Source: a virus | Direction: 5' to 3' (one strand) | DNA: 64,000 nt | IMG/VR virus record: IMGVR_UViG_3300036828_000247 | Coordinates: 1-64,000 of that record | Shown here: positions 1-64,000 of the stretch, in pieces | How the letters are laid out: each line of letters starts with the position of its first letter | How positions within the stretch are numbered: the first letter of the stretch is position 1 | Made by a program: the position numbers and the translations under genes | The notes under the pieces: generated by a model | The model's database searches: none | What the model was told of the DNA's origin: nothing | What the model saw: only the letters and a program-made list of their open reading frames with translations

Positions 1-2339
1 AGCTCCCGGCCGTGCTCTCCGACACCGATCAGGCCACTGGCCGGCCCGCCAGCGCCGTACCAGTTGTTAGCAACCTCGTGCGCCCACGCGGCCGACGGCG
101 AACCGTACTGCTGGCGAATGTAGTTGAGGCCCCAGATAATCTGGTTCTTGTAGTCCCCGAGCGCATATGGATGACCATGTCCAAGGCTCTGCGGGATGCC
201 GTATGCGCCCGAGCTTGGGTTCACCGCGTTGGCGTTCCAGCCGGACTCCTGGTTCCACAAGGGAACTAGCGACCCCATCTGCGACTGGGACCAGCCATAC
301 ATGGCCAGGAGAGAACGGGCATAAGCCTGCGCAACAGCAGCGCTCCCGTTGAAGGCCCCGGTAACCCCCTTGAGTAGTCCGCCAGGACCACCAAGGTTCA
401 GGCCGCCCCATTTCCCGATCGTTCCTCCTCCGGCCTTCATGCCGAGATGGAAACCATTCATGATATGCTTGCCGGCATCAATCGCCCACTTGGGAGGAGA
501 GTGGATACCGAGGAAGTTCAGGATGGCGTGCGGGATGCCCTTGAAGAAGTTAGCCACAACACTCCAAGCTGAGTGGAGTCCATCCAGCAGCCCCTGGATA
601 ATCCACTTCCCGCGTTGCGACAGCCACGTCAGGGAACCCTGGAATGCGGAGTCAACCTTGCCGTGGATGCTGTCGATCCAGTTCATCACGGAACTGATTC
701 CGTTACGGGTACGAGTTACCATAGCATTCCAGGTATTGTCCCAGATGCTCGCGATGCTATGCCGAATGGCGTCAAACCGGGCGGCAATGGTGTGCCGGAA
801 ATTCTCCATTAGATTGTTGTCGTCTTTGATTCCGCGCTGAAGACGGCCCATGGTATTGTTCCACAGATCGTCCCATTCTCGGGATGTTTCGTGCCGCATA
901 CTATCAAACGCACTAGACATGTTGTGGCGGATATGCTCCACAATTGACTCGTCCATCTTACGGAACGTGTCAATCTTCTGTGCTGCAACGTTAAGCCAGT
1001 GCTCTATATCCTTAGCCCACTGGCCGTTGATACCCAGGTCCTGCTTGGTCGGTGTCAGCAGGGTGCCCTTGCCGACCTTGTCATGGACCTTGCTTATGCC
1101 ATACAGTGCGGCCATGATTAGCGTGAGAGGCAGGATCAGCTTGCCTGAGCTAGACCCCGCTATCTTGGCCGCAACCGAGTAGGCCGTTAGGGCTGCGGTC
1201 AGGCCACCTATCGCCACGGTGAAGTCGATCACGACGCCCTGGTGGCTGGACATCCAGTTGAGAAGACCGGTCGCTGCCGGTAGCAGCTTGTTCCCGAGCT
1301 CAATGGCCAGCGCGTCGAAGCTACCCTGCAGCTTATGCAGCTTGAATGACGTTGTCTCCTGGGTTTTGGCCCAGGCAGATCCGAAGCTGTTAGCACCCTT
1401 GGCAAGGTCCGGATACTTTGACCTGAGCCTGTCCATCTGGCCCATCAGGACAGCAATACCGGCCCCAGCACGCTTCCCGAACAGCTCGGTGATAACCATG
1501 CCCTGCTCTTTGGCGGTGACGCCGTTCTTCTTAAACATCTCTTGCAGGTGATCTAGGGCTGCTATCAGCCCGCCATGCTGCATGTCCTTGGCCAGAGTCT
1601 GGTCCGTGTAGCCCCATTTCTCCAGCAACGCCACGCCAGCCTTAGCCGGCACCGCTAGCGCCTGTACGGACATCCGGAGGTAGGTTGCCGCCTGGGCTCC
1701 GCGGATGTTGTTGTCTCCGAAGGTAGCCAGCGCGGCGCCAACGTCCCTGATGTTAAGGCCGTACCCCTTGACCACGGCCAGCATACCTGTGCCCATAGCC
1801 TGGGCCAGGTTCTGCATCGTCATGTCGCCGGTACCGACGGTGGCGTTCAGGAAGCCCATTGCCCTGCTGTAATTCTGGACCCCGGGAATACCCGAGGCGA
1901 TAGCAGCGGTCAGCGCATTGGTGACGTCAATAAGGTCGGCATGTCCCACGGCCGCACCCTCGGCCGCAATCTTGACTGCCTTAAGCATTGTGGTTGAGGT
2001 GGCGCCCATGCTCTGCATGTTCGAGGCGACGTGATAGGCCGACTCAGCCAGCGAGTTCGGGCTGAACCCAACCTGGCCGGCCAGCGCTAGCACGCCAGTC
2101 TTGAGCACGGCTAGTTTCTGGGCAGACACCCCGGCCTGTGTCTGGAGCAGCGTCATTGACGACTGGAACTGAGACGCCATCTTGACAGACTCAACGGCGA
2201 CAGCGGCAAGGGCCAGGCCGCCGATCATGCCGATCTTCTGGAGCTTCTTGCTCATCGACATGCTGTTGCTCTCAGCAGCTGCGAATCCTGCCTTTGTGTC
2301 GTCCACGGCCCGGACGATAACCTCAACGATGTTAGGCAT
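1..2339 (-). CDS. Tape measure protein with transglycosylase-like domain (partial)
   Basis: The gene runs off the left edge; 779 residues are visible. The ATG at 2339 overlaps the stop of the frameshifted tail chaperone (ATGCCTAA), the usual order in siphoviruses. The first ~450 residues are Ala-rich and helical with hydrophobic stretches, as in tail-length rulers that occupy the tube lumen. From about residue 675 the protein resembles a lytic transglycosylase: WNQESGW, with Glu698 as likely catalytic acid, then WGLNYIRQQYGSPSAAW near residue 750. Such domains in tape measures are thought to open peptidoglycan locally during DNA entry. The identification as tape measure is secure. The enzymatic role of the domain is inferred from motif only. 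Confidence 0.9.
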   Translation of the reverse strand, partial: MPNIVEVIVRAVDDTKAGFAAAESNSMSMSKKLQKIGMIGGLALAAVAVESVKMASQFQSSMTLLQTQAGVSAQKLAVLKTGVLALAGQVGFSPNSLAESAYHVASNMQSMGATSTTMLKAVKIAAEGAAVGHADLIDVTNALTAAIASGIPGVQNYSRAMGFLNATVGTGDMTMQNLAQAMGTGMLAVVKGYGLNIRDVGAALATFGDNNIRGAQAATYLRMSVQALAVPAKAGVALLEKWGYTDQTLAKDMQHGGLIAALDHLQEMFKKNGVTAKEQGMVITELFGKRAGAGIAVLMGQMDRLRSKYPDLAKGANSFGSAWAKTQETTSFKLHKLQGSFDALAIELGNKLLPAATGLLNWMSSHQGVVIDFTVAIGGLTAALTAYSVAAKIAGSSSGKLILPLTLIMAALYGISKVHDKVGKGTLLTPTKQDLGINGQWAKDIEHWLNVAAQKIDTFRKMDESIVEHIRHNMSSAFDSMRHETSREWDDLWNNTMGRLQRGIKDDNNLMENFRHTIAARFDAIRHSIASIWDNTWNAMVTRTRNGISSVMNWIDSIHGKVDSAFQGSLTWLSQRGKWIIQGLLDGLHSAWSVVANFFKGIPHAILNFLGIHSPPKWAIDAGKHIMNGFHLGMKAGGGTIGKWGGLNLGGPGGLLKGVTGAFNGSAAVAQAYARSLLAMYGWSQSQMGSLVPLWNQESGWNANAVNPSSGAYGIPQSLGHGHPYALGDYKNQIIWGLNYIRQQYGSPSAAWAHEVANNWYGAGGPASGLIGVGEHGRE

Positions 2340-2903
2340 CCCCGACCTCCACTTCTCCTTCCGAATTGCCCAGACTCTGGATTCGCAGCAGCCTTAGAAC
2401 ACTTGCGTCCTCAGACATCACCTCGCTTGGAAGCTTCTTGAACCTGTCACACAGGCCGATGATCAGGTTTGCCCGGACAAGCTCAGCTGGTTCTGTGATG
2501 AGTTCGCCATCCCTAGAGATAGCTCCTCCGAAATCCCTCCAGAGCTCGAGTCTTCGGGCAAAGGGTTATCAACGCCCGCGATGGCCGTCATCCAGGACAT
2601 GATGATGCCCAGGATCAGATCGAACTTCTGTGTGCCGACACCCTGTCGGTTAGCCGGTACCGGGCCATGCTTGTCCTCGAGGTTCCAGCGCACCAGGTTG
2701 TCTGAGAAGGAGTTCAGCATCATGTCCGTTGACGTCGTGCCGCCCGGCTTCGGGTTCTCGACGTTCTCCTGGGCTTCTGCTGCCAGCTCCTGGATGCGCG
2801 CGAACTCGTCGACAGAAAGGCTCTCCATATCTACCTCGAGGCCATTCATGTTCGGGTCCTGGAACTTGAGCCTGTAAATGGTTGGCTCGGGCCTGAATCC
2901 CAT
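2332..2903 (-). CDS. Tail assembly chaperone, -1 frameshifted (G-T-like) form
   Basis: Residues 1-115 are shared with the unshifted chaperone. At the slippery heptamer (2559-2565) a -1 shift opens a 75-codon extension beginning ARRLELWRDFGG and ending EVEVGDA, with TAA at 2332-2334. That stop overlaps the tape measure ATG, as in lambda-type GT proteins. The predicted fusion is 190 residues. In the known system a minority of ribosomes shift, and the T part binds the tail tube protein. The -1 frame is closed by TAA immediately upstream of the heptamer, so a shift at this site is the only way in. Confidence 0.8.
2463..2903 (-). CDS. Tail assembly chaperone, unshifted (G-like) form
   Basis: 146 residues, ATG with GGAGGAGA just upstream. 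It lies directly before the tape measure, where siphoviruses encode the G-type tail assembly chaperone. The sequence is acidic and soluble, with no membrane segment. Ribosomes that do not slip at 2559-2565 read on to the TGA at 2463. The family chaperones the tape measure during tail polymerisation and is absent from mature virions. Assignment rests on position, size and the slippery site, not on sequence similarity. Confidence 0.8.
   Translation of the reverse strand: MGFRPEPTIYRLKFQDPNMNGLEVDMESLSVDEFARIQELAAEAQENVENPKPGGTTSTDMMLNSFSDNLVRWNLEDKHGPVPANRQGVGTQKFDLILGIIMSWMTAIAGVDNPLPEDSSSGGISEELSLGMANSSQNQLSLSGQT
2559..2565 (-). promoter_or_regulatory. Programmed -1 frameshift heptamer CCCTTTG
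   Basis: On the minus strand the codons read C CCT TTG, which fits the X XXY YYZ rule (XXX = CCC, YYY = TTT). A stop in the -1 frame sits just upstream and the -1 frame then stays open to the tape measure start. Confidence 0.8.
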
Positions 2904-2911
2904 GTCTCCTC

Positions 2912-3301
2912 CTATTCGTTCATCTCGCGCAGGTAACCGTGGTCATACAAGATGGCCTCGGATACCATCCCAACCTGACGGTTGAGGGCCTGGGTGACAA
3001 ACCGGAACGTCCTGTAGCCGACGAACCGGGTGACCGGGTAGTTCCGGCTACCGACGCCCTCCAGCCATGGCCCGTAGACAACTGGGGTATCGGTGATGAT
3101 AGTGTCGTTCACCGACCTCTCTGTGTGGATCTTGGATTCGTAGTACCCTGTCGGGTTCTGTAGCACGGTCTTGAGCCGTCTGTGAATCCGGGTCATGGCC
3201 TCGCGCTCTACCGTCGCCCTTATGTCCTCTGTCCACATGTGAGCGGCCCATTCCGCCCGGCCATCGAATAGCGGACCGCTACGCTGGACTATCGTGGGCA
3301 T
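2912..3301 (-). CDS. Tail-region protein of unknown function
   Basis: 129 residues, ATG two bases after the preceding gene's stop. It contains YYESKIHTERSVNDTIITDT and VVYGPWLEGVGSRN, a pattern I associate with small conserved proteins next to the tail tube gene of actinophages. There is no signal or membrane segment. Position between a tube-like protein and the tail chaperones suggests a role in tail completion or tube assembly. I cannot name the family. Confidence 0.7.
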   Translation of the reverse strand: MPTIVQRSGPLFDGRAEWAAHMWTEDIRATVEREAMTRIHRRLKTVLQNPTGYYESKIHTERSVNDTIITDTPVVYGPWLEGVGSRNYPVTRFVGYRTFRFVTQALNRQVGMVSEAILYDHGYLREMNE

Positions 3302-3302
3302 G

Positions 3303-3719
3303 TTACGTCCAGGTCGGAACGTTGCCGTCAGCGAGCGAGCCTGGCACCTGCCAGGTCAGTTCGCCGGTAGCCGCACGGGTGATCTGGTAATCGGTGTAGA
3401 GGACGTTACAGATCAGCTGCGGCGTGCCACCCCCGGCCAGCACACCGATCGTGGTCGCCCGGGCCACCGAGGTGGACGGGACGGTCTTGAACACGTCGTG
3501 GCTAGCGTTCGCCGTTGTGTTCATGACCCCGTTGAGCGTGTTGGTGTAGTCGGCCAGGAGCAGAATCCTCTCGATGGCGTTCTTGTCCAGGCCCGTCACG
3601 TCCTGGGTGGCTCGCGGCGTGCTGAACGAGTAGTTGGTGCAGTCGTTGCTGATGGTACGAGCAACCGAGCCCGCATCCTGGACAGTGAGTACGGAACCGA
3701 GTCCGCTAGACTTGGCCAT
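3303..3719 (-). CDS. Second tail-tube-like structural protein
   Basis: 138 residues beginning MAKSSGLGSVLTVQDAG, with FSTPRATQDVTGLDKNAIER and LLADYTNTLNGVMN. This is the compact beta-rich pattern of small phage tail tube or tube-associated proteins. Its opening resembles that of the larger tube protein encoded at 4193-5140 (MPKQSGLGDNLYYSG), so the two may be distant relatives. It sits three genes upstream of the tape measure. It could be the true tube subunit or an accessory tube protein. Confidence 0.65.
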   Translation of the reverse strand: MAKSSGLGSVLTVQDAGSVARTISNDCTNYSFSTPRATQDVTGLDKNAIERILLLADYTNTLNGVMNTTANASHDVFKTVPSTSVARATTIGVLAGGGTPQLICNVLYTDYQITRAATGELTWQVPGSLADGNVPTWT

Positions 3720-3722
3720 GAC

Positions 3723-4193
3723 CTATCCTCTCTTGTGAACATCCGCGATGCGGATCTGGTTGGTGGCGCAATCGTCCACCCAGTCTTCCGGACGCCTGTG
3801 AACCAGCGTCTCGGTCCCTCGGGGGTTGCCGCGCCAGTCCCCGCCATAGACGAGATAGAATGGCGGCCGGCCAACGGCAACGCGGTGCGTGCTCCGGACC
3901 GGCTCAAAGCAGGGGTTACCGGGGCCGTAGACGACCTTGATGATCTGCTCGCTGAGTCGCTGGATGGAGCTCTTCCTGGTCTTGTCGTGCCGGACGAACT
4001 CCAGCTGGCGCATCCCAAGCTCGGTTGTGGTGTCAATCGTCAGTACGAACCCATACAGGAAGTCGTCACACTCGTACTCCTCGCACGTGGCCGACCGCCA
4101 GTGCGTCCGGAGCGGAGCGCTGATCGTGTATGTCTTGTAGTGCTCCGGACCCACAGCCGGAATGATCCGGCGGAGCTCGGGGGTGATATCCAT
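3723..4193 (-). CDS. Conserved tail-region protein, function unknown
   Basis: 156 residues. Its ATG overlaps the stop of the upstream tube gene (TGATG), so translation is probably coupled. It contains CEEYECDDFLYGFVLTIDT, FVRHDKTRKSS and PPFYLVYGGDWRGNPRG. There is no membrane segment. Genes at this position often encode small tail proteins, but no domain is recognisable here. Confidence 0.65.
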   Translation of the reverse strand: MDITPELRRIIPAVGPEHYKTYTISAPLRTHWRSATCEEYECDDFLYGFVLTIDTTTELGMRQLEFVRHDKTRKSSIQRLSEQIIKVVYGPGNPCFEPVRSTHRVAVGRPPFYLVYGGDWRGNPRGTETLVHRRPEDWVDDCATNQIRIADVHKRG

Positions 4194-5140
4194 CAGAACA
4201 CCTGCCCTGCGATTGGATTCTGGACGAGGGCCACGGCAAATACTGCCTGCGTGAACGTCCCGGCCGTTACGACCTTGACGAACTCGTTGACTGTCGTGAC
4301 GTTTGATGTGGCTACCCGGTAGCCGTTGATGGCAGTCTGGCTCCCGAAGTCAAGCAGGGTCGTATACGTCCCGCCCGAGGTTGTGGCGTGCGTGATGGTC
4401 ACGTCGATGTTGGTGCCCACGAGCTCGATCAGCTGGAGATAGGCCTGCGCACCAAACGCGCTACCGGCCCCGAGGTCAACAAAGGCTCCGGTGGTTGCCC
4501 CGTTATCGGTCCGGAGGCCCGGCGTGAGCGTCTTGCCCCACTCCATGCCGAAGGCGTTGGCCTCAATGTCAATCTTGACCGTGATGCCACCCTTGTTGTC
4601 CCGGGTCGGATCGTAGTTGTCCTGCTTAGCTACGCACATCGCAGCCGCGTTCCCGATAGCCGTGCCCCGGAAGTACATGGCCTGATCATCAGCCGTCGAT
4701 GGGTTGGCGAATGCCTGGTGCGCGACCCCGAGGGAGAACCAGTTCCAGGTCGGGGCCACCGTGTAGGTCAGGGTGATCGTCCCGAGCGGCGGGATGACGT
4801 AGGTGCCCGCTCCGGCTCCGACCGTTAGCCCGTTGATCGTCACGTTGCTCATCGTGCCGCCCGTGATGGTCACGGTGACCGGCTGATTAAACGTGCTCAC
4901 CACCGGGGTCCCCGAGGCAGGCACGCCCGGCGTGTTGACGGTCTGGATCGTCTCCAGCCAGGACGTGAAGCTCATCGAGGCATCTCGCGTTCCCCCGATC
5001 CTGGCGTTAGCGAACTGCTTGATCGGTGTGGTGTCCAGCAGAGCCGGGCCGCCGCTGATCTTGTCGACGCTCAAGATGGAACCAGAGACGTCAATCCCGC
5101 TGTAGTAGAGATTGTCACCGAGGCCGCTCTGCTTTGGCAT
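4193..5140 (-). CDS. Major tail tube protein candidate
   Basis: 315 residues from the ATG at 5140, which overlaps the previous stop (TAATG). A longer reading to 5158 is open but lacks support. The N-terminal third (SMSFTSWLETIQ) and C-terminal two-thirds (YDPTRDNKGGITVKIDIEAN, NAFGMEWGKTLTPG) are beta-rich. An inserted Thr/Gly-rich segment near residues 75-125 resembles an Ig-like or decoration domain. Its place two genes before the smaller tube-like gene and downstream of the connector genes fits a tail tube subunit. Confidence 0.65.
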   Translation of the reverse strand: MPKQSGLGDNLYYSGIDVSGSILSVDKISGGPALLDTTPIKQFANARIGGTRDASMSFTSWLETIQTVNTPGVPASGTPVVSTFNQPVTVTITGGTMSNVTINGLTVGAGAGTYVIPPLGTITLTYTVAPTWNWFSLGVAHQAFANPSTADDQAMYFRGTAIGNAAAMCVAKQDNYDPTRDNKGGITVKIDIEANAFGMEWGKTLTPGLRTDNGATTGAFVDLGAGSAFGAQAYLQLIELVGTNIDVTITHATTSGGTYTTLLDFGSQTAINGYRVATSNVTTVNEFVKVVTAGTFTQAVFAVALVQNPIAGQVF

Positions 5141-5610
5141 TACGCCACCTGCTCCCACATATCGTTCACGATCACCGGGACCGCAATGGTCATCACGCGA
5201 TGGATCCGCTTGTCTAGTTCTACATACCCGGCCTCGCCGAACAAGGAGGTCCCGTATGCCCCGAGGAGGTCCACGTTCCGGGTATCAGCGTCCCCGCCAA
5301 ACTCAAAGTCGCCGCTCAGGGCTCCGATGAAGTCGGTCGCTGCCGCCATGACCTTCGGGTCAATCTGGTCAAACGGCTGCTGCGCGAACGGTGTGTAGAT
5401 CCGGGCATCAAGCAAGACGAGGCCGGACGTGCTGGCGAGCCCACCGGCCCGGATCGGCTCGATGCGCTGCGTCCAGATGGAGCACACAAGGCCGTTCCCC
5501 GGAGCCCCCTTGGGCTCGTGGGTGTTAACCGAATCAAAGTGCCCGGTGCTCATGGCGTAGCTCACCACCCGGTCAAAGATCTCGTTGACAGCATCCTCGT
5601 CGAAGTTCAT
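5140..5610 (-). CDS. Tail terminator or tail completion protein candidate
   Basis: 156 residues, starting MNFDEDAVNEIFDRVVSYAM. It contains a PKGAPGNGL and SIWTQRIEPI region and then LLDARIYTPFAQQPFDQIDP, which fits small proteins that cap the tail before head joining. It lies between the connector-like genes and the tube gene and overlaps both neighbours by a few bases. The role is inferred from gene order and size. Confidence 0.6.
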   Translation of the reverse strand: MNFDEDAVNEIFDRVVSYAMSTGHFDSVNTHEPKGAPGNGLVCSIWTQRIEPIRAGGLASTSGLVLLDARIYTPFAQQPFDQIDPKVMAAATDFIGALSGDFEFGGDADTRNVDLLGAYGTSLFGEAGYVELDKRIHRVMTIAVPVIVNDMWEQVA

Positions 5611-5954
5611 CCGGGCCTGCCTAGCTGGAGCCCGCTCCGGGTAGCGCGCTCAATGGGGCTCTCCTTCTTGGTCCGGAGATGCTCCAGACAGCTCGGGAGG
5701 GCAACGCAGTACATCAGCAGCTGCCCCAGGACTTCGGTCTGCTGCCAGGAGGGGGCGAGCGTGACTGCGGGCCGGATATCCGGGATAACCGGCTCCTCTC
5801 CGTCGTGCAGGATACCAGCCTCCTTGTCATCACGGGCCAGTAGGTACTCGCCCACGCACTGAAGGCAGGAGACGTTCATCTCCACGAGCCCGCGCGGTGG
5901 CTCGGGCCCGAGTCCGTTTGTGCTAGGCATTGCGTTTCCTCCGTCGTTAGTCAT
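5607..5954 (-). CDS. Small head-tail region protein
   Basis: 115 residues from the ATG at 5954 (ATGA overlap with the gene before). An internal ATG at 5930 has a better ribosome-binding site (GGAGG, 7 bases before) and would give 107 residues. It contains NVSCLQCVGEYLLAR and PSCLEHLRTKK. Two or three cysteines are present but there is no clear zinc ribbon. Function unknown; the neighbours suggest a head-tail joining role. Confidence 0.6.
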   Translation of the reverse strand: MTNDGGNAMPSTNGLGPEPPRGLVEMNVSCLQCVGEYLLARDDKEAGILHDGEEPVIPDIRPAVTLAPSWQQTEVLGQLLMYCVALPSCLEHLRTKKESPIERATRSGLQLGRPG

Positions 5955-7000
5955 ACCGCACGGCTCCTTGCCTGACGACTGTATTGCCCGGCCAGCTTTA
6001 TTCGGAGATCCCCAAGGCCGGAGCCTGGGCTGGCCTCCTTCTGCTGCCCAGACCCGGCCGAGTAGATCCCGGGCTCCTGCGTCAGCTGGACAATGGCCTC
6101 TGCCACCGCGTTGTCACGCACGAGCGGTGGGATGAGCTGGGTCACGCACGGGGCCGATATCAGGTGTGTGGCTGCCGTGGTCCCGAAGTCTCCCCGGGTG
6201 GTTATCAGCTGTCGGGCCGCGTACAGCGTTCCTGAGGTATGGGAATCCAGCGCGGTCCCGTCCCACCCCCTCTTGACGATCAGCGTGTTGGCGGCGATGT
6301 CAACGATCAGCACCCGCTCGGCATCAACCAGCAGGATCTCCCCAATGTTGAACTTGGTCGAGTCCGGGACGTTCAGCGCGCTGTCCTTGACCTGGGCCGT
6401 ACTGAGGCCGGACCACGTGACCCCGGTGCTAACCATCCGCTTATCGGTCACCAGCATTCGCTCGGTCCCAAGGATAAGGACATCTCCGGCTCCGATCTGG
6501 CTTCCATCTGTGACCTGGGCGATCCCAGTTGTGGTGTCGGCCATGGCTGCCGCGAGAAAGCCAGCTGGCCTGGTCCTCCCCCAGAACCCCCAGGTGCCTG
6601 TGAGGGCAAGGTCTTGCTGCCAGGTTGAGCTGTTACCGAAGGCGGAGCTCTTGTCCAGCCGAAGATCCACGCAGCGATAAGGGGGCCCGCTATTGGCTGG
6701 CTGGAGGATGTAATTGCCAGGAGGGATGACGATCGTGCCGGTGGTGAAGTTCGTCACGGCCACGAGATCGTTAGCATCCAGCCAGAGACGCCAGGAATAG
6801 CTACGCTGGAAGTTGGGCCAGTCAAACACCCGGGTCTCATCCGTGTTGTAGAACACCCGGCCGGTGCACCAATCGATGGTGTCACTAGCGGACTCGATTG
6901 CCCGGTCAACGGCGTCAAGGTTCCGGGCTGAGAACTTGAAGTCGGGTGCGCGCATGACGGTATCACGGTTGGCGTAGCAAGGACGGGTGACCGTCATCAT
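5951..7000 (-). CDS. Head-tail adaptor-like structural protein
   Basis: 349 residues; double ATG at 7000 with GGAGGA in front. The N-terminal part (DAVDRAIESASDTIDWCTG, FDWPNFQRSYSWRLWLDAND) resembles the helical beginning of phage head-tail adaptors. A middle beta-rich region (GDVLILGTERMLVTDK, GEILLVDAERVLIVDI) looks like inserted surface domains. The C-terminal region returns to helices (VRDNAVAEAIVQLTQEPG). Its size is larger than simple adaptors because of the insertion. Confidence 0.6.
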   Translation of the reverse strand: MMTVTRPCYANRDTVMRAPDFKFSARNLDAVDRAIESASDTIDWCTGRVFYNTDETRVFDWPNFQRSYSWRLWLDANDLVAVTNFTTGTIVIPPGNYILQPANSGPPYRCVDLRLDKSSAFGNSSTWQQDLALTGTWGFWGRTRPAGFLAAAMADTTTGIAQVTDGSQIGAGDVLILGTERMLVTDKRMVSTGVTWSGLSTAQVKDSALNVPDSTKFNIGEILLVDAERVLIVDIAANTLIVKRGWDGTALDSHTSGTLYAARQLITTRGDFGTTAATHLISAPCVTQLIPPLVRDNAVAEAIVQLTQEPGIYSAGSGQQKEASPGSGLGDLRIKLAGQYSRQARSRAV

Positions 7001-7005
7001 TCCTC

Positions 7006-7311
7006 CTACAGGGTTGTGGGCTCAACTTGCCACGAGTCGTTGCCGATGACAGCTACCTGCCCGGTCCCGGTCCACTGGGCAAGCCAGAGCTCCTGGTCGG
7101 GTCCGGTGAAGCCCGAGGAGTCGAGGTCGGCGTGATAGTTGCCGATGCTGTCCTTGACGATGGGTGCGGCCGGGTAAGTCACGGTCGTGGTCGTGCCTGA
7201 GCCACGCCGGTACTTCAGCGTGACGGTTGTCGGGTCAGCTACCACGCCGTCTAGGCCACGGAAGTTCTGGGCCTGAGTGCGGACCACGGTGCCGCTCGGG
7301 TATACGTTCAT
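7006..7311 (-). CDS. Small beta-rich virion protein, function unknown
   Basis: 101 residues, ATG at 7311 overlapping the stop of the repeat protein (ATGA). It is beta-rich (TVTLKYRRGSGTTTTVTYP, WLAQWTGTGQ). Compact single-domain proteins of this kind occur among phage head or tail joining genes. Coupling to the repeat-rich gene suggests the two are made together. Confidence 0.6.
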   Translation of the reverse strand: MNVYPSGTVVRTQAQNFRGLDGVVADPTTVTLKYRRGSGTTTTVTYPAAPIVKDSIGNYHADLDSSGFTGPDQELWLAQWTGTGQVAVIGNDSWQVEPTTL

Positions 7312-8750
7312 GCCAGATTCCCTACCTGGACGCTGCCTGATTCGTTGCTGGTTCCTACGCTCCCGGCCGCGTTGCTTACGGCCAGGCTCCCGGCCCGGTT
7401 AGCCAGCGAGACGCTGCCTGTTGCCATATTGCTAAGTGTGACCGAACCTACCACGCGGCTGATGTCCACCTGCCCCGGGAAGACCCCGCCACCGCCAGTC
7501 ACAGAGCCCTGCCCGCCGAGGACGGCCACCAGGGCAGCGGTGCCAGCGACATGAGCTGCCGCCGAGAGCTGACCGATGCCAGCGCTGACTAGAACGGACG
7601 CCGCTACCCCGGTGACCCTCGCGCCTCCGCCCGGGAGACCAATTCCACCAGCCACCGAGATGGCAGCCCTGATACCAGTAGTGCCTGCGCCGCCAGAGGC
7701 ATTCCCCACCCCGCCAGCTACAGACACCAGGGCTGCCACCCCGGTGACGCTTGCGCCGGCCGACGGAGACCCCGTCCCACCGGCCACGGCTACCTGGGCC
7801 GCTATGCCGCTGACATTGGCCGCCCCACCCGCTCCAGGCGAGCCGAGGCCGCCTGAGACCGTTACGGATGCGCCAACGCCGGCGATACCGACCCCTGCCG
7901 AGGCTGTGCCGGCCCCTCCGGCCACGGCCACGGCCGAGGCTACCCCGGTGACCCCCGCGCCGCCCGAAGCCGTACCGACCCCTCCAGCGACGACAACGGC
8001 CGCACCGACCCCGCTGACATTCACCCCTGCGCGCGGCGTGCCCGCTCCACCGGCAACCGTGACACCGGCACCGACGCCAGTGACGCCTGCCCCGGCCAGG
8101 AATGTCCCTATACCACCAGCAACAGGAACCCCGGCCGCTACCCCCACGACCCCGGCCCCGGCCGCGGACAGGCCCACGCCGCCCGTGACAACCACAGCAG
8201 CGCTGACGCCATTGACGTTGGCTGCTCCGCCAGCCCCGGCCGTGCCGATTCCGCCAGCCACCGTAACCTGAGCGCCCACGCCGGTAACCAGTGCCCCACC
8301 CGAGGGGACGCCGATTCCGCCAGCCACCGTGACCGAGGCCCCAGTACCGCTGACGCTGTCTCCGGAAGAGAGCGCACCAGCGCCACCGGCCACGGTGACT
8401 GCGGCCGCGAGCCCCGTGACGTTTGCGCCAGCTAGGAATGTCCCGGCGCCACCAGCAACCGTGACAGCGGCCGCAACACCAGTGACGCCTGCGCCACCTC
8501 GTGCCGTACCGATGCCGCCAGCGACAGTGACCTGGGCACCGATCCCGGTGACCCCGGCCCCGGCCAGGAACGTCCCGGCCCCACCGGTGACGACAACAGC
8601 CGCACCGGTCCCTGTAACGAGGCCGCCAGCCAGAAATACCCCGGCTCCGCCCGTAATTACAACAGCCGCAGACACGCCAGTAACGTTCGCACCGACTGCT
8701 GCTATGCCAGGCGGTACGAACTCGCGGCGTGTGTTACGGCTTCCAGGCAT
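7308..8750 (-). CDS. Structural protein built of 22-residue Gly/Ala/Val repeats
   Basis: 480 residues. After a 20-residue leader come about 18 tandem repeats of 22 residues with consensus GAxVTGVxAxVTVAGGxGTxx (residues ~20-425), with small GG insertions twice. A basic 66-bp DNA period underlies this. The last ~46 residues carry a second, shorter repeat of the form GSVxxSNxA, five times. Alternating hydrophobic residues and Gly turns suggest a beta-roll or beta-solenoid rod. It sits among capsid and connector genes, so a head or neck fibre is plausible. I do not recognise a named family. Confidence 0.75.
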   Translation of the reverse strand: MPGSRNTRREFVPPGIAAVGANVTGVSAAVVITGGAGVFLAGGLVTGTGAAVVVTGGAGTFLAGAGVTGIGAQVTVAGGIGTARGGAGVTGVAAAVTVAGGAGTFLAGANVTGLAAAVTVAGGAGALSSGDSVSGTGASVTVAGGIGVPSGGALVTGVGAQVTVAGGIGTAGAGGAANVNGVSAAVVVTGGVGLSAAGAGVVGVAAGVPVAGGIGTFLAGAGVTGVGAGVTVAGGAGTPRAGVNVSGVGAAVVVAGGVGTASGGAGVTGVASAVAVAGGAGTASAGVGIAGVGASVTVSGGLGSPGAGGAANVSGIAAQVAVAGGTGSPSAGASVTGVAALVSVAGGVGNASGGAGTTGIRAAISVAGGIGLPGGGARVTGVAASVLVSAGIGQLSAAAHVAGTAALVAVLGGQGSVTGGGGVFPGQVDISRVVGSVTLSNMATGSVSLANRAGSLAVSNAAGSVGTSNESGSVQVGNLA

Positions 8751-8753
8751 CGG

Positions 8754-9257
8754 CTACTCGTTCCACTGAAGCCAGGGTAGGACGTTCACGGCAGCCTGTG
8801 CTCTGCACCTGATACGGAGGAACCGGCTAGGGGCAACCCTTGGCCGACGGGTGTCAGGGTACCAGATGGAGTAGCCGGACTGAGGATGGACGTGCTGCGT
8901 ATCGAACTGGTGAATCGAGGTTATGACACCCTCTGTCGGGGTGACGCCTCCGCCGTGCCCTGTCAGCGCAGCCCCGCCAACACAGAAGCTAGGCTGGTAG
9001 CCAGGGTCCCAGGTATCCGGGGTGGCAGACGTTAGGGCCGAGGCCGCGACATCCCCGTCAAATAGCTGGCAGATCACCGGGGCAGCGGTGCCGAGCACGC
9101 CGTCAAAACTCACACCCCATGCACAGATACGGATGTCAACCGTGGACGGAGTTGCTATCTGAAGAACTGTCTTGGTTGTGTTCGCCACGAGCGCCACCAC
9201 GACCGGCTCCCATGTGGTAGCGATACCGCGCGGGCCAAGGAAGTAATCGCCCATCAT
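8754..9257 (-). CDS. Beta-sandwich virion protein (decoration-like)
   Basis: 167 residues from ATGATG at 9257/9254. It contains GIATTWEPVVVALVANTTKT, VLQIATPSTVDIRICAWGVS and a C-terminal SRFLRIRCRAQAAVN. This pattern occurs in actinophage structural proteins with a jelly-roll or Ig-like fold, often in multiple divergent copies. The TAG stop is followed two bases later by the ATG of the repeat protein, so it belongs to the same translational unit. Confidence 0.6.
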   Translation of the reverse strand: MMGDYFLGPRGIATTWEPVVVALVANTTKTVLQIATPSTVDIRICAWGVSFDGVLGTAAPVICQLFDGDVAASALTSATPDTWDPGYQPSFCVGGAALTGHGGGVTPTEGVITSIHQFDTQHVHPQSGYSIWYPDTRRPRVAPSRFLRIRCRAQAAVNVLPWLQWNE

Positions 9258-10022
9258 TCACCTTCCGTAGAATGCTGGAGCCGGAACCATTACCGGAGCA
9301 GCCCTGCGACGACCGCTCATCTGCTGGGGAAGAATGCCGCCAGGAACTGGTGGCTGGATAACAACGATCAGCCCGATGCCAACCTGTATAGTCAGTGTGG
9401 TCGAGCCAGCGTTGCTGGCCGGGCTACCGGACGCGGGCGAACCATTCACATCCTGCGCCGCATGGGACCGCTGGGCTAGTGCCCCGTCGGTGTAGGCGTT
9501 GGTGAATCCCGAGCCCGGCGTCCAGGTCTCGGCAGCCGCCGTACTGGACGATATCTGGCAGGCGGTAAATGCATAGCAGCCAGCCTGCGGCACATTCCCA
9601 CTGGTTGCCATCGTCAGCGTGGTGCCGGCGCTGGCGGTAACCGTGCCGGATGCCCCCTCGGGAGTTACGGGGTCGGCACCGGAGAATTCCTCCAGCCCTG
9701 CACCGAGCCGCGCGTTAGTTGCGGTGCCCGTGTTGGTCGCGGTCAGGACCGGGGCGGCATCAGCGCCAGCAGCAATCTTACGAAACAGGATCGCCCGGGC
9801 CTGCACCGCATTCGTGACTGCCCCCGCATCCACGGCCGTCACCCATCCCGAGGGTGGGGCAATAGCGCCGGCAGTAGTGCCGCCCCACGCGACCGCCCAG
9901 CAGTACAGCACATTCCCGGCAGTACGGTTCTGCCCGGTGCCCCACGCCGTCGTGATAGATGGCGTGTTGCTCCCCACCTGATTCACAGGTGCGGCAGGCG
10001 TACCAACGCGGGCGACGGCCAT
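9258..10022 (-). CDS. Beta-rich surface protein of the virion
   Basis: 254 residues of Ala/Thr/Gly-rich beta sequence (PPSGWVTAVDAGAVTNAVQA, ATNARLGAGLEEFSGADPVT) and a short basic Pro-rich C-terminus (MSGRRRAAPVMVPAPAF). The central part resembles the GW-containing beta-sandwich of phage fibre or decoration proteins. There is no signal peptide. It lies between other beta-rich head genes. Confidence 0.6.
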   Translation of the reverse strand: MAVARVGTPAAPVNQVGSNTPSITTAWGTGQNRTAGNVLYCWAVAWGGTTAGAIAPPSGWVTAVDAGAVTNAVQARAILFRKIAAGADAAPVLTATNTGTATNARLGAGLEEFSGADPVTPEGASGTVTASAGTTLTMATSGNVPQAGCYAFTACQISSSTAAAETWTPGSGFTNAYTDGALAQRSHAAQDVNGSPASGSPASNAGSTTLTIQVGIGLIVVIQPPVPGGILPQQMSGRRRAAPVMVPAPAFYGR

Positions 10023-10025
10023 GGC

Positions 10026-10514
10026 TCAGCTCGTGGTAAAGAGAGCTAGGCCGTTGGTGGGGTCAACCGTGTAGGTGTACGGGCCAGCTGTGCTGGAGAC
10101 CGTCACCCCGAAGTCAATCACCGCGATGACGGGGGTGGCGGAGTCCACGCCACCACCGATCGTGAAGTCATAGATGCACATCGAGGCAGCCGAGATGGTG
10201 ACGGCAGCGCCCCAGCTGATGGGGGCTGGGGCGGTGCACGTCCACTTGTCGGTGCCGGGAGCGGTGCCGGTAGTCAGCGTCAGCGTGGTTAGCGGAATCC
10301 GGCCCGAGTTTGTCGCGGCGAGATAGTCCGCGTTAGCGCATTCCGTGTACGCAGTCTTCAGGTCAGAGACGAACTGGTAGACCTGCTGCGTTGCAGTCCA
10401 CGCCGATGCGCTACCGGTGAACAGAGCGCAGCGGAACGCATCAGTTGTGAGGTTGATGGTCTTCTTGTTGATCGCGTCTACAGCCTTTGGATAGACGTGA
10501 CTGGTTACCGCCAT
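10026..10514 (-). CDS. Small structural (head fibre-like) protein
   Basis: 162 residues. The opening, SHVYPKAVDAINKKTINLTT followed by DAFRCALFTGSASAW, matches a pattern I know from actinophage virion proteins that begin with a short helical anchor and continue as a beta-sandwich. The C-terminal half contains FTIGGGVDSATPVIAVIDFG. Likely a capsid-associated protein; function inferred. Confidence 0.6.
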   Translation of the reverse strand: MAVTSHVYPKAVDAINKKTINLTTDAFRCALFTGSASAWTATQQVYQFVSDLKTAYTECANADYLAATNSGRIPLTTLTLTTGTAPGTDKWTCTAPAPISWGAAVTISAASMCIYDFTIGGGVDSATPVIAVIDFGVTVSSTAGPYTYTVDPTNGLALFTTS

Positions 10515-10578
10515 GCCCTTGCTCCTGTACCCTTGCTTTCTTGGCCGCTCGCACCAGGCGAGAGGGAGTGGTATTCAG

Positions 10579-10614
10579 TTATGGGATGAGGAATCCGCCA
10601 TCGGCCGGAACCTC
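10579..10614 (-). pseudogene. Remnant of a major-capsid-like gene (11 codons)
   Basis: Intergenic DNA on the minus strand encodes EVPADGGFLIP and then TAA. The same 11 residues occur in the major capsid protein (codons at 13695-13727), with several synonymous differences. No start or ribosome-binding site belongs to the fragment. It looks like a leftover of a duplicated or exchanged capsid gene. The match is short, so chance is not fully excluded. Confidence 0.45.
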
Positions 10615-10618
10615 ACTG

Positions 10619-11194
10619 CTACTGCCTGCCGCCCCTCCCTTTAGTAAGCTGTTCGTCGCCGGGACTGGTCGCCCCCGAAGAGCTCTGCTGGCCGGGCTGG
10701 CTGGGTCCAGTCCCTCGGGTATGCCCACCCGTCGAACGAGCAGTAGAGGGTGAACCCTGGCTCGACTGCTGGTGCCCGCCTGAGTGGCTCCCCGCAGAGC
10801 TGGCAGGCGGTCGGGTCGACTGTCCCGTTTCCTGGGGTGTTGATCCACTCTTGTCTTGCTTGCTCTCTGATGCTGAGGAGCTGGTACCAGCTGATGACGA
10901 TCCCTCCTCGTCGTCGTCGGCGTGCTCCAGGTCGATCAGGTCAGCCTTGGTCAGGCCTTCCGCGTCCTCCTGGGATAGGCCGAGGACCCTGACCGCGTAG
11001 TCAACGTGCTCGTCCTTCGGGGCTGACTTCGCCGGAGGGGTCTCCTCCACCACATCCGGGTCTGCGGCGTTGCTTGCGCCTTCGCCTACTGAGATCCTTG
11101 CCATGCTCGTCTCCCTCCGTGGAAGGCCGCAGTGCGGGCAGGCCATCAGATCACTGGCGATTGCCTGGCAGCCGCAGCTGCGGCAATTCCACAT
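10619..11194 (-). CDS. Zinc-ribbon protein with long disordered tail
   Basis: 191 residues. The N-terminus, WNCRSCGCQAIASDLMACPHCG, is a four-cysteine zinc ribbon. Residues 30-90 are acidic with a short helix, and the remaining 100 residues are Ser/Gly/Gln/Thr-rich low complexity. An internal ATG (MARISVGEG) could give a form without the ribbon. It lies in the head gene cluster between decoration-like genes; virion component or assembly factor are both possible. Confidence 0.65.
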   Translation of the reverse strand: MWNCRSCGCQAIASDLMACPHCGLPRRETSMARISVGEGASNAADPDVVEETPPAKSAPKDEHVDYAVRVLGLSQEDAEGLTKADLIDLEHADDDEEGSSSAGTSSSASESKQDKSGSTPQETGQSTRPPASSAGSHSGGHQQSSQGSPSTARSTGGHTRGTGPSQPGQQSSSGATSPGDEQLTKGRGGRQ

Positions 11195-11203
11195 AGTTTG
11201 CTC

Positions 11204-11332
11204 CTAGCCCTTATCGGGCGGTGCCTTGGACTTGGGTGGGTGGTAGATATCCTGCCGCCCCTGCTGGGCCAGCAACGGCAGCTCCTTGGCCTGGTCGGCA
11301 TTGCTGATCGTCTCACGGCTGTCCCGTGGCAT
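11204..11332 (-). CDS. 42-residue hypothetical protein in the head operon
   Basis: The ATG at 11332 is preceded by GAGGGAATC. The product is MPRDSRETISNADQAKELPL continuing to PKSKAPPDKG and TAG. It is hydrophilic, with no cysteines or membrane segment. It fills the gap between two head genes and has the same orientation and codon preference. Function unknown. Confidence 0.6.
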   Translation of the reverse strand: MPRDSRETISNADQAKELPLLAQQGRQDIYHPPKSKAPPDKG

Positions 11333-11341
11333 GATTCCCTC

Positions 11342-11794
11342 CTAGCTGACAAACGCTCCGGGATCTAGTGGCGTGAACTGCAGATACCACTTCATCTGGC
11401 CGGTATCGTTCGCCGTAGTCGTCCAGGTTATCACCCCGGCCGGGACAATGGCCACGAACGAGCGGTCGAAGTTGATCACGTTGGTCTGGATCGGCCCGCT
11501 CGCAATTCCGGCAGCGAACGCCGGAACGAACAGGCCGCCGACGGCCGCACTGGTGACCACGGCCGACGTCGCGATGGAGGCCGGGGCGCTGACCCCACCC
11601 GTAGGCGTGTTGCCCAGGGACAGGCTGGTGACCGTAGCGCCAAGCGCCGTAGTCACCAGCCCGGCCATGAACTGGACCAGCACCGATCCGCCCGTCACCG
11701 TGAACAACGTGGCAGTAGCCGTCTGGGGCAGCGCCTGTGCTGCCTTAACGACCATGGACCCCGAGAGGCCTGAGTTCTTCACGGTGACTGACAT
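11342..11794 (-). CDS. Virion beta protein, paralogue 1
   Basis: 150 residues. Its ATG overlaps the stop of the next gene upstream (TAATG). The segment AAQALPQTATATLFTVTGGS aligns with GKALPASATGAIFNVTGVIQ of the neighbouring gene (11794-12276), and both end in a Trp-containing strand (WYLQFTPLDPG versus WVLGYTPLVPK). They are therefore tandem paralogues of a beta-sandwich structural protein, probably on the capsid surface. Confidence 0.65.
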   Translation of the reverse strand: MSVTVKNSGLSGSMVVKAAQALPQTATATLFTVTGGSVLVQFMAGLVTTALGATVTSLSLGNTPTGGVSAPASIATSAVVTSAAVGGLFVPAFAAGIASGPIQTNVINFDRSFVAIVPAGVITWTTTANDTGQMKWYLQFTPLDPGAFVS

Positions 11795-12276
11795 TAGACT
11801 GCCACCACCGATCCGGCAGCCTTGGGCACCAGCGGCGTGTAGCCGAGGACCCAGGTGATGTTGCCCGTCACCGTAGTCAGGGTCGTGATCGTAATGCTGG
11901 CTGCATTGACCGTGAACCTGTTCATGGCGGTGGCCGCTCCCGAGGCCACGACCGGGGCCGGTAGTGCGCCGCCCGGGGTCAGCGGCATCACGAGCACCGC
12001 GCCTACGGCCGTCGCGTTGAGCGGGGCAGCCGGGGCCGCAGCTATCGCGGCCGGCAGCCCAGTCACGCCGATCGTAGGCGAGACGTTGGATGCCTGCAGG
12101 GCCGTGCTAACGATCCCGAACAGCGCAGTCACCTGGATGACACCGGTCACGTTGAAGATGGCCCCGGTAGCGCTAGCCGGCAGAGCCTTCCCGACGTTGA
12201 CGCAGTACCGGCCGGTCTCTGCCCGGCCCTTCTGGGAGATGTCCTTGAAAATGAATCCCTTGGTAAGGGAGCTCAT
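11794..12276 (-). CDS. Virion beta protein, paralogue 2
   Basis: 160 residues, related to the following gene at 11342-11794 (shared ALPxxATxxxFxVTG and WxLxxTPLxP motifs). It begins MSSLTKGFIFKDISQKGRAE. Ala/Val/Thr-rich beta sequence with no signal peptide. Tandem duplication of this kind is typical of head decoration genes downstream of the major capsid gene. Confidence 0.65.
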   Translation of the reverse strand: MSSLTKGFIFKDISQKGRAETGRYCVNVGKALPASATGAIFNVTGVIQVTALFGIVSTALQASNVSPTIGVTGLPAAIAAAPAAPLNATAVGAVLVMPLTPGGALPAPVVASGAATAMNRFTVNAASITITTLTTVTGNITWVLGYTPLVPKAAGSVVAV

Positions 12277-12277
12277 G

Positions 12278-12724
12278 TCAGGCCCCCAGGAGTTCCAGGT
12301 TGGCCGGGGCCCGCTGAACGGTGAGGTCGGCCGTGATCACCGAGCAGAGCCCGGAACCACCCGCCGTCACCTTGAGGTAGGAGTTGGGGTCAGCCAGCTC
12401 CGATGTGAAGACGTGGAAGCAGCTCATCGCTGCCGTGAGGAGCCCAGCCGTTGTGCCGTGCGTGTACGTCGATACGGCTGGGCTGATGATCAGCTTGCTC
12501 CAGGGAGCCGTACCATCGGTCGCCGTACTCCAGTAGACCACCCGGATAGCCGCGAGCGTGCTGGCGAAGCCACCGGCAAACGAGCTGTCCTGGTTGAGCG
12601 TGGCTACCGCCGTGGCGCCGGTCACTACCACCATGGCCGTGCTCGCACCGCGCAGACGGAACGGCTTGGCACTTGCGATCGGGATGATGTTGACGAGCCT
12701 CCCGAGGGCTTCCATTCCTGCCAT
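12278..12724 (-). CDS. Hypothetical head protein next to the major capsid gene
   Basis: 148 residues, ATG at 12724 with AAGGAA in front. It contains NIIPIASAKPFRLRGASTAM and VYWSTATDGTAPWSKLII. It is the first gene after the major capsid protein, a usual place for decoration proteins. Beta-rich, no cysteine pattern, no membrane segment. Confidence 0.6.
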   Translation of the reverse strand: MAGMEALGRLVNIIPIASAKPFRLRGASTAMVVVTGATAVATLNQDSSFAGGFASTLAAIRVVYWSTATDGTAPWSKLIISPAVSTYTHGTTAGLLTAAMSCFHVFTSELADPNSYLKVTAGGSGLCSVITADLTVQRAPANLELLGA

Positions 12725-12803
12725 TCTTTGATTCCTTCCTGCCGGGGTTTCAATGCCGGCGGATTCGGCCTACAGCCAGCGGTTGCTGGGGACGGCCTAG
12801 GGA

Positions 12804-14213
12804 TTACCGCTGTGCGAGCTGCACGAACGGGGTCAGTGTCGGGCCGTTGTTGTGCGGGGTGATCGGGCTCTGGATCCAGGGCCGACCATCCAGCCGCTCG
12901 ATCACGCGGAATGCGGTCTTGTCGTTCTGGAACTTGTACTGCTCCGAGGACGCCGACTGCATCATCTGCCGGTCACCGATCAGGTAGTACTGCATGTCCA
13001 CGAACGAGAGGTCGCCAGGCGAGCCCAGGATCGGGGTCTTCTCCGTGAAGTACACCGGACGACCCAGGATCGTGATCGGGGGAGTAGCCGAACCCGGGTT
13101 GGTGTAGTTACCCATCCACACCGGCCCACCACCCGTGCCCACGGACAGCGCCATGGTCGCGAGCTCGGGGAAGGTGTCGATGGAAGCCAGCCACACCGCG
13201 TTACCCAGCGCGGTCGGGAGCATGCGTGCGAACATCTTCACGACGTTCTCCCAGACGATCGTGCCGTTGGCCTGCGAGCCTTCCTTCGCCACGTTGACAG
13301 AGGCCGGGCAGTTGATGAAGCCCAGGGGCTCGCCCACGCCGGTCCCCGTCATGAACGCGATGTCCTCGTACCAGGCGATGGCGCGCGGGAAGATCGTGTC
13401 GAAGAAACTGGCGAACGCCGGAGCGTCCGACAGCAGCTCGTTCGGCACTTCCGCGTAGCCGGTCAGCTTCTTGGCATCGAGCACGACGCGGCCGAACGTG
13501 GCCTGCGACTCGACCAGCTGCGCGGCCTCTTCGGTCCAGTAGCAGACCACGCCACCGAACACCGAGCTAACGTTGCTGGTTGTGTCGATCATCGGGATGG
13601 GAACCCGCAGCGAGTCCATCGGGATGACCTGGGCGCGCGGCCGCACCACGGCCGTTTCCAGCGCCACCTGGAGGATCTGGGTACGCAGGACTTCCGGGAT
13701 CAGGAAGCCACCGTCGGCCGGGACCTCGGAGCCGAAGCTGTTCTGGATCTTCAGCATGTTCTGGCGCTTGCGCCCCAGTACCTCGGAGTTCTTGAGCACC
13801 TCGTACTTCGGCCAGATGGCCTGGAAGAACTCCGCCGTGTCCCTGAACCGCAGGTCCTCGGGGGTGTCCTTCTCCAGCCGGGCCCCGAACGAGCCGTGGT
13901 TGTAGGCTGCACCCTTCCCGTGGCTGACTGCCTTGACGTCGGCCGGGGAGTTCACGCCGCCCATGTTGAGCCGGCCGTTCATGGTCTGGCCGCCATTGGT
14001 CTTCATGAAGTCGGCCAGGCCGATCTGGACCTGCTCCTTGATCTGAGCCTGGAGGCTCTCGTCCTTGTTCATCTGGGCCTTGGCATAGACCCCGATGAAC
14101 TCCTTGAACTTGCCCGGCTCGGACATCATTGCCCGGACGTTGCCGGTGTCGGCCAGGAAGTCTTCCAGCTCCTCAGCCTTGGTCGGAATATTGATTGTCG
14201 GCATCTCCGTCAT
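12804..14213 (-). CDS. HK97-type major capsid protein
   Basis: 469 residues from the ATG at 14213, which overlaps the protease stop (ATGA). Residues 1-150 form a charged, helical delta-like region that the protease would remove in this family. The mature part begins near FGSEVPADGGFLIPEVLRTQ and shows the phage capsid pattern SLRVPIPMIDTTS, GWx-less but typical spine-helix segments, then KKLTGYAEVPNELLSDAP and IAFMTGTGVGEPLGFIN. C-terminal RVIERLDGRPW. Gene order after a ClpP-like protease makes this secure. Confidence 0.93.
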   Translation of the reverse strand: MTEMPTINIPTKAEELEDFLADTGNVRAMMSEPGKFKEFIGVYAKAQMNKDESLQAQIKEQVQIGLADFMKTNGGQTMNGRLNMGGVNSPADVKAVSHGKGAAYNHGSFGARLEKDTPEDLRFRDTAEFFQAIWPKYEVLKNSEVLGRKRQNMLKIQNSFGSEVPADGGFLIPEVLRTQILQVALETAVVRPRAQVIPMDSLRVPIPMIDTTSNVSSVFGGVVCYWTEEAAQLVESQATFGRVVLDAKKLTGYAEVPNELLSDAPAFASFFDTIFPRAIAWYEDIAFMTGTGVGEPLGFINCPASVNVAKEGSQANGTIVWENVVKMFARMLPTALGNAVWLASIDTFPELATMALSVGTGGGPVWMGNYTNPGSATPPITILGRPVYFTEKTPILGSPGDLSFVDMQYYLIGDRQMMQSASSEQYKFQNDKTAFRVIERLDGRPWIQSPITPHNNGPTLTPFVQLAQR

Positions 14214-15301
14214 GCTCCCTTCAGGGCTGCGAGGAACTGAGTGGCGTCCTCTTCGGTGGCCTCTGGCCATTCATTGATGACCGGAGGAGTCGGGTCCGCG
14301 TTGCCGTCCCCGCTGGGGAGGCCAAGCGCGCTGGCGTGCGCCAGCAGGTGGGCGTGCGCCGCATCCTTGTTCTTGAGATCCTGGGTCTGGTTCCAGCGGC
14401 CGAGGGCCGCAACCACGCCACCCTTGTCCGGGCCTGCGCCCGGGGACGAGTGATGCGGAAGGGCCCAGTGAGCCTGGGTTGCCGGGTCGCCGGAGCTCTT
14501 CTCACCGGCGCACACCTTGCTGTAGTCGCCGGCCGAGTGACAGGCAGCCATCGCGGCCGCAGCATCCCAGTCGAAAACCTCAACGTGGCCATCGGTGAAC
14601 ATGACCTGGATAAGGTTGCTGACCGGCTCGTTACCCCCGGTCGTGACCGGCTCGGGACGGTTCTGGCCCCGGAACACGCTCATGTCCCAGGTGTCCGCTG
14701 CCGGCACGACCTGTCGGCCAGCACCCGAGTCTAGGAACCGGTCAGCCAGGCCCACGTCGATGGCCTCCTGGCCGCTGAACCAGGTCTCAGCCTTCATGAT
14801 CTGGCGCCAGTAGTCAGGGGTACGGCCGGTGTGGTCGCTGTAGATGGAGGCGATGTTGTTGCTGGCGCGGTCCAGCCGCTCAGCCTGGTCCCGGAGGTCC
14901 TGGGCATTCCCGATGGCCATCGTGAAGCCATCGTGGACCATCATGGTTGCCTGCCGGGCGATGAGAACCGGGTTGCCCGCCATAGCGATGACCGAGGCGA
15001 TGGAGTACGCTGCCCCGTCAATCACGATGGAGACGTCCCGCCGCGAGCTCAGCGTGTTGTAGATGGCTATGCCGTCATCAACCTCGCCACCCGGGCTGTT
15101 GAGGTGAACCTCGATCGGCCCGGTGACGTCAGCCAGATCCCGGATCAGGTCCATGGCCGATACGCCAAAGAATCCGATCTCGTCATAGATGTGAAGCTGA
15201 GTCGGCCCGCTGATCTGATTCCGGATCCTGTACCAGTCATTCCCGCCCTGGTGCAGGCCGTACATCTTCCTGGCCGTACGCCAGGGTGTGTTACGACTCA
15301 C
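14210..15301 (-). CDS. ClpP-like capsid maturation protease
   Basis: 363 residues. The S14/ClpP fold is visible: EVHLNSPGGEVDDGIAIYN, the Ser motif GAAYSIASVIAMAG and the His motif MMVHDGFTMAIGNAQD, followed by the helix IASIYSDHTGRTPDYW and SGQEAIDVGLAD. These give the expected Ser-His-Asp triad. The C-terminal ~150 residues are an extra region, probably a scaffold-type extension. In HK97-like phages it cleaves the capsid delta domain. The start at 15301 lies within the end of the previous gene. Confidence 0.9.
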   Translation of the reverse strand: MSRNTPWRTARKMYGLHQGGNDWYRIRNQISGPTQLHIYDEIGFFGVSAMDLIRDLADVTGPIEVHLNSPGGEVDDGIAIYNTLSSRRDVSIVIDGAAYSIASVIAMAGNPVLIARQATMMVHDGFTMAIGNAQDLRDQAERLDRASNNIASIYSDHTGRTPDYWRQIMKAETWFSGQEAIDVGLADRFLDSGAGRQVVPAADTWDMSVFRGQNRPEPVTTGGNEPVSNLIQVMFTDGHVEVFDWDAAAAMAACHSAGDYSKVCAGEKSSGDPATQAHWALPHHSSPGAGPDKGGVVAALGRWNQTQDLKNKDAAHAHLLAHASALGLPSGDGNADPTPPVINEWPEATEEDATQFLAALKGA

Positions 15302-15608
15302 TGTCCATTCCTTCCTCTTGGCGTTGATGGCCAGGATTGTTGAGGTGCATTAGCGCACCACGATTGAAAACCATCCACGGAGGCATCGCTGGGCCGAAGA
15401 CGGCCTGGTCCGGATCACCAGGCGGGTCTGGGTCGGGCTCCGTAACGACGACCGGCGGAGGGCTGGGCGTCTGCTCCTCTTCCGCACAGGCCTGGGCAAG
15501 GGCCAGCATGAGCCAGAGCCTGTCGAGATCTGCTGTCTTTGGCGTCGGCCGGTAGACCCCGGTCCGGAGCCACGGAGCATCACGTTTCATCCTCAGGATC
15601 CGGCTCAC
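15291..15608 (-). CDS. Small hypothetical protein between portal and protease
   Basis: 105 residues from the GTG at 15608, which overlaps the portal stop (GTGA). An internal ATG at 15590 would give 99 residues. The N-terminal half is helical (DLDRLWLMLALAQACAEEEQ), the middle is Pro/Asp-rich. No known domain. Overlapping starts and stops on both sides support translation. Confidence 0.6.
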   Translation of the reverse strand: MSRILRMKRDAPWLRTGVYRPTPKTADLDRLWLMLALAQACAEEEQTPSPPPVVVTEPDPDPPGDPDQAVFGPAMPPWMVFNRGALMHLNNPGHQRQEEGMDSES

Positions 15609-17074
15609 GACGTCAGCTCCAGGTGGCCATTGAGCCCGGCCCGTAGGACATTGGCCGCACGCTCTGCCTCGATCTCGTTCACGGCATCCTGGAACGCTTC
15701 CCGGATATCCGCGGCAAACGTCAGGCCTGGAACCATGTCGGCCGGGGTGACAGATTTGCCAGGTGTAGGCGCTGGCGCCGGTTCGGTCTTGCCGCCAGCA
15801 GGTAGCGCTGGCTGTTCTGTGGCTCCCGGGACGGCAGCGGCACCAGCGGGGCTCGGGGTGGGCGGAGGCTTCCACGTCATGTCCGGAAGGCCCACTACCG
15901 TCAGCACCTCTGATGAGTCGTACCCAGCCTTGACAAGGGCAGCAGCCGCTGTAGACTTGACGGTCAGCTCCTGTGCGGCCTCTGTAATGCTGTGTGTCTG
16001 TGGATCCTGGAAATCAAACTCAACGCCAGTCCCGGTGCTGCCGAACATCGGGAGGTAGAACCCATTCATGGCGGTACGCTGCCGAGTCAGGCGTGGGATT
16101 TCCTGCCAGGCAATGTGGACATCCTCAGCCGTCTGGGCGTTGGCGCGGTTGACATCCTCGCTGTTACCCAACATTGCCTGGTGGACCCGGTATGCCTCAC
16201 GGATGATGTCACGGCTGATCTTCCGGAGCTCCGGGAACTGCATGTCACGCATGGTGTAGGTATTGGCGATCCACTGGGCACCCTGCTCCAGGATGCCAAC
16301 GCGGTGACCCCGAGCGACGCCCTGATGCTGCTCGCGCCAGCGGGAGGTGAACTCGTCAAACTCGTCATCGCTCAGCCGCTTGCTGAACTGGACGATCCCG
16401 CCCGGGGTGGCTGAGTTGAGGAAGAAGTTGCGTGACCACTCGGCCGTGTACTTTGCCGCGTCGATATCCGCCATGATCGACTGGACCGGGCTGAGGCCCC
16501 GGTAAAGGTCACTGGGGTTGGGATACTTGATCTGGATGACCTCGTTAACATCCAGGGGCACGGTCTCGCCGTTGGGGCCGGTGTAAACCCAGCCCTTCAG
16601 GAACTTGTCGCGGTCTGGTACCGGCTCCATCCTGTCAGGCCGCACCGGCCACATCTCGATGGGAATCCCGAGGCCGGAGGCTCCGCGGTTCAGAACCCAG
16701 TACCATTCCCCGACCAGCTCCATGTGCTGCCAGCCGATCTCCATGAACATGTCGCCAGTCATGAAGTCATTGGGCCGGTTCCAGAGCTTCAGCGCCTGAT
16801 GCTGCAACACCTCGACCCGCTGGTCGCTACCAAGGTCCACGCTGGAATAGCGCACCCGATTATCCTGGTTAATCCGGTACATATTCCACTGAGAGCGTGA
16901 GACCCCGGTACTCAGCAGCTGAACGATGGCGAACAGGGTGCCCTGGCCGCTCATGGCCGCCAGCTGGGTAGTCATGCCGGCCCCGGTCATACTGGTGCCA
17001 CCGTAGCTGACCCGGTTCGGCGCCATGGGCAGCGGGCGGAGCGCCATGGCCTTGCTTATCAGAGACTTAGGCAT
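15605..17074 (-). CDS. Portal protein (HK97 family)
   Basis: 489 residues from the ATG at 17074, which overlaps the stop of a 37-residue gene (ATGCCTAA). Characteristic portal segments are AIVQLLSTGVSRSQWNMYR, LWNRPNDFMTGDMFMEIGW, EWYWVLNR, IQIKYPNPSDLYRGLSPVQS and RNFFLNSATPGGIVQ. A Pro/Ala-rich linker and short C-terminal helix follow (residues ~410-489). It forms the dodecameric ring at the capsid vertex through which DNA is packaged. Confidence 0.93.
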   Translation of the reverse strand: MPKSLISKAMALRPLPMAPNRVSYGGTSMTGAGMTTQLAAMSGQGTLFAIVQLLSTGVSRSQWNMYRINQDNRVRYSSVDLGSDQRVEVLQHQALKLWNRPNDFMTGDMFMEIGWQHMELVGEWYWVLNRGASGLGIPIEMWPVRPDRMEPVPDRDKFLKGWVYTGPNGETVPLDVNEVIQIKYPNPSDLYRGLSPVQSIMADIDAAKYTAEWSRNFFLNSATPGGIVQFSKRLSDDEFDEFTSRWREQHQGVARGHRVGILEQGAQWIANTYTMRDMQFPELRKISRDIIREAYRVHQAMLGNSEDVNRANAQTAEDVHIAWQEIPRLTRQRTAMNGFYLPMFGSTGTGVEFDFQDPQTHSITEAAQELTVKSTAAAALVKAGYDSSEVLTVVGLPDMTWKPPPTPSPAGAAAVPGATEQPALPAGGKTEPAPAPTPGKSVTPADMVPGLTFAADIREAFQDAVNEIEAERAANVLRAGLNGHLELTS

Positions 17075-17180
17075 GGGGCACCCCATTCCCGCCCTTGTTG
17101 TGGATCCAGAGCAGCCAGATGATCACGGCGGAGAGAATGAAGTCCCCGGCCGCAAGGATCGTTGCCAGCACCGCCCACAT
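17067..17180 (-). CDS. 37-residue single-span membrane peptide
   Basis: ATG at 17180, product starting MWAVLATILAAGDFILSAVI and ending HNKGGNGVPHA. One hydrophobic span covers residues 2-26. It ends inside the portal start (ATGCCTAA overlap) and overlaps the end of the 88-residue gene by 58 bases in another frame. Weak ribosome-binding site. The coupled position suggests it is real. Function unknown; a holin-like or membrane-anchor role is speculation. Confidence 0.5.
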   Translation of the reverse strand: MWAVLATILAAGDFILSAVIIWLLWIHNKGGNGVPHA

Positions 17181-17389
17181 AATTCACCCCGCGTCACCTT
17201 CGCGAACTCCTCGCAGCACAGCACGACTACCCGGCTACGAATCTCATCGGGCAGGATGAACTCCAGCCGGTCCCGGTACTCCTGGTAATCGGCCATGCTC
17301 GTCCGGAGCGGCAGCCTAACGGCCAGGTACTCGTCCGGGCCAACCACCAGGCTGGTCTGGAAGAGCTCATTGGCCGACGGCATGCCCAT
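17123..17389 (-). CDS. Hypothetical 88-residue protein of the packaging operon
   Basis: Its ATG at 17389 overlaps the stop of the upstream gene (TGATG). It starts MGMPSANELFQTSLVVGPDE and contains FILPDEIRSRVVVLCCEEFA. The last ~20 codons overlap the 37-residue membrane ORF. No domain recognised. Confidence 0.55.
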   Translation of the reverse strand: MGMPSANELFQTSLVVGPDEYLAVRLPLRTSMADYQEYRDRLEFILPDEIRSRVVVLCCEEFAKVTRGELCGRCWQRSLRPGTSFSPP

Positions 17390-17634
17390 CAGTGGCTGCC
17401 GTTCTCATAAATCCTGGCCCGGATGAAGGCATCGCGGGCATCTGCGAGGGAGGTGAGGGCCCGTGTGAGCTCCGGATCGTCTCTGGTGATACGCACCAGC
17501 ATCTCCTGCGCCACCCGGCCCATCGCCATAGCGATCTGGCGCGCGTCCGGATCGGTCAGGTGGTCCAGCTCGAATCGGCGCGCAGCATCCTGGACAGCCC
17601 GGTGCCGGCCGGTCGTGTCTAGCAGGCTCATCAC
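17389..17634 (-). CDS. Hypothetical helical protein, 81 residues
   Basis: Starts at ATGATG, with the TGA of the upstream membrane gene overlapping. Largely helical and charged (AVQDAARRFELDHLTDPDA, QEMLVRITRDDPELTRALTS). No cysteines or membrane segment. It is part of a translationally coupled chain between terminase and portal. Confidence 0.6.
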   Translation of the reverse strand: MMSLLDTTGRHRAVQDAARRFELDHLTDPDARQIAMAMGRVAQEMLVRITRDDPELTRALTSLADARDAFIRARIYENGSH

Positions 17635-17894
17635 TCACTCACCTTCCACTCGAAGACAATGAACATCAGCCCGGTCAGCAGCAGCCCGGTGAACGTGCTG
17701 TGGACGAACCCAGCTGCGCTGATACAGCCCAGCCCTGCGATGGTGTAGAAGTGGTCTGCCAGCTGTGCGGCGCTTACCCTAGCCGTTGCCCGGAGGCTCG
17801 GCCCGACGACCGCTACAGCCCCAATCAGGGCCGCATAGGCGGCAGCCCGGGACCTAGCCACTAGCCCCGGCCGCGCGAGTGTCTCGGTAGTCAT
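17631..17894 (-). CDS. Two-span membrane protein in the packaging operon
   Basis: 87 residues from the ATG at 17894, chosen because it overlaps the stop of the 42-residue gene upstream (ATGA). Two hydrophobic segments are visible: AAYAALIGAVAVVGPSL and FTGLLLTGLMFIVFEW. Small two-span proteins can be holins, but this one is far from the endolysin gene, so no function is assigned. Confidence 0.6.
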   Translation of the reverse strand: MTTETLARPGLVARSRAAAYAALIGAVAVVGPSLRATARVSAAQLADHFYTIAGLGCISAAGFVHSTFTGLLLTGLMFIVFEWKVSE

Positions 17895-18019
17895 ACGGAA
17901 CACCACCCGCATCCCGTCCGGTGCTGCCGCCTGTGTCCCCACAGAGGACGCCAGCGACAGCCGCACCGGCAGTCATGCCGCCAGACAGCAGCCCGTACGA
18001 GTGCCCTCTCAATGTTCAT
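17891..18019 (-). CDS. 42-residue Cys/His-rich mini-protein
   Basis: ATG at 18019 overlaps the terminase stop (ATGA) and its own TGA overlaps the next ATG. The product, MNIERALVRAAVWRHDCRCG and onward, has HDCRCGC, HRRQHR and CGWC, suggesting a single zinc-binding site. The coupled start and stop are the main support for translation. Confidence 0.5.
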   Translation of the reverse strand: MNIERALVRAAVWRHDCRCGCRWRPLWGHRRQHRTGCGWCSV

Positions 18020-19365
18020 ACCTGGAAGCTCCTGTAGATTACGCGGACGCCGAAGTCACGGTCGGCCACGACATAGCGCATCGCGTCACATCCGTGGTCA
18101 TCATTCTTGACCGGGGCGTCCTTCCCGTTGGTAGCCCAGACATAGCCCGGAATTTCCTCGATGGTGCAGCAAGGTCGTCCCGAGTCCACCAGCTCCGGAT
18201 CCTTCCGCACGATGGCGTCCCGCAGGAAGTAGATGCGCCGCCGGCCATCGCCTGGGTCACGGAATCGGATCTGGCACGCCTCGATGCCCTCCAGAACGCT
18301 CTTGTGTGCCGGCTGTGTAGACAGCCCAAGGTCCCGCTCTAGTACGGCCCGGCCCTCGGCGTCATGGTCGCACACGACAGCCGAGGGCTTTGGCTCCCGC
18401 CACTTCCCGCCCGGGGCCACGATGCCCAGGATCTCCTTCGCATGGACGTCCACCGTCCGGTGCGTGTGGTAGATCTCCCGGTACAGGTACAGCCGGCCAT
18501 CGCCGTCCTCCGCCCAGCACTGGAGCACAAACGGGTTGACGTATCCGAAGTCAACGGCCCAGAACCTGCGCCACGACAGCGGCACCCCGCACCAGTCGGT
18601 CGGCTCGTTGCTGACCGGGATTGCGTCAATGACGTGGATCTCCTGCTCAAAGTCCTCGTAGATCACACCCTCAACAGCAGCCCACCGGCCCATGCGGAGC
18701 CGGAGATACCGCACGCCGCTCAGCCGGTCCAGCTTGCCCAGGTAGTCAGCCCCGCGCTCGGTCAGCTTCCCGTCCGGGGCGAACAGCACCGGGTTGTCCT
18801 CGTGCCACACTTCCAGCATCGTCGTGCGGCCGGTGTCGCACCTCTTCTTCAGCCAGTGCGTCGGCTGGGCAGGGTTGCAGTCACCCATGAGCTGCTGGAA
18901 GCTGACCTGCCAGTTCCTCAGCCGGGTCGTGAGCGCTTCCCAGTCACCCTCAGTCAGCTCGGTAGCTTCCTGGACATAGATCACGTCATACTCAGAGGAC
19001 ATGATCTTGGTAACCTTGTCCAGCCCACCAATAGCAATCACGGAGCCGTTGCTGTAGCGATAAGCCGACGGCTCCTGCGTGCTCCCGCCGTAGTATGTTA
19101 TGTCCCCAGTCAGCAGAGCCTCGTTAGCCACGAACCGTCTCCACGTCACGAGCGCGGTGGAGGACAGGGTGGCGGCCGTCTTGCGGCAGATCAGCCCGCG
19201 CATCCCCGGGTTGAGCAGCGCCATCACATGGAGCTTCTCCATGCAGGCTCGTGACTTGCCGGTTCCGGCCGGACCGCTCAGCAGGACCTCGGCGTCACGG
19301 CAGTCAAACAGCTCGTCACACTGGCCCCACGGCTCATAGACATGCTCAGCTGGCGCGGGCACCAC
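18016..19365 (-). CDS. terL: Terminase large subunit
   Basis: 449 residues. The ATPase half has Walker A GPAGTGKSRA near residue 30 and Walker B VIYVQEATE near residue 128. The nuclease half shows the first acidic motif AVDFGYVNPF near residue 270, VCDHDAEGRA and the last acidic motif NDDHGCDAMRY near 430. It pumps DNA into the procapsid and cuts the concatemer. Starts GTG or ATG-like at 19365, overlapping the end of the upstream small gene by 20 bases. Confidence 0.95.
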   Translation of the reverse strand: MVPAPAEHVYEPWGQCDELFDCRDAEVLLSGPAGTGKSRACMEKLHVMALLNPGMRGLICRKTAATLSSTALVTWRRFVANEALLTGDITYYGGSTQEPSAYRYSNGSVIAIGGLDKVTKIMSSEYDVIYVQEATELTEGDWEALTTRLRNWQVSFQQLMGDCNPAQPTHWLKKRCDTGRTTMLEVWHEDNPVLFAPDGKLTERGADYLGKLDRLSGVRYLRLRMGRWAAVEGVIYEDFEQEIHVIDAIPVSNEPTDWCGVPLSWRRFWAVDFGYVNPFVLQCWAEDGDGRLYLYREIYHTHRTVDVHAKEILGIVAPGGKWREPKPSAVVCDHDAEGRAVLERDLGLSTQPAHKSVLEGIEACQIRFRDPGDGRRRIYFLRDAIVRKDPELVDSGRPCCTIEEIPGYVWATNGKDAPVKNDDHGCDAMRYVVADRDFGVRVIYRSFQV

Positions 19366-19579
19366 CGCCCCGCTCCCTGCCCAGTTGTTCGGTGACCCGG
19401 TTCTTTCTCGGGAGTCCCGAGGAAGCCAGCCACAGACTCCGGAGCGTCGCCCCGGCGCTGACCGTCATATCGCTGCCGTATGGCGAGCGGGACGGCCCAC
19501 GGCCGTGCCCGGTCCAGACATGGCGCTGTCGCGTCAGCCTGCCGCCATTGAGCTGCCTCAGCCTTCTTGTGTTGCTCAT
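19346..19579 (-). CDS. Small basic protein before terL
   Basis: 77 residues, ATG at 19579 overlapping the preceding stop (ATGA). It is strongly basic (MSNTRRLRQLNGGRLTRQRH, TEQLGRERGGGARAS). It might bind DNA or be an accessory packaging factor. There is no domain I recognise. It overlaps the start of terL by 20 bases. Confidence 0.5.
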   Translation of the reverse strand: MSNTRRLRQLNGGRLTRQRHVWTGHGRGPSRSPYGSDMTVSAGATLRSLWLASSGLPRKNRVTEQLGRERGGGARAS

Positions 19580-19797
19580 AGTGCCACCCGGTATCCGTCG
19601 CAGCTGATACAGAATACAACGTCGTTCTTCTTCGGGGCTACCATGAACGTCCGTGTGTGCCCGCAGCCGAGCTTCCGCTGCAGTGCCCGGGGCCCAGCAC
19701 TAGCCCGGTCCCATCCGTGGGGTGTCTCCGGGAGGTCAGTGGCCCGCTGCCCGCTGTGCGCCGTGTGCTTCCTTGGCCTCGCCCCGTTGCTAGGCAT
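19576..19797 (-). CDS. Putative zinc-binding protein
   Basis: 73 residues from the ATG at 19797, which overlaps the stop of the upstream gene (ATGCCTAG). The pair of motifs LGCGHTRTF and FCISCDGY looks like a zinc ribbon. The longer reading to 19860 would overlap the previous gene and lacks support. Function unknown. Confidence 0.6.
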   Translation of the reverse strand: MPSNGARPRKHTAHSGQRATDLPETPHGWDRASAGPRALQRKLGCGHTRTFMVAPKKNDVVFCISCDGYRVAL

Positions 19798-20185
19798 GCA
19801 GCACCGTCTCCCGCACCTGGCTGTCAGCCCCGAGCCGGCGAAGCACCCTCTGCCTGACATCGATCAGCAGTCCCTCGCTGAACATGGCCCGGTCTAGCGC
19901 CTCGGCAAGCGGTCCGACCAGAACCGGGTCCACGGCCCGCGTCGTCTCGCGTGGGTCAACGGCGCCACTAACCGCAATCTCTGCATGGGCACAGAGCGGA
20001 CAGCGATTTCGCAGGAGCCCGCCATTCGCTGCCGCGATGGCCCGCCAGGCAGCGTTACACGCCGCACACTGCGCAATCTCGCGTCCCTCCACCGGGCAGA
20101 CCCAGGCCACGACAGCATCCTGCCCGCACCCGGGGTAATCAGGGTTGTTCCGGGTATCGCAGTACCACCCGTGGGCCGTCCTCAT
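19790..20185 (-). CDS. Cysteine-rich hypothetical protein
   Basis: 131 residues. Residues 1-70 contain several Cys pairs (WYCDTRNNPDYPGCG, QCAACNAAW, RCPLCAHAE) that could form two zinc sites. The C-terminal half is helical (LAEALDRAMFSEGLLIDVRQ). Located between terS and terL; an accessory packaging or nucleic-acid-binding role is possible but unproven. Confidence 0.65.
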   Translation of the reverse strand: MRTAHGWYCDTRNNPDYPGCGQDAVVAWVCPVEGREIAQCAACNAAWRAIAAANGGLLRNRCPLCAHAEIAVSGAVDPRETTRAVDPVLVGPLAEALDRAMFSEGLLIDVRQRVLRRLGADSQVRETVLHA

Positions 20186-20194
20186 GGCGCCGTG

Positions 20195-20707
20195 CTAGGT
20201 GAGGCTGTCACGGTGGCTCCCTGCCTCAATCACATAGCGGACAACGTTGGAGTCTTCCTCGTCCCGGGTGGCTGTTATATTACGCCCGCGAGGCTCGATC
20301 TCGTCCGCGACCGCCTTGAACAGCGCCAGCTTGGACTTGATCAGGGAGTGGTGCCGCCTGGATCCGAGCCCGCCAAGGATGATATCGCCGGTGTCTTCGC
20401 TGCCCGGCTCGGCCTGGGCCCGCATGGCCCGGAGCACAAGGTCCAGATCCTCGATGTCCGCCTGATATTCAGCCAGCCGATTCTGCTTCTTGGTGACCCA
20501 CAGGCCGCTAGTCTCGATGGCGAGCCGTCCCGCCAGCGCAGCCCGGACCTCGGTCACCTCATCAGCGAACGTCTCAGCGAACCGCGTAATGTCAGCGATG
20601 TCCGTTCCACAGGCGTCCGCGAGTTCCCGGCTGCTCCACTCACCCATGGCCAGGTCACGGATCAGGGCAAGCCTCGCCCGCCCACGGTACTCCATGACAT
20701 CCGCCAT
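20195..20707 (-). CDS. Terminase small subunit candidate
   Basis: 170 residues, GGGGAGG before the ATG. The N-terminal region has a helix-turn-helix: LALIRDLAMGEWSSRELADA then CGTDIADITRFAETFADEV. A long helical middle (KKQNRLAEYQADIEDLDLVL) suits oligomerisation. First gene of the late operon, upstream of terL, which is the expected position. In other phages terS recognises the packaging site and forms a ring. Confidence 0.7.
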   Translation of the reverse strand: MADVMEYRGRARLALIRDLAMGEWSSRELADACGTDIADITRFAETFADEVTEVRAALAGRLAIETSGLWVTKKQNRLAEYQADIEDLDLVLRAMRAQAEPGSEDTGDIILGGLGSRRHHSLIKSKLALFKAVADEIEPRGRNITATRDEEDSNVVRYVIEAGSHRDSLT

Positions 20708-20737
20708 GCGCGCGCCTCCCCGCTGGGCCCGGACGGC

Positions 20738-20761
20738 ACACTGGGCGGCACCGTCCGGGAG
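20738..20761 (-). other. GC-rich hairpin in the terS leader
   Basis: CCCGGACGG and CCGTCCGGG form a 9-bp stem around 20734-20764, about 30 bases before terS. It could act as a leader structure for the late operon. The rest of 20708-20870 shows no gene. Confidence 0.4.
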
Positions 20762-20871
20762 CTAAGGGCTCGTCACCGGCAGGCCGGGGCTGTGAGGACG
20801 AATCACCCGGGCCGGAAGGATACGCCACCGGATGTGGGTCCGGCTAGGGGCAAAGTCCGACGAAATCTAGT

Positions 20872-20930
20872 GCGCGAAAGCCCCCATGTTACATGGTGGT
20901 TACCCATCAGTAACTGGGGGCTTCTTCGCG
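20872..20930 (-). terminator. Long hairpin terminator between two minus-strand operons
   Basis: The arms GCGCGAAAGCCCCCA (20872-20886) and TGGGGGCTTCTTCGCG (20915-20930) pair, with a second inner stem GTTAC/GTAAC. On the minus strand the stem ends GGGGGCTTTCGC. It lies just after the last small gene of the 20.9-22.2 kb operon and before terS, so it likely separates early and late transcription. Confidence 0.6.
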
Positions 20931-20942
20931 GATACCGCCTGG

Positions 20943-21032
20943 TTAGCGGGTGGTTAGCGGCTCATCGCTGAGATAGTTGTCCCCGATGCGGACACGGATG
21001 TGGTTCTGCTGGTCATGCACCTCTGTGCTCAT
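20943..21032 (-). CDS. 29-residue coupled mini-ORF
   Basis: ATG at 21032 overlaps the stop of the 62-residue gene (ATGA). Product MSTEVHDQQNHIRVRIGDNY then LSDEPLTTR. It is the last reading frame before the terminator hairpin. Translation is supported only by coupling. Confidence 0.35.
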   Translation of the reverse strand: MSTEVHDQQNHIRVRIGDNYLSDEPLTTR

Positions 21033-21217
21033 GGGCGCGTGCTATCTGGGCTACCGTACCGCTGCCGGATATATCCGAGGCCCCAGGAAATCTGGTTCTC
21101 GGGCCGCATCCTGGTGCGTCGGCCGGTGGCGTCCCGCCACATCCACTCCCGGCGGAACGGGCCGGTCAGGTCAGCCCAGCGATATGTCCTGCCCCAGTGC
21201 CAGTTCTTCGGGTTCAT
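21029..21217 (-). CDS. Short ORF ending in a transglycosylase-like fragment
   Basis: 62 residues; ATG at 21217 with AGGAAG upstream. The end, NQISWGLGYIRQRYGSP, closely matches NQIIWGLNYIRQQYGSP in the tape measure's transglycosylase domain, and the DNA is also similar over ~50 bases. The catalytic Glu region is missing. It is either a decayed copy of that domain or a small protein that acquired the fragment. Confidence 0.5.
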   Translation of the reverse strand: MNPKNWHWGRTYRWADLTGPFRREWMWRDATGRRTRMRPENQISWGLGYIRQRYGSPDSTRP

Positions 21218-21315
21218 GGCTGCTTCCTCTCTCCTGGCGCCTGCTCACCGCGGCCGGGTCGTCCGCTGTTCTTCGGCCGGGTGTCGCGATACTGGCTTCT
21301 TGACCGCGCGCTCAC
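21214..21315 (-). CDS. 33-residue basic mini-ORF
   Basis: GTG at 21315 overlaps the previous stop (GTGA) and its TGA overlaps the next ATG. Product starts VSARSRSQYRDTRPKNSGRP. Strongly basic. It links the 87-residue gene to the transglycosylase-fragment gene. Its translation is plausible by coupling only, and the frame may mainly serve as a spacer carrying the next ribosome-binding site. Confidence 0.35.
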   Translation of the reverse strand: MSARSRSQYRDTRPKNSGRPGRGEQAPGERKQP

Positions 21316-21575
21316 AGGATGTCGCCCGTGCCCGGCTTGCGGGGCCTCAGGACACGGTGTGGTGCCGGGGCCTCCACCGCTAGACCCTGGCGCTCAGCGA
21401 CGGGGGCCTCGGCCTGCTTCAGGACAGCGACAAAGTCGGTCATGAGGAATGGGTCAGACACGCCATAACGTCTGGCCGTAGCGACGAGCTGGGCGACCTC
21501 TGCGCGGAAGTCATGGCGCGCGGCGTCCTGTAGGAAGTCGGACGTACCTTCCTCGGGGGTGGGGGTGGCTGTCAT
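21312..21575 (-). CDS. Hypothetical 87-residue protein, probably leaderless
   Basis: Starts ATG at 21575, with TAGGAT six bases before it and no ribosome-binding site. The product, MTATPTPEEGTSDFLQDAAR, continues with a helical stretch VAQLVATARRYGVSDPFLMT. No domain recognised. Confidence 0.6.
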   Translation of the reverse strand: MTATPTPEEGTSDFLQDAARHDFRAEVAQLVATARRYGVSDPFLMTDFVAVLKQAEAPVAERQGLAVEAPAPHRVLRPRKPGTGDIL

Positions 21576-21581
21576 CCCGCT

Positions 21582-21587
21582 ATCCTA
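21582..21587 (-). promoter_or_regulatory. -10 box of a leaderless promoter
   Basis: TAGGAT on the minus strand, then six bases (AGCGGG), then the ATG at 21575. The expected transcription start is at or next to the A of ATG. Confidence 0.5.
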
Positions 21588-21607
21588 CGCCTCCGCCTCG
21601 TGCCTGG

Positions 21608-21829
21608 CTAGGGCAGGGTGTGCCCCGCTGCCTCCTGCCGGATGTGACGACGGCCGCACTCTATGGCTGCTGTCTGGGTGCGGTGTCTGTGCTCGCACTC
21701 CCATCCCGGGGCCGTGCCGTGGAAAGCCGGAGCCTTCCTCTGTGATCTCCCGGTAAAGCTGCCGGACAGCAGGATCGTGCGGAACGGCCCGAGGTGCGGG
21801 CCTCGGACGTACCAGCGTGGACCTCTCAT
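21608..21829 (-). CDS. Small Cys/His protein
   Basis: 73 residues, ATG at 21829. The leader contains ACCGAGCGAAGGAGAAG, a variant of the start-associated sequence used elsewhere in this genome. The C-terminal part WECEHRHRTQTAAIECGRRH resembles small actinophage proteins with a CxHxH...C pattern. Possibly zinc-binding. Function unknown. Confidence 0.6.
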   Translation of the reverse strand: MRGPRWYVRGPHLGPFRTILLSGSFTGRSQRKAPAFHGTAPGWECEHRHRTQTAAIECGRRHIRQEAAGHTLP

Positions 21830-21855
21830 TGTCTTCTCCTTCGCTCGGTGGCCTT

Positions 21856-21861
21856 ATTATA
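21856..21861 (-). promoter_or_regulatory. Consensus -10 box TATAAT
   Basis: Perfect TATAAT on the minus strand, 26 bases before the ATG at 21829, followed by the ACCGAGCGAAGGAG leader. The -35 is not clear. Confidence 0.6.
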
Positions 21862-21878
21862 CGCGCGTACGCGGGGCA

Positions 21879-22175
21879 CTACCAGCGGGTCACCCGGGTG
21901 AGCTCGCTGAGGTGGGGGAGGCCGGGGATGGCAAGAACCTCGGGCATGGTGCGGACGAACCAGATGGCCTGATTGCCTTCCTGCTGGTGGGTGACCTTGA
22001 ACTGCTTTCCGTCGAGCGGTCGCGCCGTGCATGAGTCGCTGCCCTTTCCTGAGGTCATGCGCATGTCGATTGCCTCGATGGCCCAGCCTGCGCCACTGGC
22101 CTTCATGCCTGCCTCTCTCGGGAGGTACACCACGCCGCGCCATGGGCGCTTCTGGCTCAGCCGTTTTGCTATCAC
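21879..22175 (-). CDS. Hypothetical protein, probably leaderless with GTG start
   Basis: 98 residues from GTG at 22175, which has TAGGCT exactly six bases upstream. An alternative ATG at 22109 has an AGAGAGG ribosome-binding site and would give 76 residues. Contains KQFKVTHQQEGNQAIWFVRT. First gene of the small minus-strand operon, read away from the large intergenic region. No domain recognised. Confidence 0.55.
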   Translation of the reverse strand: MIAKRLSQKRPWRGVVYLPREAGMKASGAGWAIEAIDMRMTSGKGSDSCTARPLDGKQFKVTHQQEGNQAIWFVRTMPEVLAIPGLPHLSELTRVTRW

Positions 22176-22181
22176 AACGTA

Positions 22182-22187
22182 AGCCTA
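22182..22187 (-). promoter_or_regulatory. -10 box of a leaderless promoter
   Basis: TAGGCT on the minus strand, six bases before the GTG at 22175. Confidence 0.45.
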
Positions 22188-22214
22188 TTTGCAATGCGAG
22201 GATGGTCTGACCTG

Positions 22215-22238
22215 CAATCCAGTGGAACTGCTGGATTG
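22215..22238. repeat. 8-bp stem hairpin
   Basis: CAATCCAG and CTGGATTG flank an 8-base loop. It lies 30 bases upstream of the -10 box for the gene at 22175 and could be an operator. Confidence 0.4.
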
Positions 22239-22426
22239 TGCGCTGGGGAGAGGTGGTACTGCATTCCAGGGGAACGCAGAAATTGAGCCCGGTGGAGAAC
22301 AGGTACGCAATCTGCATGCAGGCATTCTTCTGGACTTCTCGCGCACACAGCACTGCCACGGCAGTCCCTGGCCAGGCACTCCTGGCCACGGGGGCCTCCC
22401 CAGGCACTCCGGCACCACCCCCGGTG

Positions 22427-22459
22427 GGTACCGTCCCTCCGGCGAGGTACCGTCCCTCC
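22427..22459. repeat. 14-bp direct repeat GGTACCGTCCCTCC
   Basis: Two identical copies at 22427-22440 and 22446-22459, 19 bp apart start to start. Confidence 0.6.
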
Positions 22460-22680
22460 TGCCGACCTACCCGGTCGCGGGTCCTACCGGGTGCGTGAGC
22501 GGGCAGTGCCCGCACACTCAGCCCTAGCGCCATAGGCACCCACCCCACGGGGGTGGTAGCCAGGGTAACCCTCCTGCACCGAACCGCACACGCGCACCGG
22601 GACACACGTGCCAGTCCCGAGCCGGCGACCCATCTGGCCACTGTGGTTACTGCAGGTAACCATACCTTGCCCATGGGTGG

Positions 22681-22732
22681 TAACTGTGCGTAATGCACAG
22701 CCACCGGGCGCTGTTAACTGTGCGTAATGCAC
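22681..22732. repeat. 18-bp direct repeat TAACTGTGCGTAATGCAC
   Basis: Identical copies at 22681-22698 and 22715-22732, 34 bp apart, at the edge of the AT-rich tract. Close by is a near-palindrome GGTTACTGCAGGTAACC. Confidence 0.65.
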
Positions 22733-23004
22733 CCCATTTCGGCCTTTGTTTCGGCCCCATTTACCCTTTACTCTGGGTAATGGCGACATATGCAGACAAT
22801 GCCGTTCCATCCCTTACCATTCACATAACAATGCATTGGCCTGAATGGTACAGAATAGGTCGGGATTTCGGTGGTAAAACACCTGGTTGCACCACATGTT
22901 TGCACGGAAAGGCGGCCATTTAAATGCATTGTTCGCCATTGTCTCAATGCATTTCCGAAAGTCGCGTTTTGTCGTCCGAATAGAGAAAATCGCTGTCTTT
23001 TACC

Positions 23005-23180
23005 TTACTTAGGGACCCCGCGCGAGCATCGCCATACCATGCTTACTTACCTTACTTACCTATATAACCTACTAAATAGGCTCTCCACCAGGCGAAAGGT
23101 CCTTTTTCTGTTATTTCACGACCCCACCTTAGTTAGGTAAGTTAGGTAACTAAGCATGGTATGGGCGAGCCCCTAAGTAA
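23005..23180. repeat. Iterated inverted repeat around an AT-rich spacer
   Basis: Outer arms TTACTTAGGG (23005-23014) and CCCTAAGTAA (23171-23180) are perfect complements. Inner arms CCATACCATGCTTA (about 23032-23045) and its complement (23151-23164) are also perfect. Next to them lie two CTTACTTAC units on the left and two GTTAGGTAA units on the right. The ~85-bp middle is AT-rich. Iterons flanking an unwinding-prone segment suggest an origin or a multi-site operator. Confidence 0.6.
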
Positions 23181-23459
23181 CCCCCTTACGGCCCCGTTTG
23201 CTCCGAGCCGAGTCACGTCCCCGCGACCCAGACGGATACCCCAGTTTACCCCACCACCCACACCCCAGTGCCCCACCCGGCCCACTGTAGGGCCGCATAA
23301 CCCCAGCCCCGGCCCACCGACCCCAGCCCGGCCGCGCTCGGGGCGAGCGCGCCGACCCCGATGGGCCATATGAACCCCCCAGTTAACGGCCGGCGAAACG
23401 GCCGACATTTACCCCAGGAAAGGCCGAGAGAAAGGCTAGCCATTCAGCAGGAGCGAGCG

Positions 23460-23465
23460 TAGACT
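23460..23465 (+). promoter_or_regulatory. -10 box of a leaderless promoter
   Basis: TAGACT, then AGGGGT (six bases), then the ATG at 23472. No ribosome-binding site before the start. Confidence 0.5.
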
Positions 23466-23471
23466 AGGGGT

Positions 23472-23849
23472 ATGACCGGGCGAAGGAAAACCAGGAAGAG
23501 CAAATCCGACGAAACAACGGCCGCCTTTATTGTTGCGGCCGCAGCGGTGTTCGCGATTTACACCGCCCACCTGTGGGGCTGGGTTTGCGTTACGGCCGCC
23601 ATCGCGCTAGTCAGCTACGCGGCCGGCCGACGCCGTAAGCGGCACCGCGCCCCGGCCGCGCGCCGACCCCCACGGCTACGCGCCCCGCGCGGCCGACGCC
23701 GTACCGTTACGCTCAGCGCCGCGTGCGCCGGTAACGACCACCCCCTGTGCCGCGACCGGCTGTGTAACTGCCTTTGCGACCACCCCCACCGCCAGCGCGC
23801 CTACGCGGGCGACGCCCCGCTACCCGCCGACGACGTGCCCCCGTTCTAA
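23472..23849 (+). CDS. Membrane protein with Cys-rich C-terminus
   Basis: 125 residues. Two hydrophobic spans (about 17-31 and 35-50: AAFIVAAAAVFAIYTAHLWG and WVCVTAAIALVSYAAG), then a very basic Arg/Pro-rich stretch, then CAGNDHPLCRDRLCNCLCDH, which could bind zinc. The final residues, DDVPPF, look like an SSB C-terminal tip, perhaps by chance. Leaderless start inferred from the -10 box six bases upstream. First gene of the plus-strand cassette array. Confidence 0.6.
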   Translation: MTGRRKTRKSKSDETTAAFIVAAAAVFAIYTAHLWGWVCVTAAIALVSYAAGRRRKRHRAPAARRPPRLRAPRGRRRTVTLSAACAGNDHPLCRDRLCNCLCDHPHRQRAYAGDAPLPADDVPPF

Positions 23850-23854
23850 AAAAG

Positions 23855-23906
23855 TTCAGGAAAACCGGCCGCGCGGGTAGCGCGCGCCCCATTCCTGAGG
23901 TACACT
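23855..23906 (+). promoter_or_regulatory. Cassette promoter a (TTCAGG...TACACT)
   Basis: AAGTTCAGGAAAACCGG is followed 40 bases later by TACACT (23901-23906), with TTCCTGAGG just before it. TTCAGGAA and TTCCTGA are inverted. TACACT sits six bases before the ATG at 23913. Confidence 0.6.
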
Positions 23907-23912
23907 AAGGCT

Positions 23913-24101
23913 ATGAGCGAAACGCTGAGGGTGATGATGAGGTTCCCGACCGTAGACCGCGCCGTCCGTAGTGCGGCCGCTTCGGCCCGTAAGTACGGCC
24001 CTAAGTTCGCGGTGATTGAGGACCGCGACCCGGCCGGGGGCGGCGACGCCTACCCGTACGCGGTAGTTACCCCCTACGCCTACCCTTACAACGCGCGCTA
24101 G
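23913..24101 (+). CDS. Hypothetical 62-residue protein, leaderless
   Basis: Starts MSETLRVMMRFPTVDRAVRS; ends with a Tyr/Pro-rich tail (AVVTPYAYPYNAR). No cysteines or membrane segment. The start follows the -10 box by six bases. The short GC hairpin at 24107-24128 follows its stop. Confidence 0.6.
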   Translation: MSETLRVMMRFPTVDRAVRSAAASARKYGPKFAVIEDRDPAGGGDAYPYAVVTPYAYPYNAR

Positions 24102-24106
24102 CAAAA

Positions 24107-24128
24107 ACCGGGCCCCGGCTACGCGGGG
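24107..24128 (+). terminator. GC hairpin, weak terminator or attenuator
   Basis: GGGCCCCG and CGGGGCCC pair around GCTACG, but there is no U tract. The next gene follows within 25 bases without its own promoter, so this may only attenuate. Confidence 0.35.
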
Positions 24129-24151
24129 CCCTAAACCGGGCGAAGGAGAAA

Positions 24152-24316
24152 ATGATGCTTGCGATTATCAACCTGCTGATCGTTCACCTGATCGGCGCGA
24201 TTCACGGTGACGTGGGGCCGAGCGGGTTCTGGCTCTGGGTTCAGCCGCCGCACGCCTACCTAGGCGCGGGGATTACCGGCTACCACCCCAGCGCGATCTG
24301 GCAGTACCAGCGCTGA
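24152..24316 (+). CDS. 54-residue membrane-associated peptide
   Basis: ATG at 24152 (a second ATG follows directly) after ACCGGGCGAAGGAGAAA, a clear start-associated sequence plus ribosome-binding site. Product MMLAIINLLIVHLIGAIHGD then a Trp/Pro/Tyr-rich part ending IWQYQR. The first 17 residues could be a membrane span or signal anchor. Function unknown. Confidence 0.6.
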   Translation: MMLAIINLLIVHLIGAIHGDVGPSGFWLWVQPPHAYLGAGITGYHPSAIWQYQR

Positions 24317-24322
24317 AAAAAG

Positions 24323-24374
24323 TTCAGGAAAACGGCCCCGCGCGGTAGCGCGCGGCCCGTTCCTGAGGTACACT
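24323..24374 (+). promoter_or_regulatory. Cassette promoter b
   Basis: TTCAGGAAAACGG and CCGTTCCTGA are inverted repeats around a GC-rich middle, with TACACT at 24369-24374. The ACCGGGCGA leader follows at 24388. Confidence 0.6.
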
Positions 24375-24408
24375 AGGCGTAGGACGAACCGGGCGAAGGA
24401 GAAAACTG

Positions 24409-24654
24409 ATGGACGCACGACCGACTTTCACTGAGTGGCTTAGGGCTAACGCTGCGCTTGAGCGCGCGGAGCGCCGTTACCCGCGCGGGGACGCTAGGCT
24501 GGCCCCGTACCAGGATCGCGTTGCGGCCGCTAGCGTAGCCGATACCACCGCCGTGTACGCGCTGTACGGCCGGGCCCGTTACTACCGGCCGGGGCACTTC
24601 AACTACCACCGGTCGCTAAGCGGCCGGGTATTCCTTGAGCTGACCGCGCGCTAA
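24409..24654 (+). CDS. Hypothetical 81-residue protein
   Basis: ATG preceded by ACCGGGCGAAGGAGAAAACTG. Product starts MDARPTFTEWLRANAALERA and contains TTAVYALYGRARYYRPGHFN. Basic and Tyr-rich. No domain recognised. Own promoter and terminator. Confidence 0.6.
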   Translation: MDARPTFTEWLRANAALERAERRYPRGDARLAPYQDRVAAASVADTTAVYALYGRARYYRPGHFNYHRSLSGRVFLELTAR

Positions 24655-24669
24655 CCGCGCGCCCCGACG

Positions 24670-24700
24670 GCCCGCCAGCTACGGCTAGCGGGCCGTTTGC
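24670..24700 (+). terminator. Intrinsic terminator
   Basis: GGCCCGC and GCGGGCC form a stem around CAGCTACGGCTA, followed by GTTTGCG. Same GTTTGCG/TTTTGCG ending as the other cassette terminators. Confidence 0.6.
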
Positions 24701-24745
24701 GCACCCGGGGTCGGCGCAGAAAACCGGGCGGAACCGACCCGATGG

Positions 24746-24834
24746 GCTGCACGGCCCGCATCTGTCCCCTGCCGGCACGACCCCACGTTCGCACCCACTT
24801 ACCCACGGGGTCGGCTGCAGTGCGCCCCTGGGAC
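24746..24834 (-). repeat. 90-bp dispersed element, copy E4 (divergent)
   Basis: Read on the minus strand it has CGCACTGCAG, then GTGGGTAAGTGGGTG, and ends GGGCCGTGCAG, matching the order of blocks in the other three copies. It is the least conserved copy. It lies in the gene-free stretch before promoter c. Confidence 0.5.
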
Positions 24835-24855
24835 AGATTACGGCGGAAAAATTTC

Positions 24856-24906
24856 TTGAAAATAGTTCAGGGAAACGGGCGCAGCGCGCCTGCAGTACGG
24901 TACACT
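24856..24906 (+). promoter_or_regulatory. Cassette promoter c
   Basis: TTGAAAATAGTTCAGGGAAACGG, a 29-base gap, then TACACT (24901-24906). Nearly identical to promoter f (26999-27049). It is followed by a 168-base leader with no convincing gene (24907-25074), much longer than for the other cassettes, so it may carry RNA structure. Confidence 0.6.
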
Positions 24907-25074
24907 AAGGGCGTAGGCAAAACTGAACAGGGGCTGGGAGCGCGAACGTAGTCTGGCGACCCCCGATGAGTAGGATTTGGTTCCTGCCAGTAGGGTCCGG
25001 GTGAATCTGAACTTCAGTACCGACCAGCGTTAATCGTGCTCCCGGCCCCGGCTCCGACCAGCGAAAGGAATCTC

Positions 25075-25206
25075 ATGTTTTCCGACTCAGCGTTTGACCC
25101 GTTCGACGAGATGTACCAGGACGACGAGCCGCTGTCGCCACTTGACGCTGAGTATGAGGCGTCAGAATACGCGGACGAGGACGAGGACGAGGACGGCGAA
25201 AACTGA
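25075..25206 (+). CDS. 43-residue highly acidic protein
   Basis: ATG after AAAGGAATCTC. Product MFSDSAFDPFDEMYQDDEPL, ending ADEDEDEDGEN, with about one third Asp/Glu and no Arg or Lys. Its TGA overlaps the next ATG (TGATG). Small acidic phage proteins can mimic DNA and inhibit host DNA-binding proteins. That role is only a possibility here. Confidence 0.6.
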   Translation: MFSDSAFDPFDEMYQDDEPLSPLDAEYEASEYADEDEDEDGEN

Positions 25207-25448
25207 TGACGACCCCGTACCGCCGCGATGACGTTGAGCGCCGCGTGATGAACGACCGCGACGACATTCCGCTGGTGACCTTCACCACCACGGGTAACGG
25301 CTACGTTGACGTGTGGGTGGCCGGCCAGCTGGTTCACAGCGAGTACGCGGCCGAGGATGGGCGTACTACCGGCCGCGACCAGTTCACCGCCGACGCCATC
25401 GCCCGCGCGCTAGCCCGCGTGACCGCGATGGGCTGCCTGGACGACTAG
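25206..25448 (+). CDS. Hypothetical 80-residue protein
   Basis: Coupled to the acidic gene (TGATG). Product MTTPYRRDDVERRVMNDRDD, then VTFTTTGNGYVDVWVAGQLV, a beta-hairpin-like stretch, and a C-terminal helix (FTADAIARALARVTAMG). No domain recognised. Confidence 0.6.
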   Translation: MTTPYRRDDVERRVMNDRDDIPLVTFTTTGNGYVDVWVAGQLVHSEYAAEDGRTTGRDQFTADAIARALARVTAMGCLDD

Positions 25449-25460
25449 GCCCCGCGCGCT

Positions 25461-25487
25461 AGGCCCGGCTACGGCCGGGCCTTTTGC
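25461..25487 (+). terminator. Intrinsic terminator
   Basis: GGCCCGG and CCGGGCC around CTACGG, followed by TTTTGCG. Confidence 0.7.
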
Positions 25488-25512
25488 GTCCCGGCCCCGA
25501 TGCAAAAAAATC

Positions 25513-25563
25513 TTGAAAAAGATCAGCTAAACCGACGCCAGTACGCTGATCCTGAGGTAAGGT
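25513..25563 (+). promoter_or_regulatory. Cassette promoter d (variant)
   Basis: TTGAAAAAGATCAGCTAAACCG upstream and CTGATCCTGAGG before TAAGGT (25558-25563). The start-associated ACCGGGCGA follows at 25580. Confidence 0.5.
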
Positions 25564-25606
25564 TGGGGTTGTAAGGTTAACCGGGCGAAAGAGGAGGGAA
25601 GGGGCC

Positions 25607-26221
25607 GTGAAGGTTGAGCTGATCTACGGGCCGAACACCAAGGGTGCGGAGCTCCGGGTTCACAAGGCCGGCTGCCGGGATATCGGCCGCGAGCGTAAGG
25701 GAGCCACCAGCTCAACGATCCAGGAAGTTTCCAGCGCCGCGATGGCGGCCGAGGACTTCTACCAGGACTTTATCGCCGAAGGCAGTATGACGGCCGAGGA
25801 CGCCCTCGGCTACACCGAATTCCTGCCCTGTACCGCAGGGCTCCCAACCGAGGAGAACGAAATGACTACCGCTACCAAGACCCCCGTGACCGCGACCACC
25901 CCGGCCCAGGACGCCGAAGCCGCGCTGCTCGCCGGCGTGCGTACCGACCCGAAGCCGGCGAAGGCGACCCCCGCGAAGAAGACCCCGGCGAAGGCTGCCG
26001 CGAAGACCCCGGCCCCGGCGAAGACTGCCGCGAAGACCCCGGCCCCGGCGAAGACCGCGACCGAGAAGATCCTGCGGCCCGCGTCGAAGACCGTCGTGGC
26101 CTACGTGAGCTGGCTGAAGGCCGAGCTCGGCCCGGCCGAGTGGGCGAAGCTGGCGAAGGACCCTGAGCGCCTCGCCCAGGTTTCCCTGACGAACTACGGC
26201 GCGTACCGCGCGCAGAAGTAG
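25607..26221 (+). CDS. Protein with Lys/Ala/Pro histone-like repeat linker
   Basis: 204 residues from GTG. Residues 1-85 form an acidic domain (AAEDFYQDFIAEGSMTAEDA). Residues ~110-150 are repeats of the KTPAPAKTAAK type, as in histone H1-like tails. The C-terminal 50 residues form a small helical domain (ASKTVVAYVSWLKAELGPAE, WAKLAKDPERLAQVSL). It may bind DNA through the Lys-rich linker. A second start inside (MTTATKTPVTATT at about 25862, after GAGGAGAACGAA) could produce the linker plus C-domain alone. Confidence 0.6.
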   Translation: MKVELIYGPNTKGAELRVHKAGCRDIGRERKGATSSTIQEVSSAAMAAEDFYQDFIAEGSMTAEDALGYTEFLPCTAGLPTEENEMTTATKTPVTATTPAQDAEAALLAGVRTDPKPAKATPAKKTPAKAAAKTPAPAKTAAKTPAPAKTATEKILRPASKTVVAYVSWLKAELGPAEWAKLAKDPERLAQVSLTNYGAYRAQK

Positions 26222-26236
26222 GCGCGCGACGCGGAG

Positions 26237-26265
26237 GGCCCCGGCTACGGCCGGGGCCTTTTGCG
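26237..26265 (+). terminator. Intrinsic terminator
   Basis: GGCCCCGG and CCGGGGCC around CTACGG, then TTTTGCG. Confidence 0.75.
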
Positions 26266-26283
26266 TCCCAGAACGGGGCTGCC

Positions 26284-26373
26284 CCCGTGCGGCCCTGCAT
26301 TGGCACCTGTGGCCACTACCCCCATCCCCCACCCACTTACCCACCGGCGAGCTGCAGTGCGTTTTCCCTGGTC
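26284..26373 (-). repeat. 90-bp dispersed element, copy E3
   Basis: On the minus strand it starts GACCAGGGAAAACGCACTGC and ends CCAATGCAGGGCCGCACGGG, the same length as E1 and E2. It occupies the gap between a terminator and promoter e. Confidence 0.65.
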
Positions 26374-26388
26374 AGCGCATCGCGAAAA

Positions 26389-26443
26389 TTTCCTGAAGAA
26401 ATCCGCCGAAATCGCCCCGCGCGCCCCATTCCTGAGGTACACT
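26389..26443 (+). promoter_or_regulatory. Cassette promoter e
   Basis: TTTCCTGAAGAAATCCGCCG upstream, CCATTCCTGAGG and TACACT at 26438-26443, then ACCGGGCAAAGGAG before the gene. Confidence 0.55.
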
Positions 26444-26479
26444 TGCCGTGTAGGCGGAACCGGGCAAAGGAGAAAACTG

Positions 26480-26815
26480 ATGATCAAGGCTACTGAGACC
26501 CAGATCGAGTACCTCGAGAAGACCCTGACCCAGCACGAGCTGTACTGGGGCCACTACGACCGGCTGTGGGCGATGCTTGAGGCCCACCGGATTGCCGAGG
26601 CCGCCGACGCGCGGGGCGTCGAGCGTGACGGAGCCCTGATGAGCCGGTACCAGACCGACCTGATCATCGGCTGGGTGAACCGTCAGATCGGCCACCGTAA
26701 CCTGCGGCCGCTGCCCGAGGGCCCCGCGCGTCGGCCCGGCTGCCGGCACCGCGCCGACCGGAACGGTAACTGCGTGACCTGCGGCGCTGAGATGGCCGAC
26801 CCCGGCCTGCGGTAG
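26480..26815 (+). CDS. Hypothetical protein with C-terminal zinc ribbon
   Basis: 111 residues from the ATG at 26480, with AAAGGAG before it. Helical N-terminus (QIEYLEKTLTQHELYWGHYD). The end has CRHRADRNGNCVTCG, which with the preceding Cys/His may bind zinc. The longer open frame upstream of 26480 lies in promoter DNA. Function unknown. Confidence 0.6.
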   Translation: MIKATETQIEYLEKTLTQHELYWGHYDRLWAMLEAHRIAEAADARGVERDGALMSRYQTDLIIGWVNRQIGHRNLRPLPEGPARRPGCRHRADRNGNCVTCGAEMADPGLR

Positions 26816-26826
26816 TCGCTAGCGAG

Positions 26827-26855
26827 GGCCCCGGCTACGGCCGGGGCCTTTTGCG
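26827..26855 (+). terminator. Intrinsic terminator, first of two copies
   Basis: GGCCCCGGCTACGGCCGGGGCC then TTTTGCG. The second half is repeated 67 bp downstream. Confidence 0.7.
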
Positions 26856-26978
26856 TACAGGCCATCCTAGGGCCGAGCAGCCCCACCCCGGCTAGCCCGA
26901 CCCACACCCGGGGCCTTTTGCGTACAGGCCATCCTAGGGCCGAGCAGCCCCACCCCGGCTAGCCCGACCCACACCCGG
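26841..26978. repeat. 67-bp tandem duplication
   Basis: The unit beginning CCGGGGCCTTTTGCGTACAG (26841) is repeated from 26908 with no differences seen, ending near 26978. It contains the right arm of the terminator and ~55 bp of gene-free DNA. Looks like a recent slippage or recombination event. Confidence 0.75.
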
Positions 26979-26998
26979 TCGGCCCGGCATAAAGAATC

Positions 26999-27049
26999 TT
27001 GAAAATAGTTCAGGAAAACGGGCGCAGCGCGCCTGCAGTACGGTACACT
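26999..27049 (+). promoter_or_regulatory. Cassette promoter f
   Basis: TTGAAAATAGTTCAGGAAAACGG, 29-base gap, TACACT (27044-27049), then ACCGGGCGGAAGG. Confidence 0.6.
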
Positions 27050-27086
27050 AAGGGCGTAGGCAAAACCGGGCGGAAGGACCTAGGAA

Positions 27087-27368
27087 ATGACCATTGACAA
27101 CCTGATCGCTGAGCTTGAGGACGCGCGCGAGAACCTGGGCGGCAACGCCGAGGTGCGTATCGCGTACCAGGAAAACTACCCGCTGCGCGGTACCGTCGCG
27201 CGGGTGACCGTGCCTGAGGACGAGGACCCGTACGACGAGGGCGAGCGGGCCGTGGGCCAGGACGCTGACGGCGGAATGGTCTGGATCGCGGTCGGGTCGG
27301 CCCCGTATGACGAGAACCCGTACGGGCCCCGGTGGGCCTGGGGCGGCGGAAGCGAGTGGGACCGCTAG
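27087..27368 (+). CDS. Small acidic conserved phage protein
   Basis: 93 residues. The opening MTIDNLIAELEDARENLGGN then AEVRIAYQENYPLRG matches a small protein type seen widely in actinophages. The middle is very acidic (VPEDEDPYDEGERA). The end is Trp/Gly-rich. No function known to me. Confidence 0.65.
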   Translation: MTIDNLIAELEDARENLGGNAEVRIAYQENYPLRGTVARVTVPEDEDPYDEGERAVGQDADGGMVWIAVGSAPYDENPYGPRWAWGGGSEWDR

Positions 27369-27386
27369 GCCCCGCGCGCTAGCTAA

Positions 27387-27415
27387 GGCCCCGGCTACCG
27401 GCCGGGGCTTTTGCG
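27387..27415 (+). terminator. Intrinsic terminator
   Basis: GCCCCGG and CCGGGGC around CTACCGG, followed by TTTTGCG. Confidence 0.7.
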
Positions 27416-27426
27416 CATAAAGAATC

Positions 27427-27477
27427 TTGAAGAAGTTCAGGGAAACGGCGCGCAGCGGGCCTGCAGTAGGGTACGCT
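27427..27477 (+). promoter_or_regulatory. Cassette promoter g
   Basis: TTGAAGAAGTTCAGGGAAACGG, 30-base gap, TACGCT (27472-27477), six bases, then the ATG at 27484. Confidence 0.6.
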
Positions 27478-27483
27478 TGGGCT

Positions 27484-27777
27484 ATGAGCGTTAATGAGAT
27501 TACCTGGGGCCGGAAGATGCGGCCGAAGAAGGCCGATCAGGGCCACTCCGTGGTACGTTACGGCTGGCGCCGTGACCCGTTCTACGCGCCGCGTACCCGT
27601 AGCTACGTCCGCTGTGAGTGCGGCCGCTGCTACTCGAGCCAGGGCGAGGGCGGCGAGCGTGCCCACCGTAGCTGGGAGGCCCACCGCGCGGCCGAGATCG
27701 AGAAGAACCAGAACTGCTCAATCACCGCGCCGCACCTGGCCCACTCGGGTCGGCTCGAGCTTTGCCGGGGCCGGTGA
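27484..27777 (+). CDS. Leaderless gene with zinc-ribbon-like motif
   Basis: 97 residues. Contains VRCECGRCYSSQGEGGERA, a Cys cluster, and a charged helix (HRSWEAHRAAEIEKNQ). The ATG is six bases after the -10 box. An upstream in-frame ATG at 27427 lies inside the promoter and is rejected. The next gene is coupled by GTGA. Confidence 0.6.
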   Translation: MSVNEITWGRKMRPKKADQGHSVVRYGWRRDPFYAPRTRSYVRCECGRCYSSQGEGGERAHRSWEAHRAAEIEKNQNCSITAPHLAHSGRLELCRGR

Positions 27778-28007
27778 ACTGCGCCGAGTGCGGCGGCCGG
27801 GCCCACCTTCCCGAGGAGTGCCCGGCCGCTGTGTGGTACGCGGCGGGCACCACCGGGGCCTGCGAGGACTGGTTCGTCCGGCACGACCCCGAGGGCCGCG
27901 CGCTAGCGCCGACCCACGGCTACGGCACGGTGGCCTACCACCAGGCCGTCGCTGACGGCGTGGAGATGGCGCACCTGGCCGGAGGCTGCGGCGCGCACGG
28001 GCTCTAG
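27774..28007 (+). CDS. Small protein with N-terminal Cys motif
   Basis: 77 residues from the GTG that overlaps the previous stop. Residues 2-16 have NCAECGGRAHLPEEC, a likely zinc site. The rest contains GACEDWFVRHDPEGRALAPT. Function unknown. Confidence 0.6.
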   Translation: MNCAECGGRAHLPEECPAAVWYAAGTTGACEDWFVRHDPEGRALAPTHGYGTVAYHQAVADGVEMAHLAGGCGAHGL

Positions 28008-28146
28008 CCCGGCCGCGCGCCCACCCCGCCAGCCCCAGCCAGCCCAGCCAGCCGAGAGGGCCAATTCCCTACCAACCCGCCCGGGATTAGCGGCAGGAGC
28101 CCAGCCGGCCCAGCAGGCCGTGCAGCCAGCATGGGTCCAGCCAGCA

Positions 28147-28228
28147 TGGTGCATGTGGGTGCATGTGCATGTGGGTGCATGTGGCATGCGGGTGCATGTG
28201 GCATGTGCATGTGTGCGTGCGTGCGTGC
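28147..28228. repeat. GTGCATGTGG low-complexity tract
   Basis: About 80 bases of alternating purine/pyrimidine sequence, built of GTGCATGTGG, GCATGTGCAT and GTGC units. It lies between the plus-strand array and the minus-strand zinc-ribbon gene, where the two transcription directions meet. Such sequence can adopt Z-DNA under tension. The rest of 28008-28146 shows no gene. Confidence 0.6.
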
Positions 28229-28229
28229 C

Positions 28230-28469
28230 TCAGTCTAGCGAGCGGATGCGCAGGGGCACAAGCCACGGCATCAGCACCGCGTCGGCGCGCCACAGCGCGC
28301 AGCACTCCTCGCATAGCGGCAGCTCGTTGCCCGATGGCTGCGCGGTCCATATGTACGCGGCAGGCTCGCCGCAGTAGCACTTCACGCCGCACACACCGGG
28401 CAGAATTTCTCGCGCAAACTCAAGCATGCTTCGCGCAAACTCAAGCATGATTCGCTGAAACTCAAGCAT
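28230..28469 (-). CDS. Zinc-ribbon mini-protein with repeat-derived N-terminus
   Basis: 79 residues from the first ATG. The N-terminal 24 residues are three units of MLEFxRx, encoded by the 22-bp DNA repeat. The rest has CYCGEPAAYIW and LCEECCALW, a clear four-Cys zinc site. A GTG at 28394 (VCGVKCYCG) could be the real start, leaving the repeats as leader. Follows the primase gene on the same strand. Function unknown. Confidence 0.55.
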   Translation of the reverse strand: MLEFQRIMLEFARSMLEFAREILPGVCGVKCYCGEPAAYIWTAQPSGNELPLCEECCALWRADAVLMPWLVPLRIRSLD

Positions 28470-28480
28470 GCTTTGTGCCC
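28414..28480. repeat. 22-bp tandem repeat with GCATGC palindromes
   Basis: Three imperfect units of CGCAAACTCAAGCATGCTT type. The 22-bp period is not a multiple of 3, yet two reading frames stay open through it. A further AAGCATGCTT lies at about 28488-28497. It may be an operator cluster. Confidence 0.55.
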
Positions 28481-28590
28481 CCGGGAAAGCATGCTTCGCC
28501 TAGCACTCCGACCACCGGTGCGCGGCCATATCCCAGCACCCGGCCGCAAAGGTCCAGGCAGCGATATCGAACCATGTACCAGCATCCAGC

Positions 28591-30621
28591 TCACAGCTTC
28601 TCCTTGGTCGTGGTCCAGTAGTGCGTGAGGATGCCGCCTACCTGGCCACGGCGTCCCTTGCGCTCGTTGCGGATACCCATGTCCGCCTTGATGGGATCGT
28701 ACATGTGGTTGTCCCACTTGAGCCCGGCCGCTAGCGCACGCCGCTTAACCTCCGGCACGGTGTAGGTGTCCTCCTGATCGAACAGTGCCTCAAGGAACTC
28801 ACGCCACGCGTTCTTGGCCACCGGCTCAGGCCCACGCCGTTTCGGCTCACCGTTGGCCAGAATGTCGGCCGTGATACTGACCTCACCGTGCCACTCCACC
28901 CGGGGCACAAACCCACCGACATCATCGGCCACGATCTCGCTGTCCTCGATCGTGTACGCCAGCGCGACATCCTTGCGCCGCTTGACGTTGTTGGCCTTGA
29001 CAACCGCAATGGCCCGGCCGTCCTCGATCTCATACGACTCGGGCAGCCTACCGGCGATCAGGTGGGTGCGGGCAACCGCACCGAACGCTACCGACCCTCC
29101 ACCGCGCGAGGATGCCCCCTGCTTGGCGTCCTTGTTGAAGTGCCTAATTAGCCACGCACCGCATCGTTCCTGGCCCAGGGCAACAACTAGCGGCGCGAGC
29201 GCACGCCGTACCGACGCATCGTTATAGCTGTTGATGCTCTCACCGAGGAACGCCGCCACGGGGTCCACGATCACCAGGCCGATCTTCCACTGGCGTATCC
29301 ACTGATGGAACGTCCGCACGTCCTCCGGGAAGGTAATCAGGTTGCCACCGAAGTATGCCTTCTGCTGCTTCGGCTTCCCGCGCGCCCCAGACACTTCACG
29401 CAGCTCAATGTCCGGGGAGAAGATCCGCGCCAGGTCAGCCCCGGCCGCAACCAGCCGATCGGCCTGGACCGACTCCTGATCCTCGGGCGCGAGGAACAGC
29501 ACGTTGCCGGCCGGCACCAGCACCTCGCTCTCACACGGCATACCGCGCCCCTGGCTAAACCGCGCGGCGATGTCATCACTCACCACAGACTTCCCGGCCC
29601 CGGCCTCGGCGTCCACGATCGTGGCGTCACCCTCGGCGATGTAGCGGTGCCAGATCCACTTTGTCCGCTTGCGCTTCACCGTGGCGAACGAGTGAAGCCC
29701 GACGCGAGCAGCAACCTGTGGCGCCAGGGGCCTGCTTGCATCGATCAGCGCGGCTTCCTCGGGGGTGGCATCCGCGATGGGACGCCGGCCAGGGCGATGG
29801 AGCAGCCCACGCACATCGTCCTCGGTCCACGGCTCACTGCGCCGGAACAATGGCATCTGCTGCGCAATCTTCCAGGCCCGGAAGAACACGTACTCATCAT
29901 CCTCGTGCGTGCGCGCTAGCTCATCAATCAGCTCCAGCAGCGCACCGTGCTGCTCACCGGAGATCGCATCCAGGCAGGCCTGCTCGAGCACACCGAGCTC
30001 TTCCCGGCCGCGCGAGCCGTTACCGCGCGCACCACGCTTGGCAGCCAGGGCTGCCTCGATGTAGGAGCGTATGCCGTCGGAGGACGGATTGCCGTTGGGT
30101 GCCACTAGAGCTGACTTGGCTTTGTAGCGCACCATGCGGCCGCCATTGACGGGGTCCTTGCTCGGGCGCACCGTGGGCGGGATGAAGCAGAAGCCACCCT
30201 CGGCCTTGAGGTCAAGACCCGGAGCGAACGATGGGTGCATGCCGATCCCGAGCGGCGCGATGTAGAGGTGCGTGCCGCCCGAGGACGTGCTCACCTCCCA
30301 GTAAACCTCCGGGCCGTCGTCCCCGAGGTCCCGGGACATCTGGGCAAATGAGAGCTGCCCGCCTGAGCGCGGATCAATGTCAATAACGTCATACGCAACA
30401 CCGGTGACTGCGCCCAGCGCGTCCCGGGCATCGAACCTGTCAATGGGCCTGAGATTCGGCCGTGTCTTCTCCCACGACTTCCAGCGCGGGTCGCGCCTGC
30501 CGTCAGGATTGCCGAGTCGGTCCAGGCGTCCAGTGATGATGGGAACACCAAGGCCAACGAGGGTCCGCGCGTCATCAAGCGCTCGGACTAGCGCTTCATC
30601 GCGTGGTACGGTATCATTCAA
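28591..30621 (-). CDS. Primase-polymerase/helicase fusion
   Basis: 676 residues from a TTG at 30621 with GAAGGA upstream. The N-terminal part is a bifunctional DNA primase/polymerase: VIDIDPRSGGQLS (catalytic acids) and STSSGGTHLYIAP. From about residue 330 comes a RepA/RecA-like hexameric helicase: Walker A DAEAGAGKSVVSDDIA, Walker B GLVIVDPVAAFLG, and WLIRHFNKDAKQGASSRGGG. The C-terminal ~100 residues (AWREFLEALFDQEDTYTVPE) are probably a winged helix. It would prime and unwind at the fork for the phage polymerase III subunits. It is the only large minus-strand gene in the replication half. Confidence 0.9.
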   Translation of the reverse strand: MNDTVPRDEALVRALDDARTLVGLGVPIITGRLDRLGNPDGRRDPRWKSWEKTRPNLRPIDRFDARDALGAVTGVAYDVIDIDPRSGGQLSFAQMSRDLGDDGPEVYWEVSTSSGGTHLYIAPLGIGMHPSFAPGLDLKAEGGFCFIPPTVRPSKDPVNGGRMVRYKAKSALVAPNGNPSSDGIRSYIEAALAAKRGARGNGSRGREELGVLEQACLDAISGEQHGALLELIDELARTHEDDEYVFFRAWKIAQQMPLFRRSEPWTEDDVRGLLHRPGRRPIADATPEEAALIDASRPLAPQVAARVGLHSFATVKRKRTKWIWHRYIAEGDATIVDAEAGAGKSVVSDDIAARFSQGRGMPCESEVLVPAGNVLFLAPEDQESVQADRLVAAGADLARIFSPDIELREVSGARGKPKQQKAYFGGNLITFPEDVRTFHQWIRQWKIGLVIVDPVAAFLGESINSYNDASVRRALAPLVVALGQERCGAWLIRHFNKDAKQGASSRGGGSVAFGAVARTHLIAGRLPESYEIEDGRAIAVVKANNVKRRKDVALAYTIEDSEIVADDVGGFVPRVEWHGEVSITADILANGEPKRRGPEPVAKNAWREFLEALFDQEDTYTVPEVKRRALAAGLKWDNHMYDPIKADMGIRNERKGRRGQVGGILTHYWTTTKEKL

Positions 30622-30704
30622 GGGGTAGTCCTTCGTGGTTGTTGCTATCTCCCGTTTCGGGTGGCGCTACTGCGAAACTCCTTCCTCCGCCCGGTGGAAG
30701 CTGT

Positions 30705-30736
30705 GGGGGGCCGGTGACTTAGGTCGCCGGCTCCCC
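30705..30736. terminator. Strong GC hairpin between divergent genes
   Basis: GGGGGGCCGGTGAC pairs with GTCGCCGGCTCCCC, with an ACTTTTCTT tract on the plus-strand side. It lies in the leader between the primase and nuclease genes. It may stop stray plus transcription or structure the primase leader. Minus-strand ACCGGGCGGAGGAAGGAG (30678-30695) follows it. Confidence 0.5.
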
Positions 30737-30781
30737 TCAAACTTTTCTTAGGGGCTTCTATCCTACTCCGCTACCTGCCTG

Positions 30782-30787
30782 TACGCT
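30782..30787 (+). promoter_or_regulatory. -10 box for the RuvC-like gene
   Basis: TACGCT, 12 bases before ACCGGGAGA (30800-30808) and AGAGGAGGGG. TAGTAT (30793-30798) is an alternative. Confidence 0.4.
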
Positions 30788-30822
30788 AGGCGTAGTATAA
30801 CCGGGAGACTAGAGGAGGGGCA

Positions 30823-31389
30823 ATGCCACCAGAGGCACTACACGTTATTGGATTCGATCCCGGTGGAACAAGCGGGTGGGCCCGGCTGACCGTTCCACGG
30901 CTGAGCCTGTACGACGACGAACCGGGCGAGATACTGGAGTGGGACTACGGTGAGATCACGGGCCCCGAGCCACAGCAGATCATCGAGCTGGCGCGCCTAG
31001 TGCGCGGCGTCCAGTCACTGGACTACCGCGTTGGGCCGCTCATCGTCGGCGAGGACTTTGACGTTGCTGAGACCGTCACCACCGACGCCGAGGTCCTGTA
31101 CTCACCTGTCCGCCTCATTGCGATGATCCGCATGACAATGGCGCTGGCGGAGATCCCGAGCTACACACCGCTGTTTGCCGACGCCGAGCTCATCGTCCAG
31201 TCCCGGGGCATGGCCAAGTCCACGGCCACCGATGACCGGCTCAAGGCCTGGGGCCTGTACGATGAGCACTCAGGCAAGCACTGCCGTGATGCTACCCGGC
31301 ATGCCATAACGATGATCCGCAGGTTCGACGGCAGCCCAGAGCTCCTGGATGCCGCGTGGCCCTACCTTGCAAGGGAGCCGGTCCATTGA
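30823..31389 (+). CDS. RuvC-like Holliday junction nuclease
   Basis: 188 residues. RNase H-fold motifs in order: VIGFDPGGTSGWARL (first Asp), PLIVGEDFDVAE (Glu), and HCRDATRHAITMI near the end (last Asp). Spacing fits phage RuvC-like resolvases. It would cut branched replication or recombination intermediates before packaging. It starts the main plus-strand replication/recombination region, divergent from the primase gene. Confidence 0.75.
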   Translation: MPPEALHVIGFDPGGTSGWARLTVPRLSLYDDEPGEILEWDYGEITGPEPQQIIELARLVRGVQSLDYRVGPLIVGEDFDVAETVTTDAEVLYSPVRLIAMIRMTMALAEIPSYTPLFADAELIVQSRGMAKSTATDDRLKAWGLYDEHSGKHCRDATRHAITMIRRFDGSPELLDAAWPYLAREPVH

Positions 31390-31682
31390 GAGCCCAGCTC
31401 GGCCCGGCCGCACCCGGCTGGATCATCTACCATCTTGTGATGCGGTTCTGCTTCGGCCTCCGCCCCACGCGGGTACTGCCGATGCCGGAGACCGAAGCTA
31501 GGGAACAGTCACGCCGTGGCCAGGTCGTCTGGCAGGATTCCGGACAGGGCTTCTATGTGGAGGCGTACCTCAGTGAATCGACCAGGTACTGGATGGAGGG
31601 GGCTGACGCAGATTACCAGCGGGAAAAGATTAGGGCCGAGGTTGAGGAGACTTTGCGTAGCTTCCTGAAAGATGGGCTGTGA
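31386..31682 (+). CDS. Hypothetical 98-residue protein
   Basis: TTG start overlapping the previous TGA, with AAGGGAG eight bases before. Contains REQSRRGQVVWQDSGQGFYV and an acidic helical end (REKIRAEVEETLRSFLKDGL). No domain recognised. The 90-bp element E1 begins at its stop codon. Confidence 0.55.
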   Translation: MRAQLGPAAPGWIIYHLVMRFCFGLRPTRVLPMPETEAREQSRRGQVVWQDSGQGFYVEAYLSESTRYWMEGADADYQREKIRAEVEETLRSFLKDGL

Positions 31683-31770
31683 CCAGGCGAAACGCACTGC
31701 AGCTTCGCAATGGGTAACTGTACCTGGCAGACCACTTATCCCCACACACGCCAATGCAGGGCCATACAGG
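31681..31770 (+). repeat. 90-bp dispersed element, copy E1
   Basis: Starts GACCAGGCGAAACGCACTGC and ends CCAATGCAGGGCCATACAGG. It aligns without gaps to E2 (56468-56557) at roughly 70% identity, with conserved blocks CACTGCAG, CAATGGGT, TGTACC, CCACA and CAATGCAGGGCC. The next gene's AGGAGG follows immediately, so it could be a promoter/leader unit. Confidence 0.7.
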
Positions 31771-31783
31771 AGGTACCACGGAA

Positions 31784-32071
31784 ATGGGCAAGTTCGCAGC
31801 GCACTTCTACTTCGCAGCTGAGGCTCACGATGATGAGGAGCCGTTGAGTAAGGCTCTTCTGGAGATGACACGCGAGAGAGCTACGCGACAGGGCTACCAC
31901 CCTACCGGCGATGGTGACGCAGTCATCTGGTATGGGATCAGTGACTTCGAGGTCAGGCTGATGCCGGAGTCTGGGCTCAACCCGGGAGACTGGCGCGTCC
32001 GGGCCGTCGTTGGCGTTGCGGAGGAGGAGGAAATTAACAGCCCAGAAGGTAGCGCAGAAGCTACAGAGTAG
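31784..32071 (+). CDS. Hypothetical 95-residue acidic protein
   Basis: ATG at 31784 with AGGAGGTACCACGGAA. Starts MGKFAAHFYFAAEAHDDEEP; contains YGISDFEVRLMPESGLNPGD; acidic end. No domain recognised. Preceded by element E1. Confidence 0.6.
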   Translation: MGKFAAHFYFAAEAHDDEEPLSKALLEMTRERATRQGYHPTGDGDAVIWYGISDFEVRLMPESGLNPGDWRVRAVVGVAEEEEINSPEGSAEATE

Positions 32072-32079
32072 GGTAGGGT
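32048..32079 (+). promoter_or_regulatory. Promoter GGTAGCGCA-17-TAGGGT, leaderless
   Basis: GGTAGCGCA at 32048-32056, 17-base spacer, TAGGGT at 32074-32079, six bases, then ATG at 32086. Confidence 0.55.
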
Positions 32080-32085
32080 TGCGGT

Positions 32086-32697
32086 ATGAATGAATATACG
32101 GTGAAGGTCCCGGGCTCGTGGGCTCTGGGTACGGTAGCGGTTGACTTCGAAACGGTGAAGGTGCCGGCCCCGGCTGGCTTCCGAATGAGGAATGGTGAGC
32201 CCCTCCGGCGTCGCTGGTCTATCGTGATGGCCGGTATCGGTCGGCGCGGTGAGATCGTGATGCTTGACCGGGACGGTGATCCTGAGGCTGAGTTCCTAGC
32301 CTCGGTCGGTGCTGGGTTCGGGTTCGCTACGTCGGTGATCTACGCTGCTACCCGTGAGTTTGATGAAATGATCGCTCGCGGCCGGTTTACGAACGCGCGC
32401 CGTGCCCATGAGCTAGTTCCGTTCTTCCCGGCCGTCCCTGGGGCCGAGTCCCTGCCGTGGCGTAACGTCGGCGTGCTGCCGAGCTACCGTGACGCTGACT
32501 ACGTTCGTGCGGCTGACGTTGAGAGCGCGATTCTCGCCCGGGGCTGGTCTGCCGATGGTATCGGCGTCGTCCTGATTCATCTTATGCGTGACGTCGCTGA
32601 GCTGATCCTGATGGCTGATCCTGACCTTAAGTGCCGCGCCTGGTGCCTGCGGGTGCTCGCTGACTCCGCCTTCGCTGCTGCGGCGCTGACGTCGTGA
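32086..32697 (+). CDS. Possible DEDD-type 3'-5' exonuclease, leaderless gene
   Basis: 203 residues. AVDFETVKVPA near residue 18 resembles exonuclease motif I (DxE), IYAATREFDEMIARG near residue 85 resembles motif II, and HLMRDVAELIL near residue 165 may hold the last acidic residue. If right, it would be a proofreading-type RNase H-fold nuclease, which the split polymerase III alpha lacks. Match is by eye and weak. The start follows a -10 box by six bases. Confidence 0.5.
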   Translation: MNEYTVKVPGSWALGTVAVDFETVKVPAPAGFRMRNGEPLRRRWSIVMAGIGRRGEIVMLDRDGDPEAEFLASVGAGFGFATSVIYAATREFDEMIARGRFTNARRAHELVPFFPAVPGAESLPWRNVGVLPSYRDADYVRAADVESAILARGWSADGIGVVLIHLMRDVAELILMADPDLKCRAWCLRVLADSAFAAAALTS

Positions 32698-32897
32698 GCT
32701 GCGTCGTGATCGTGACCGGCCAGATTGAGGAGAAGCCTGCGGGCTCGTTCCTCCTGGCCGTGACCACGGCCCATCAGGGTGACGAGTGGACCACTCCCCA
32801 GAGCAAGCTGGACGCCACCACGTGGGATGAGGCTAGGGCCGAGGCCCAGCTTGTGCTGGCCCGCTACGAGGCTGCGATCCTCGGTGCAGCCGATTAG
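32694..32897 (+). CDS. Hypothetical 67-residue protein
   Basis: GTG start overlapping the previous stop (GTGA). Starts MSCVVIVTGQIEEKPAGSFL; C-terminal helix (WDEARAEAQLVLARYEAAIL). No domain recognised. Confidence 0.55.
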   Translation: MSCVVIVTGQIEEKPAGSFLLAVTTAHQGDEWTTPQSKLDATTWDEARAEAQLVLARYEAAILGAAD

Positions 32898-32960
32898 CCA
32901 TTTCGCGGGAACTGGGGTAAGGTTGGTTCTGTAAGGTTACCGGGCGATGAAGGAGCGGAA

Positions 32961-33122
32961 ATGGCTAAGTACGTGACGATGGGTGCCGGTGGGACTTACG
33001 GCTCATCCTTCGAGGCCGAGACCGATGAGGAAGCTACCGCGCTGGCCGAGACGGCCGGGTACGAGGTGCTTGACGTTGCCGTCCTGGGCGACGAGAACGA
33101 GCTGATCCTGGTGGTGGCGTGA
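32961..33122 (+). CDS. Hypothetical 53-residue protein
   Basis: ATG after TAAGGT, ACCGGGCGA (32939) and GAAGGAG. Product MAKYVTMGAGGTYGSSFEAE; alternating beta/alpha pattern ending ELILVVA. Stop overlaps the next ATG (TGATG). Confidence 0.6.
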   Translation: MAKYVTMGAGGTYGSSFEAETDEEATALAETAGYEVLDVAVLGDENELILVVA

Positions 33123-33352
33123 TGGCTAAGATCAGTGCGCGAGGCGCAAAGGAAGTGGCTCGGTTCCAGACTACCCACCCCGAGAGCGACGTAAAGACAA
33201 CTCTTGTGCTGACCAGTGACCGGCGTGTCCTGCGTAAGTGGGACGGCCTGAGCGGGTACTCCGTGCTCTGCCGGGTGAAGGTCCTGGACGTCGGCAACCC
33301 CCAGGCTCAGCTGGAGCGTGTGGCGGCTCGGTTCGGCTACGTGAACGAGTAG
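33122..33352 (+). CDS. Hypothetical 76-residue basic protein
   Basis: Coupled to the previous gene. Starts MAKISARGAKEVARFQTTHP; contains TTLVLTSDRRVLRKWDGLSG. Compact alpha/beta. No named family. Confidence 0.55.
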   Translation: MAKISARGAKEVARFQTTHPESDVKTTLVLTSDRRVLRKWDGLSGYSVLCRVKVLDVGNPQAQLERVAARFGYVNE

Positions 33353-33411
33353 CCACCACGCATTATCTGTAGTAAGGTTGACGAGTAAGTACCGGGCGAA
33401 GGAGAAGGACG

Positions 33412-34632
33412 ATGGAATCAGAGACGATGACGCCGGAGGCTAAGGCCGAGGCCAGGGCAAAGAAGCTCCACAAGACGATGGAGCGGGTGCGGAAGCTGAT
33501 CGCGATGGCCGAGGCCGAGATCAGCCCGAGCGCTACCCCCGAGGAACGCGCTGCTACCGAGGTCGAGCAGAACCGAGCGCGCCAGCAGGCCGATGCGCTG
33601 ATGCTGGAGAACGCAATCGAAGAGGCCATGGTGAACGACGCCATGCCTGCGTCCCAGCGCAGCAAGCCGGGGATCCTGGACGTTGCCATCGCGGGTGGCG
33701 ACACTGACGTGGTCGGCTGGATCGGCTCGCTAGCGACGAACGTTGCGCGGCACTGCCGCTGTATCATCAAGCTGTACTCCGGCTTCCAGGACGGCCAGTG
33801 GATGGCGAGGGTCTACGGGCACGAGGGTGACCTGGCTTACTTCGAGGTCCTGTACACGACCGTCCGGCTCCACATGGTTGGCGCGCTGCGGCCCGAGGTT
33901 AGGCTGAGCGAGTCGCTGGAGGACAACGCCTACCGGCTGCATAACGCTGGCTACAACTGGTTCGAGATCGCCCGCATGTACGGCTGGGTGAAGTTCAAGG
34001 ACCTGCCGTATGGCCGGCGGGAAGAGCTCCGCGAGCGCTGGAACTGGGTCCGCGATTACACCGGGAAGAACGATCTGTACTACAACAAGCGCGAGGACCG
34101 GGTGGAGCCGAGCCAGAAGGTTGGCGACCCGATCAAGCGTGCCTACGAGCGGGTGATCAAGGGCCGTGGCGAGCCCTTCCTGAAGATCAGCGCATCCGGC
34201 AGCAAGACCTACCGGCGCTCGGCCGCGCGTGGCTACTCAACCCGGCTGTCCCAGCGCCTGCGGGAAGCGGAGCGCGGCCGGCAGACCGGTGGGGCCGAGG
34301 TCCTCCTGGCCAGCGCGGCCCAGGACCTGAACGACTTCTTCCGGGAGGACAACGAGCACGCCTACTCCCGCTGCCCGCGCTGCCACAAGCTGAGCAGCGA
34401 CCCGTACACCTGCGAGTTCTGCGGCCAGTTCATCAAGGACAAGCCCGAGGAATGCCCGCGCTGCGCCAAGAACCCGAGCGGCACCTGCCGTGATCACCCG
34501 ATGGGGCGGAGCGGCCGGTACAAGGAGGAGCCATTTGACCAGCGCGCGTACCAGGCTGGCGTGGCCCACGCGAACACGGCCGACCTGGGCACCCAGAACC
34601 GTGCCCCCTCGGGCTCCCGCAAGGAAATCTAG
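33412..34632 (+). CDS. DUF2786-like protein with C-terminal zinc ribbons
   Basis: 406 residues. The N-terminal ~70 residues (MERVRKLIAMAEAEISPSAT, RARQQADALMLENAIEEAM) match the DUF2786 helical pattern known from phage and bacterial proteins of unknown function. The middle contains HCRCIIKLYSGFQDGQWMAR. The C-terminus has CPRCHKLSSDPYTCEFCG and CPRCAKNPSGTC, two zinc ribbons. Start-associated ACCGGGCGAAGGAGAAG at 33391 sets the start. Confidence 0.7.
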   Translation: MESETMTPEAKAEARAKKLHKTMERVRKLIAMAEAEISPSATPEERAATEVEQNRARQQADALMLENAIEEAMVNDAMPASQRSKPGILDVAIAGGDTDVVGWIGSLATNVARHCRCIIKLYSGFQDGQWMARVYGHEGDLAYFEVLYTTVRLHMVGALRPEVRLSESLEDNAYRLHNAGYNWFEIARMYGWVKFKDLPYGRREELRERWNWVRDYTGKNDLYYNKREDRVEPSQKVGDPIKRAYERVIKGRGEPFLKISASGSKTYRRSAARGYSTRLSQRLREAERGRQTGGAEVLLASAAQDLNDFFREDNEHAYSRCPRCHKLSSDPYTCEFCGQFIKDKPEECPRCAKNPSGTCRDHPMGRSGRYKEEPFDQRAYQAGVAHANTADLGTQNRAPSGSRKEI

Positions 34633-34675
34633 TAAGGCCCACCCCGGGCGATAACAGGAAAGAAAGGTATTGCTC

Positions 34676-34966
34676 ATGAACCCATACACCAGCCTTGCGC
34701 TCGATGCCTTCAGGAAGTTTGAGGCTGCTAAGCGGCGCGCGGACAAGGCCGAGGCCGGGCTGACCGAAGCGATGCTGCGCGTGCCAGAAGAGGATCGCAC
34801 ACTCTACGTCATATACACCGAGATCATGCGCTTCGAGCAGGACCGCAAGGACAGCGCGGCTGCGCATGACGACGAGGGTGTGCAGGCAGCCGAAGCACTT
34901 TTGACCGATTACCGCAGGGCCCTCAAGGACCTTGAGGCGGAAACCACCATCAAGGAGAAGCTGTGA
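34676..34966 (+). CDS. Helical hypothetical protein
   Basis: 96 residues from ATG at 34676 (CCCGGGCGA and GAAAGAAAGG upstream). Long charged helices with coiled-coil character (LDAFRKFEAAKRRADKAEAG, AEALLTDYRRALKDLEAETT). No domain recognised. Next gene overlaps by GTGA. Confidence 0.6.
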   Translation: MNPYTSLALDAFRKFEAAKRRADKAEAGLTEAMLRVPEEDRTLYVIYTEIMRFEQDRKDSAAAHDDEGVQAAEALLTDYRRALKDLEAETTIKEKL

Positions 34967-35457
34967 AGAAGATCATTCCGGTTGCTGCGACCCTAGGTGC
35001 CCTGACAGCCGTCGTAATTGGTTGCGGTAGCAGTACCCCGGCCGCCAACGAGAGCAGGGCACAGCCCGCTACAGCCGCGCCAGCCCCCAGCGCCGCACCG
35101 ACCGCTAACCCGGACGGCAGCTGGTCCGCTAGCTGCGACACGAGCCTGGGCGCTGGCATCAACGATGCCAACTACCTGACCGGCGAGGTTGACCTGGTTA
35201 ACACTGGCAACGTCGGCACGGTCGTGCGGGTCCGGTTTGCCTGGAAGCAGGAGGCCTACCCCAGCATCGTGCTGTTCAAGACCGTGCGGACTCACCCGGG
35301 TCAGCACTACGTCGTGCGGTTCCACTACAACGCCGGAACCTTCGCCACGAGCACGGCCCCTCTGGACAGGGACCAATCGTGGCAGGAGAACCACGGCTTC
35401 CGTATGCCGTGCTCTGCGAGCGCCACGATCATGCGCTCGTTCGGCCCGGCCCAGTAA
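34963..35457 (+). CDS. Exported lipoprotein
   Basis: 164 residues from GTG. Signal sequence KKIIPVAATLGALTAVVIGC with a lipobox ending in Cys21, then a Pro/Ala linker, then a compact beta domain (GEVDLVNTGNVGTVVRVRFA, HPGQHYVVRFHYNAG) with two Cys. It should be anchored on the outside of the host membrane. Phage lipoproteins often block superinfection; that is inference here. First of three exported proteins in a row. Confidence 0.75.
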   Translation: MKKIIPVAATLGALTAVVIGCGSSTPAANESRAQPATAAPAPSAAPTANPDGSWSASCDTSLGAGINDANYLTGEVDLVNTGNVGTVVRVRFAWKQEAYPSIVLFKTVRTHPGQHYVVRFHYNAGTFATSTAPLDRDQSWQENHGFRMPCSASATIMRSFGPAQ

Positions 35458-35466
35458 GGAGGAGCC

Positions 35467-35715
35467 ATGCCAGTATTCCGCGCGACGATCGGCCCGAAGG
35501 CCGAGGCCGCAGCACTCGGGCAACACGACGCATTCATCCACGGTGAGCTGACGTTCCGTGCAGCCACGACGGAGGACGCCCAGACCACGCTGCGCTACCT
35601 CACCAACTTCATGTCCCCCGGCAACCTCTGGTTCCGGGTGGAGGAAGTCCCGGAGGCCGAGGCGCATGGCCCCGAGGTGCCCCTAGGCGGCACGGAGCCA
35701 GGCACGCTAGGGTAG
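35467..35715 (+). CDS. Hypothetical 82-residue protein
   Basis: ATG with AAGGAGG upstream. MPVFRATIGPKAEAAALGQH, TTEDAQTTLRYLTNFM. No signal. Located between two exported-protein genes. Confidence 0.55.
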   Translation: MPVFRATIGPKAEAAALGQHDAFIHGELTFRAATTEDAQTTLRYLTNFMSPGNLWFRVEEVPEAEAHGPEVPLGGTEPGTLG

Positions 35716-35789
35716 GTGAACCACCGCTAGCCCAGCACCACACAGACCACCTGAGGGCCGTCCGTGCCCCAGGGGAGAAGGAGAAGCAC

Positions 35790-36473
35790 ATGTTCAGTTT
35801 CACCAAGGCAGGCCTGGTCGGCCTGGTCGGCTCCGGAGCACTGGCCGCAGCCCTCGTCGGCGCTGCCAGCCCGGCCGGAGCTTCCACTCACCCGGTCAGC
35901 CCGAAGGACGCGACACTGTCGTGCCAGACCGACCCGAACTGCTTCGAGCCCGTGGTCGCGGTCAGCCAGACCAGCGGCACGGACTTCACCCCGCCCAACG
36001 ACGCTGCCCTCTCGGTCGTCGGGAGCCAGCTCTGGACCCGGACCCGCAACAGCCTGCAGGACGGGACGCAGGACTTCGGCAACATCAGCGTCGGGACGGT
36101 CCCGTCATCCGGGCCCGGCGACTACGGATTCACCGCGTTCGACAACTCGCACTACGCGGGCGACCAGCTCGTGCAGATCACGTCAAGGCCGTTTGCCCAG
36201 GACACGGGCAACTGCGGCAACATCACCAAGACGACCCACCTGGGCGTCGTCCAGCCGTGCGGCACGGGCCTGGGTCAGGTGTTCATCCTGGCACCGACCG
36301 CGCCTGGCCTCACCAGCCCGCCCAGCGGGTACCACTTCATGATCAGCGTCCGGCACGCCAACAACCTGCAGCGCCACCTCCTGGTGACCGCACAGCAGGA
36401 CGGCTCGGGCCAGATCTCCGCCATCAACGGCCACAGTGGCCTGCACGAGCAGATGTGGAGCCAGCTCCCCTAG
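35790..36473 (+). CDS. Exported protein with N-terminal signal peptide
   Basis: 227 residues. MFSFTKAGLVGLVGSGALAA is a signal with likely cleavage after AGA-S near residue 32. The mature part is Cys-containing and beta-rich (FGNISVGTVPSSGPGDYGFT, SGYHFMISVRHANNLQRHLL). No enzyme motif. The leader (CACCACACAG...GGGCCGT...AAGGAGA) is shared with the next exported gene, suggesting duplication of an expression unit. Likely acts outside the host membrane. Confidence 0.7.
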   Translation: MFSFTKAGLVGLVGSGALAAALVGAASPAGASTHPVSPKDATLSCQTDPNCFEPVVAVSQTSGTDFTPPNDAALSVVGSQLWTRTRNSLQDGTQDFGNISVGTVPSSGPGDYGFTAFDNSHYAGDQLVQITSRPFAQDTGNCGNITKTTHLGVVQPCGTGLGQVFILAPTAPGLTSPPSGYHFMISVRHANNLQRHLLVTAQQDGSGQISAINGHSGLHEQMWSQLP

Positions 36474-36557
36474 TGCCGCACCCGTAGGCACGCATCCGTA
36501 GCACAACACCACACAGGACACCTGGGGGCCGTGTGGCCCCCGGGTGGAAGGAGACGC

Positions 36558-36935
36558 ATGATCGGCAAGATCCTCGCGGCCGCAGGAATGACCGCAGCGC
36601 TGGCCCTGCCGGTGGCGGCCACAACGGCCGCATCAGCTTCGGCCGCGCACCCCGCGCACCGCTCGTGCAACATTAGCTGGAAGCACCGGGTCGTCACGGG
36701 GTTCGGCGGGAACGTCCAGTCCTGGGTGGACGCGATGAGCCCGCAGGGCTGCGGCACAATCCACAGCAAGGCGCTGTGCCGTAACCGGACCGGTGGCGTC
36801 ACGGAGTACGGCCAGAACATCACGGCCGCGCAGGGTGGCACGTCGGTCGCCCAGTGCCCGGCCGCGTACTCCCTCGCGACCGGGTGGGTGGTGGTGAACA
36901 ACGGCACATCCACCGCGCACAAGATTTACCCCTGA
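36558..36935 (+). CDS. Small exported protein
   Basis: 125 residues from ATG at 36558 (GTGGAAGGAGACGC in front). Signal peptide MIGKILAAAGMTAALALPVA with cleavage probably after ASA near residue 30. The mature ~95 residues contain six Cys (RSCNISWKH, QGCGTIHSKALCRN, AQCPAAYSL), which may form disulfides. The leader resembles that of the preceding exported gene. Function unknown. Confidence 0.7.
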   Translation: MIGKILAAAGMTAALALPVAATTAASASAAHPAHRSCNISWKHRVVTGFGGNVQSWVDAMSPQGCGTIHSKALCRNRTGGVTEYGQNITAAQGGTSVAQCPAAYSLATGWVVVNNGTSTAHKIYP

Positions 36936-36977
36936 CCGCAAGCAGGCAAGCCAATGCTGATACCAGAGAGGTACGAA

Positions 36978-37295
36978 ATGAACTGGTCACCGCAGAACAT
37001 GACCGCTACCGGCCGCATCGTCTTCTGTGGCGGCACGGCACCGAGCAACTGCCCCGCGCTGCGGGTGCTCGACCGTGACGGCCACGTCGTGCCCGAGGAC
37101 GCCCCGCTGCCCGACGACCCCCGCATCGGCCTGTCCCTGGCCGGGGACGAGGGGCCGGCCACCGAGCTGGTCATGCCGCCGCACGAGATCGTGCAGCTCG
37201 TGTCCGCTTACGAGAAGGGCCTGACGCCGCAGCTGATGGCCGCCATCGGGATCGACATGCGCCGCCTGGAGCGCGGCGACTACAACGGCACGTAA
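36978..37295 (+). CDS. Hypothetical 105-residue protein
   Basis: ATG at 36978 with AGAGAGGTACGAA. MNWSPQNMTATGRIVFCGGT, then acidic loops and a helical end (PHEIVQLVSAYEKGLTPQLM). No signal. The family is not recognised. Confidence 0.55.
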   Translation: MNWSPQNMTATGRIVFCGGTAPSNCPALRVLDRDGHVVPEDAPLPDDPRIGLSLAGDEGPATELVMPPHEIVQLVSAYEKGLTPQLMAAIGIDMRRLERGDYNGT

Positions 37296-37349
37296 CTGAC
37301 CAGGCCTTATCCTGGGCTGCAAAAGTTCCTTACTGAAATCCCCAGAATG

Positions 37350-37380
37350 GGTAGCGCCAGCGTCCGGGGTAGGGTATACT
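37350..37380 (+). promoter_or_regulatory. Promoter GGTAGCGCC-16-TATACT
   Basis: GGTAGCGCC at 37350-37358, 16-base spacer, TATACT at 37375-37380. No gene follows for 600 bases, so it probably drives the structured RNA. Confidence 0.6.
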
Positions 37381-37385
37381 GGTAG

Positions 37386-37990
37386 TTGTAGGGCCGAGGG
37401 GGTGGGCTACCCCGGAAAACTGAATAGCGGTTAGGGGCCGGTAATCAGGGTCGGGCGTTAAATCCACTGGTTGCCCGGAGGCCGGTCCCGAGGGCGGTGG
37501 GTCGCCAGTGTTCCCCAAATCCGGGTTGCTCCCGGGCGGGTTCCGTTGCTGGTGCCAGGCGATTAGGTCGTGGCCCACCCTCCTCTCCCCCGTGACCGGG
37601 GTAGGTAGGAACCAGACGGAAAAGACCGTCATCATGGTAACGCCAGGCCTTAGAGGCTGGCGGTCCCCGCGAGGGGATTGGGACGCCCAGCTACGGCCCC
37701 GGTCATGTTTGGCTGGTTAGCTCAGGAGGAACGATGCCTCCTGCTACGCCAGGGTATCCGGGAGGACCCTGGGGCGCCAGTTCGTGGGGCTCCGTGTCTA
37801 GAATCGCAGGACGGTGCCGGCCGAGGCCGGGCAACGCTGATCTGGGCGCTACACGGAGCCCCACCCCCTAAGCTCCCGGCCCGGCAAATGTCCTGTCACA
37901 GGCTCTGCCGGTAACCGGGGTGGCTGGCGCCATCCTCAACGAGTACCCGCGTTAACTCCGGGGAAGGGCGAGGGTGGCGCCAGACTGCTA
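37386..37990 (+). ncRNA. Large structured noncoding RNA candidate
   Basis: About 600 bases without a credible ORF but with its own promoter and dense complementary segments. Pairings seen: CTACCCCGG (37407) with 37596-37604; GACGG/CCGTC (37615-37630); CGCCAG/CTGGCG (37641-37662); CCCC-GCGA-GGGG with a GNRA loop (37665-37676); CCAGGGT/ACCCTGG (37749-37772); a perfect 13-bp stem 37785-37797 with 37851-37863; and a 14-bp stem 37924-37937 with 37970-37983 (one G-U). Size and architecture recall ornate phage RNAs such as GOLLD or ROOL. I cannot assign a class. Confidence 0.55.
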
Positions 37991-38005
37991 TCCCAGGAGG
38001 AGCAG

Positions 38006-38251
38006 TTGAGCGAGAGCGAGTGGCGTGCGGTGCCTCCGGGCGGAGCCGAGATGGCCCGCCTGGAGATTCTGCATCAGCGCTCGGTACACTTCTGGCGCCT
38101 CGCCTACTCTGAGTGGCTGACTGTGGCTGTGGGCCTGGGGATGGGCATGTGGCCCGACGAGTCCGACGCCGAGCGAGCCACGGCCGCTATCCGCGTGGCC
38201 ATGCAGGCCCAGGACGACTGGTACGACGCCATCGGCGAGACCAGTCTCTAA
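38006..38251 (+). CDS. Hypothetical 81-residue protein
   Basis: TTG start with AGGAGGAGCAG in front. MSESEWRAVPPGGAEMARLE, LAYSEWLTVAVGLGMGMW (weakly hydrophobic), helical C-terminus. Directly follows the noncoding RNA candidate and might be co-transcribed. Confidence 0.55.
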   Translation: MSESEWRAVPPGGAEMARLEILHQRSVHFWRLAYSEWLTVAVGLGMGMWPDESDAERATAAIRVAMQAQDDWYDAIGETSL

Positions 38252-38255
38252 ACCG

Positions 38256-38287
38256 GGTAGCGCTTACGCCTAGGCGTAAGGTATAGT
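38256..38287 (+). promoter_or_regulatory. Promoter GGTAGCGCT-17-TATAGT
   Basis: GGTAGCGCT 38256-38264, TATAGT 38282-38287, then ACCGGGCGA at 38301 and GAGGAG before the GTG at 38323. Confidence 0.6.
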
Positions 38288-38322
38288 CAGTTACGTAAGA
38301 ACCGGGCGAACGAGGAGTTACC

Positions 38323-38757
38323 GTGATCAACTGCCGGAACGGTGGAAAGATCCACCAGCACGAGACAGTCACCGAAGTCAAGACCTGCTATAGCGTCCCT
38401 CGGGGAGCAACCCAGCGCGCTACCCGTTCTGCTGCCATGCCGGATGTGCCTGCTGGTTACTACGCCACCCCCAGCCTCACCGGCAACAATGACCTGGACT
38501 TCTGGAAGGTCGACAGGCCGACCGAGGGCCGGTGGGCTGGGCGTACGTTCGTGAAGCGAGTCATCGGCGGGAAGCCGAACGTCGCAGTGCGCGGCGCGAC
38601 CGCTAGTTCGGCCCTAGCGGCAATCCTGAAGGCCGACCCGGCGAAGGCAGCTCAGCGGTATGGCCAGGAGATCGGCCGCTGCTCCCGCTGTAACCGTCAC
38701 CTCACCGACGAGACCTCCCGCGCGGCCGGTATGGGCCCCGAGTGCCGGAGTAAGTGA
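38323..38757 (+). CDS. DUF6011-like zinc-finger protein
   Basis: 144 residues from GTG. The C-terminus CSRCNRHLTDETSRAAGMGP then EC is the compact Cys4 motif of DUF6011-type proteins found in actinophages. The middle (DLDFWKVDRPTEGRWAGRTF, VKRVIGGKPN) is a beta-rich region usual before it. Function of the family is unknown. Confidence 0.7.
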   Translation: MINCRNGGKIHQHETVTEVKTCYSVPRGATQRATRSAAMPDVPAGYYATPSLTGNNDLDFWKVDRPTEGRWAGRTFVKRVIGGKPNVAVRGATASSALAAILKADPAKAAQRYGQEIGRCSRCNRHLTDETSRAAGMGPECRSK

Positions 38758-38855
38758 TGAACTGGGCGCAGTGGGGCGAGCAAATGGGATTCGTAGTCCT
38801 TGGCTGGGCTATCGTGATGGTCATTATTTACGTGACATGGAGGCGGATCAAGTGA
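38757..38855 (+). CDS. 32-residue single-span membrane peptide
   Basis: ATG overlaps previous stop (TGATG). MNWAQWGEQMGFVVLGWAIV continues to MVIIYVTWRRIK: one span with a basic C-terminus. Followed by a second small membrane peptide. Confidence 0.5.
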   Translation: MNWAQWGEQMGFVVLGWAIVMVIIYVTWRRIK

Positions 38856-38950
38856 GCTACCAGGAGATGTGCCTCGTGGCCTACTATGACGCGTTCCGGC
38901 GCGCGGTGACCGCCGCGCTCCTGATCCTGATGAGCATGGGAGTTATCTGA
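38852..38950 (+). CDS. 32-residue second membrane peptide
   Basis: GTG overlaps the previous stop (GTGA). VSYQEMCLVAYYDAFRRAVT then AALLILMSMGVI, a short hydrophobic C-terminus. Stop overlaps the next ATG. Confidence 0.5.
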   Translation: MSYQEMCLVAYYDAFRRAVTAALLILMSMGVI

Positions 38951-39267
38951 TGCCGGCTGACCTTGAGCACCTCTCGCTGAAGTGCCGCCTGTACCGCGAT
39001 CGGGAGATGGCGCACCAGCCGTGCTCCGGTAGCTGTGACCGTTCCCACGGCACGCCTGGGATCTTCTGCGACCAGCCCTGTCAGTGCGGATGTCACGGGG
39101 CCGCCCAGGAGCCCGAAGGTGCCTGGCAGTGCAGCGATGGCCACATGTTCCGCTACGAGCCTCCGCCCGCGTGGCCACCCTTCTGCGCCGTAGCGGGCTG
39201 CTTCGCTAGGGGCGAGTTCCGCTGGATCCTCAAGGACGATGTCACCTCAAGAGATTGGATCAGGTAA
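38950..39267 (+). CDS. Cys/His-rich protein
   Basis: 105 residues. CSGSCDRSHGTPGIFCDQPC then QCGCHG gives a dense Cys/His cluster near residues 25-50, and WQCSDGHMF with FCAVAGCFARG a second one. Two or more zinc sites are likely. Function unknown. Confidence 0.6.
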   Translation: MPADLEHLSLKCRLYRDREMAHQPCSGSCDRSHGTPGIFCDQPCQCGCHGAAQEPEGAWQCSDGHMFRYEPPPAWPPFCAVAGCFARGEFRWILKDDVTSRDWIR

Positions 39268-39324
39268 TGCCTACGTTGCGCGGCCGGGGATCAGCCAAGT
39301 GGGGCCAACCAGAGGAGTAGCAAG

Positions 39325-39417
39325 ATGGGTAGGAATGACAAGACCGAAAAGCGTAGTTGCGGATGCATATATGTCGGTTCCGTACTTATCGCCTCGTGCA
39401 GGAGCCACCGTAAGTGA
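39325..39417 (+). CDS. 30-residue Cys-containing peptide
   Basis: ATG with GAGGAGTAGCAAG. MGRNDKTEKRSCGCIYVGSV then LIASCRSHRK. Supported by a good ribosome-binding site. A 17-codon frame before it (39267-39320) contains that site. Confidence 0.4.
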   Translation: MGRNDKTEKRSCGCIYVGSVLIASCRSHRK

Positions 39418-39436
39418 TAGGGCAATAGGAGGAAGA

Positions 39437-39610
39437 ATGCTAATCGTAATTCTTCAGTTTCAGGATGATGAGGACCGCACCCCCGAAGTCATCGGCCCGT
39501 TCGATGACGAGGCGAAGCGGGGGGCCTGGGTGGAGGAAGTCAGGCACCAGATGCCGTGGACTTGGTTCATCATGACCAAGACGTCCGATCCCTGGGAGCC
39601 GCAGCGATGA
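39437..39610 (+). CDS. 57-residue hypothetical protein
   Basis: ATG after AATAGGAGGAAGA. MLIVILQFQDDEDRTPEVIG, FDDEAKRGAWVEEVRHQMPW. A small alpha/beta unit. Stop overlaps next ATG (ATGA). Confidence 0.6.
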   Translation: MLIVILQFQDDEDRTPEVIGPFDDEAKRGAWVEEVRHQMPWTWFIMTKTSDPWEPQR

Positions 39611-39711
39611 AAATGCCTGACCGACTATGCTTCCGCTGCCGTAAACACTGGGGCAAGCGCCTCCACTGGTGCATCCGGCTGGCCTGCGACTGCCCTTGCC
39701 GAGGCCGCTAG
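39607..39711 (+). CDS. 34-residue Cys-rich basic peptide
   Basis: MKMPDRLCFRCRKHWGKRLH then WCIRLACDCPCRGR: six Cys. Overlaps the previous gene by ATGA and ends on the stop codon of the convergent nuclease gene. Confidence 0.5.
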   Translation: MKMPDRLCFRCRKHWGKRLHWCIRLACDCPCRGR

Positions 39712-40247
39712 CCGTTCTCGCCGTGCTCGAACCGGGCGGAGCGGGCAGCGCTCAGTGCTTCAACGGCAGACTCAGGAACGCCAGACATGAACCCTTCTAG
39801 CAGGAAGCTGATCTCAACGGGGCCGCGCATCTTCTTGCGCATCGTGCCCTGCTCCAGCGGGCAGCCCGGGGCCACGGTCCACGGAACGGCCCAGAGGTCG
39901 CCGTGCTTGTGTAGCTGGACCGGCCAGCGTAGGCTGTCGCGCCTCGGGATGTGCCCTAGGACCACGACGTCGGTACCCGTGCCGCAGTCGCTGACTCCCG
40001 AGGCTAGGTACAGCAGCCGCAGGGCTGACTCCTGGTCTAGCTGCCCCTTGACCTCGGCCCACTGGCCCGAGCCGAGCCAGAAGTCTGGCAGCCACCGGAG
40101 GTGCCTGGAACCTATGTCAACCTCCAGCCCCTCCGGCTCATACTGCCACTCAATGCCGGCGTGGTCCAGGAACACAGCCCAGCGTGCCTCAAGCCGGGAC
40201 CGCATCCGGAACCCCGCGTACCGCGTCTCAATCGCTCGCACAGTCAT
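39708..40247 (-). CDS. PD-(D/E)XK-type endonuclease-like protein
   Basis: 179 residues from ATG at 40247, set by a leaderless-type -10 box. FRMRSRLEARWAVFLDHAGI, WQYEPEGLEV, RWLPDFWLGSGQWAEVKG match the TnsA/Vsr-like nuclease core: Glu in SRLEARWA, Asp in PDF, and EVK. It is the only minus-strand gene between 30.6 and 62 kb, with its own promoter. Could act in DNA repair, host DNA breakdown or defence against other phages. Confidence 0.7.
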   Translation of the reverse strand: MTVRAIETRYAGFRMRSRLEARWAVFLDHAGIEWQYEPEGLEVDIGSRHLRWLPDFWLGSGQWAEVKGQLDQESALRLLYLASGVSDCGTGTDVVVLGHIPRRDSLRWPVQLHKHGDLWAVPWTVAPGCPLEQGTMRKKMRGPVEISFLLEGFMSGVPESAVEALSAARSARFEHGENG

Positions 40248-40253
40248 GGAATA

Positions 40254-40259
40254 AGGGTA
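40254..40259 (-). promoter_or_regulatory. -10 box of a leaderless promoter
   Basis: TACCCT on the minus strand, six bases (TATTCC), then ATG at 40247. Confidence 0.5.
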
Positions 40260-40301
40260 ACCTAGTCGGAGCACGCTACGCTCAGCGTACAGGGAGGCGC
40301 A

Positions 40302-40883
40302 GTGTCTGAACGTGTTGCGGAGATCGTGGCCCTAGAAGGGTACGCGAATGTGGACCGTGAGGCTCGCAGCGCACAGCGCTGGGCTGCGGCCAGGCTGATC
40401 TACGAAGAGCTCCAGGAGAAGTCCTTTGGGGCACTGTCCATCGAGATCAAGGCGGCCGGGGGCAAGGGCAGCATCGGCCATCTGACGTGCATGCGGCGCT
40501 GCTGGGACCTTGTGGTTATCCAGGGAGGTATCGAGCCGGCCGACTACTCTGAGCTGCCCTTCTTTGGGACTGTCTACAACAGCGATGAGGTGCGCCGCCC
40601 AGCCGACCGGAAGCGCAGGAAGGCAACGACCGGCCACACGGACCGGGGGCACCGACACGGGCAAGGTAAGGGCCCGTGCCTTCACGAGTCCGCGAGCGCC
40701 TGGATCACGGCAGCCGACGAGGCCCTGAACACCCTAGCTGAGCACCGGGTAGCCTGGGCGTTCCTGAAAGGGTCCGACCTAAACCGCCTTAAAGGTCTCA
40801 TACCGAAGGTGGAAGGGCTGGTTGACCTGATCGAACCTGACCCGGAGATGGAGGCATCCCGAAAGGGTAGCGCTACCGCGTGA
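40302..40883 (+). CDS. Hypothetical, possibly DNA-binding protein
   Basis: 193 residues from GTG with AGGGAGG. Helical N-terminus (SAQRWAAARLIYEELQEKSF), a basic middle (DRKRRKATTGHTDRGHRHGQ) and a helical C-terminus. A palindrome TACGCTCAGCGTA precedes it in the divergent promoter region. Directly upstream of the DUF2637/FtsK module, so a regulatory role is possible. Confidence 0.55.
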   Translation: MSERVAEIVALEGYANVDREARSAQRWAAARLIYEELQEKSFGALSIEIKAAGGKGSIGHLTCMRRCWDLVVIQGGIEPADYSELPFFGTVYNSDEVRRPADRKRRKATTGHTDRGHRHGQGKGPCLHESASAWITAADEALNTLAEHRVAWAFLKGSDLNRLKGLIPKVEGLVDLIEPDPEMEASRKGSATA

Positions 40884-40896
40884 AACAGCGTATCGT
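40866..40896 (+). promoter_or_regulatory. Promoter GGTAGCGCT-16-TATCGT
   Basis: GGTAGCGCT 40866-40874 (itself part of the palindrome GGTAGCGCTACC), TATCGT 40891-40896. It lies at the end of the previous gene and would drive the membrane/FtsK module. Confidence 0.55.
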
Positions 40897-40979
40897 TGCG
40901 TTAGTTTTACCTACGGTGCCCCGGCCGACAGCCCGACCGGGGCACCTGTCCCAGAACCTACCCAAGATAGGAGCCGGGC

Positions 40980-41834
40980 ATGCCTAAGCCTAACTCCGGC
41001 CGAGCCGATCGGGCTAGGACGTTCGTCAGCGCGGCCGCAAGCCGTTTCCTGTGGATGATCGTGCTCGGCGTGATCCTTGCCATCAGTGCCTACTCCCTGT
41101 ATTTCGTGGCGCGCCACCTGGGCGTGCCCAAGATCTTTGCCATCGGCATGAGCACCGCGTTCGACGGCACGGCGATGATCCTCGCGCAGCAGAGCCTGGC
41201 CCGTGCCATCGCTGGGATCTCCAGCGCAGCGCCGAAGCTGTGGATGTACCTGTTCGCCGGGCTCTCGTCCTGGCTCAACAGCCTCCATGCCCTCCTCGGG
41301 CACGAGACCTTGCTGGCTGTACCGCTGTGGGCCGGCCTGCCCATCGGGGCTGTCGTGGTGTTCGACATCAACACGTCATTCGCCAGGCGCAAGGCACTCG
41401 TCCAGTCGGGCCGCCAGTACGCTGACCGGCTGCCCAAGTTCGGCGTGGCTTCCTGGGTGTTCTTCCCTGCCAATGCGCTCACGTCGATGCGCACGATCGT
41501 GGGCCGACGGATGAAGGCCGTTACCGATCACGCTATCGCCCGCGCAGACGCCCAGCCCGTTACCGGAAGCGTTACCCGGCCGCGCAAGACGATACCTGCC
41601 AGAAGCGTTACTGAACCCGAGCCGGGGAGCGCTACCCCCGAGCCCGCCACAGTAGTCGCTACTGTGGAAACGATACGGGAAGAATCGGATGCCCCCGGGC
41701 TGTCGCAGATCGTGACTTGCGAGTCCCCGGATTGTGGCGAGACCTTCATCAGGAGGAGGTCCGATCAGAGGTACTGTGGCTCCCGGTGCCGGACGGCCGC
41801 TACTCGGGCTCGTCAGCGGGAAGCGGAGGGGTGA
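40980..41834 (+). CDS. DUF2637-like multispan membrane protein
   Basis: 284 residues. Residues ~20-135 contain four hydrophobic spans: LWMIVLGVILAISAYSLYFV, IFAIGMSTAFDGTAMILA, LWMYLFAGLSSWLNSLHA, VPLWAGLPIGAVVVFDIN. This is the pattern of DUF2637 proteins found on Streptomyces plasmids, often beside transfer genes. The C-terminal half is a linker with repeats and CESPDCGETF/RYCGSRCR, a zinc ribbon. In conjugative elements such proteins accompany TraB in plasmid spread. Here it precedes an FtsK/TraB-like gene. Confidence 0.7.
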   Translation: MPKPNSGRADRARTFVSAAASRFLWMIVLGVILAISAYSLYFVARHLGVPKIFAIGMSTAFDGTAMILAQQSLARAIAGISSAAPKLWMYLFAGLSSWLNSLHALLGHETLLAVPLWAGLPIGAVVVFDINTSFARRKALVQSGRQYADRLPKFGVASWVFFPANALTSMRTIVGRRMKAVTDHAIARADAQPVTGSVTRPRKTIPARSVTEPEPGSATPEPATVVATVETIREESDAPGLSQIVTCESPDCGETFIRRRSDQRYCGSRCRTAATRARQREAEG

Positions 41835-41911
41835 TGAGCTACCGGCAAGCCGTTACCGGCGAAGCGATACCCGGAAGCGCTACCGGCGAAGCGCTTCCAG
41901 GAAGCGCTACC
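41565..41911. repeat. Cluster of GGAAGCGYTACC motifs
   Basis: Copies at 41565-41576, 41601-41612, 41625-41636, 41861-41872 (GATACC variant), 41873-41884 and 41900-41911, inside the end of the DUF2637 gene and the following mini-ORF. On the other strand the motif reads GGTAGCGCTTCC, the same word as the -35 element of several promoters here. Confidence 0.55.
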
Positions 41912-41929
41912 GAGGAGGTAACGCCGTGA
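41834..41929 (+). CDS. 31-residue repeat mini-ORF
   Basis: ATG overlaps the previous stop (TGATG) and the TGA overlaps the next GTG. MSYRQAVTGEAIPGSATGEA then LPGSATEEVTP: three units of a GSATGEA-like repeat. It may be translated, or it may exist because the DNA repeats matter. Confidence 0.4.
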   Translation: MSYRQAVTGEAIPGSATGEALPGSATEEVTP

Positions 41930-43578
41930 CGAACCCCTTCTTCTTCTGGTCGCTGATGATGATCGTGTACTACGTAGCCGTAGGCGCGGTGATCGGTGAT
42001 GGCTACTTCCGCTCGCTGATCGGGCACAGCCACGGGAGTGGACACAGCCACAGCAAGCTCCACATCGTCCTATGGCAGATCCACAGCGGCATGCATGTTA
42101 ACCCGAACCGGAGCTATGGGGACGAGGCCAGGCTCAAGCGCGCGGCCGGGGCAACCAACCGGGCCACCCCCGAGGGGGCCATCGTCTACTTCACCCGCTG
42201 GAAGCGTGGCAGGCGAGCTCTTCGCAACAACGCGATCGTCTGGGCATTCCTTAGCTCCTGCTTCGGCCTCGTGGCCGCACCCGGCGTTACCGTCAACGTT
42301 CTGGTCGTCGCGCTCATCCTTGGCATCACGGCCTGGATTGCCTGGATGGTCCAGAAGGCACGCAAGCGAGCCCGGGATCAGCCTGCCCGGAAGATCGCCA
42401 AGACACTGCCGTCGTTCCGGCCCGGAGCCCGTGCCGTGCCTCGTGTTGATACACCACAGCTGTTCCGGGCGCAGGGCACCGTGGTTGAGGCCAAGCCAAA
42501 GCTAGACGGTGGCATCCCGACCAGCGTCATGGCTGTATTGCTCTCTGAGCCCATTGGCTGTAGCCCCATGGAAACGTCTGACCGGCTAACCATCGGGGCT
42601 GACATGGGCACCCTAGCTCTGCCTGACACGTTCCCTGCCCTAGAGAAGCAGAAGGAGCACGTCCAGGACATCATCCGGGCGCAGACCGGCGCGCGGCTCC
42701 AGTTTACCTGGAGCACGAGCTCGGTACCGCGCACGGTCAGCTGGGTCCCGGTCGTGCGTAGCCTGCCCGGCTATGCCAGGTTCCGGGACTACCTGCCCCA
42801 GATGGAGAAGCTCCCTCATGGCGACTTCGGGGTTGGCCTGGACACCGATCACGAGATGTACGTGGCCAGTCACCGGGGCGAGACGCCGTGGATCCTGCGC
42901 TCAGCCAGCCCGGGCACCGGGAAGTCAACCGCGTTCCAGGTGAAGCTGGCGCAGATCTGCCACCGTGACCCTAGGGCTGAGGTCTACTGCGTTGACACCA
43001 AGCAGGTCAGCTTCCACGACATGCACGGTATCCCCGGGGTCCACATCTACGAGGACCCGGTCACCGGGATGGGGCAGATCTACAAGCTGTTCTTTACCCT
43101 CCACAAGGTCATGCTAGACCGTTACACGGCCGTCCGGACGCACCAGGCTAGCTACGAGGACTTCGATGACATCTGGCTCCTGATAGATGAGGGCAACGAT
43201 CTCGCCACGAACCTGCGCACGTACTACACCAATGAGATCAAGGAGACCGGAGGCCCGGCCCAGCCACCCGTGTGGTCGGAGGCCATTGAGCCGATCCGTA
43301 ACCTTGGCCGGCAGGTTCACATCCGCGGAGAGTGGATGTTCCAGAACATGACCGACAAGGCTCTGGGCGGCATCAGCCTACGGGACGGCTGGGGCGAGAT
43401 CGGCATGGCCGGCTACAACCGTAACCAGTTCGGCAGGATTATCGGCAACCCGTACGAGGAGCCAAAGGGAGGAGTTGGGCGTATCCTTATGGTGAGAGGA
43501 AACAAGAGGACATGGGTTCAGGGATTCCACGATGAGCCCGAGTACCTGCGCAACTACGCGCTGGTAGGAAGAAGGTAG
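41926..43578 (+). CDS. FtsK/TraB-like membrane DNA translocase
   Basis: 550 residues from GTG with GAGGAGGTAAC. N-terminal spans FFFWSLMMIVYYVAVGAVIG, then GLVAAPGVTVNVLVVALILG and ITAWIAWMVQ around residues 100-145. ATPase core with Walker A SASPGTGKSTAFQ near 330 and Walker B DIWLLIDEGNDLA near 420, then QVHIRGEWMFQNM. Fits the FtsK-HerA translocases that move double-stranded DNA, such as Streptomyces TraB. Unlike FtsK no gamma winged-helix is obvious. Might act in DNA transfer, segregation or host takeover. Confidence 0.8.
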   Translation: MTNPFFFWSLMMIVYYVAVGAVIGDGYFRSLIGHSHGSGHSHSKLHIVLWQIHSGMHVNPNRSYGDEARLKRAAGATNRATPEGAIVYFTRWKRGRRALRNNAIVWAFLSSCFGLVAAPGVTVNVLVVALILGITAWIAWMVQKARKRARDQPARKIAKTLPSFRPGARAVPRVDTPQLFRAQGTVVEAKPKLDGGIPTSVMAVLLSEPIGCSPMETSDRLTIGADMGTLALPDTFPALEKQKEHVQDIIRAQTGARLQFTWSTSSVPRTVSWVPVVRSLPGYARFRDYLPQMEKLPHGDFGVGLDTDHEMYVASHRGETPWILRSASPGTGKSTAFQVKLAQICHRDPRAEVYCVDTKQVSFHDMHGIPGVHIYEDPVTGMGQIYKLFFTLHKVMLDRYTAVRTHQASYEDFDDIWLLIDEGNDLATNLRTYYTNEIKETGGPAQPPVWSEAIEPIRNLGRQVHIRGEWMFQNMTDKALGGISLRDGWGEIGMAGYNRNQFGRIIGNPYEEPKGGVGRILMVRGNKRTWVQGFHDEPEYLRNYALVGRR

Positions 43579-43587
43579 GAGGAAGTC

Positions 43588-43968
43588 ATGCCCAAGTGGG
43601 TTGAGCGATGGTGGCTTCGGGCCATCAACCGCACCCAGTGCTCCCCGAGCATCATCGTCGCGATAGCCATCGTCTTCCTGGCGGTGGTTGTGTTCCAGCA
43701 CCGCGAGGCAATCATCCACACCGTCGTGATCACGATGCTGTGCATTGTCGGAGCGCTGGCCCTGGCCGGTCTCGGGATCCTGGCCCACACGGTGTGGATC
43801 TGGAACCACGACAAGAACCGCACCATGGTTCAGCGCATCGCTACGGTACGTGGCGGCGCCAGCCCGGCCGACGACAGCATCGTTGATGTGCCCGACGACA
43901 TCAGCGACCAGGGCTCGGTGCTAGCCGATGAGACGGAGGCTTTCCTGAGGAAGGCCGGAAAGGAATAA
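43588..43968 (+). CDS. Two-span membrane protein of the FtsK module
   Basis: 126 residues. Spans SIIVAIAIVFLAVVVFQH and VVITMLCIVGALALAGLGIL; acidic cytoplasmic tail. GTAGGAGGAAGTC before the ATG. It immediately follows the translocase gene, like the small Spd membrane proteins in Streptomyces transfer operons. Confidence 0.6.
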   Translation: MPKWVERWWLRAINRTQCSPSIIVAIAIVFLAVVVFQHREAIIHTVVITMLCIVGALALAGLGILAHTVWIWNHDKNRTMVQRIATVRGGASPADDSIVDVPDDISDQGSVLADETEAFLRKAGKE

Positions 43969-43974
43969 CAATTC

Positions 43975-44005
43975 GGTAGCTTCCACCGGGCGGATGGGGT
44001 ATACT
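43975..44005 (+). promoter_or_regulatory. Promoter GGTAGCTTC-16-TATACT
   Basis: GGTAGCTTC 43975-43983, TATACT 44000-44005 in the same GGGTATACTGGTA context as 37373-37385. ACCGGGCGA follows at 44019. Confidence 0.6.
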
Positions 44006-44042
44006 GGTACTAGGCAATACCGGGCGAATGAGGAGTACCACG

Positions 44043-44225
44043 ATGACCTGCCAGAATCCCGCAACGTTTGTTGTGTACCAGCACAGCCCCGAGCTTGACG
44101 CGCGGATGACCTGCGACTACCACCTGCCAGAGGAGATCCGGAGCCGTCCGGGCCTGACCGTTTCTGTGTTCAACGTTGATCCTCCGTCTCCCGGCTACAA
44201 CTGCGAGGACGGGAGCCCGCGATGA
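44043..44225 (+). CDS. 60-residue hypothetical protein
   Basis: ATG at 44043, GAGGAGTACCACG before. MTCQNPATFVVYQHSPELDA, MTCDYHLPEEIRSR. Two CxxH-like spots could bind metal. Overlaps the helicase start by ATGA. Confidence 0.55.
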   Translation: MTCQNPATFVVYQHSPELDARMTCDYHLPEEIRSRPGLTVSVFNVDPPSPGYNCEDGSPR

Positions 44226-46177
44226 CTGTTACCTGCACCACGGACGGCCGGAAGATCCTGGTGCGCTTCCCCTACTCCAAGACTGCGGTTGACCAGATTC
44301 ATAAGGTTCCTGGCGCACGCTGGAATGGCGATGACAAGGTATGGCGCTGCCCGCTGGCCATGGATACCTGCCGCGTCCTGCGCCGCGTATTTGGCCAGGA
44401 GCTGGAGATCCTGCCGCCGCTGGTTACCTGGGCACGGGCCGAGCTCGTGGCCGAGGCCGCGCTGGAGGATATCCGGGCCGGGAAGGCTACGGCCCGGCTG
44501 GTCCGTGTTGAGGAGCAGGCTCCGCAGCTAGCCCTGGCGATGGATGCCCGACCGTACCAGAAGGACGGTGCTGCGTTCCTGTCCCTGGGCCAGCACGTTC
44601 TGCTGGGCGACCAGCCCGGCCTGGGCAAGACACTTCAGACCCTGGCCGCTCTGGTTGAGACCGGTGCCCGCCGCATCCTCGTGGTCTGCCCGCGTACCGC
44701 TACCCGGACCGTCTGGGCCCGCGAGACGAATCGCTGGTCCCCCACGATCATGCCGTTCGTGGCGCAGGGCACCCGCGCCCAGCGCGAGCAGGCGATGCAG
44801 TCCTTCGCCGAGATGCCGTATGCCGGCCCCAAGATGCTGATCATCAACACCGAGATGATGCGGGTGCGGAAGACCTGGGTGTGCAAGCAGCCTCCTTCGG
44901 GCGGGAACGTCCCGGGTGGCGGGTACAGCCTGACCCGAGTCAAGGGCAAGAAGAATCTCCAGTGGGACCCTCCCCTGCCGACGTGGAACAAGGCCCCGGG
45001 TCTCAAGGGTGGTTGCCCCCTCGCGCATGACCACGAGGTCGTGCCCGAGCAGGAGTGGCCGTGGCTGTTCGGGCAGACCTGGGATGCGATCGTGGTGGAC
45101 GAGAGCCACAACGCGCTGGCCACGACCAAGAATGTCCAGAGCAAGGGAATCACCCAGGTCCGGTATGGCGCTGTGCTGTTGCGTAAGCGCCTAAGCAAGG
45201 ACGCGGGTAGCCTCGCCATAGCCCTGTCGGGAACTCCCTTCAGGAGCAACCTGGCGAAGGCATGGGGCACGCTAAACTGGCTCCGGCCCGACGTGTTCAC
45301 TAGCTTCTGGAACTACGCCAAGACTCACTTCGGTGTCGAGAGTGACGGCTATGGCCTGACGGTCGGCCGGGAGCCGCTGGACCAGGAAGCGTTCGACCGG
45401 GCTATGCGGCCGTACTTCCTGGCCCGTACCAAGGCCGAGGTTGCCACCGACCTGCCCCCGATCGTCTACGCGGGAACTCCTCCCGAGGGCAATCCCGAGG
45501 CCGGCAACTACGTGTGGCTGCCGATGGACGGGAAGCAGGCTGACGCTTACGACGACATGGTGAAGCTGGCCACGGTCCGACTCGGGGACCGGACGCTGAC
45601 CGCCAACGGCGTCCTGGCCGAGATCACCCGGAGGCGCCAGTTCGCATGCGCCTACGCGACAGCTGGGGCCGGCAACCAGATGCGGATGGCCCTGCCGAGC
45701 AACAAGCTGGACTGGATCCTGGAGTTCCTTGAGGAGCGGGCCGGCCAGGAGGGTAAGGTAGTCATCGCCACCGGGTTCACCCAGCTGGTGAAGCTGTTCA
45801 GCGACGAGCTAGCCAGGGCTGGCTATGAGAACCTGACTCTGACCGGCGAGACAAACGACCGTGACCGTGCAACCCTGGTTGAGCGCTTCGCTGACCCGGA
45901 CGACACGGCCCGGGTTGCCATCATCAACATGAAGGCCGGGGGCGTGGCTATCACGCTAGACCAGGCCGACGATATGATCCTGGTGGACCAGCCGTGGACG
46001 TCGGACGAGGAGGAGCAGGTTGTTGACCGGATTCACCGCGTGAGCAGGATTCACAACGTGACCGTCTACCGGCTCCTGTCCGAGGGAACTGTGGATGAAT
46101 GGATGGCTAGCAACGGGGCCGACCAGCGCCGTATCCTGCTGGAGGCCAGGCCCGAGATGCTCAGGGAGGTGCCATAA
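44222..46177 (+). CDS. SNF2-family helicase with HARP-like N-terminus
   Basis: 651 residues. Residues 1-60 (ILVRFPYSKTAVDQIHKVPG, ARWNGDDKVWRCPL) resemble the HARP domain of annealing helicases. Then motif I LGDQPGLGKTLQTLA, motif Ia VVCPRTATRTVW, motif II IVVDESHNALA, motif III ALSGTPFRSN, and motifs V-VI INMKAGGVAITLDQADD and EEQVVDRIHRVSR. Insertions lie between motifs Ia and II. It likely remodels forks or anneals strands during replication and recombination. Confidence 0.88.
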   Translation: MTVTCTTDGRKILVRFPYSKTAVDQIHKVPGARWNGDDKVWRCPLAMDTCRVLRRVFGQELEILPPLVTWARAELVAEAALEDIRAGKATARLVRVEEQAPQLALAMDARPYQKDGAAFLSLGQHVLLGDQPGLGKTLQTLAALVETGARRILVVCPRTATRTVWARETNRWSPTIMPFVAQGTRAQREQAMQSFAEMPYAGPKMLIINTEMMRVRKTWVCKQPPSGGNVPGGGYSLTRVKGKKNLQWDPPLPTWNKAPGLKGGCPLAHDHEVVPEQEWPWLFGQTWDAIVVDESHNALATTKNVQSKGITQVRYGAVLLRKRLSKDAGSLAIALSGTPFRSNLAKAWGTLNWLRPDVFTSFWNYAKTHFGVESDGYGLTVGREPLDQEAFDRAMRPYFLARTKAEVATDLPPIVYAGTPPEGNPEAGNYVWLPMDGKQADAYDDMVKLATVRLGDRTLTANGVLAEITRRRQFACAYATAGAGNQMRMALPSNKLDWILEFLEERAGQEGKVVIATGFTQLVKLFSDELARAGYENLTLTGETNDRDRATLVERFADPDDTARVAIINMKAGGVAITLDQADDMILVDQPWTSDEEEQVVDRIHRVSRIHNVTVYRLLSEGTVDEWMASNGADQRRILLEARPEMLREVP

Positions 46178-46307
46178 AATAGGCCGGAAACGAGCCCGGG
46201 TTAAACTAGTAGGCCCCGCAACGAGGAGGCCCCCATCGCCAGAGCGAGGAGTCCGCCCACGGAGATAGACGGGACCGCAACGGCTATCTCTGGAGAGGAG
46301 GAAGGAA

Positions 46308-46529
46308 ATGATGCAGATCCGAGCACGCGTCATCGCAGCAGCCGCCGCACTCGCCCTGGGCGCTGGCCTGGGCGGTGCGGTCGCAGCCGCCGCACCGGCC
46401 GCACCGGTCACGCCCAAGATGTATTACAAGATGTATTACAAGGGCCCGGCCACCCATGCGCCGTCGCTGGCCATGTATTACAAGGGCCCGGCCGGCGAAG
46501 GCTGGACCCGCTCGATCGTCGGAGACTAA
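46308..46529 (+). CDS. Tiny exported peptide precursor with MYYKGPA repeats
   Basis: 73 residues, GGAGAGGAGGAAGGAA before ATGATG. Signal peptide MMQIRARVIAAAAALALGAG with cleavage expected after AAAA near residue 29. The remaining ~44 residues contain KMYYKMYYKGPA and MYYKGPA. There is no Cys and no enzyme motif. The form resembles secreted signal-peptide precursors, but any signalling role is inference. The 130-base leader (46178-46307) has no gene. Confidence 0.6.
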   Translation: MMQIRARVIAAAAALALGAGLGGAVAAAAPAAPVTPKMYYKMYYKGPATHAPSLAMYYKGPAGEGWTRSIVGD

Positions 46530-46564
46530 CCAGTCTCCGATAGGCTAGAATAGAGAGGTGGGAA

Positions 46565-46626
46565 GCCATTTGCGTCGGTAGTTGAAACGTCCGGCAAATG
46601 GCCCGGTGTAGCGGCCGGGCCATTTG
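46565..46626 (+). promoter_or_regulatory. Leader with alternative hairpins (attenuator-like)
   Basis: Segment A GCCATTTG (46565-46572) can pair with the first part of B CAAATGGCCCGG (46595-46606), while B can also pair over 12 perfect bp with C CCGGGCCATTTG (46615-46626). The two pairings exclude each other. The AAGGAGG of the next gene follows at 46638. TAGAAT near 46547 could be its -10. Confidence 0.5.
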
Positions 46627-46648
46627 TCTGCCCGGCCAAGGAGGAACG

Positions 46649-46783
46649 ATGAAGCAGTTCACGGTGACAGTCACCCGGGACGGCCAGCGGGTAACGATCA
46701 CCTCCAAGACAGCATATGATCTGGCGGCCGTGATCCGGGACCTCCGGATCGGGGACAAGGCAACGATCGAGAGGAAGCGCTAG
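46649..46783 (+). CDS. 44-residue beta-rich protein
   Basis: ATG after AAGGAGGAACG. MKQFTVTVTRDGQRVTITSK, then TAYDLAAVIRDLRIGDKATI: beta hairpin and helix. Its expression may be controlled by the two-hairpin leader. Function unknown. Confidence 0.6.
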   Translation: MKQFTVTVTRDGQRVTITSKTAYDLAAVIRDLRIGDKATIERKR

Positions 46784-46785
46784 CC

Positions 46786-46998
46786 ATGAGCAAGGGCCAG
46801 CCGTACCCGGGGGCCGAGGAACACATCCTGGAAGCCAAGCGAATGTCAATTGTGATCCAGGAAAGCATCGAAGACCCGAGCGACAACGTGACCAACGATG
46901 ACCTGATCCTGCTCGCTCAGCTCGGCATCCTACACGCAGTGACGGCGATAGCCGACCGGCTGAACCGGCTGACCGAGCTGGCGGAGGAGGCATCATGA
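46786..46998 (+). CDS. 70-residue helical protein
   Basis: MSKGQPYPGAEEHILEAKRM, then LILLAQLGILHAVTAIADRL, a long amphipathic helix. No domain recognised. ATGA overlap to the next gene. Confidence 0.55.
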   Translation: MSKGQPYPGAEEHILEAKRMSIVIQESIEDPSDNVTNDDLILLAQLGILHAVTAIADRLNRLTELAEEAS

Positions 46999-47279
46999 CT
47001 GAGGGGATCCGCCCCGGATCGCTGGATCACGTTATGTCGCTGGCCACTCCCGGTGATCCGTGGAAGCTTGACCCGGATGCCGACGTCGAGGATTACCTGG
47101 ACGCAGTCCGCGCGTCGATTGCCCGGGGTGTCTGCCCGTGGTGCCTGGATACCCTGATGGCGTTCGGGCCAGGAGAGTACTGTTGCCTCGGGAACGGCCC
47201 CGGTACCGGCAGCCACGGCCCCCATATGGCGATGTACTGGTATCGTGACGGGATAGCCTGGCCGCTAGTGGCCGGGTAA
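46995..47279 (+). CDS. 94-residue protein with Cys motif
   Basis: Contains ARGVCPWCLDTLMAF and GEYCCLGNGPGTGSHG, which together may bind one zinc. N-terminal acidic helix (DPDADVEDYLDAVRASI). Function unknown. Confidence 0.55.
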   Translation: MTEGIRPGSLDHVMSLATPGDPWKLDPDADVEDYLDAVRASIARGVCPWCLDTLMAFGPGEYCCLGNGPGTGSHGPHMAMYWYRDGIAWPLVAG

Positions 47280-47316
47280 GCTAGACCTCACCGACCGGGC
47301 GAAACGAGAGGAAGCC

Positions 47317-48117
47317 ATGACCGCCTACGTAGTAACCAGGAACAGACCCAACAACCTCAAGAAGGTCATCCCGTTCTGGCTGGACCAGGAGATTCCAGTC
47401 AGGCTGGTGGTTGAGTCATCCGAGTACCAGGAGCACAGGGATCTAATCCGGGGGATGGGGTGGCGTGGCTGGGTCACGGCAATCCGGCCGAAGTCCCGTG
47501 AGCGTGGCATCGGCTATGCCAGGAACTTCGCCGTGCGTGATGCCGCATCAGAGGGTCTGGCCTCCTTCATTATGAGCGATGACGATATGCGGCCGCAGGA
47601 AGGATCAGACATGCGCCTCCTGCTCGAGGAGGCCGCTGAGAATAACGTCCTGGGCATCGGGGCCGTGCGCCGGCTCCATGACTGGTTCTCGGGAGGGGCT
47701 GTCAGCGCCAACAGCGGCGTGATCCTGTGCCCGTCCGGCTGGGGCATGCAGCTGTTTGCGCTCAACACGCTGAAGGCCCTGGAAGTGGGCAACTTCGACA
47801 AGCGGCTGGACTGCCTCGGGGAAGACCATGAGCTCATGCGGCAGGGCATCTCCCGGAAGATTCCATGGCTGGTTCACTGCGACGTCTACTGTGACGCCAT
47901 CGGGGCCCGTTACGCACCGGGCGGCCTCAACACCTACGCAGGCGGTAGGGTGGCCCGTACGGAACGGGAGCTCGCGTGCCACACCCTCGTACACGACATG
48001 TGGCCGCAGTACGTTAGCGAGCCAGGCAGGGCCATGCGCGTGTCCTGGCAGCGGATGCTTAATGACTACATCCCCGGCTGGAAGGCCCGGAGCGCTATCC
48101 ACGGTGGTAAGTGGTGA
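47317..48117 (+). CDS. GT-A glycosyltransferase, TET-associated type candidate
   Basis: 266 residues. The opening TAYVVTRNRPNNLKKVIPFW, the RGIGYARNFAVRDAA segment, the SFIMSDDDMRPQ acidic motif near residue 88 and CLGEDHELMRQ near 170 form a GT2-like nucleotide-sugar fold. The order resembles the TET-associated glycosyltransferases that sugar-coat modified pyrimidines in phage DNA. No TET/JBP-like oxygenase is visible in the window, so the acceptor is unknown. ACCGGGCGA (47294) marks the start. Confidence 0.7.
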   Translation: MTAYVVTRNRPNNLKKVIPFWLDQEIPVRLVVESSEYQEHRDLIRGMGWRGWVTAIRPKSRERGIGYARNFAVRDAASEGLASFIMSDDDMRPQEGSDMRLLLEEAAENNVLGIGAVRRLHDWFSGGAVSANSGVILCPSGWGMQLFALNTLKALEVGNFDKRLDCLGEDHELMRQGISRKIPWLVHCDVYCDAIGARYAPGGLNTYAGGRVARTERELACHTLVHDMWPQYVSEPGRAMRVSWQRMLNDYIPGWKARSAIHGGKW

Positions 48118-48809
48118 AGACTCTCGATGGCCCGGCTACGCGCCGAGTGCTGACCGGATACTACCGGCTACCTACAGCTACGGCTCTGCGCATCCTTGAG
48201 ATTGTCAGCGAGCACGGCGTCAGCGTTGAGCCCTGGGAGAGAGGGGCCGTGACCGTCAGGGCGGCCGGTAAGAGCCTGTTCACCATTGAGAATGGCGCAT
48301 CCGGGGCCGTTGATGGACTTCGTCCGGGAAAACCGGCCAAAACGGTAGCGCCAGGCCAGGGCAGGGGGTATAGTTCTAGCCCTGGACATCATATCAGCAC
48401 CAAGCAAGGAGTGAGAACAATGGCAAAGGTCGCAGCGCCTGCTGCCGACGAGTACGACGTCGAGCGTGACCTCACCGGCTACCTGGACAAGGCCCCCACC
48501 GCCAAGATGGAGGACTACCACGAGTGGCTGGAAGGGGTCCTGGGTGTCGAGATCGACAAGGACTCGATGTTCCTGGGCGTCACGCTCTACCCGGACTTCC
48601 AGCGGTCGCAGTTCAACCGAGGCCGCACCGCCGCGCGGCGTGAGGCGCGCGCAGCGGGCAACGGCGAGGCCGAGGCCGAGACCGAGACCCCGGCCAAGGC
48701 CACTCCCGCCAGGCGCGGTCGTCCGCCCGGCAAGGCTGCGGCTGGCAAGGCCACGCCGGCCAAGCGTGGCCGTGGCAAGGCAGCTGCGGGTACCGCAGCG
48801 CCGTACTAG
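48114..48809 (+). CDS. Long ORF containing two start regions
   Basis: GTG at 48114 overlaps the previous stop; 231 residues. Residues 1-75 form a small alpha/beta domain (RVLTGYYRLPTATALRILEI, VTVRAAGKSLFTIENG). Next to it the DNA carries a promoter (48344-48374) and ribosome-binding site for an inner start at 48420. The middle (~75-102) reads through that regulatory DNA and is probably not a designed linker. Two overlapping products are likely. Confidence 0.45.
   Translation: MKTLDGPATRRVLTGYYRLPTATALRILEIVSEHGVSVEPWERGAVTVRAAGKSLFTIENGASGAVDGLRPGKPAKTVAPGQGRGYSSSPGHHISTKQGVRTMAKVAAPAADEYDVERDLTGYLDKAPTAKMEDYHEWLEGVLGVEIDKDSMFLGVTLYPDFQRSQFNRGRTAARREARAAGNGEAEAETETPAKATPARRGRPPGKAAAGKATPAKRGRGKAAAGTAAPY
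48344..48374 (+). promoter_or_regulatory. Promoter GGTAGCGCC-16-TATAGT inside an ORF
   Basis: GGTAGCGCC 48344-48352, TATAGT 48369-48374, then CAAGGAGTGAGAACA and ATG at 48420. Confidence 0.6.
48420..48809 (+). CDS. Protein with basic histone-like tail
   Basis: 129 residues. Residues 1-75 (YDVERDLTGYLDKAPTAKME, DYHEWLEGVLGVEIDKDSMF) are acidic and helical. The last 45 residues repeat PAKATPARRGR and PGKAAAGKATPAKRGRGKAA, resembling histone H1 or HupS tails. It probably binds DNA. Own promoter and ribosome-binding site make this the main product of the reading frame. Confidence 0.65.
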   Translation: MAKVAAPAADEYDVERDLTGYLDKAPTAKMEDYHEWLEGVLGVEIDKDSMFLGVTLYPDFQRSQFNRGRTAARREARAAGNGEAEAETETPAKATPARRGRPPGKAAAGKATPAKRGRGKAAAGTAAPY

Positions 48810-48859
48810 AAGGACCCCGGAGCACCGGGTTGGCCGACCCAGCCCGGTGCTCTGGTCAA

Positions 48860-48933
48860 GGCGGAGTAGAGCAGCTCGGTAGCTCGGTTGGCTCATAACC
48901 AACAGGTCACTGGTTCAAATCCAGTCTCCGCCC
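48860..48933 (+). tRNA. tRNA-Met (CAT)
   Basis: Acceptor GGCGGAG pairs with CTCCGCC; D arm GAGC/GCTC; anticodon stem GTTGG/CCAAC with loop CTCATAA (anticodon CAT); T arm ACTGG-TTCAAAT-CCAGT. No CCA is encoded. It could also be an elongator Met or lysidine-modified Ile tRNA, since both have CAT. Confidence 0.92.
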
Positions 48934-49029
48934 CGAAGCCGCGTGCGCACAGGGGTGCCCGAGAGCGGCATGGATATGTGGGAATCAAAGCCTACCCGGG
49001 CACCCCACCCTAACTGGGCGAGAGGAACG

Positions 49030-49299
49030 ATGGTGCATCCAATGACGCTTCCGACGATCAAGCTGGGCGTGCCCGCCAGGAAAATGCCCGAGAAGGCCCC
49101 GGCTGCTAAGCATGACAGCATGCACATGATGGAGGGCCTCCGGTACTGCTGGTGTCGTTGCCGTAACTGCTGGAACCCCTCCTTCCCCGCTCAGGGTCAC
49201 CTCACCGGCTTCTGTATCTGCCCCGAGTGCCCGTGCCGCAACGAGACAGCCGAGGCCATCAGTGCGCTCAAGCTTGGCCGTGGGCGGCATGGCCACTGA
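49030..49299 (+). CDS. Cys-rich protein after the tRNA
   Basis: 89 residues from ATG at 49030 (GCGAGAGGAACG). RYCWCRCRNCWNPSF and GFCICPECPCRNET give eight or nine Cys, suggesting two zinc ribbons. No further domain. Confidence 0.6.
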   Translation: MVHPMTLPTIKLGVPARKMPEKAPAAKHDSMHMMEGLRYCWCRCRNCWNPSFPAQGHLTGFCICPECPCRNETAEAISALKLGRGRHGH

Positions 49300-50296
49300 T
49301 ACCGGAAACCTCCCGGTCATTACCACGACCGAGCGGAACACCGTCAAGACGTGCCCTCAGAAATGGTGGTGGCGCTTCCGGGAGGGGCTGGTGCCTAACG
49401 GTGAGGTAGCCGATGCCCTGTGGTTTGGGACCGGCGTTCACATTGCGCTAGCCGAGTGGTACCTAAATGGCTACAAGCGCGGGCCGCATCCGGCCGATAC
49501 GTTTGAGGCCTGGGCCGGCGACGAGATGCGTGAGATCCGAGCCCAGCTGACCGAGCGTGACGCTGAGTGGTATGACGAGCCGAAGTACATGGACGCCGTG
49601 GAGCTCGGCATCGCTATGCTGGAGAACTACGTCAACACGTACGGCAAGGATCCCGGCTGGCAGATCATCGCTATTGAGCAGCCGTTCAACGTCAAGGTCA
49701 CTAGCCACGGGAAAGCCATCGCCTGGTTCTTCAGCACGTTCGACGGCGTGATGCGCAGCAAGGACGACGGCCGCATCTACCTCATTGAGCACAAGACCGC
49801 TAGCCAGATTGACCTGGCGTACCTGGAGCTTGACGATCAGGCTGGTGGCTACTGGGCCGTAGCAACGGCCGTCCTTCGGGGCATGAAGGTGCTCAAGCCC
49901 AATGAGGAGATCGCAGGCATCGTCTACAACTTCCTCAGGAAGGCCAAGCCCGACCCCCGGCCGCGTAACGCCGATGGGGCATACCTCAACCTGAACGGTG
50001 AGGTGAGCAAGAAGCAGAGCTCACCCCCGTTCGTGCGCCACACGGTTGAGCGGAACCAGGGCGAGCTCAGGTCGCAGATGCAGCGGCTGGCAGACGAGGT
50101 CACCTGGATGAACGCGATGCGGGACGGGACGATGCCCGTACTCAAGTTCACCGGCCGCCACTGCGCCCGGTTCTGTGACTACTTCAACATGTGCAAGCTT
50201 CATGAGAACGGTGGCGATGCCTGGCTGGAGCTAGCCGATTCCCTGTACACGAGACGTTCACCATACGACAGATACCAGAAGTCTGCGAGCGAATGA
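49289..50296 (+). CDS. RecB/Cas4-like PD-(D/E)XK exonuclease
   Basis: 335 residues. VKTCPQKWWWRFREGLVPNG at the start, GVHIALAEWYLNGYKRG, then FDGVMRSKDDGRIYLIEHKT (Asp and EHK of the core), DQAGGYWAVATAVLRG, and C-terminal CARFCDYFNMC, which with the early Cys could hold an Fe-S cluster as in Cas4/AddB. It would resect DNA ends for the neighbouring annealing ATPase and SSB. Start ATG at 49289 lies in the end of the previous gene. Confidence 0.8.
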   Translation: MATDTGNLPVITTTERNTVKTCPQKWWWRFREGLVPNGEVADALWFGTGVHIALAEWYLNGYKRGPHPADTFEAWAGDEMREIRAQLTERDAEWYDEPKYMDAVELGIAMLENYVNTYGKDPGWQIIAIEQPFNVKVTSHGKAIAWFFSTFDGVMRSKDDGRIYLIEHKTASQIDLAYLELDDQAGGYWAVATAVLRGMKVLKPNEEIAGIVYNFLRKAKPDPRPRNADGAYLNLNGEVSKKQSSPPFVRHTVERNQGELRSQMQRLADEVTWMNAMRDGTMPVLKFTGRHCARFCDYFNMCKLHENGGDAWLELADSLYTRRSPYDRYQKSASE

Positions 50297-50697
50297 TGAG
50301 AATTTACCTGGCTGCATCCTGGGCCCAGAAGAAAACCATGTGCGACGTAGCCGACCACCTGGCTGCGCTCGGGCACGAGGTTACCAGCCACTGGATCCGC
50401 TCCGTCGAGCCCGTGGGGATGGACGGCCCGGCCGTGGAGGCGGACGAGGAGAAAGCCATTGACGGGGCCATCCGTGACCTGCTGGATATCGACAAGGCCC
50501 AGCTCGTGGCCGTGTTCACGGGTGTCCCGAGTAGCACCGGAGGGCTCCACGTCGAGTACGGCTACGCAATCGGACAGGGCAAGCCCATCGCGATTATCGG
50601 CCCGAGGCCAAACGTGTTCTATGCGCTGAGCCGAGCCAGTCACTACACGGATGCGGGCCAGTTCTTTGACTGGCTCTGGGATTTCAAGGAGGACTAG
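50293..50697 (+). CDS. Nucleoside 2-deoxyribosyltransferase-like protein
   Basis: 134 residues, ATGA overlap. MRIYLAASWAQKKTMCDVAD, GHEVTSHWI, DIDKAQLVAVFTG and GGLHVEYGYAIGQGKPIAII follow the fold of deoxyribosyltransferases, with a Glu in HVEYG as the expected nucleophile. May salvage or exchange bases on deoxynucleosides. Fits the nucleotide-metabolism theme downstream. Confidence 0.65.
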   Translation: MMRIYLAASWAQKKTMCDVADHLAALGHEVTSHWIRSVEPVGMDGPAVEADEEKAIDGAIRDLLDIDKAQLVAVFTGVPSSTGGLHVEYGYAIGQGKPIAIIGPRPNVFYALSRASHYTDAGQFFDWLWDFKED

Positions 50698-51528
50698 ATG
50701 CCAGCAGCAGCTAAGCGGGGCCAGCGGACCACCCGCGCCAAGACCCACTCCCAGGAGAGGGAAAACCCAACTGGGATCGAGGTCACCCCGGTCTCCATCG
50801 AGATTGAGTCGCTCGGGGCTACCAACCCCAGCATCAACTGGCTGATCTACGGCCCGAGCGGCGTGGGCAAGACCATCGTAGCGGGCGGAGCGCCCAACGC
50901 CTACTTCCTGGATACCGAGCAGGGCACCGTGAGCGCCAAGCGGGCCGGGAGCAAGGCTGGGCTGATGCGGGCCCCCGACTGGGAGCACGTCGTGGCTGCG
51001 GCCACCGTGGCCAAGGAGAAGCTCGGCCCAGAGGATTGGCTGATCGTCGACAGCCACACCAAGGGCCAGATCCTCTACATGCGGTGGCTCCTCCGGATGC
51101 GGAATGCGGAGAACGCATCCCGGGACCTTGACATCCCGGCAATCCAGGACCACCAGAAGTGGCAGAATGGCTTCACGCGCTGGACCGATGAGATGGTGGC
51201 CGCCCAGTTCAACACGATCTTCATCTGCACGGAGATGTACAAGACCGATTCCGAGGGCGAAGACATCGTGCTGCCGGCAATCACCGGCAAGGACTACGCC
51301 ATCTGTAACTACATCAGGGCGCAGATGGGTATCGTTTCCTGGTACAACATCTCCGGCCCGGCCAGCGAGGCCGCCGGCGAAACGATCCGCAGGATGCTGT
51401 TCCAGCCCTATCCGCCGTACGTGGCGAAGGACCGCTACAGCGTGTTCGGCAACCACCAGGACGTTCACGAGGGTGAGTTCGGGGTGATGGCCGAATTCAT
51501 CGATATGATCAGGGATTCCATCAGGTAA
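50698..51528 (+). CDS. RecA-fold ATPase, Sak4/AAA_24-like
   Basis: 276 residues. Walker A LIYGPSGVGKTIVAG near residue 52, NAYFLDTEQGTVSA, Walker B EDWLIVDSHTKGQ near 110, then NTIFICTEMYKTD. This matches phage RecA-core ATPases implicated in strand annealing. It stands between the exonuclease and the SSB-like gene, the usual recombination trio. Confidence 0.75.
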   Translation: MPAAAKRGQRTTRAKTHSQERENPTGIEVTPVSIEIESLGATNPSINWLIYGPSGVGKTIVAGGAPNAYFLDTEQGTVSAKRAGSKAGLMRAPDWEHVVAAATVAKEKLGPEDWLIVDSHTKGQILYMRWLLRMRNAENASRDLDIPAIQDHQKWQNGFTRWTDEMVAAQFNTIFICTEMYKTDSEGEDIVLPAITGKDYAICNYIRAQMGIVSWYNISGPASEAAGETIRRMLFQPYPPYVAKDRYSVFGNHQDVHEGEFGVMAEFIDMIRDSIR

Positions 51529-51577
51529 GGTAGGTCGTACATCCCACAGACCGGGACTACCGGGCAAGGAGAACAGC

Positions 51578-52336
51578 ATGCCAAGGCTCAAGGTAACAGA
51601 AGGCTTCGACATCGATGAACTGGAGAGCGCAGAGTTCACCGAGGACGGAACGCCCAGGGAAGACTATGAGGGCGAGATCCCGCCGTCCGATCTCATCCTG
51701 GCCGGCTACATCAAGAAGATGTGGTTCACCTACACCGCTGCTAAGGCAGACGGTACCGGCGAGGACCCCATGCTCAAGATCCTGTTCGTCGCAGAGGGCA
51801 ACGAGGATGATGACGAGCTCGCGGAGTACGAGGGCTGCCCGTTCTGGGACAACTACCCGCTGATCACCAGCGCCAAGTTCAAGTGGGCACCGTTCCTGCG
51901 CAACTTCGGCCTCAAGCTCACGGACGTCCTGGGGCCCAAGTCCAAGCTGTACGTCGAGGACGATGACGACAACAACGGCGCTCCGATCGAGAAGATCGCA
52001 TCCCTGGTGCCCGGCGATGACGAGTCGTCCTGGTGCCGGATCGTCACGGCCCGGGAGAAGTACCAGGGCAACTGGCAGGCCCGCGTCGGCCAGTGGCTCC
52101 CCTTCGACGCGGCTGACGATCAGTCCGAGAACGGCAGCGAGCCCGATGAGCCCGAGGAGCCCGCTACCCCGGCCCGGGGCCGTGGCGCTAGGACGGCCGC
52201 TAAGCCGACGGCCGCCAGGGCCACACCTACCCGTGGGGGCCGGGCTGCCAAGGCCGCACCTGCCAAGGCAGCCGCGCCAGCGCGTGGCCGTCGGGGAGCC
52301 CGCGCGGCCGGCGACGACACCGAGCCTCCGTTCTAG
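51578..52336 (+). CDS. SSB-like protein with basic tail
   Basis: 252 residues. N-terminal acidic domain (DLILAGYIKKMWFTYTAAKA, EYEGCPFWDNYPLITSAKFK, WAPFLRNFGLKLTDVLGPKS) looks like an OB-type DNA-binding region. After a linker come PARGRGARTAAKPTAARATP repeats. The last residues, DDTEPPF, match the acidic SSB tip that recruits partner proteins. ACCGGGCAAGGAG precedes the ATG. Likely the phage single-strand-binding protein. Confidence 0.65.
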   Translation: MPRLKVTEGFDIDELESAEFTEDGTPREDYEGEIPPSDLILAGYIKKMWFTYTAAKADGTGEDPMLKILFVAEGNEDDDELAEYEGCPFWDNYPLITSAKFKWAPFLRNFGLKLTDVLGPKSKLYVEDDDDNNGAPIEKIASLVPGDDESSWCRIVTAREKYQGNWQARVGQWLPFDAADDQSENGSEPDEPEEPATPARGRGARTAAKPTAARATPTRGGRAAKAAPAKAAAPARGRRGARAAGDDTEPPF

Positions 52337-52423
52337 CCCACCTCCCCTGAGCGGACCGGCCCGGCACCCCGTCGCTGGGCCGGTCCCCTGAGGGAAGGAA
52401 CCGGGCGAGACAAGGAGAGAACA

Positions 52424-53200
52424 GTGCGCGTAGCAATTCTTGGGTGTGGGCCAGCCGGGCTCGTGGCCGCGTTCGCGGCCGAACGGACCGGGGCCCAGGC
52501 TCACATCTTCAGCAAGCCCCGGAAGAGCGAGATGTTCGGAGCCCAGTACCTTCACGAGCCGATCCCGGGCATTCCGCCCGGCGTGCCCCAGGAGATCAGC
52601 TATCAGCTCCGCGGGAGCCAGGATGACTACCGTCTCAAGGTCTATGGCCCAGGCTACTCCGGCCCGGTCAGCCCGGGCACGCTGGAGGAGGCGCACGCTG
52701 CCTGGGACATCCGGCACACCTACGATCAGCTGTGGAACATCTACGGGCCGTCCGTCGTGCCCGCCGATATCAGCCCGGCCTGGATCACGAGCAAGATCCT
52801 GATTGGGTTTGACACCGTCATCAGCACAGTCCCGCTCCCGGTGATATGTGAGAACGACCACCACCGTTTCGTGTCCCAGGAGATAGCAGCACTGGGTGAC
52901 GCTCCCGAGCGGGGTCAGTTCGTCCCGGAGGATCTCCCCGAGGGCACCGTGATCTGTAACGGGCTCCGGCACCCGTCGTGGTACCGGGCCAGCAAGATCT
53001 TCGGGCACGCCACCCTAGAGTGGAGCGACGCCAACGGGGCCATGGCGCCAGCCAACGCATCCCGCGTCCGGAAGCCGCTGAGCACAACCTGTGACTGCTG
53101 GCCTACCATCGCCCGGACCGGCCGCTATGGCCAGTGGAAGAAGGGTGCTCTGGTCCACGAGGCTTACCGCGCGACCATCGACCACATCGCAAGCCTGTGA
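52424..53200 (+). CDS. FAD/NAD(P)-binding oxidoreductase-like protein
   Basis: 258 residues from GTG with AAGGAG and ACCGGGCGA (52400). VAILGCGPAGLVAAFAAERT is a dinucleotide-binding Rossmann start. Later segments IGFDTVISTVPLPVICEN and CDCWPTIARTGRYGQWKKGA are less typical. Unusual in phages; could act on a nucleotide or cofactor. The substrate is unknown. Confidence 0.65.
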   Translation: MRVAILGCGPAGLVAAFAAERTGAQAHIFSKPRKSEMFGAQYLHEPIPGIPPGVPQEISYQLRGSQDDYRLKVYGPGYSGPVSPGTLEEAHAAWDIRHTYDQLWNIYGPSVVPADISPAWITSKILIGFDTVISTVPLPVICENDHHRFVSQEIAALGDAPERGQFVPEDLPEGTVICNGLRHPSWYRASKIFGHATLEWSDANGAMAPANASRVRKPLSTTCDCWPTIARTGRYGQWKKGALVHEAYRATIDHIASL

Positions 53201-53841
53201 CCGATATGACGATCCGGACTACCATGCCCCGGCCGGTCGTGGCCCTAGACATTGACGGGACCCTCGGGGATTACCACGGTCACTTCACCCGGTTTGCCCA
53301 GGAGTGGACTGGGCGTGAGATGCCCGACCCAGCCGACATCAACCCGGCTCTGCCGTTCCACAGGCACCTCGGGATGAGCAAGGCAACCTACCGGCAGTGC
53401 AAGCTGGCCTATCGGCAGGGCGGCATGAAGCGGAGCATGCCGGTGTACCCGGGTGCGGCCGACATGATTCGTGACTTCCGGCACGCCGGAGCCAAGGTCT
53501 GGTTGTGTACCACACGGCCGTATCTCCGGCTTGACAACATCGACCCTGACACCCGGCACTGGCTCCGCCGGAACCACGTCCAGTTTGACGGACTGCTCTA
53601 CGGCCCGAACAAGTACCGGGATCTTGTGAAGCTGGTGCCGGCCTTTTCGGTCGTGGCCGTCCTGGACGACCTAGTTGACCTGGTTTACCAGACGCATAAG
53701 CTGGGGCTTAACGGATTTGTCCGGGATCAGCCTTACAACCGTTACCCTGCTGATCTTCCCCGGGTCAGTGATTTCACGGACGACCCATGGCGCAAGACGA
53801 TGCTTGCCGTAATAGAGACGGCAGATAGGTGGCTGAAATGA
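53197..53841 (+). CDS. HAD-type 5'-deoxynucleotidase-like phosphatase
   Basis: 214 residues from GTG overlapping the previous stop. Motif I VVALDIDGTLGDY near residue 17 (nucleophile Asp), motif II VWLCTTRPYLRLD near 110, Lys in GPNKYRDLVK and motif IV AVLDDLVDLVY near 160. It likely removes phosphate from nucleotides, adjusting pools during phage DNA synthesis. Confidence 0.75.
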   Translation: MTDMTIRTTMPRPVVALDIDGTLGDYHGHFTRFAQEWTGREMPDPADINPALPFHRHLGMSKATYRQCKLAYRQGGMKRSMPVYPGAADMIRDFRHAGAKVWLCTTRPYLRLDNIDPDTRHWLRRNHVQFDGLLYGPNKYRDLVKLVPAFSVVAVLDDLVDLVYQTHKLGLNGFVRDQPYNRYPADLPRVSDFTDDPWRKTMLAVIETADRWLK

Positions 53842-54557
53842 AGGTCTGGGTAATTGGCGGTACCTCGGGGATCGGGGAGGCTGTGGCTAACCGCTGCATG
53901 TACGCGAATGACGAGGTGATCTCTACCGGGGCCGCTGAGGTGGATGTCCGGGAGCAGGACGACATCGAGGGCTTCTGGCGGGAGGTCGGAGGGTTTGAGG
54001 GCATCGTCTACTCGGCAGGCATCAACACGCTGAGCTGGATCAGGGACCTAGACCCGGACGAGGCGATGGACATTATGAACGTCAACGTCATGGGATTCAT
54101 GCGGGTGCTCCAGGTCGTCACCGATATCGCAGTGCCGATGCCGCTCCCGCGTCGTTCCGGCTACATGAGCCGGCTCGGGCCGCCGATGCTCCGGTCTGTC
54201 GTGGCAGTCAGTAGTGACGCCGCTACCCGGCCGATGCGGACCAGCATGGCCTACTGCGCCAGTAAGGCTGCACTCGATATGGCTGTGCGGTGCGCCGCCC
54301 GCGAGCTTGCGCCGTTCATCCGGGTCAACGCAGTCTCGCCCGGCATGATCGACAACACCGGGATGACAGAGTACATTGACCGGACCGTCCCGAAGATCAG
54401 GGACTGGACCCCGGAGCACGCAGACAAGTACGAGCGGTCCCAGTGCCCGGCCGGTAGGCGCGGCATGCCAGCCGAGGTAGCTGACCTTGTCTTCAACACC
54501 CTCAGGGGGCCGGAATACCTAACCGGCTCCATCATCACGATGAATGGCGGCAGATGA
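53838..54557 (+). CDS. Short-chain dehydrogenase/reductase
   Basis: 239 residues. VWVIGGTSGIGEAVANRC (cofactor loop), VYSAGIN, VVAVSSDAATRP with catalytic Ser, and AYCASKAALDMAVRC with the YxxxK pair; VNAVSPGMIDN completes the SDR pattern. All catalytic positions look intact, so it should be an active NAD(P)-dependent enzyme. SDRs are rare in phages; the nearby genes suggest nucleotide or sugar modification. Confidence 0.8.
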   Translation: MKVWVIGGTSGIGEAVANRCMYANDEVISTGAAEVDVREQDDIEGFWREVGGFEGIVYSAGINTLSWIRDLDPDEAMDIMNVNVMGFMRVLQVVTDIAVPMPLPRRSGYMSRLGPPMLRSVVAVSSDAATRPMRTSMAYCASKAALDMAVRCAARELAPFIRVNAVSPGMIDNTGMTEYIDRTVPKIRDWTPEHADKYERSQCPAGRRGMPAEVADLVFNTLRGPEYLTGSIITMNGGR

Positions 54558-55132
54558 TGGCTGAAGAACTGTGGTGGGGCAAGCCACCAACACACAAAGG
54601 CGAGAAGGAAGTTCTGGCGTACTTCCAGAAGTTGGGTATCGGTAAGCACAGACAACGTGACAGAATTGCGCGCGAACTCGATATGCCAAGGGATTCCGTG
54701 TCGAGCTATGCTTCTGTGTTGTGTAGGACAGGATGGCTCCTTGGTCATAAGCAGGAAGAACACCACCTACCGGGGTGGTATTCCCTCAACAGACCCCCGA
54801 CCGAGGACAAGTTGAATGTGGTACGCCGTGACAACAGCGCAGAAGGTACCGTGAGCACGGTTCTCAGCGACAAAACGCTGATGGCCATCCAGGACGAGGC
54901 GACCAGGGCACACCTGCTTCACCGGTCCAACTCAATGCTCAACCCGGATATTGAGGGTGGCGATGACAGGCGTCTGGCTATCCTGGCCGAGGAGTTTGGC
55001 GAGGTGGCCCGGGAGCTCAACGATGCCAGGGTTGAGCATCGCCTAGTTGACATCGACAAGCTAGTCAAGGAACTGGTCCAGACGGCCGCAATGGCAGCCA
55101 GCTGGGCCGAGGTCCGGGACGGGAAGTCATGA
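54554..55132 (+). CDS. HTH-MazG-like fusion
   Basis: 192 residues. N-terminal ~80 residues form a winged-helix pattern (RDRIARELDMPRDSVSSYAS, VLCRTGWLLGHKQ). The C-terminal part has AILAEEFGEVARELNDARVE and LVKELVQTAAMAASWAEV, the MazG-like nucleotide pyrophosphohydrolase helices with EExxE. A DNA-binding head on a MazG-like domain is unusual. Overlaps both neighbours by ATGA. Confidence 0.7.
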   Translation: MMAEELWWGKPPTHKGEKEVLAYFQKLGIGKHRQRDRIARELDMPRDSVSSYASVLCRTGWLLGHKQEEHHLPGWYSLNRPPTEDKLNVVRRDNSAEGTVSTVLSDKTLMAIQDEATRAHLLHRSNSMLNPDIEGGDDRRLAILAEEFGEVARELNDARVEHRLVDIDKLVKELVQTAAMAASWAEVRDGKS

Positions 55133-56019
55133 GCGGCGAGATGGAGCGGTGGGCTGACGAGGCGATGTACCTTGCCGAGCCCGATAACAGCGCTGAGGTC
55201 TTCGGGCACGTTGAGCCGTGCGTGACGCTGGTGAGCATGACGGCCAACCCGCTCCGGGTGATGGCGAGCGCAACCGAGCTCTACCGGGGCCGCGTCGTGC
55301 GCCGCCCGGACGAGATCTCGCGGGAGACGGCCGAGAACTGGCTGACCGACATGACCCGGACCACGCTCAGCGCGGGGCTGGAGTTCATTGATCTCCACTT
55401 CCTGATCGAGGGGGTTACCCGGGCATTCACGCATCAGCTAGTTCGGCAGCGGACGGCCGTGTTCGTCCAGGAGTCGCAGCGCTTCGCCGTCAAGGCCGAC
55501 GCGCAGTGGGAGGTGGCGATGCCGCCGACGATCGCAGCTCTGGCCGACGATGACCCACGCCGCGTCCGGTGGGCCGAGGCCGTGATCGACGTAACTCATG
55601 CCTACAACGCTCTCGTTAGCGCGGGCGTCCCGGCCGAGGACGCGCGTAGCCTCCTGCCGACCAACATCACAACCCGTATCCACTACAAGACCAACCTCCG
55701 GAACCTCGCCGACCATGCAGGGATGCGGCTGTGCTCTCAGGCTCAGGCCGAGTGGAAGAACGTCTGGGCCAGGATGATCCACGCCATCCAGAGCTACGGC
55801 CCTATCGAGGAGCGCTGGCAGCAGGAAGCAATCGGCCGCCTGTTCAAGCCGGTCTGCTTCCTCACCGGGAAGTGTGAGTTCATGGCCGCTACCGATCGCT
55901 GGTGCGCAATCCGGGAACGGGTGGAAGCACACCACGCGGCCGGGGACCCGGTCGCAACCTGGGTCGACATCGACCCAATGGAGCCGCTCCGTGAGGGCGC
56001 AGCAAGGAGGGCATCATGA
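55129..56019 (+). CDS. thyX: Flavin-dependent thymidylate synthase
   Basis: 296 residues. The ThyX signature appears as HQLVRQRTAVFVQESQRFAV near residue 105 (RHRxxSxxExSxRY family motif with substitutions), then EDARSLLPTNITTRIHYKTN and LRNLADHAGMRLCSQAQAEW. It would make dTMP from dUMP using FAD and folate. Longer than many ThyX by a C-terminal extension. Part of the nucleotide cluster. Confidence 0.88.
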   Translation: MSGEMERWADEAMYLAEPDNSAEVFGHVEPCVTLVSMTANPLRVMASATELYRGRVVRRPDEISRETAENWLTDMTRTTLSAGLEFIDLHFLIEGVTRAFTHQLVRQRTAVFVQESQRFAVKADAQWEVAMPPTIAALADDDPRRVRWAEAVIDVTHAYNALVSAGVPAEDARSLLPTNITTRIHYKTNLRNLADHAGMRLCSQAQAEWKNVWARMIHAIQSYGPIEERWQQEAIGRLFKPVCFLTGKCEFMAATDRWCAIRERVEAHHAAGDPVATWVDIDPMEPLREGAARRAS

Positions 56020-56444
56020 CATCTAGCGTTGACCGGTGCGCCCGCTGTACCGTCGTGCGGCGCTCGCACGATCCGTCCGATCACCCGTTCATCGAGTCCG
56101 ACCGGGAGAAGGACGTTGACGCGGCGCACGAGTTCCTGGAGCGCTGCTGCCTGACCCCGACCCCGGACGCGGTGGATCAGCTAGTGGATGCAATCCTCCC
56201 CGCTCTCCGGATCATGTGCGAGCGCGGGTATGACCCGGAGGGAGGAAGCTGGCGCGAGTCCGGCTGGATGGGACAGATGGCCGAGATCCGGAAGCGTGCC
56301 TCACGGCTCGTTCACCACAGCTGGCGACACGGCCGGTTCGACTTCGGGGACGCAGTTGACATGATCAACTACTGCGGATTCTACCTCCGCCTGGAGGGCA
56401 AAGGCAAGCCCTGGGGCGAGTGGGGCGAGCCCGGAGACGGGTGA
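56016..56444 (+). CDS. Hypothetical 142-residue protein
   Basis: Overlaps thyX by ATGA. CARCTVVRRSHDP at the start, then helices (DAVDQLVDAILPALRIMCER, MAEIRKRASRLVHHSWRHGR) and FGDAVDMINYCGFYLRLEGK. Similar unnamed proteins occur near phage nucleotide genes. No function assigned. Confidence 0.6.
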   Translation: MTSSVDRCARCTVVRRSHDPSDHPFIESDREKDVDAAHEFLERCCLTPTPDAVDQLVDAILPALRIMCERGYDPEGGSWRESGWMGQMAEIRKRASRLVHHSWRHGRFDFGDAVDMINYCGFYLRLEGKGKPWGEWGEPGDG

Positions 56445-56467
56445 ACTGGTTTTTGAATTACCAGCTT

Positions 56468-56557
56468 GACCAGGGAAAACTCACTGCAGTCTTTCAATGG
56501 GTCATTGTACCCGGGAGAGGGTAAGTGGCCACAGAGGACAATGCAGGGCCGTGCAGG
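56468..56557 (+). repeat. 90-bp dispersed element, copy E2
   Basis: Starts GACCAGGGAAAACTCACTGC and ends ACAATGCAGGGCCGTGCAGG. Gapless alignment to E1. It lies in the only sizeable gap of this gene cluster, 36 bases before the next ATG. Confidence 0.7.
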
Positions 56558-56593
56558 GGCTAGCCCGGTTTATACCGATTCTGGAGAAGCGAG

Positions 56594-56974
56594 ATGTGCT
56601 GCTGGACTCACGAGAACGTCACCGAGGCCACCGCGCCTCAGCACGAGGAGTGGCGCTGCCGGTGTGGATACGGCTTCGCCCAGTGCCATCGGCAGGCCAC
56701 CCGGGAGGACCTGCTGTGTGACATCTGCGGCGGCCGGGAGAAGTGTCCTCCTCAGCCCGAACCTCTGTACCGGACCGAAGCTAGCCGAGGCATGATGCAG
56801 ATCATAGACGAGTCATGGGAGAGGCTGCCGCCCCGGACCCCGGAGCAATACGGGTGGACGCCTTCCGGTGAGATTCCGGACTGGTACCGGAGGCTGGCGG
56901 CCGGCGAGATCAAGTTCGATATCAAGGACATCAAGAACATGCCGAAGGACTGGCCCCCGAAGCCGGAGGCATGA
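56594..56974 (+). CDS. Zinc-binding hypothetical protein
   Basis: 126 residues. CCWTHENV, WRCRCGYGFAQCHRQATRED and LLCDICGGREKC give at least six Cys plus His. C-terminal half (MMQIIDESWERLPPRTPEQY, PDWYRRLAAGEIKFDI) is helical. Preceded by element E2; overlaps the polymerase PHP gene by ATGA. Confidence 0.6.
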   Translation: MCCWTHENVTEATAPQHEEWRCRCGYGFAQCHRQATREDLLCDICGGREKCPPQPEPLYRTEASRGMMQIIDESWERLPPRTPEQYGWTPSGEIPDWYRRLAAGEIKFDIKDIKNMPKDWPPKPEA

Positions 56975-57909
56975 TGGACTTCGCAAACCTCCACGGGCAC
57001 ACCACGTTCAGCTTTGGTGACGGCTTCGGGACCCCGGCCCAGCACTTCCAGCGCGCGGCCGAGCTCGGCTATACGGCTATGGCGGTGACCGAGCACGGCA
57101 ACACCTCCTCTCACTTCCAGGCAGAGAAGGCTGCGAAGAAGGCAGGCATCAAGGCGGTCTTCGGACTGGAGGCCTATACCGGGCCGACCAATATTGAGGG
57201 GTCCCCGGCCCGGAGCCAGTGGAAGCATCACCTCACAATCCTGGCGGCAGATGATGAAGGGTACAGGAACCTCAACAGGATCGTCACGCAGAGCTACATC
57301 GACTTCCATTACCATCCAACAGTTGGTGGACGATCCCTGGCGGAGCATGCCGAAGGTCTGGTTGTACTCTCTGGCTGTTCCGGCTCGCAGCTTGCTTGTG
57401 CGCTCCTGGGCGGCAAGGGCACACCGGAGCATATTGACGATCCGGATTTCGAGGCCGCCAGAGCGGTGATTGAGAAGTTCGTTAATATCTTCGGGGACAA
57501 CTACTATCTGGAGGTTCAGCCGTTCTACGAGCTTCCTCGTTCACGCGCCATGAATGCGGCATACACTGTGCTGAGCCAGGACATGGGCGTGCCGCTCGTG
57601 GTGACGCATGACGTCCACTACCCGGCGATGGCGGACGCTGAGATGCAGGCCGTGCTTCACGCGGTCCACCGGGGAAAGGCGAGCGTGGACGATGCTATGC
57701 GTGAATGGAATTACGAGGTACCCTTGACGCTACCCGCGTCCGATGATGAGCTGCTTGCCAGGCTCCTCAGGACCGGCATCAACGAGTGGTCGGCCCGGTC
57801 CGCTATCGAGACTAGCGGCGCCATCGCTGACCGGTGCAACGTGACGCTCCCGAGGGCGGACCGGCTGCGCTACCCGGCCACAGAGGAGGACATGGAACCA
57901 TGGGTATGA
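56971..57909 (+). CDS. DNA polymerase III alpha, PHP-domain fragment
   Basis: 312 residues. Starts with the PHP pattern NLHGHTTFSFGDGFG, VTEHGNTSSHFQAEKAAKKA, KAVFGLEAY and later LEVQPFYELPRSRAMNAA, VVTHDVHYPA and a helical end that normally leads into the polymerase palm. It stops at TGA where cellular DnaE would continue. With the 58169 gene it forms a split alpha subunit. PHP metal-binding His/Asp positions look mostly kept. Confidence 0.88.
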   Translation: MMDFANLHGHTTFSFGDGFGTPAQHFQRAAELGYTAMAVTEHGNTSSHFQAEKAAKKAGIKAVFGLEAYTGPTNIEGSPARSQWKHHLTILAADDEGYRNLNRIVTQSYIDFHYHPTVGGRSLAEHAEGLVVLSGCSGSQLACALLGGKGTPEHIDDPDFEAARAVIEKFVNIFGDNYYLEVQPFYELPRSRAMNAAYTVLSQDMGVPLVVTHDVHYPAMADAEMQAVLHAVHRGKASVDDAMREWNYEVPLTLPASDDELLARLLRTGINEWSARSAIETSGAIADRCNVTLPRADRLRYPATEEDMEPWV

Positions 57910-58181
57910 TCAAGCGGGCCATCGCCATTATCATCGGTCCCGGTATCAACAAGCTGATGGACATGACGAATGCCTGCCGCTGCATTAGCTGCTGCGCCAA
58001 GGAGAACTGGGTTCCCTGCGAGAACAAGACCCGGGACGGCCAGAAGGTATGCGACTGGTGCATCGGGTCTAACAACGGTGAGTACCCGCACTGCCACTCC
58101 ATCGGGAATGCCATGGTGAAGGCAGGCTGGGCTCTCGGCCGGGCCGACATTAAGGCGAAGGACTCTTCATGGCCGGAATGA
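57900..58181 (+). CDS. Cys-rich protein between the polymerase halves
   Basis: 93 residues from ATG at 57900 (a second ATG at 57906 overlaps the previous stop). MGMIKRAIAIIIGPGINKLM then CRCISCCAKENWVPCENKTR and KVCDWCIGSNNGEYPHCHS: eight or nine Cys, two likely zinc sites. Its insertion here splits the alpha subunit. It could help join the halves or be an unrelated insertion. Confidence 0.6.
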   Translation: MGMIKRAIAIIIGPGINKLMDMTNACRCISCCAKENWVPCENKTRDGQKVCDWCIGSNNGEYPHCHSIGNAMVKAGWALGRADIKAKDSSWPE

Positions 58182-60430
58182 CGAGCGCTGACCTACTGCT
58201 TCAGTGGGCCCGGTTCGGCTGGGCTTACCGTGGGCTGGGGCAGCGGCCGAAGGTAGAGCGTGACTGGTATGCCGGGCGTGTGAAGTATGAGCTCGGCCTG
58301 ATTCTAGAGAAGGACTTCCAGGATGTATTCCTTGTCGTATCGGATGCTATCAGGTGGGCAAAGGACCACGGCATCGTTGTTGGTCCTGGACGAGGAAGCG
58401 TGGCTGCTAGCGTCGTGGCGTGGCTTCTCCGCATCCATGAGGTTGACCCGTACCAGCACCCCGGCCTCCTGTTTGAGCGTTTCCTGGACTCGTCCCGAGC
58501 GGACCCTCCAGACATTGACACTGACTTTGAAGATGAACGCCGCTGGGAGGTTCGCGAATACCTGGAGGGAAAGTATGGCCGAGAGTGCGTCGGCCAGGTC
58601 GGCAACTTCATCAGGTACCGGGGCAAGAACGCGCTCCTTGATGTCTGCCGCGTCTACAATATCCCGATCCAGGCCAAGGAAGCCGTAGGCAGCCTGGTCA
58701 TCGAGCGCTCGGGCGGTGACTCCCGGTTCGATGCCACGCTGGCTGATACCGTCGAGATGTTCCCCCAGGCAAAGGCTGCGTTCGAGGCCTTCCCGGATAT
58801 GCGGAAGGCAACCCGGCTGGAGGGTAACGTCCGCGGGATGAGCGTCCACGCGGCCGGGCTCGTGGTGTGTAACGGGCCGCTCACCGACATCTGCTCCATC
58901 TACGAGCGGAACGGCGTCCAGGTAATGAGCCTGGACAAGTATGACGTTGAGGACGCTGGCGCCATCAAGCTGGACTTCCTCGGGCTCACGACCATGAGCG
59001 TGATCGCCCGGTGCCTTGAGGCCGTCGGCATGAGCCTGGAGGATCTGTACGCGCTACCGCTTGATGACGAGGACGTCATGGATGCGTTCCGAGCGGCCGA
59101 CGTCGTGGGCGTGTTCCAGTTCGAGGGCCGAGCTACCCGGCTCGTCACCCGCGATGTCCAGGCTCGGGACTTCACCGAGCTGAGTGACGTCAACGCGCTG
59201 AGCCGGCCGGGGCCGCTGTTCTCGGGCACGACCGCCACCTACGTTGCCGTCCGGCACGGCAAGCAGAAGGCAGCCCGGCTCCACCCGCTCGTGGACGAGG
59301 TAACGGACCGAACCAAGGGCCAGATCATCTACCAGGAGCAAATTCTCCGGATCCTCCGGGACCTCGGGGGATTTGACTGGTTCTCAGTCGGGCAGATCCG
59401 GCGCATCATCAGCAAGAAGGTCGGTGAAGCAGCCTTCCAGATGAGCGAGGAGAAGTTCCTGGAGGGAGCCGAGCGCCTCCATGGTATGGACAGGAAGCTG
59501 GCCGACCGGATCTGGAAGCTGATGGTGACCTCGGGCACGTACTCGTTCGTCACGGCCCACTCGGTTAGCTACACGCTAATTGGCTACTGGTGCATGTGGC
59601 TTAAGGTTCACTACCCACGACAGTTCCTGGCTGCGGCGCTAGCCAAGGCCGGTGACGAGGAGCAGCAGTACAAGCTGATGCAAGACGCGCTAGCGCACGG
59701 CATCACGATCACGCCGCCCCGGCTCCGGCTGAGCGGCATGACCTGGCAGGCCACCGTCGGCCGGGACGACATCGTGGCTGGCTGGATGCAGATCCCAGGC
59801 ATCGGCGAGCGAACCGCGCAGTCCATCGAGGCAGACAAGTCCGAGTTCGGTGAGTTTGAGGACTGGTCCCAGCTTGAGGAGATTAAGGGCATTGGCCCGA
59901 GGACGATCCAGGTCATGCAGACCTTCTCTGTGGCGGACGATCCGTTCGGGCTCCGCATCACCCAGGAGCGTATGGGGAAGGTCAACAAGTGGCTCCGGGA
60001 CCAGAAGCGGATACCCTGGCCGACCCACAACGGTACCGAGCTGGCAGCCATCGTGATGGAGCAGAGCTTCGGCGATACCGGCCGCCAGAACTACGGCAAG
60101 GGCCCGAAGGTTGTCTACGTCGGGATCGTCAAGACCCGCAACTACCAGGACGCGGTTGAGAACCGTCGCTCGCGGACAGGCGAGGAAGCAGAGGATATCC
60201 TCAGGACACTCAAGCGGCCGGACCTGCTGGCATACTGCTCCCTGCGCTGTTACGACACGACCGATGAGGAGGTCTACCTACGGATTAGCCGGTGGGTGTT
60301 CCCGAAGCTCAAGAAGGCCATCGACGGTATCACCGAGGGCCATGATGTCGTGATAGCAGAAGGCAGCCGCATCTCAGGATTCGGCACCCCTGTCCTAGTG
60401 GACAGGCTGTACGTTGTTGACCCTGACTAA
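58169..60430 (+). CDS. dnaE: DNA polymerase III alpha, catalytic fragment
   Basis: 753 residues from ATG at 58169 (GAAGGACTCTTC in front; ATG 58178 also possible). VVGPGRGSVAASVVAWLL near residue 72, the catalytic PDIDTDFEDERR near 113, the third Asp probably IKLDFLG near 265, ALSRPGPL, QEQILRILRDLGGF and GTYSFVTAHSVSYTLIGYW follow the C-family polymerase order. Helix-hairpin-helix segments (MQIPGIGERTAQ, IKGIGPRTIQ) near 540-575. A short OB-like end follows. No proofreading domain. Confidence 0.93.
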   Translation: MAGMTSADLLLQWARFGWAYRGLGQRPKVERDWYAGRVKYELGLILEKDFQDVFLVVSDAIRWAKDHGIVVGPGRGSVAASVVAWLLRIHEVDPYQHPGLLFERFLDSSRADPPDIDTDFEDERRWEVREYLEGKYGRECVGQVGNFIRYRGKNALLDVCRVYNIPIQAKEAVGSLVIERSGGDSRFDATLADTVEMFPQAKAAFEAFPDMRKATRLEGNVRGMSVHAAGLVVCNGPLTDICSIYERNGVQVMSLDKYDVEDAGAIKLDFLGLTTMSVIARCLEAVGMSLEDLYALPLDDEDVMDAFRAADVVGVFQFEGRATRLVTRDVQARDFTELSDVNALSRPGPLFSGTTATYVAVRHGKQKAARLHPLVDEVTDRTKGQIIYQEQILRILRDLGGFDWFSVGQIRRIISKKVGEAAFQMSEEKFLEGAERLHGMDRKLADRIWKLMVTSGTYSFVTAHSVSYTLIGYWCMWLKVHYPRQFLAAALAKAGDEEQQYKLMQDALAHGITITPPRLRLSGMTWQATVGRDDIVAGWMQIPGIGERTAQSIEADKSEFGEFEDWSQLEEIKGIGPRTIQVMQTFSVADDPFGLRITQERMGKVNKWLRDQKRIPWPTHNGTELAAIVMEQSFGDTGRQNYGKGPKVVYVGIVKTRNYQDAVENRRSRTGEEAEDILRTLKRPDLLAYCSLRCYDTTDEEVYLRISRWVFPKLKKAIDGITEGHDVVIAEGSRISGFGTPVLVDRLYVVDPD

Positions 60431-60440
60431 GGAGCAAGCC

Positions 60441-60719
60441 ATGGACCCCGTTGTGGTATCCCCTGACAACATGGATGACGAGACGTTCGCCAGGCACATG
60501 ACCCACAGACACGGTGAGAGCCTGGGAGGGCTGGGCGAGCTCCAGTTCCGCCGTAACGATGGCATGGCTGTGATGTGGCGATCGTTTCACCGCAGGCTCC
60601 ACGAGGTGCGGGTGACCCTGGATGTACCGCATGAGCACGCCGCCTACGAGCCGCCTGAGGATGAGGACAGCCCGGGGCACAGCCCCCTCCCGGCTAGCCG
60701 GATCAAGGCGGCATCCTAG
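60441..60719 (+). CDS. 92-residue hypothetical protein
   Basis: ATG with AAGGAGCAAGCC. MDPVVVSPDNMDDETFARHM, GELQFRRNDGMAVMWRSFHR and an acidic-Pro tail. His-rich in the first part. No domain. Last gene of the polymerase operon. Confidence 0.6.
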   Translation: MDPVVVSPDNMDDETFARHMTHRHGESLGGLGELQFRRNDGMAVMWRSFHRRLHEVRVTLDVPHEHAAYEPPEDEDSPGHSPLPASRIKAAS

Positions 60720-60746
60720 CTTGTGGCAGCACGGAGGGCTCGTGTG

Positions 60747-60812
60747 GCTGTGCGGCCACGGAAGGGTCGGCCCGGTAGGTAGCGGCGGGAACGTGGTCCG
60801 TGGCCGCACAGC
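60747..60812. repeat. 16-bp perfect inverted repeat
   Basis: GCTGTGCGGCCACGGA (60747-60762) and TCCGTGGCCGCACAGC (60797-60812) with a 34-base gap, in the ~240-base gene-free stretch before the hydrolase genes. Probably a terminator (no U tract) or an operator. A palindrome TTACCCCGGGTAA follows near 60888-60900. Confidence 0.6.
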
Positions 60813-60857
60813 TGATCCTAGGGCCGCACGGGGCCTCGTAACGGAACGGTAACGAGG

Positions 60858-60889
60858 GGTAGCCGGCACAGTAACGGGCCGCGTAGCTT
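60858..60889 (+). promoter_or_regulatory. Possible promoter GGTAGCCGG-17-TAGCTT
   Basis: A weak member of the GGTAGCGCC promoter type; TAAGGT at 60897-60902 is an alternative -10 for the hydrolase operon. Confidence 0.35.
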
Positions 60890-60960
60890 ACCCCGGGTAA
60901 GGTGCGCTGAAGCCCCGTGATCTGCAAGTAGGCGCACTCAGCCGCTACAAGTGGAGAAGC

Positions 60961-61671
60961 GTGAACTGTGTACGGAGGAAATCTGCGGTAATTGCGACTC
61001 TCGGCCTAATCATCGCCGGGATAGTGCTCAGCACATCAGCCCAGGCCTCAACGGCTGGCCAGAGGACGACGGCAGTAACGGCGTCCGCTACGATCCGGAC
61101 CCAGGCCCGCCACGCAAGTGTTCACTACACTGTGCGCTCGGGCGATACCCTCAGCTCGATAGCGCGGAAGGTTTACGGCCACGCGAGCCGATGGCCAGCG
61201 CTATGGTGGAAGAATCGCGGCGCGGTCCCCAACCCAGACTCGATCCGGGTAGGCCAGCGCCTGTACGTCAGCCGGTGGCACCCCATCAGGGCCTGGCTGA
61301 TGACCCGGGCGACACGGGCCATACCGGCCCCGGCCCCGGTGAGGCAGCATTCATCTTCCCCGGCTGCCCCATCCGCACCCGCCCCGGTAGCCTCAGCCGC
61401 CCCAGTCGCCGCCCAGCCGGTAGCTGTCACCAGCGGTGCCCCCGGTAGCTTCCAGTCCTGCGTAATCCAGCGCGAGTCTGGCGGTAACGCCTCTGCGGTC
61501 AACGCAAGCTCGGGAGCGGGTGGGCTGTACGGCTTCCTGCCTAGCACCTGGGCTTCCCTCGGCCACTCCGGGCTGCCGGAGAACGCTAGCGTGGCCGAGC
61601 AGAACCAGGCATTCGCCCAGGAGTACGCGCAGTCGGGCGGATCAGCCTGGTCAGCTTACGATGGCTGCTAG
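60961..61671 (+). CDS. Exported LysM protein with Rpf/transglycosylase-like domain
   Basis: 236 residues from GTG (GGAGAAGC before). Signal sequence VRRKSAVIATLGLIIAGIVL cleaved near QAS. LysM domain VHYTVRSGDTLSSIARKVYG then RWPALWWKNRGAVPNPDSIR. After a Pro/Ala linker, a resuscitation-promoting-factor-like domain: CVIQRESGGNASAVNASSGA with catalytic Glu in RESGG, GGLYGFLPSTWASLGHSG and a final Cys. It should bind and cut peptidoglycan from outside. Streptomyces hosts carry close relatives. Confidence 0.8.
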   Translation: MNCVRRKSAVIATLGLIIAGIVLSTSAQASTAGQRTTAVTASATIRTQARHASVHYTVRSGDTLSSIARKVYGHASRWPALWWKNRGAVPNPDSIRVGQRLYVSRWHPIRAWLMTRATRAIPAPAPVRQHSSSPAAPSAPAPVASAAPVAAQPVAVTSGAPGSFQSCVIQRESGGNASAVNASSGAGGLYGFLPSTWASLGHSGLPENASVAEQNQAFAQEYAQSGGSAWSAYDGC

Positions 61672-61680
61672 GGGTTAACC

Positions 61681-62133
61681 ATGATACGGCTAACAGCTGT
61701 GTTCAGCGCACTCATTCTTGGGCTAGCCCTGGCGCTCACGGCACCGTCCGCCCCGGCCCGTGCCGATACGGCCGGCGAGGCACTAGCTGCCCTTCACTGG
61801 GCCGAGTACCACGAGACAGGCCACTGGTACTGCTGGGGAGGAGCCGGGCCGTCCTGCTATGACTGCTCCGGTGCGGTGATTGCCGCCTACGCGCATGCGC
61901 TCGGGATCAGCCTACCGCACAGCACATACGCGATGCTGGCCAGCTCCCGGCTCTACCGCATCCCGCTCCGGGACGCCCGGCGTGGTGACCTAGCCTTCTA
62001 CGGCTCCGGCCACGTTGAGTTCTTTACCAGACACGGAACCTTCGGGGCTGAACAGACCGGCACCCAGGTCGGCTGGCATCGGCCCAATGCCTGGTGGCAT
62101 CCAACTATGGCGTTTCGGGTGGCGGTCCGATGA
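61681..62133 (+). CDS. Exported NlpC/P60 peptidoglycan peptidase
   Basis: 150 residues. Signal peptide MIRLTAVFSALILGLALALT, cleavage near ARA. NlpC/P60 core: YCWGGAGPSCYDCSGAVIAA with catalytic Cys in DCSG, SLPHSTYAML, RRGDLAFYGSGHVEFFTRHG with catalytic His. It cleaves peptide links in the cell wall. With the LysM-Rpf gene it forms an exported hydrolase pair outside the usual lysis cassette. Overlaps the convergent gene by 29 bases. Confidence 0.82.
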   Translation: MIRLTAVFSALILGLALALTAPSAPARADTAGEALAALHWAEYHETGHWYCWGGAGPSCYDCSGAVIAAYAHALGISLPHSTYAMLASSRLYRIPLRDARRGDLAFYGSGHVEFFTRHGTFGAEQTGTQVGWHRPNAWWHPTMAFRVAVR

Positions 62134-62320
62134 CATAGGCCAGCCGGCAGTCGGCCTTGCCGAACTCAATGGACGACCGGATGTCGTTGACGATCTTATC
62201 CGGGTCCATGGTCTCGGGCAGCTTCAGGACAACCATGACCCCGATCACCTGAATACCCACCTTCTTGGGTGATGGGTCGGTGACCGGGGCCACGGCGTCC
62301 TCGCTCCAGGGCATGCTCAT
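62105..62320 (-). CDS. 71-residue hypothetical protein, leaderless
   Basis: ATG at 62320, six bases after TATACT. MSMPWSEDAVAPVTDPSPKK, VGIQVIGVMVVLKLPETMDP, DIRSSIEFGKADCRLAYVIG: a small alpha/beta protein. Its end overlaps the convergent NlpC/P60 gene. It is last on the minus strand after the endolysin but has its own promoter. Confidence 0.55.
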   Translation of the reverse strand: MSMPWSEDAVAPVTDPSPKKVGIQVIGVMVVLKLPETMDPDKIVNDIRSSIEFGKADCRLAYVIGPPPETP

Positions 62321-62326
62321 GCGTTG

Positions 62327-62332
62327 AGTATA
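62327..62332 (-). promoter_or_regulatory. -10 box TATACT of a leaderless promoter
   Basis: Minus-strand TATACT, then CAACGC (six bases) and the ATG at 62320. Confidence 0.55.
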
Positions 62333-62342
62333 CCCCGAACGC

Positions 62343-63167
62343 CTACTTGCTAAAGCAGGCAGCGATGGGCTTGGCGCCCGAGTCGCGGCGGACATACAGG
62401 ACCTTCTTGCCGTCGGGGATACCGGCTCCGTCCGACTCCCCTGCCTTGAGCGTGATGTTCGCCGTGTCCGATCCAGGAATGTTGACGCGCACAGCGCTCG
62501 TCTCCTCGCACCCCAGGCGTAGGCGTGCCTTGCCGTCCGCGAAGTAGTTGGGCACGACCACGGTTGCGTTCCCGTCCGCGTCGAATACCAGATAGAACAT
62601 GTCGTTGTACCTCTCTGGGTTGTAGTCCTTGGCCGGCTCGGTGCCGCCACCTCTGGCCCATTCCAGGACCTTGTCCATCGGGAAGCCGTCACCGCAGTTG
62701 ACGTGGCCGCCACCCCACGCCCCGAAGTCGATGTGCTGACAGACACCCCGGCCGCTACCCTGGGCCTGGGACGGGGACAGCTCGGTGATCGGCAGGCCAA
62801 ACTTCTTGGCCTCCTCGGCAATCCAATCGGCCGCGTTGTGGAGCATGTTGCCGTGGCTGTTGAGCCAGGTGTTCCGCGACCACGATGCGAAGCCGCAGAG
62901 CTCCAGCTGGACCGCGATTGGGTTAGCGTTCGCAGCAGTCCAGGCCTTGTTGCCCCGGGTGACGTACTCACCGATCATGCCACGCTTGTCGTCGGCCCCG
63001 GTGTGGGAGCTGACCTGGTTAGCTGTGTTCTGGAAGAAGTGCCCGAGATCCTCGATCGTCTGGGCCCCCTCAGCGGTGTGCAGCACGATCGTCCGGACCG
63101 TTGCGCCGCCCCGGCTGCTGTAGGACTGCGTTGGGATCCAGAGTCGGTTAAGCGCCATCGTGCTCAT
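62343..63167 (-). CDS. Endolysin, N-acetylmuramoyl-L-alanine amidase
   Basis: 274 residues. Amidase_2 pattern: VRTIVLHTAEGAQTIEDLGH with zinc His, VSSHTGADDKRGMIGEYVTR, AVQLELCGFASWSRNTW, CQHIDFGAWGGGHVNCGDGF with the later ligands. The C-terminal ~95 residues (YLVFDADGNATVVVPNYFAD) form a separate beta domain, perhaps wall-binding. No signal peptide, so a holin should release it. It cuts the peptidoglycan stem peptide from the sugar chain at lysis. Confidence 0.88.
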   Translation of the reverse strand: MSTMALNRLWIPTQSYSSRGGATVRTIVLHTAEGAQTIEDLGHFFQNTANQVSSHTGADDKRGMIGEYVTRGNKAWTAANANPIAVQLELCGFASWSRNTWLNSHGNMLHNAADWIAEEAKKFGLPITELSPSQAQGSGRGVCQHIDFGAWGGGHVNCGDGFPMDKVLEWARGGGTEPAKDYNPERYNDMFYLVFDADGNATVVVPNYFADGKARLRLGCEETSAVRVNIPGSDTANITLKAGESDGAGIPDGKKVLYVRRDSGAKPIAACFSK

Positions 63168-63408
63168 CCGCCCGCCAGTCAGCCAGCTCCTCCGCCAGCC
63201 TCGCGATCTCCTCGGGCGAGCGCATCACGTGAACCTGCCGCTCCACCTCCGGCTCCTCCACCGGCATGACCTGCGGCCGGTCATCGGTGTCCGGGTCGAG
63301 CCCGGCGAACCGGCCACGGCGCTCCCGCCAGTCTTGTTCCGACATTGCCTCTCCCTCTGAGTAGGGTCTCATGAACGCTTTCCTGATCTCCCTCCATCGC
63401 CTCCTCAT
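63148..63408 (-). CDS. 86-residue hypothetical protein before the endolysin
   Basis: ATG at 63408 overlaps the upstream stop (ATGA). An internal ATG at 63345 (MSEQDWRERRGRFAG) has GAGGGAGAGGCA and may be the main start. Charged, helical (SPEEIARLAEELADWRADEH), no membrane segment, so not a typical holin. Confidence 0.55.
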   Translation of the reverse strand: MRRRWREIRKAFMRPYSEGEAMSEQDWRERRGRFAGLDPDTDDRPQVMPVEEPEVERQVHVMRSPEEIARLAEELADWRADEHDGA

Positions 63409-63725
63409 CCAAGAGCCGAGCCCCACGCCAGGAGGTACCCGGCATCGTTCTGGAGACCGGATGGCATGGTGACCTGGGTCCCGGTGAACGTGGCAGCGAT
63501 CTCCACGAACGACGTCACCGAGATGATTGCCGCCCGGTCGACAGTCTGCAGGACGCCCATCCCGGCGCTCCCGACATCAAGCGTGTCACCGGTCGTGACG
63601 TTCCGGAGGGCAATCAGGACGATCTTGTCAGCCGCCCCGAACTGAAATACGGTGACCGCATCAATCCCCACGGGTACCTGTGCCTGTCCCCCTGGTGCGA
63701 TCGGCCCCGTTGCTATCTGTGCCAT
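63405..63725 (-). CDS. Beta-rich virion protein
   Basis: 106 residues from ATG at 63725 with AGGAGGAACC. MAQIATGPIAPGGQAQVPVG, VTTGDTLDVGSAGMGVLQTV: a small beta-sandwich like those in the head cluster at 8.7-12.3 kb. Located at the end of the tail/fibre gene block. Confidence 0.6.
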   Translation of the reverse strand: MAQIATGPIAPGGQAQVPVGIDAVTVFQFGAADKIVLIALRNVTTGDTLDVGSAGMGVLQTVDRAAIISVTSFVEIAATFTGTQVTMPSGLQNDAGYLLAWGSALG

Positions 63726-63733
63726 GGTTCCTC

Positions 63734-64000
63734 CTATGAGACCTTTCCTGGTATTGATGCCAGTACGGTGAGTGTTGGAGCCCCGGCCGTGGCTCCCCAC
63801 GCAAGCCCAACACGGAACGTCTCGCCAGTAGTCGTGTCTACCGAGATCGGCGCGACAGCGCCAACGACGATAGCAGCAGCCTGAACCGCTGTCGGAAGGA
63901 TGTTGGCCCCGACCGCCGTTATCGACCAGTTGGCGTACGCGAGCAGGGTACCGCCAACCCCGTTCGTGAGGCAGACCAGGTATGCATCGATGAAGAACCG
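63734..64000 (-). CDS. Beta-rich structural protein, C-terminal part
   Basis: Open to the right edge; 88 residues seen, ending LTVLASIPGKVS and TAG. RFFIDAYLVCLTNGVGGTLL, AVAPISVDTTTGETFRVGLA. Probably a tail fibre or surface protein, similar in style to the neighbour. The start lies beyond the window. Confidence 0.55.
   Translation of the reverse strand, partial: RFFIDAYLVCLTNGVGGTLLAYANWSITAVGANILPTAVQAAAIVVGAVAPISVDTTTGETFRVGLAWGATAGAPTLTVLASIPGKVS

Follow-up and report, generated by a model that had tools for sequence, protein, structure and literature searches.

A large structured noncoding RNA is located at positions 37386–37985 on the plus strand of the viral DNA studied here, as follows from its fold z-scores, from homologues found by blastn and from its noncoding status. 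Homologues in two other phage contigs, L002 (IMGVR_UViG_3300046535_001041) and L012 (IMGVR_UViG_3300036782_000031), preserve and covary its base pairs, the promoter in front of it is conserved and no protein is encoded. Judged from sequence by the Rfam membership test, it is a new family outside GOLLD, ROOL, OLE and HEARO, within the loose kind of “large structured phage RNA”, whose traits (no coding, a length above 500 nt, a conserved and covarying structure in phages) it displays. The first-pass annotation, which had suggested a large, ornate noncoding RNA and possibly a new class, was supported on both points, the former by covarying homologues without coding capacity, the latter also by the lack of Rfam matches for the RNA and its homologues in L002 and L012. 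The explanation we prefer, with slightly better than even chances and largely by analogy, is that this RNA acts in trans as a folded molecule, serving as a scaffold or sequestering particle.

The window, i.e. the whole stretch of DNA analysed, covers 64 kb out of a 67,960-bp virus record, and its genes include those of a Prim-Pol/AAA protein, a DUF2637 protein, an SNF2 helicase and a DUF6011 protein. Hosts of the helicase relatives are mainly those of Microbacterium, Gordonia and Mycobacterium phages, and together with gene content this indicates a phage of Actinomycetota, which is probably the host group for all three RNA-bearing phages. About 700 bases separate the 113-aa gene ending at 37295 from an 81-aa gene (38006–38251, plus strand), which lies directly 3′ of the RNA and has a counterpart with 52% identity at the same place in L002. 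For the 81-aa protein a helical hairpin is predicted (mean pLDDT 86), which says little on its function. Protein searches with the neighbouring genes 36954 and 38006 gave no match in IMG/VR, nor did the product of the latter match anything among isolated phages. Elsewhere in the window, a single tRNA-Met gene (48860–48934) is the sole Rfam match, and an ORF-poor intergenic region of 1.35 kb (22110–23470) contains a 36-nt inverted repeat (23032–23067 and 23129–23164, 89%) and GTAACTGTGCGTAATGCAC repeats; this region is a candidate origin, attachment or control region. A long ORF-poor stretch full of AACTGTAGGTA-like repeats, recalling those of the window at 22.6–22.7 kb, was also observed in a related phage contig (L010, 9620–10440).

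L002 belongs to a close relative reached through the FtsK-like gene. Its copy of the 81-aa gene is preceded, in the same neighbourhood, by about 1,250 nt in which no credible ORF is seen. Two segments of the window were aligned with it by blastn: 37303–37598 with 4152–4484 (E 5e-24) and 37786–37914 with 5236–5357 (E 1e-11). The third copy, in L012 (blastn E 2e-12), matches the window with 91% identity in a 64-nt segment at the promoter and start and becomes similar again at the central motif. This 55-kb contig ends within the RNA gene (at L012 position 1), so that the 5′ 400 nt of the RNA are present, and the family accordingly rests on three members, one of them ended by a contig end. In L012 the RNA is placed after the FtsK-like gene and small genes and not before the DUF6011 gene; it is therefore not tied to a single upstream neighbour. 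Its length varies twofold, from 600 to 1,250 nt, through added folded pieces, as expected if an RNA core is surrounded by a variable periphery.

Folding of the plus strand exceeded that of dinucleotide shuffles (z −5.5 with 20 and −3.8 with 60 shuffles), while values from +0.8 to −2.6 were obtained for four control stretches from this phage, and the L002 homologue gave −5.1. The stems described by the first-pass annotation, namely a perfect one of 13 bp, one of 14 bp with a single U-G, a GNRA-capped hairpin and a long-range pairing of 9 bp, are all present. At the 5′ side the sequences themselves reveal the hairpin P1 (GGGGU/ACCCC, 37399–37413), the position of which is occupied by different hairpin sequences in L012 (GGGAGC/GCUCCC) and L002 (GGGUU..AACCC); these were compared by hand only, because MAFFT loses register here. 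It is followed by the conserved motif GNAAANCTGAANAGNGG (37414–37430), which has a second copy at 24917–24933 (two window matches at no more than one mismatch versus 0.05 expected) and was found also in L002 and L012. Further downstream the long-range covarying helix H1 joins 37490–37503 to 37572–37585, and helix H2, stacked on it with five pairs, joins GCCAG (37504–37508) to CUGGU (37549–37553), with one A-U pair becoming G-C in L002. The strands of H1 are free of gaps and form up to 15 pairs, with one C-C mismatch in the window; in five of the 15 pairs both bases have changed and still pair. For H1 and H2 together this applies to six of 20 pairs in the three homologues, a count and not a calibrated probability, as is that for the two sequences available at the 3′ side. 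Cells of the two helices are paired in 96.6% of cases versus 32–58% in controls with the partner slid by 1–3 columns (A7). Within this three-way junction lies the most conserved stretch, GCCAG with the hairpin GCGAUUMGGUCGU (37554–37571), which is nearly invariant and sits inside a 59-nt block 88% identical to L002; RNAalifold returned, besides this hairpin, a further inner helix with two-sided changes.

The next domain (37593–37705, z −5.8) is multibranched and closed by the 9-bp long-range pairing of UGACCGGGG with CCCCGGUCA (37593–37601 with 37697–37705). It bears several hairpins, in one of which a GCGA loop of the GNRA type tops CCCC/GGGG (37664–37677), and L002 forms a domain (4477–4580, z −3.5) whose closing stem is related. 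The 3′ domain begins with hairpin S1 (37785–37863, z −4.3), composed of the perfect 13-bp stem (37785–37797 with 37851–37863) and conserved internal helices. Six of its 22 pairs show two-sided changes between the two homologues with 100% pairing, as compared with 38–50% in slid controls (A4); five of these changes fall in a 12-bp part, where all pairs are kept. Helix S2 (UCCCGG/CCGGGG, 37874–37879 with 37915–37920) retains pairing through one substitution of G-C by A-U in L002, and the terminal hairpin S3 (37924–37983, z −5.0) has 14 bp with one U-G (37924–37937 with 37970–37983). Behind S3 no U-run was found. We place the start of the RNA 6–8 nt past the −10 box and its end past this terminal hairpin, both ends being inferred.

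A −35/−10 pair claimed for the region proved to be real, although it is not of the sigma-70 consensus, for which a scan of the region found no promoter; the pair corresponds to the phage's own promoter GTAGCG-N18-GGTATACT (37351–37380, plus strand), which reads into the RNA. It is one of six matches to the family GTAGC-N16-22-GGTAYAST in the window (23877, 24345, 37351, 38257, 43976 and 48345), where 0.03 were expected from shuffles. Four matches occur in L002, one of which (4199–4228) precedes the RNA at the equivalent site, and the −10 box GGTATACT is retained in L012. At the sequence level, therefore, the RNA has a promoter of its own, from which we infer rightward transcription. Neither a promoter nor a U-run terminator was found between the RNA and gene 38006 in the window and L002, and the next promoter of the family in the window, at 38257, is already 3′ of the 81-aa gene. 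Based on this, the RNA and the small gene may share one transcript in both phages.

Such an arrangement brings forward the main rival, which we consider possible and clearly less probable than a trans-acting RNA: the whole element may be a very long structured 5′ leader acting in cis, which controls gene 38006 or modifies RNA polymerase in the manner of the put RNA of phage HK022. This known phage cis element provides a precedent (PMC9378689). The 81-aa gene does follow directly in two phages without an intervening promoter or terminator, and in the window a 6-bp hairpin (37984–38006) carries the ribosome site of this gene in its loop; that hairpin, however, is not seen in L002, and 600–1,250 nt would be very long for the leader of an 81-aa gene. 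Furthermore, no copy of this gene was detected in the L012 record, which has the RNA, although it ends inside it. A leader role also gains from a second structured leader in the window (24905–25060, z −3.2, closed by a stem of about 16 bp), which has the same 5′ motif GNAAANCTGAANAGNGG and precedes another small ORF, a very acidic one of 43 aa (25076–25206). No homologue of this second leader was found in related contigs.

Much less credible is that the RNA belongs to GOLLD, ROOL or another listed family so remotely that the Rfam models overlooked it. Size, phage location, elaborate folding and a conserved core with variable periphery would suit it; however, none of the three homologues has a credible Rfam match. 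Infernal searches, suggested earlier with GOLLD, ROOL, OLE and HEARO in mind, gave only chance-level matches for the RNA and its homologues in L002 and L012, both at the gathering threshold and, with permissive filters, up to E=10, and GOLLD and ROOL were absent altogether from the matches up to E=10. Hence the RNA is not recognisable as any of the four. The proposed “GOLLD and ROOL type” is supported only as an analogy, drawn from size, folding and the phage setting; no homology was found and there is no tRNA island: the association with tRNA genes, common in GOLLD though not strict, is not observed here, since the one tRNA-Met at 48860 is 10.9 kb away. Membership in ROOL also implies a highly abundant discrete transcript.

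Searches for further members were made with covariance models of the central part (R1) and the 3′ domain (R2). Only the known homologues were returned by R1 from 92 loci, 40 whole viral records and about 790 actinobacterial genomes, the latter searched with stricter filters and without a positive control, and by R2 from the loci and nine records. Blastn of isolated phages and plasmids gave nothing credible; a match of the central motif in a Rhizobium plasmid was rejected, as it lies across the beginning of a dehydrogenase-like ORF and is devoid of the helix. Apart from L002's contig, the central-motif scan of IMG/VR hit one phage gene family, which was set aside. The 5′ motif was found among viral contigs in L002 and L012 only, and among bacterial and archaeal genomes in 68 stretches, one of which had a weak central-motif match (6 mismatches, 1.3 kb away) that was taken as chance. 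In the 3′-motif scan of IMG/VR, L002 alone fell outside a long reading frame. Thus neither the three motif scans of IMG/VR nor the one covering bacterial and archaeal genomes added a family member, and since few copies were found across all searches, the family is rare, evolves fast or has undersampled hosts.

That the region functions as DNA, as an origin of replication or a site of packaging or recombination whose inverted repeats form cruciforms, deserves equally little credence. This reading would account for the numerous inverted repeats and for fold z-scores raised on both strands: the complementary one gave −2.1 and −3.2 in the window and −5.1 in L002, as is usual with inverted repeats, and the strand is therefore not fixed by folding energy alone. 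It is indicated, however, by wobble pairs in H1 and H2, one of which, a U-G, is common to all three homologues (A7 column 16). Conserved G-U pairs are mismatches on the opposite strand and so make sense only in a plus-strand RNA. A dedicated conserved promoter reading into the region also argues against a DNA site, and the separate repeat-rich intergenic region at 22.1–23.5 kb looks more origin-like.

Protein coding does not explain the conservation either. Across the region, GC content is biased by codon position weakly or not at all, and all plus-strand frames are broken, in agreement with the original impression that a credible ORF is lacking. A minus-strand protein (37330–37635), open in the window and L002 with similar peptides, was rejected as practically negligible in probability, since in the third homologue, L012, its frame is frameshifted with four stops and since it would leave the compensatory pair changes unexplained. 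Because that frame is broken, the conserved protein frame regarded at the outset as fatal to an RNA gene, and looked for in all three homologues, is not present.

Action as a folded RNA fits the combination of a conserved core, a periphery that doubles in length, a dedicated promoter, the absence of coding and, in L012, a different neighbourhood. The phage's own promoter would drive rightward transcription of the RNA gene; its product would adopt a modular fold, consisting of the 5′ three-way junction with its almost invariant internal hairpin, the multibranch domain and the 3′ hairpin domain; and the folded RNA itself would work in trans, as a scaffold or a particle sequestering some binding partner, as has been proposed for ROOL and GOLLD. 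In a more far-reaching version, to which we give somewhat less than an even chance, it would represent a new giant phage RNA class unrelated to these two, forming a particle or sequestering host or phage factors and having at 24.9 kb a small companion transcript with the same 5′ recognition motif. Very few large structured phage RNAs are known, and another such family, independent of GOLLD and ROOL and built of a conserved core with variable periphery, would suggest repeated origin of such RNAs. Annotation would miss this one, because its relatives are all metagenomic and it is absent from Rfam; three sequences together with a promoter and a core motif are now available for testing the family.

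Among known systems, OLE and HEARO are similar as large structured bacterial RNAs and differ in that the window RNA has no Rfam match to them. The put RNA of HK022 is far shorter than the window RNA. It is alike in being a structured RNA that begins a phage transcript, whereas put acts in cis and belongs to a lambdoid phage (PMC9378689). ROOL and GOLLD are phage-encoded RNAs of unknown function that form homo-oligomeric cages, the GOLLD nanocage being a 14-mer (PMC12286853). ROOL (PMC12286853, PMC5643018) shares with the window RNA its occurrence in phages or mobile elements, a length of 500–660 nt, an elaborate structure and the absence of an ORF, whereas the window RNA neither matches the Rfam model nor has a tRNA island nearby. 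From GOLLD it differs in having conserved blocks on the 5′ as well as the 3′ side, in lacking a tRNA within or next to it and in giving no Rfam match, and it resembles GOLLD as a phage RNA combining conserved and variable parts, with 600–1,250 nt here, while GOLLD has one conserved and one variable region and many members longer than 800 nt (PMC12286853).
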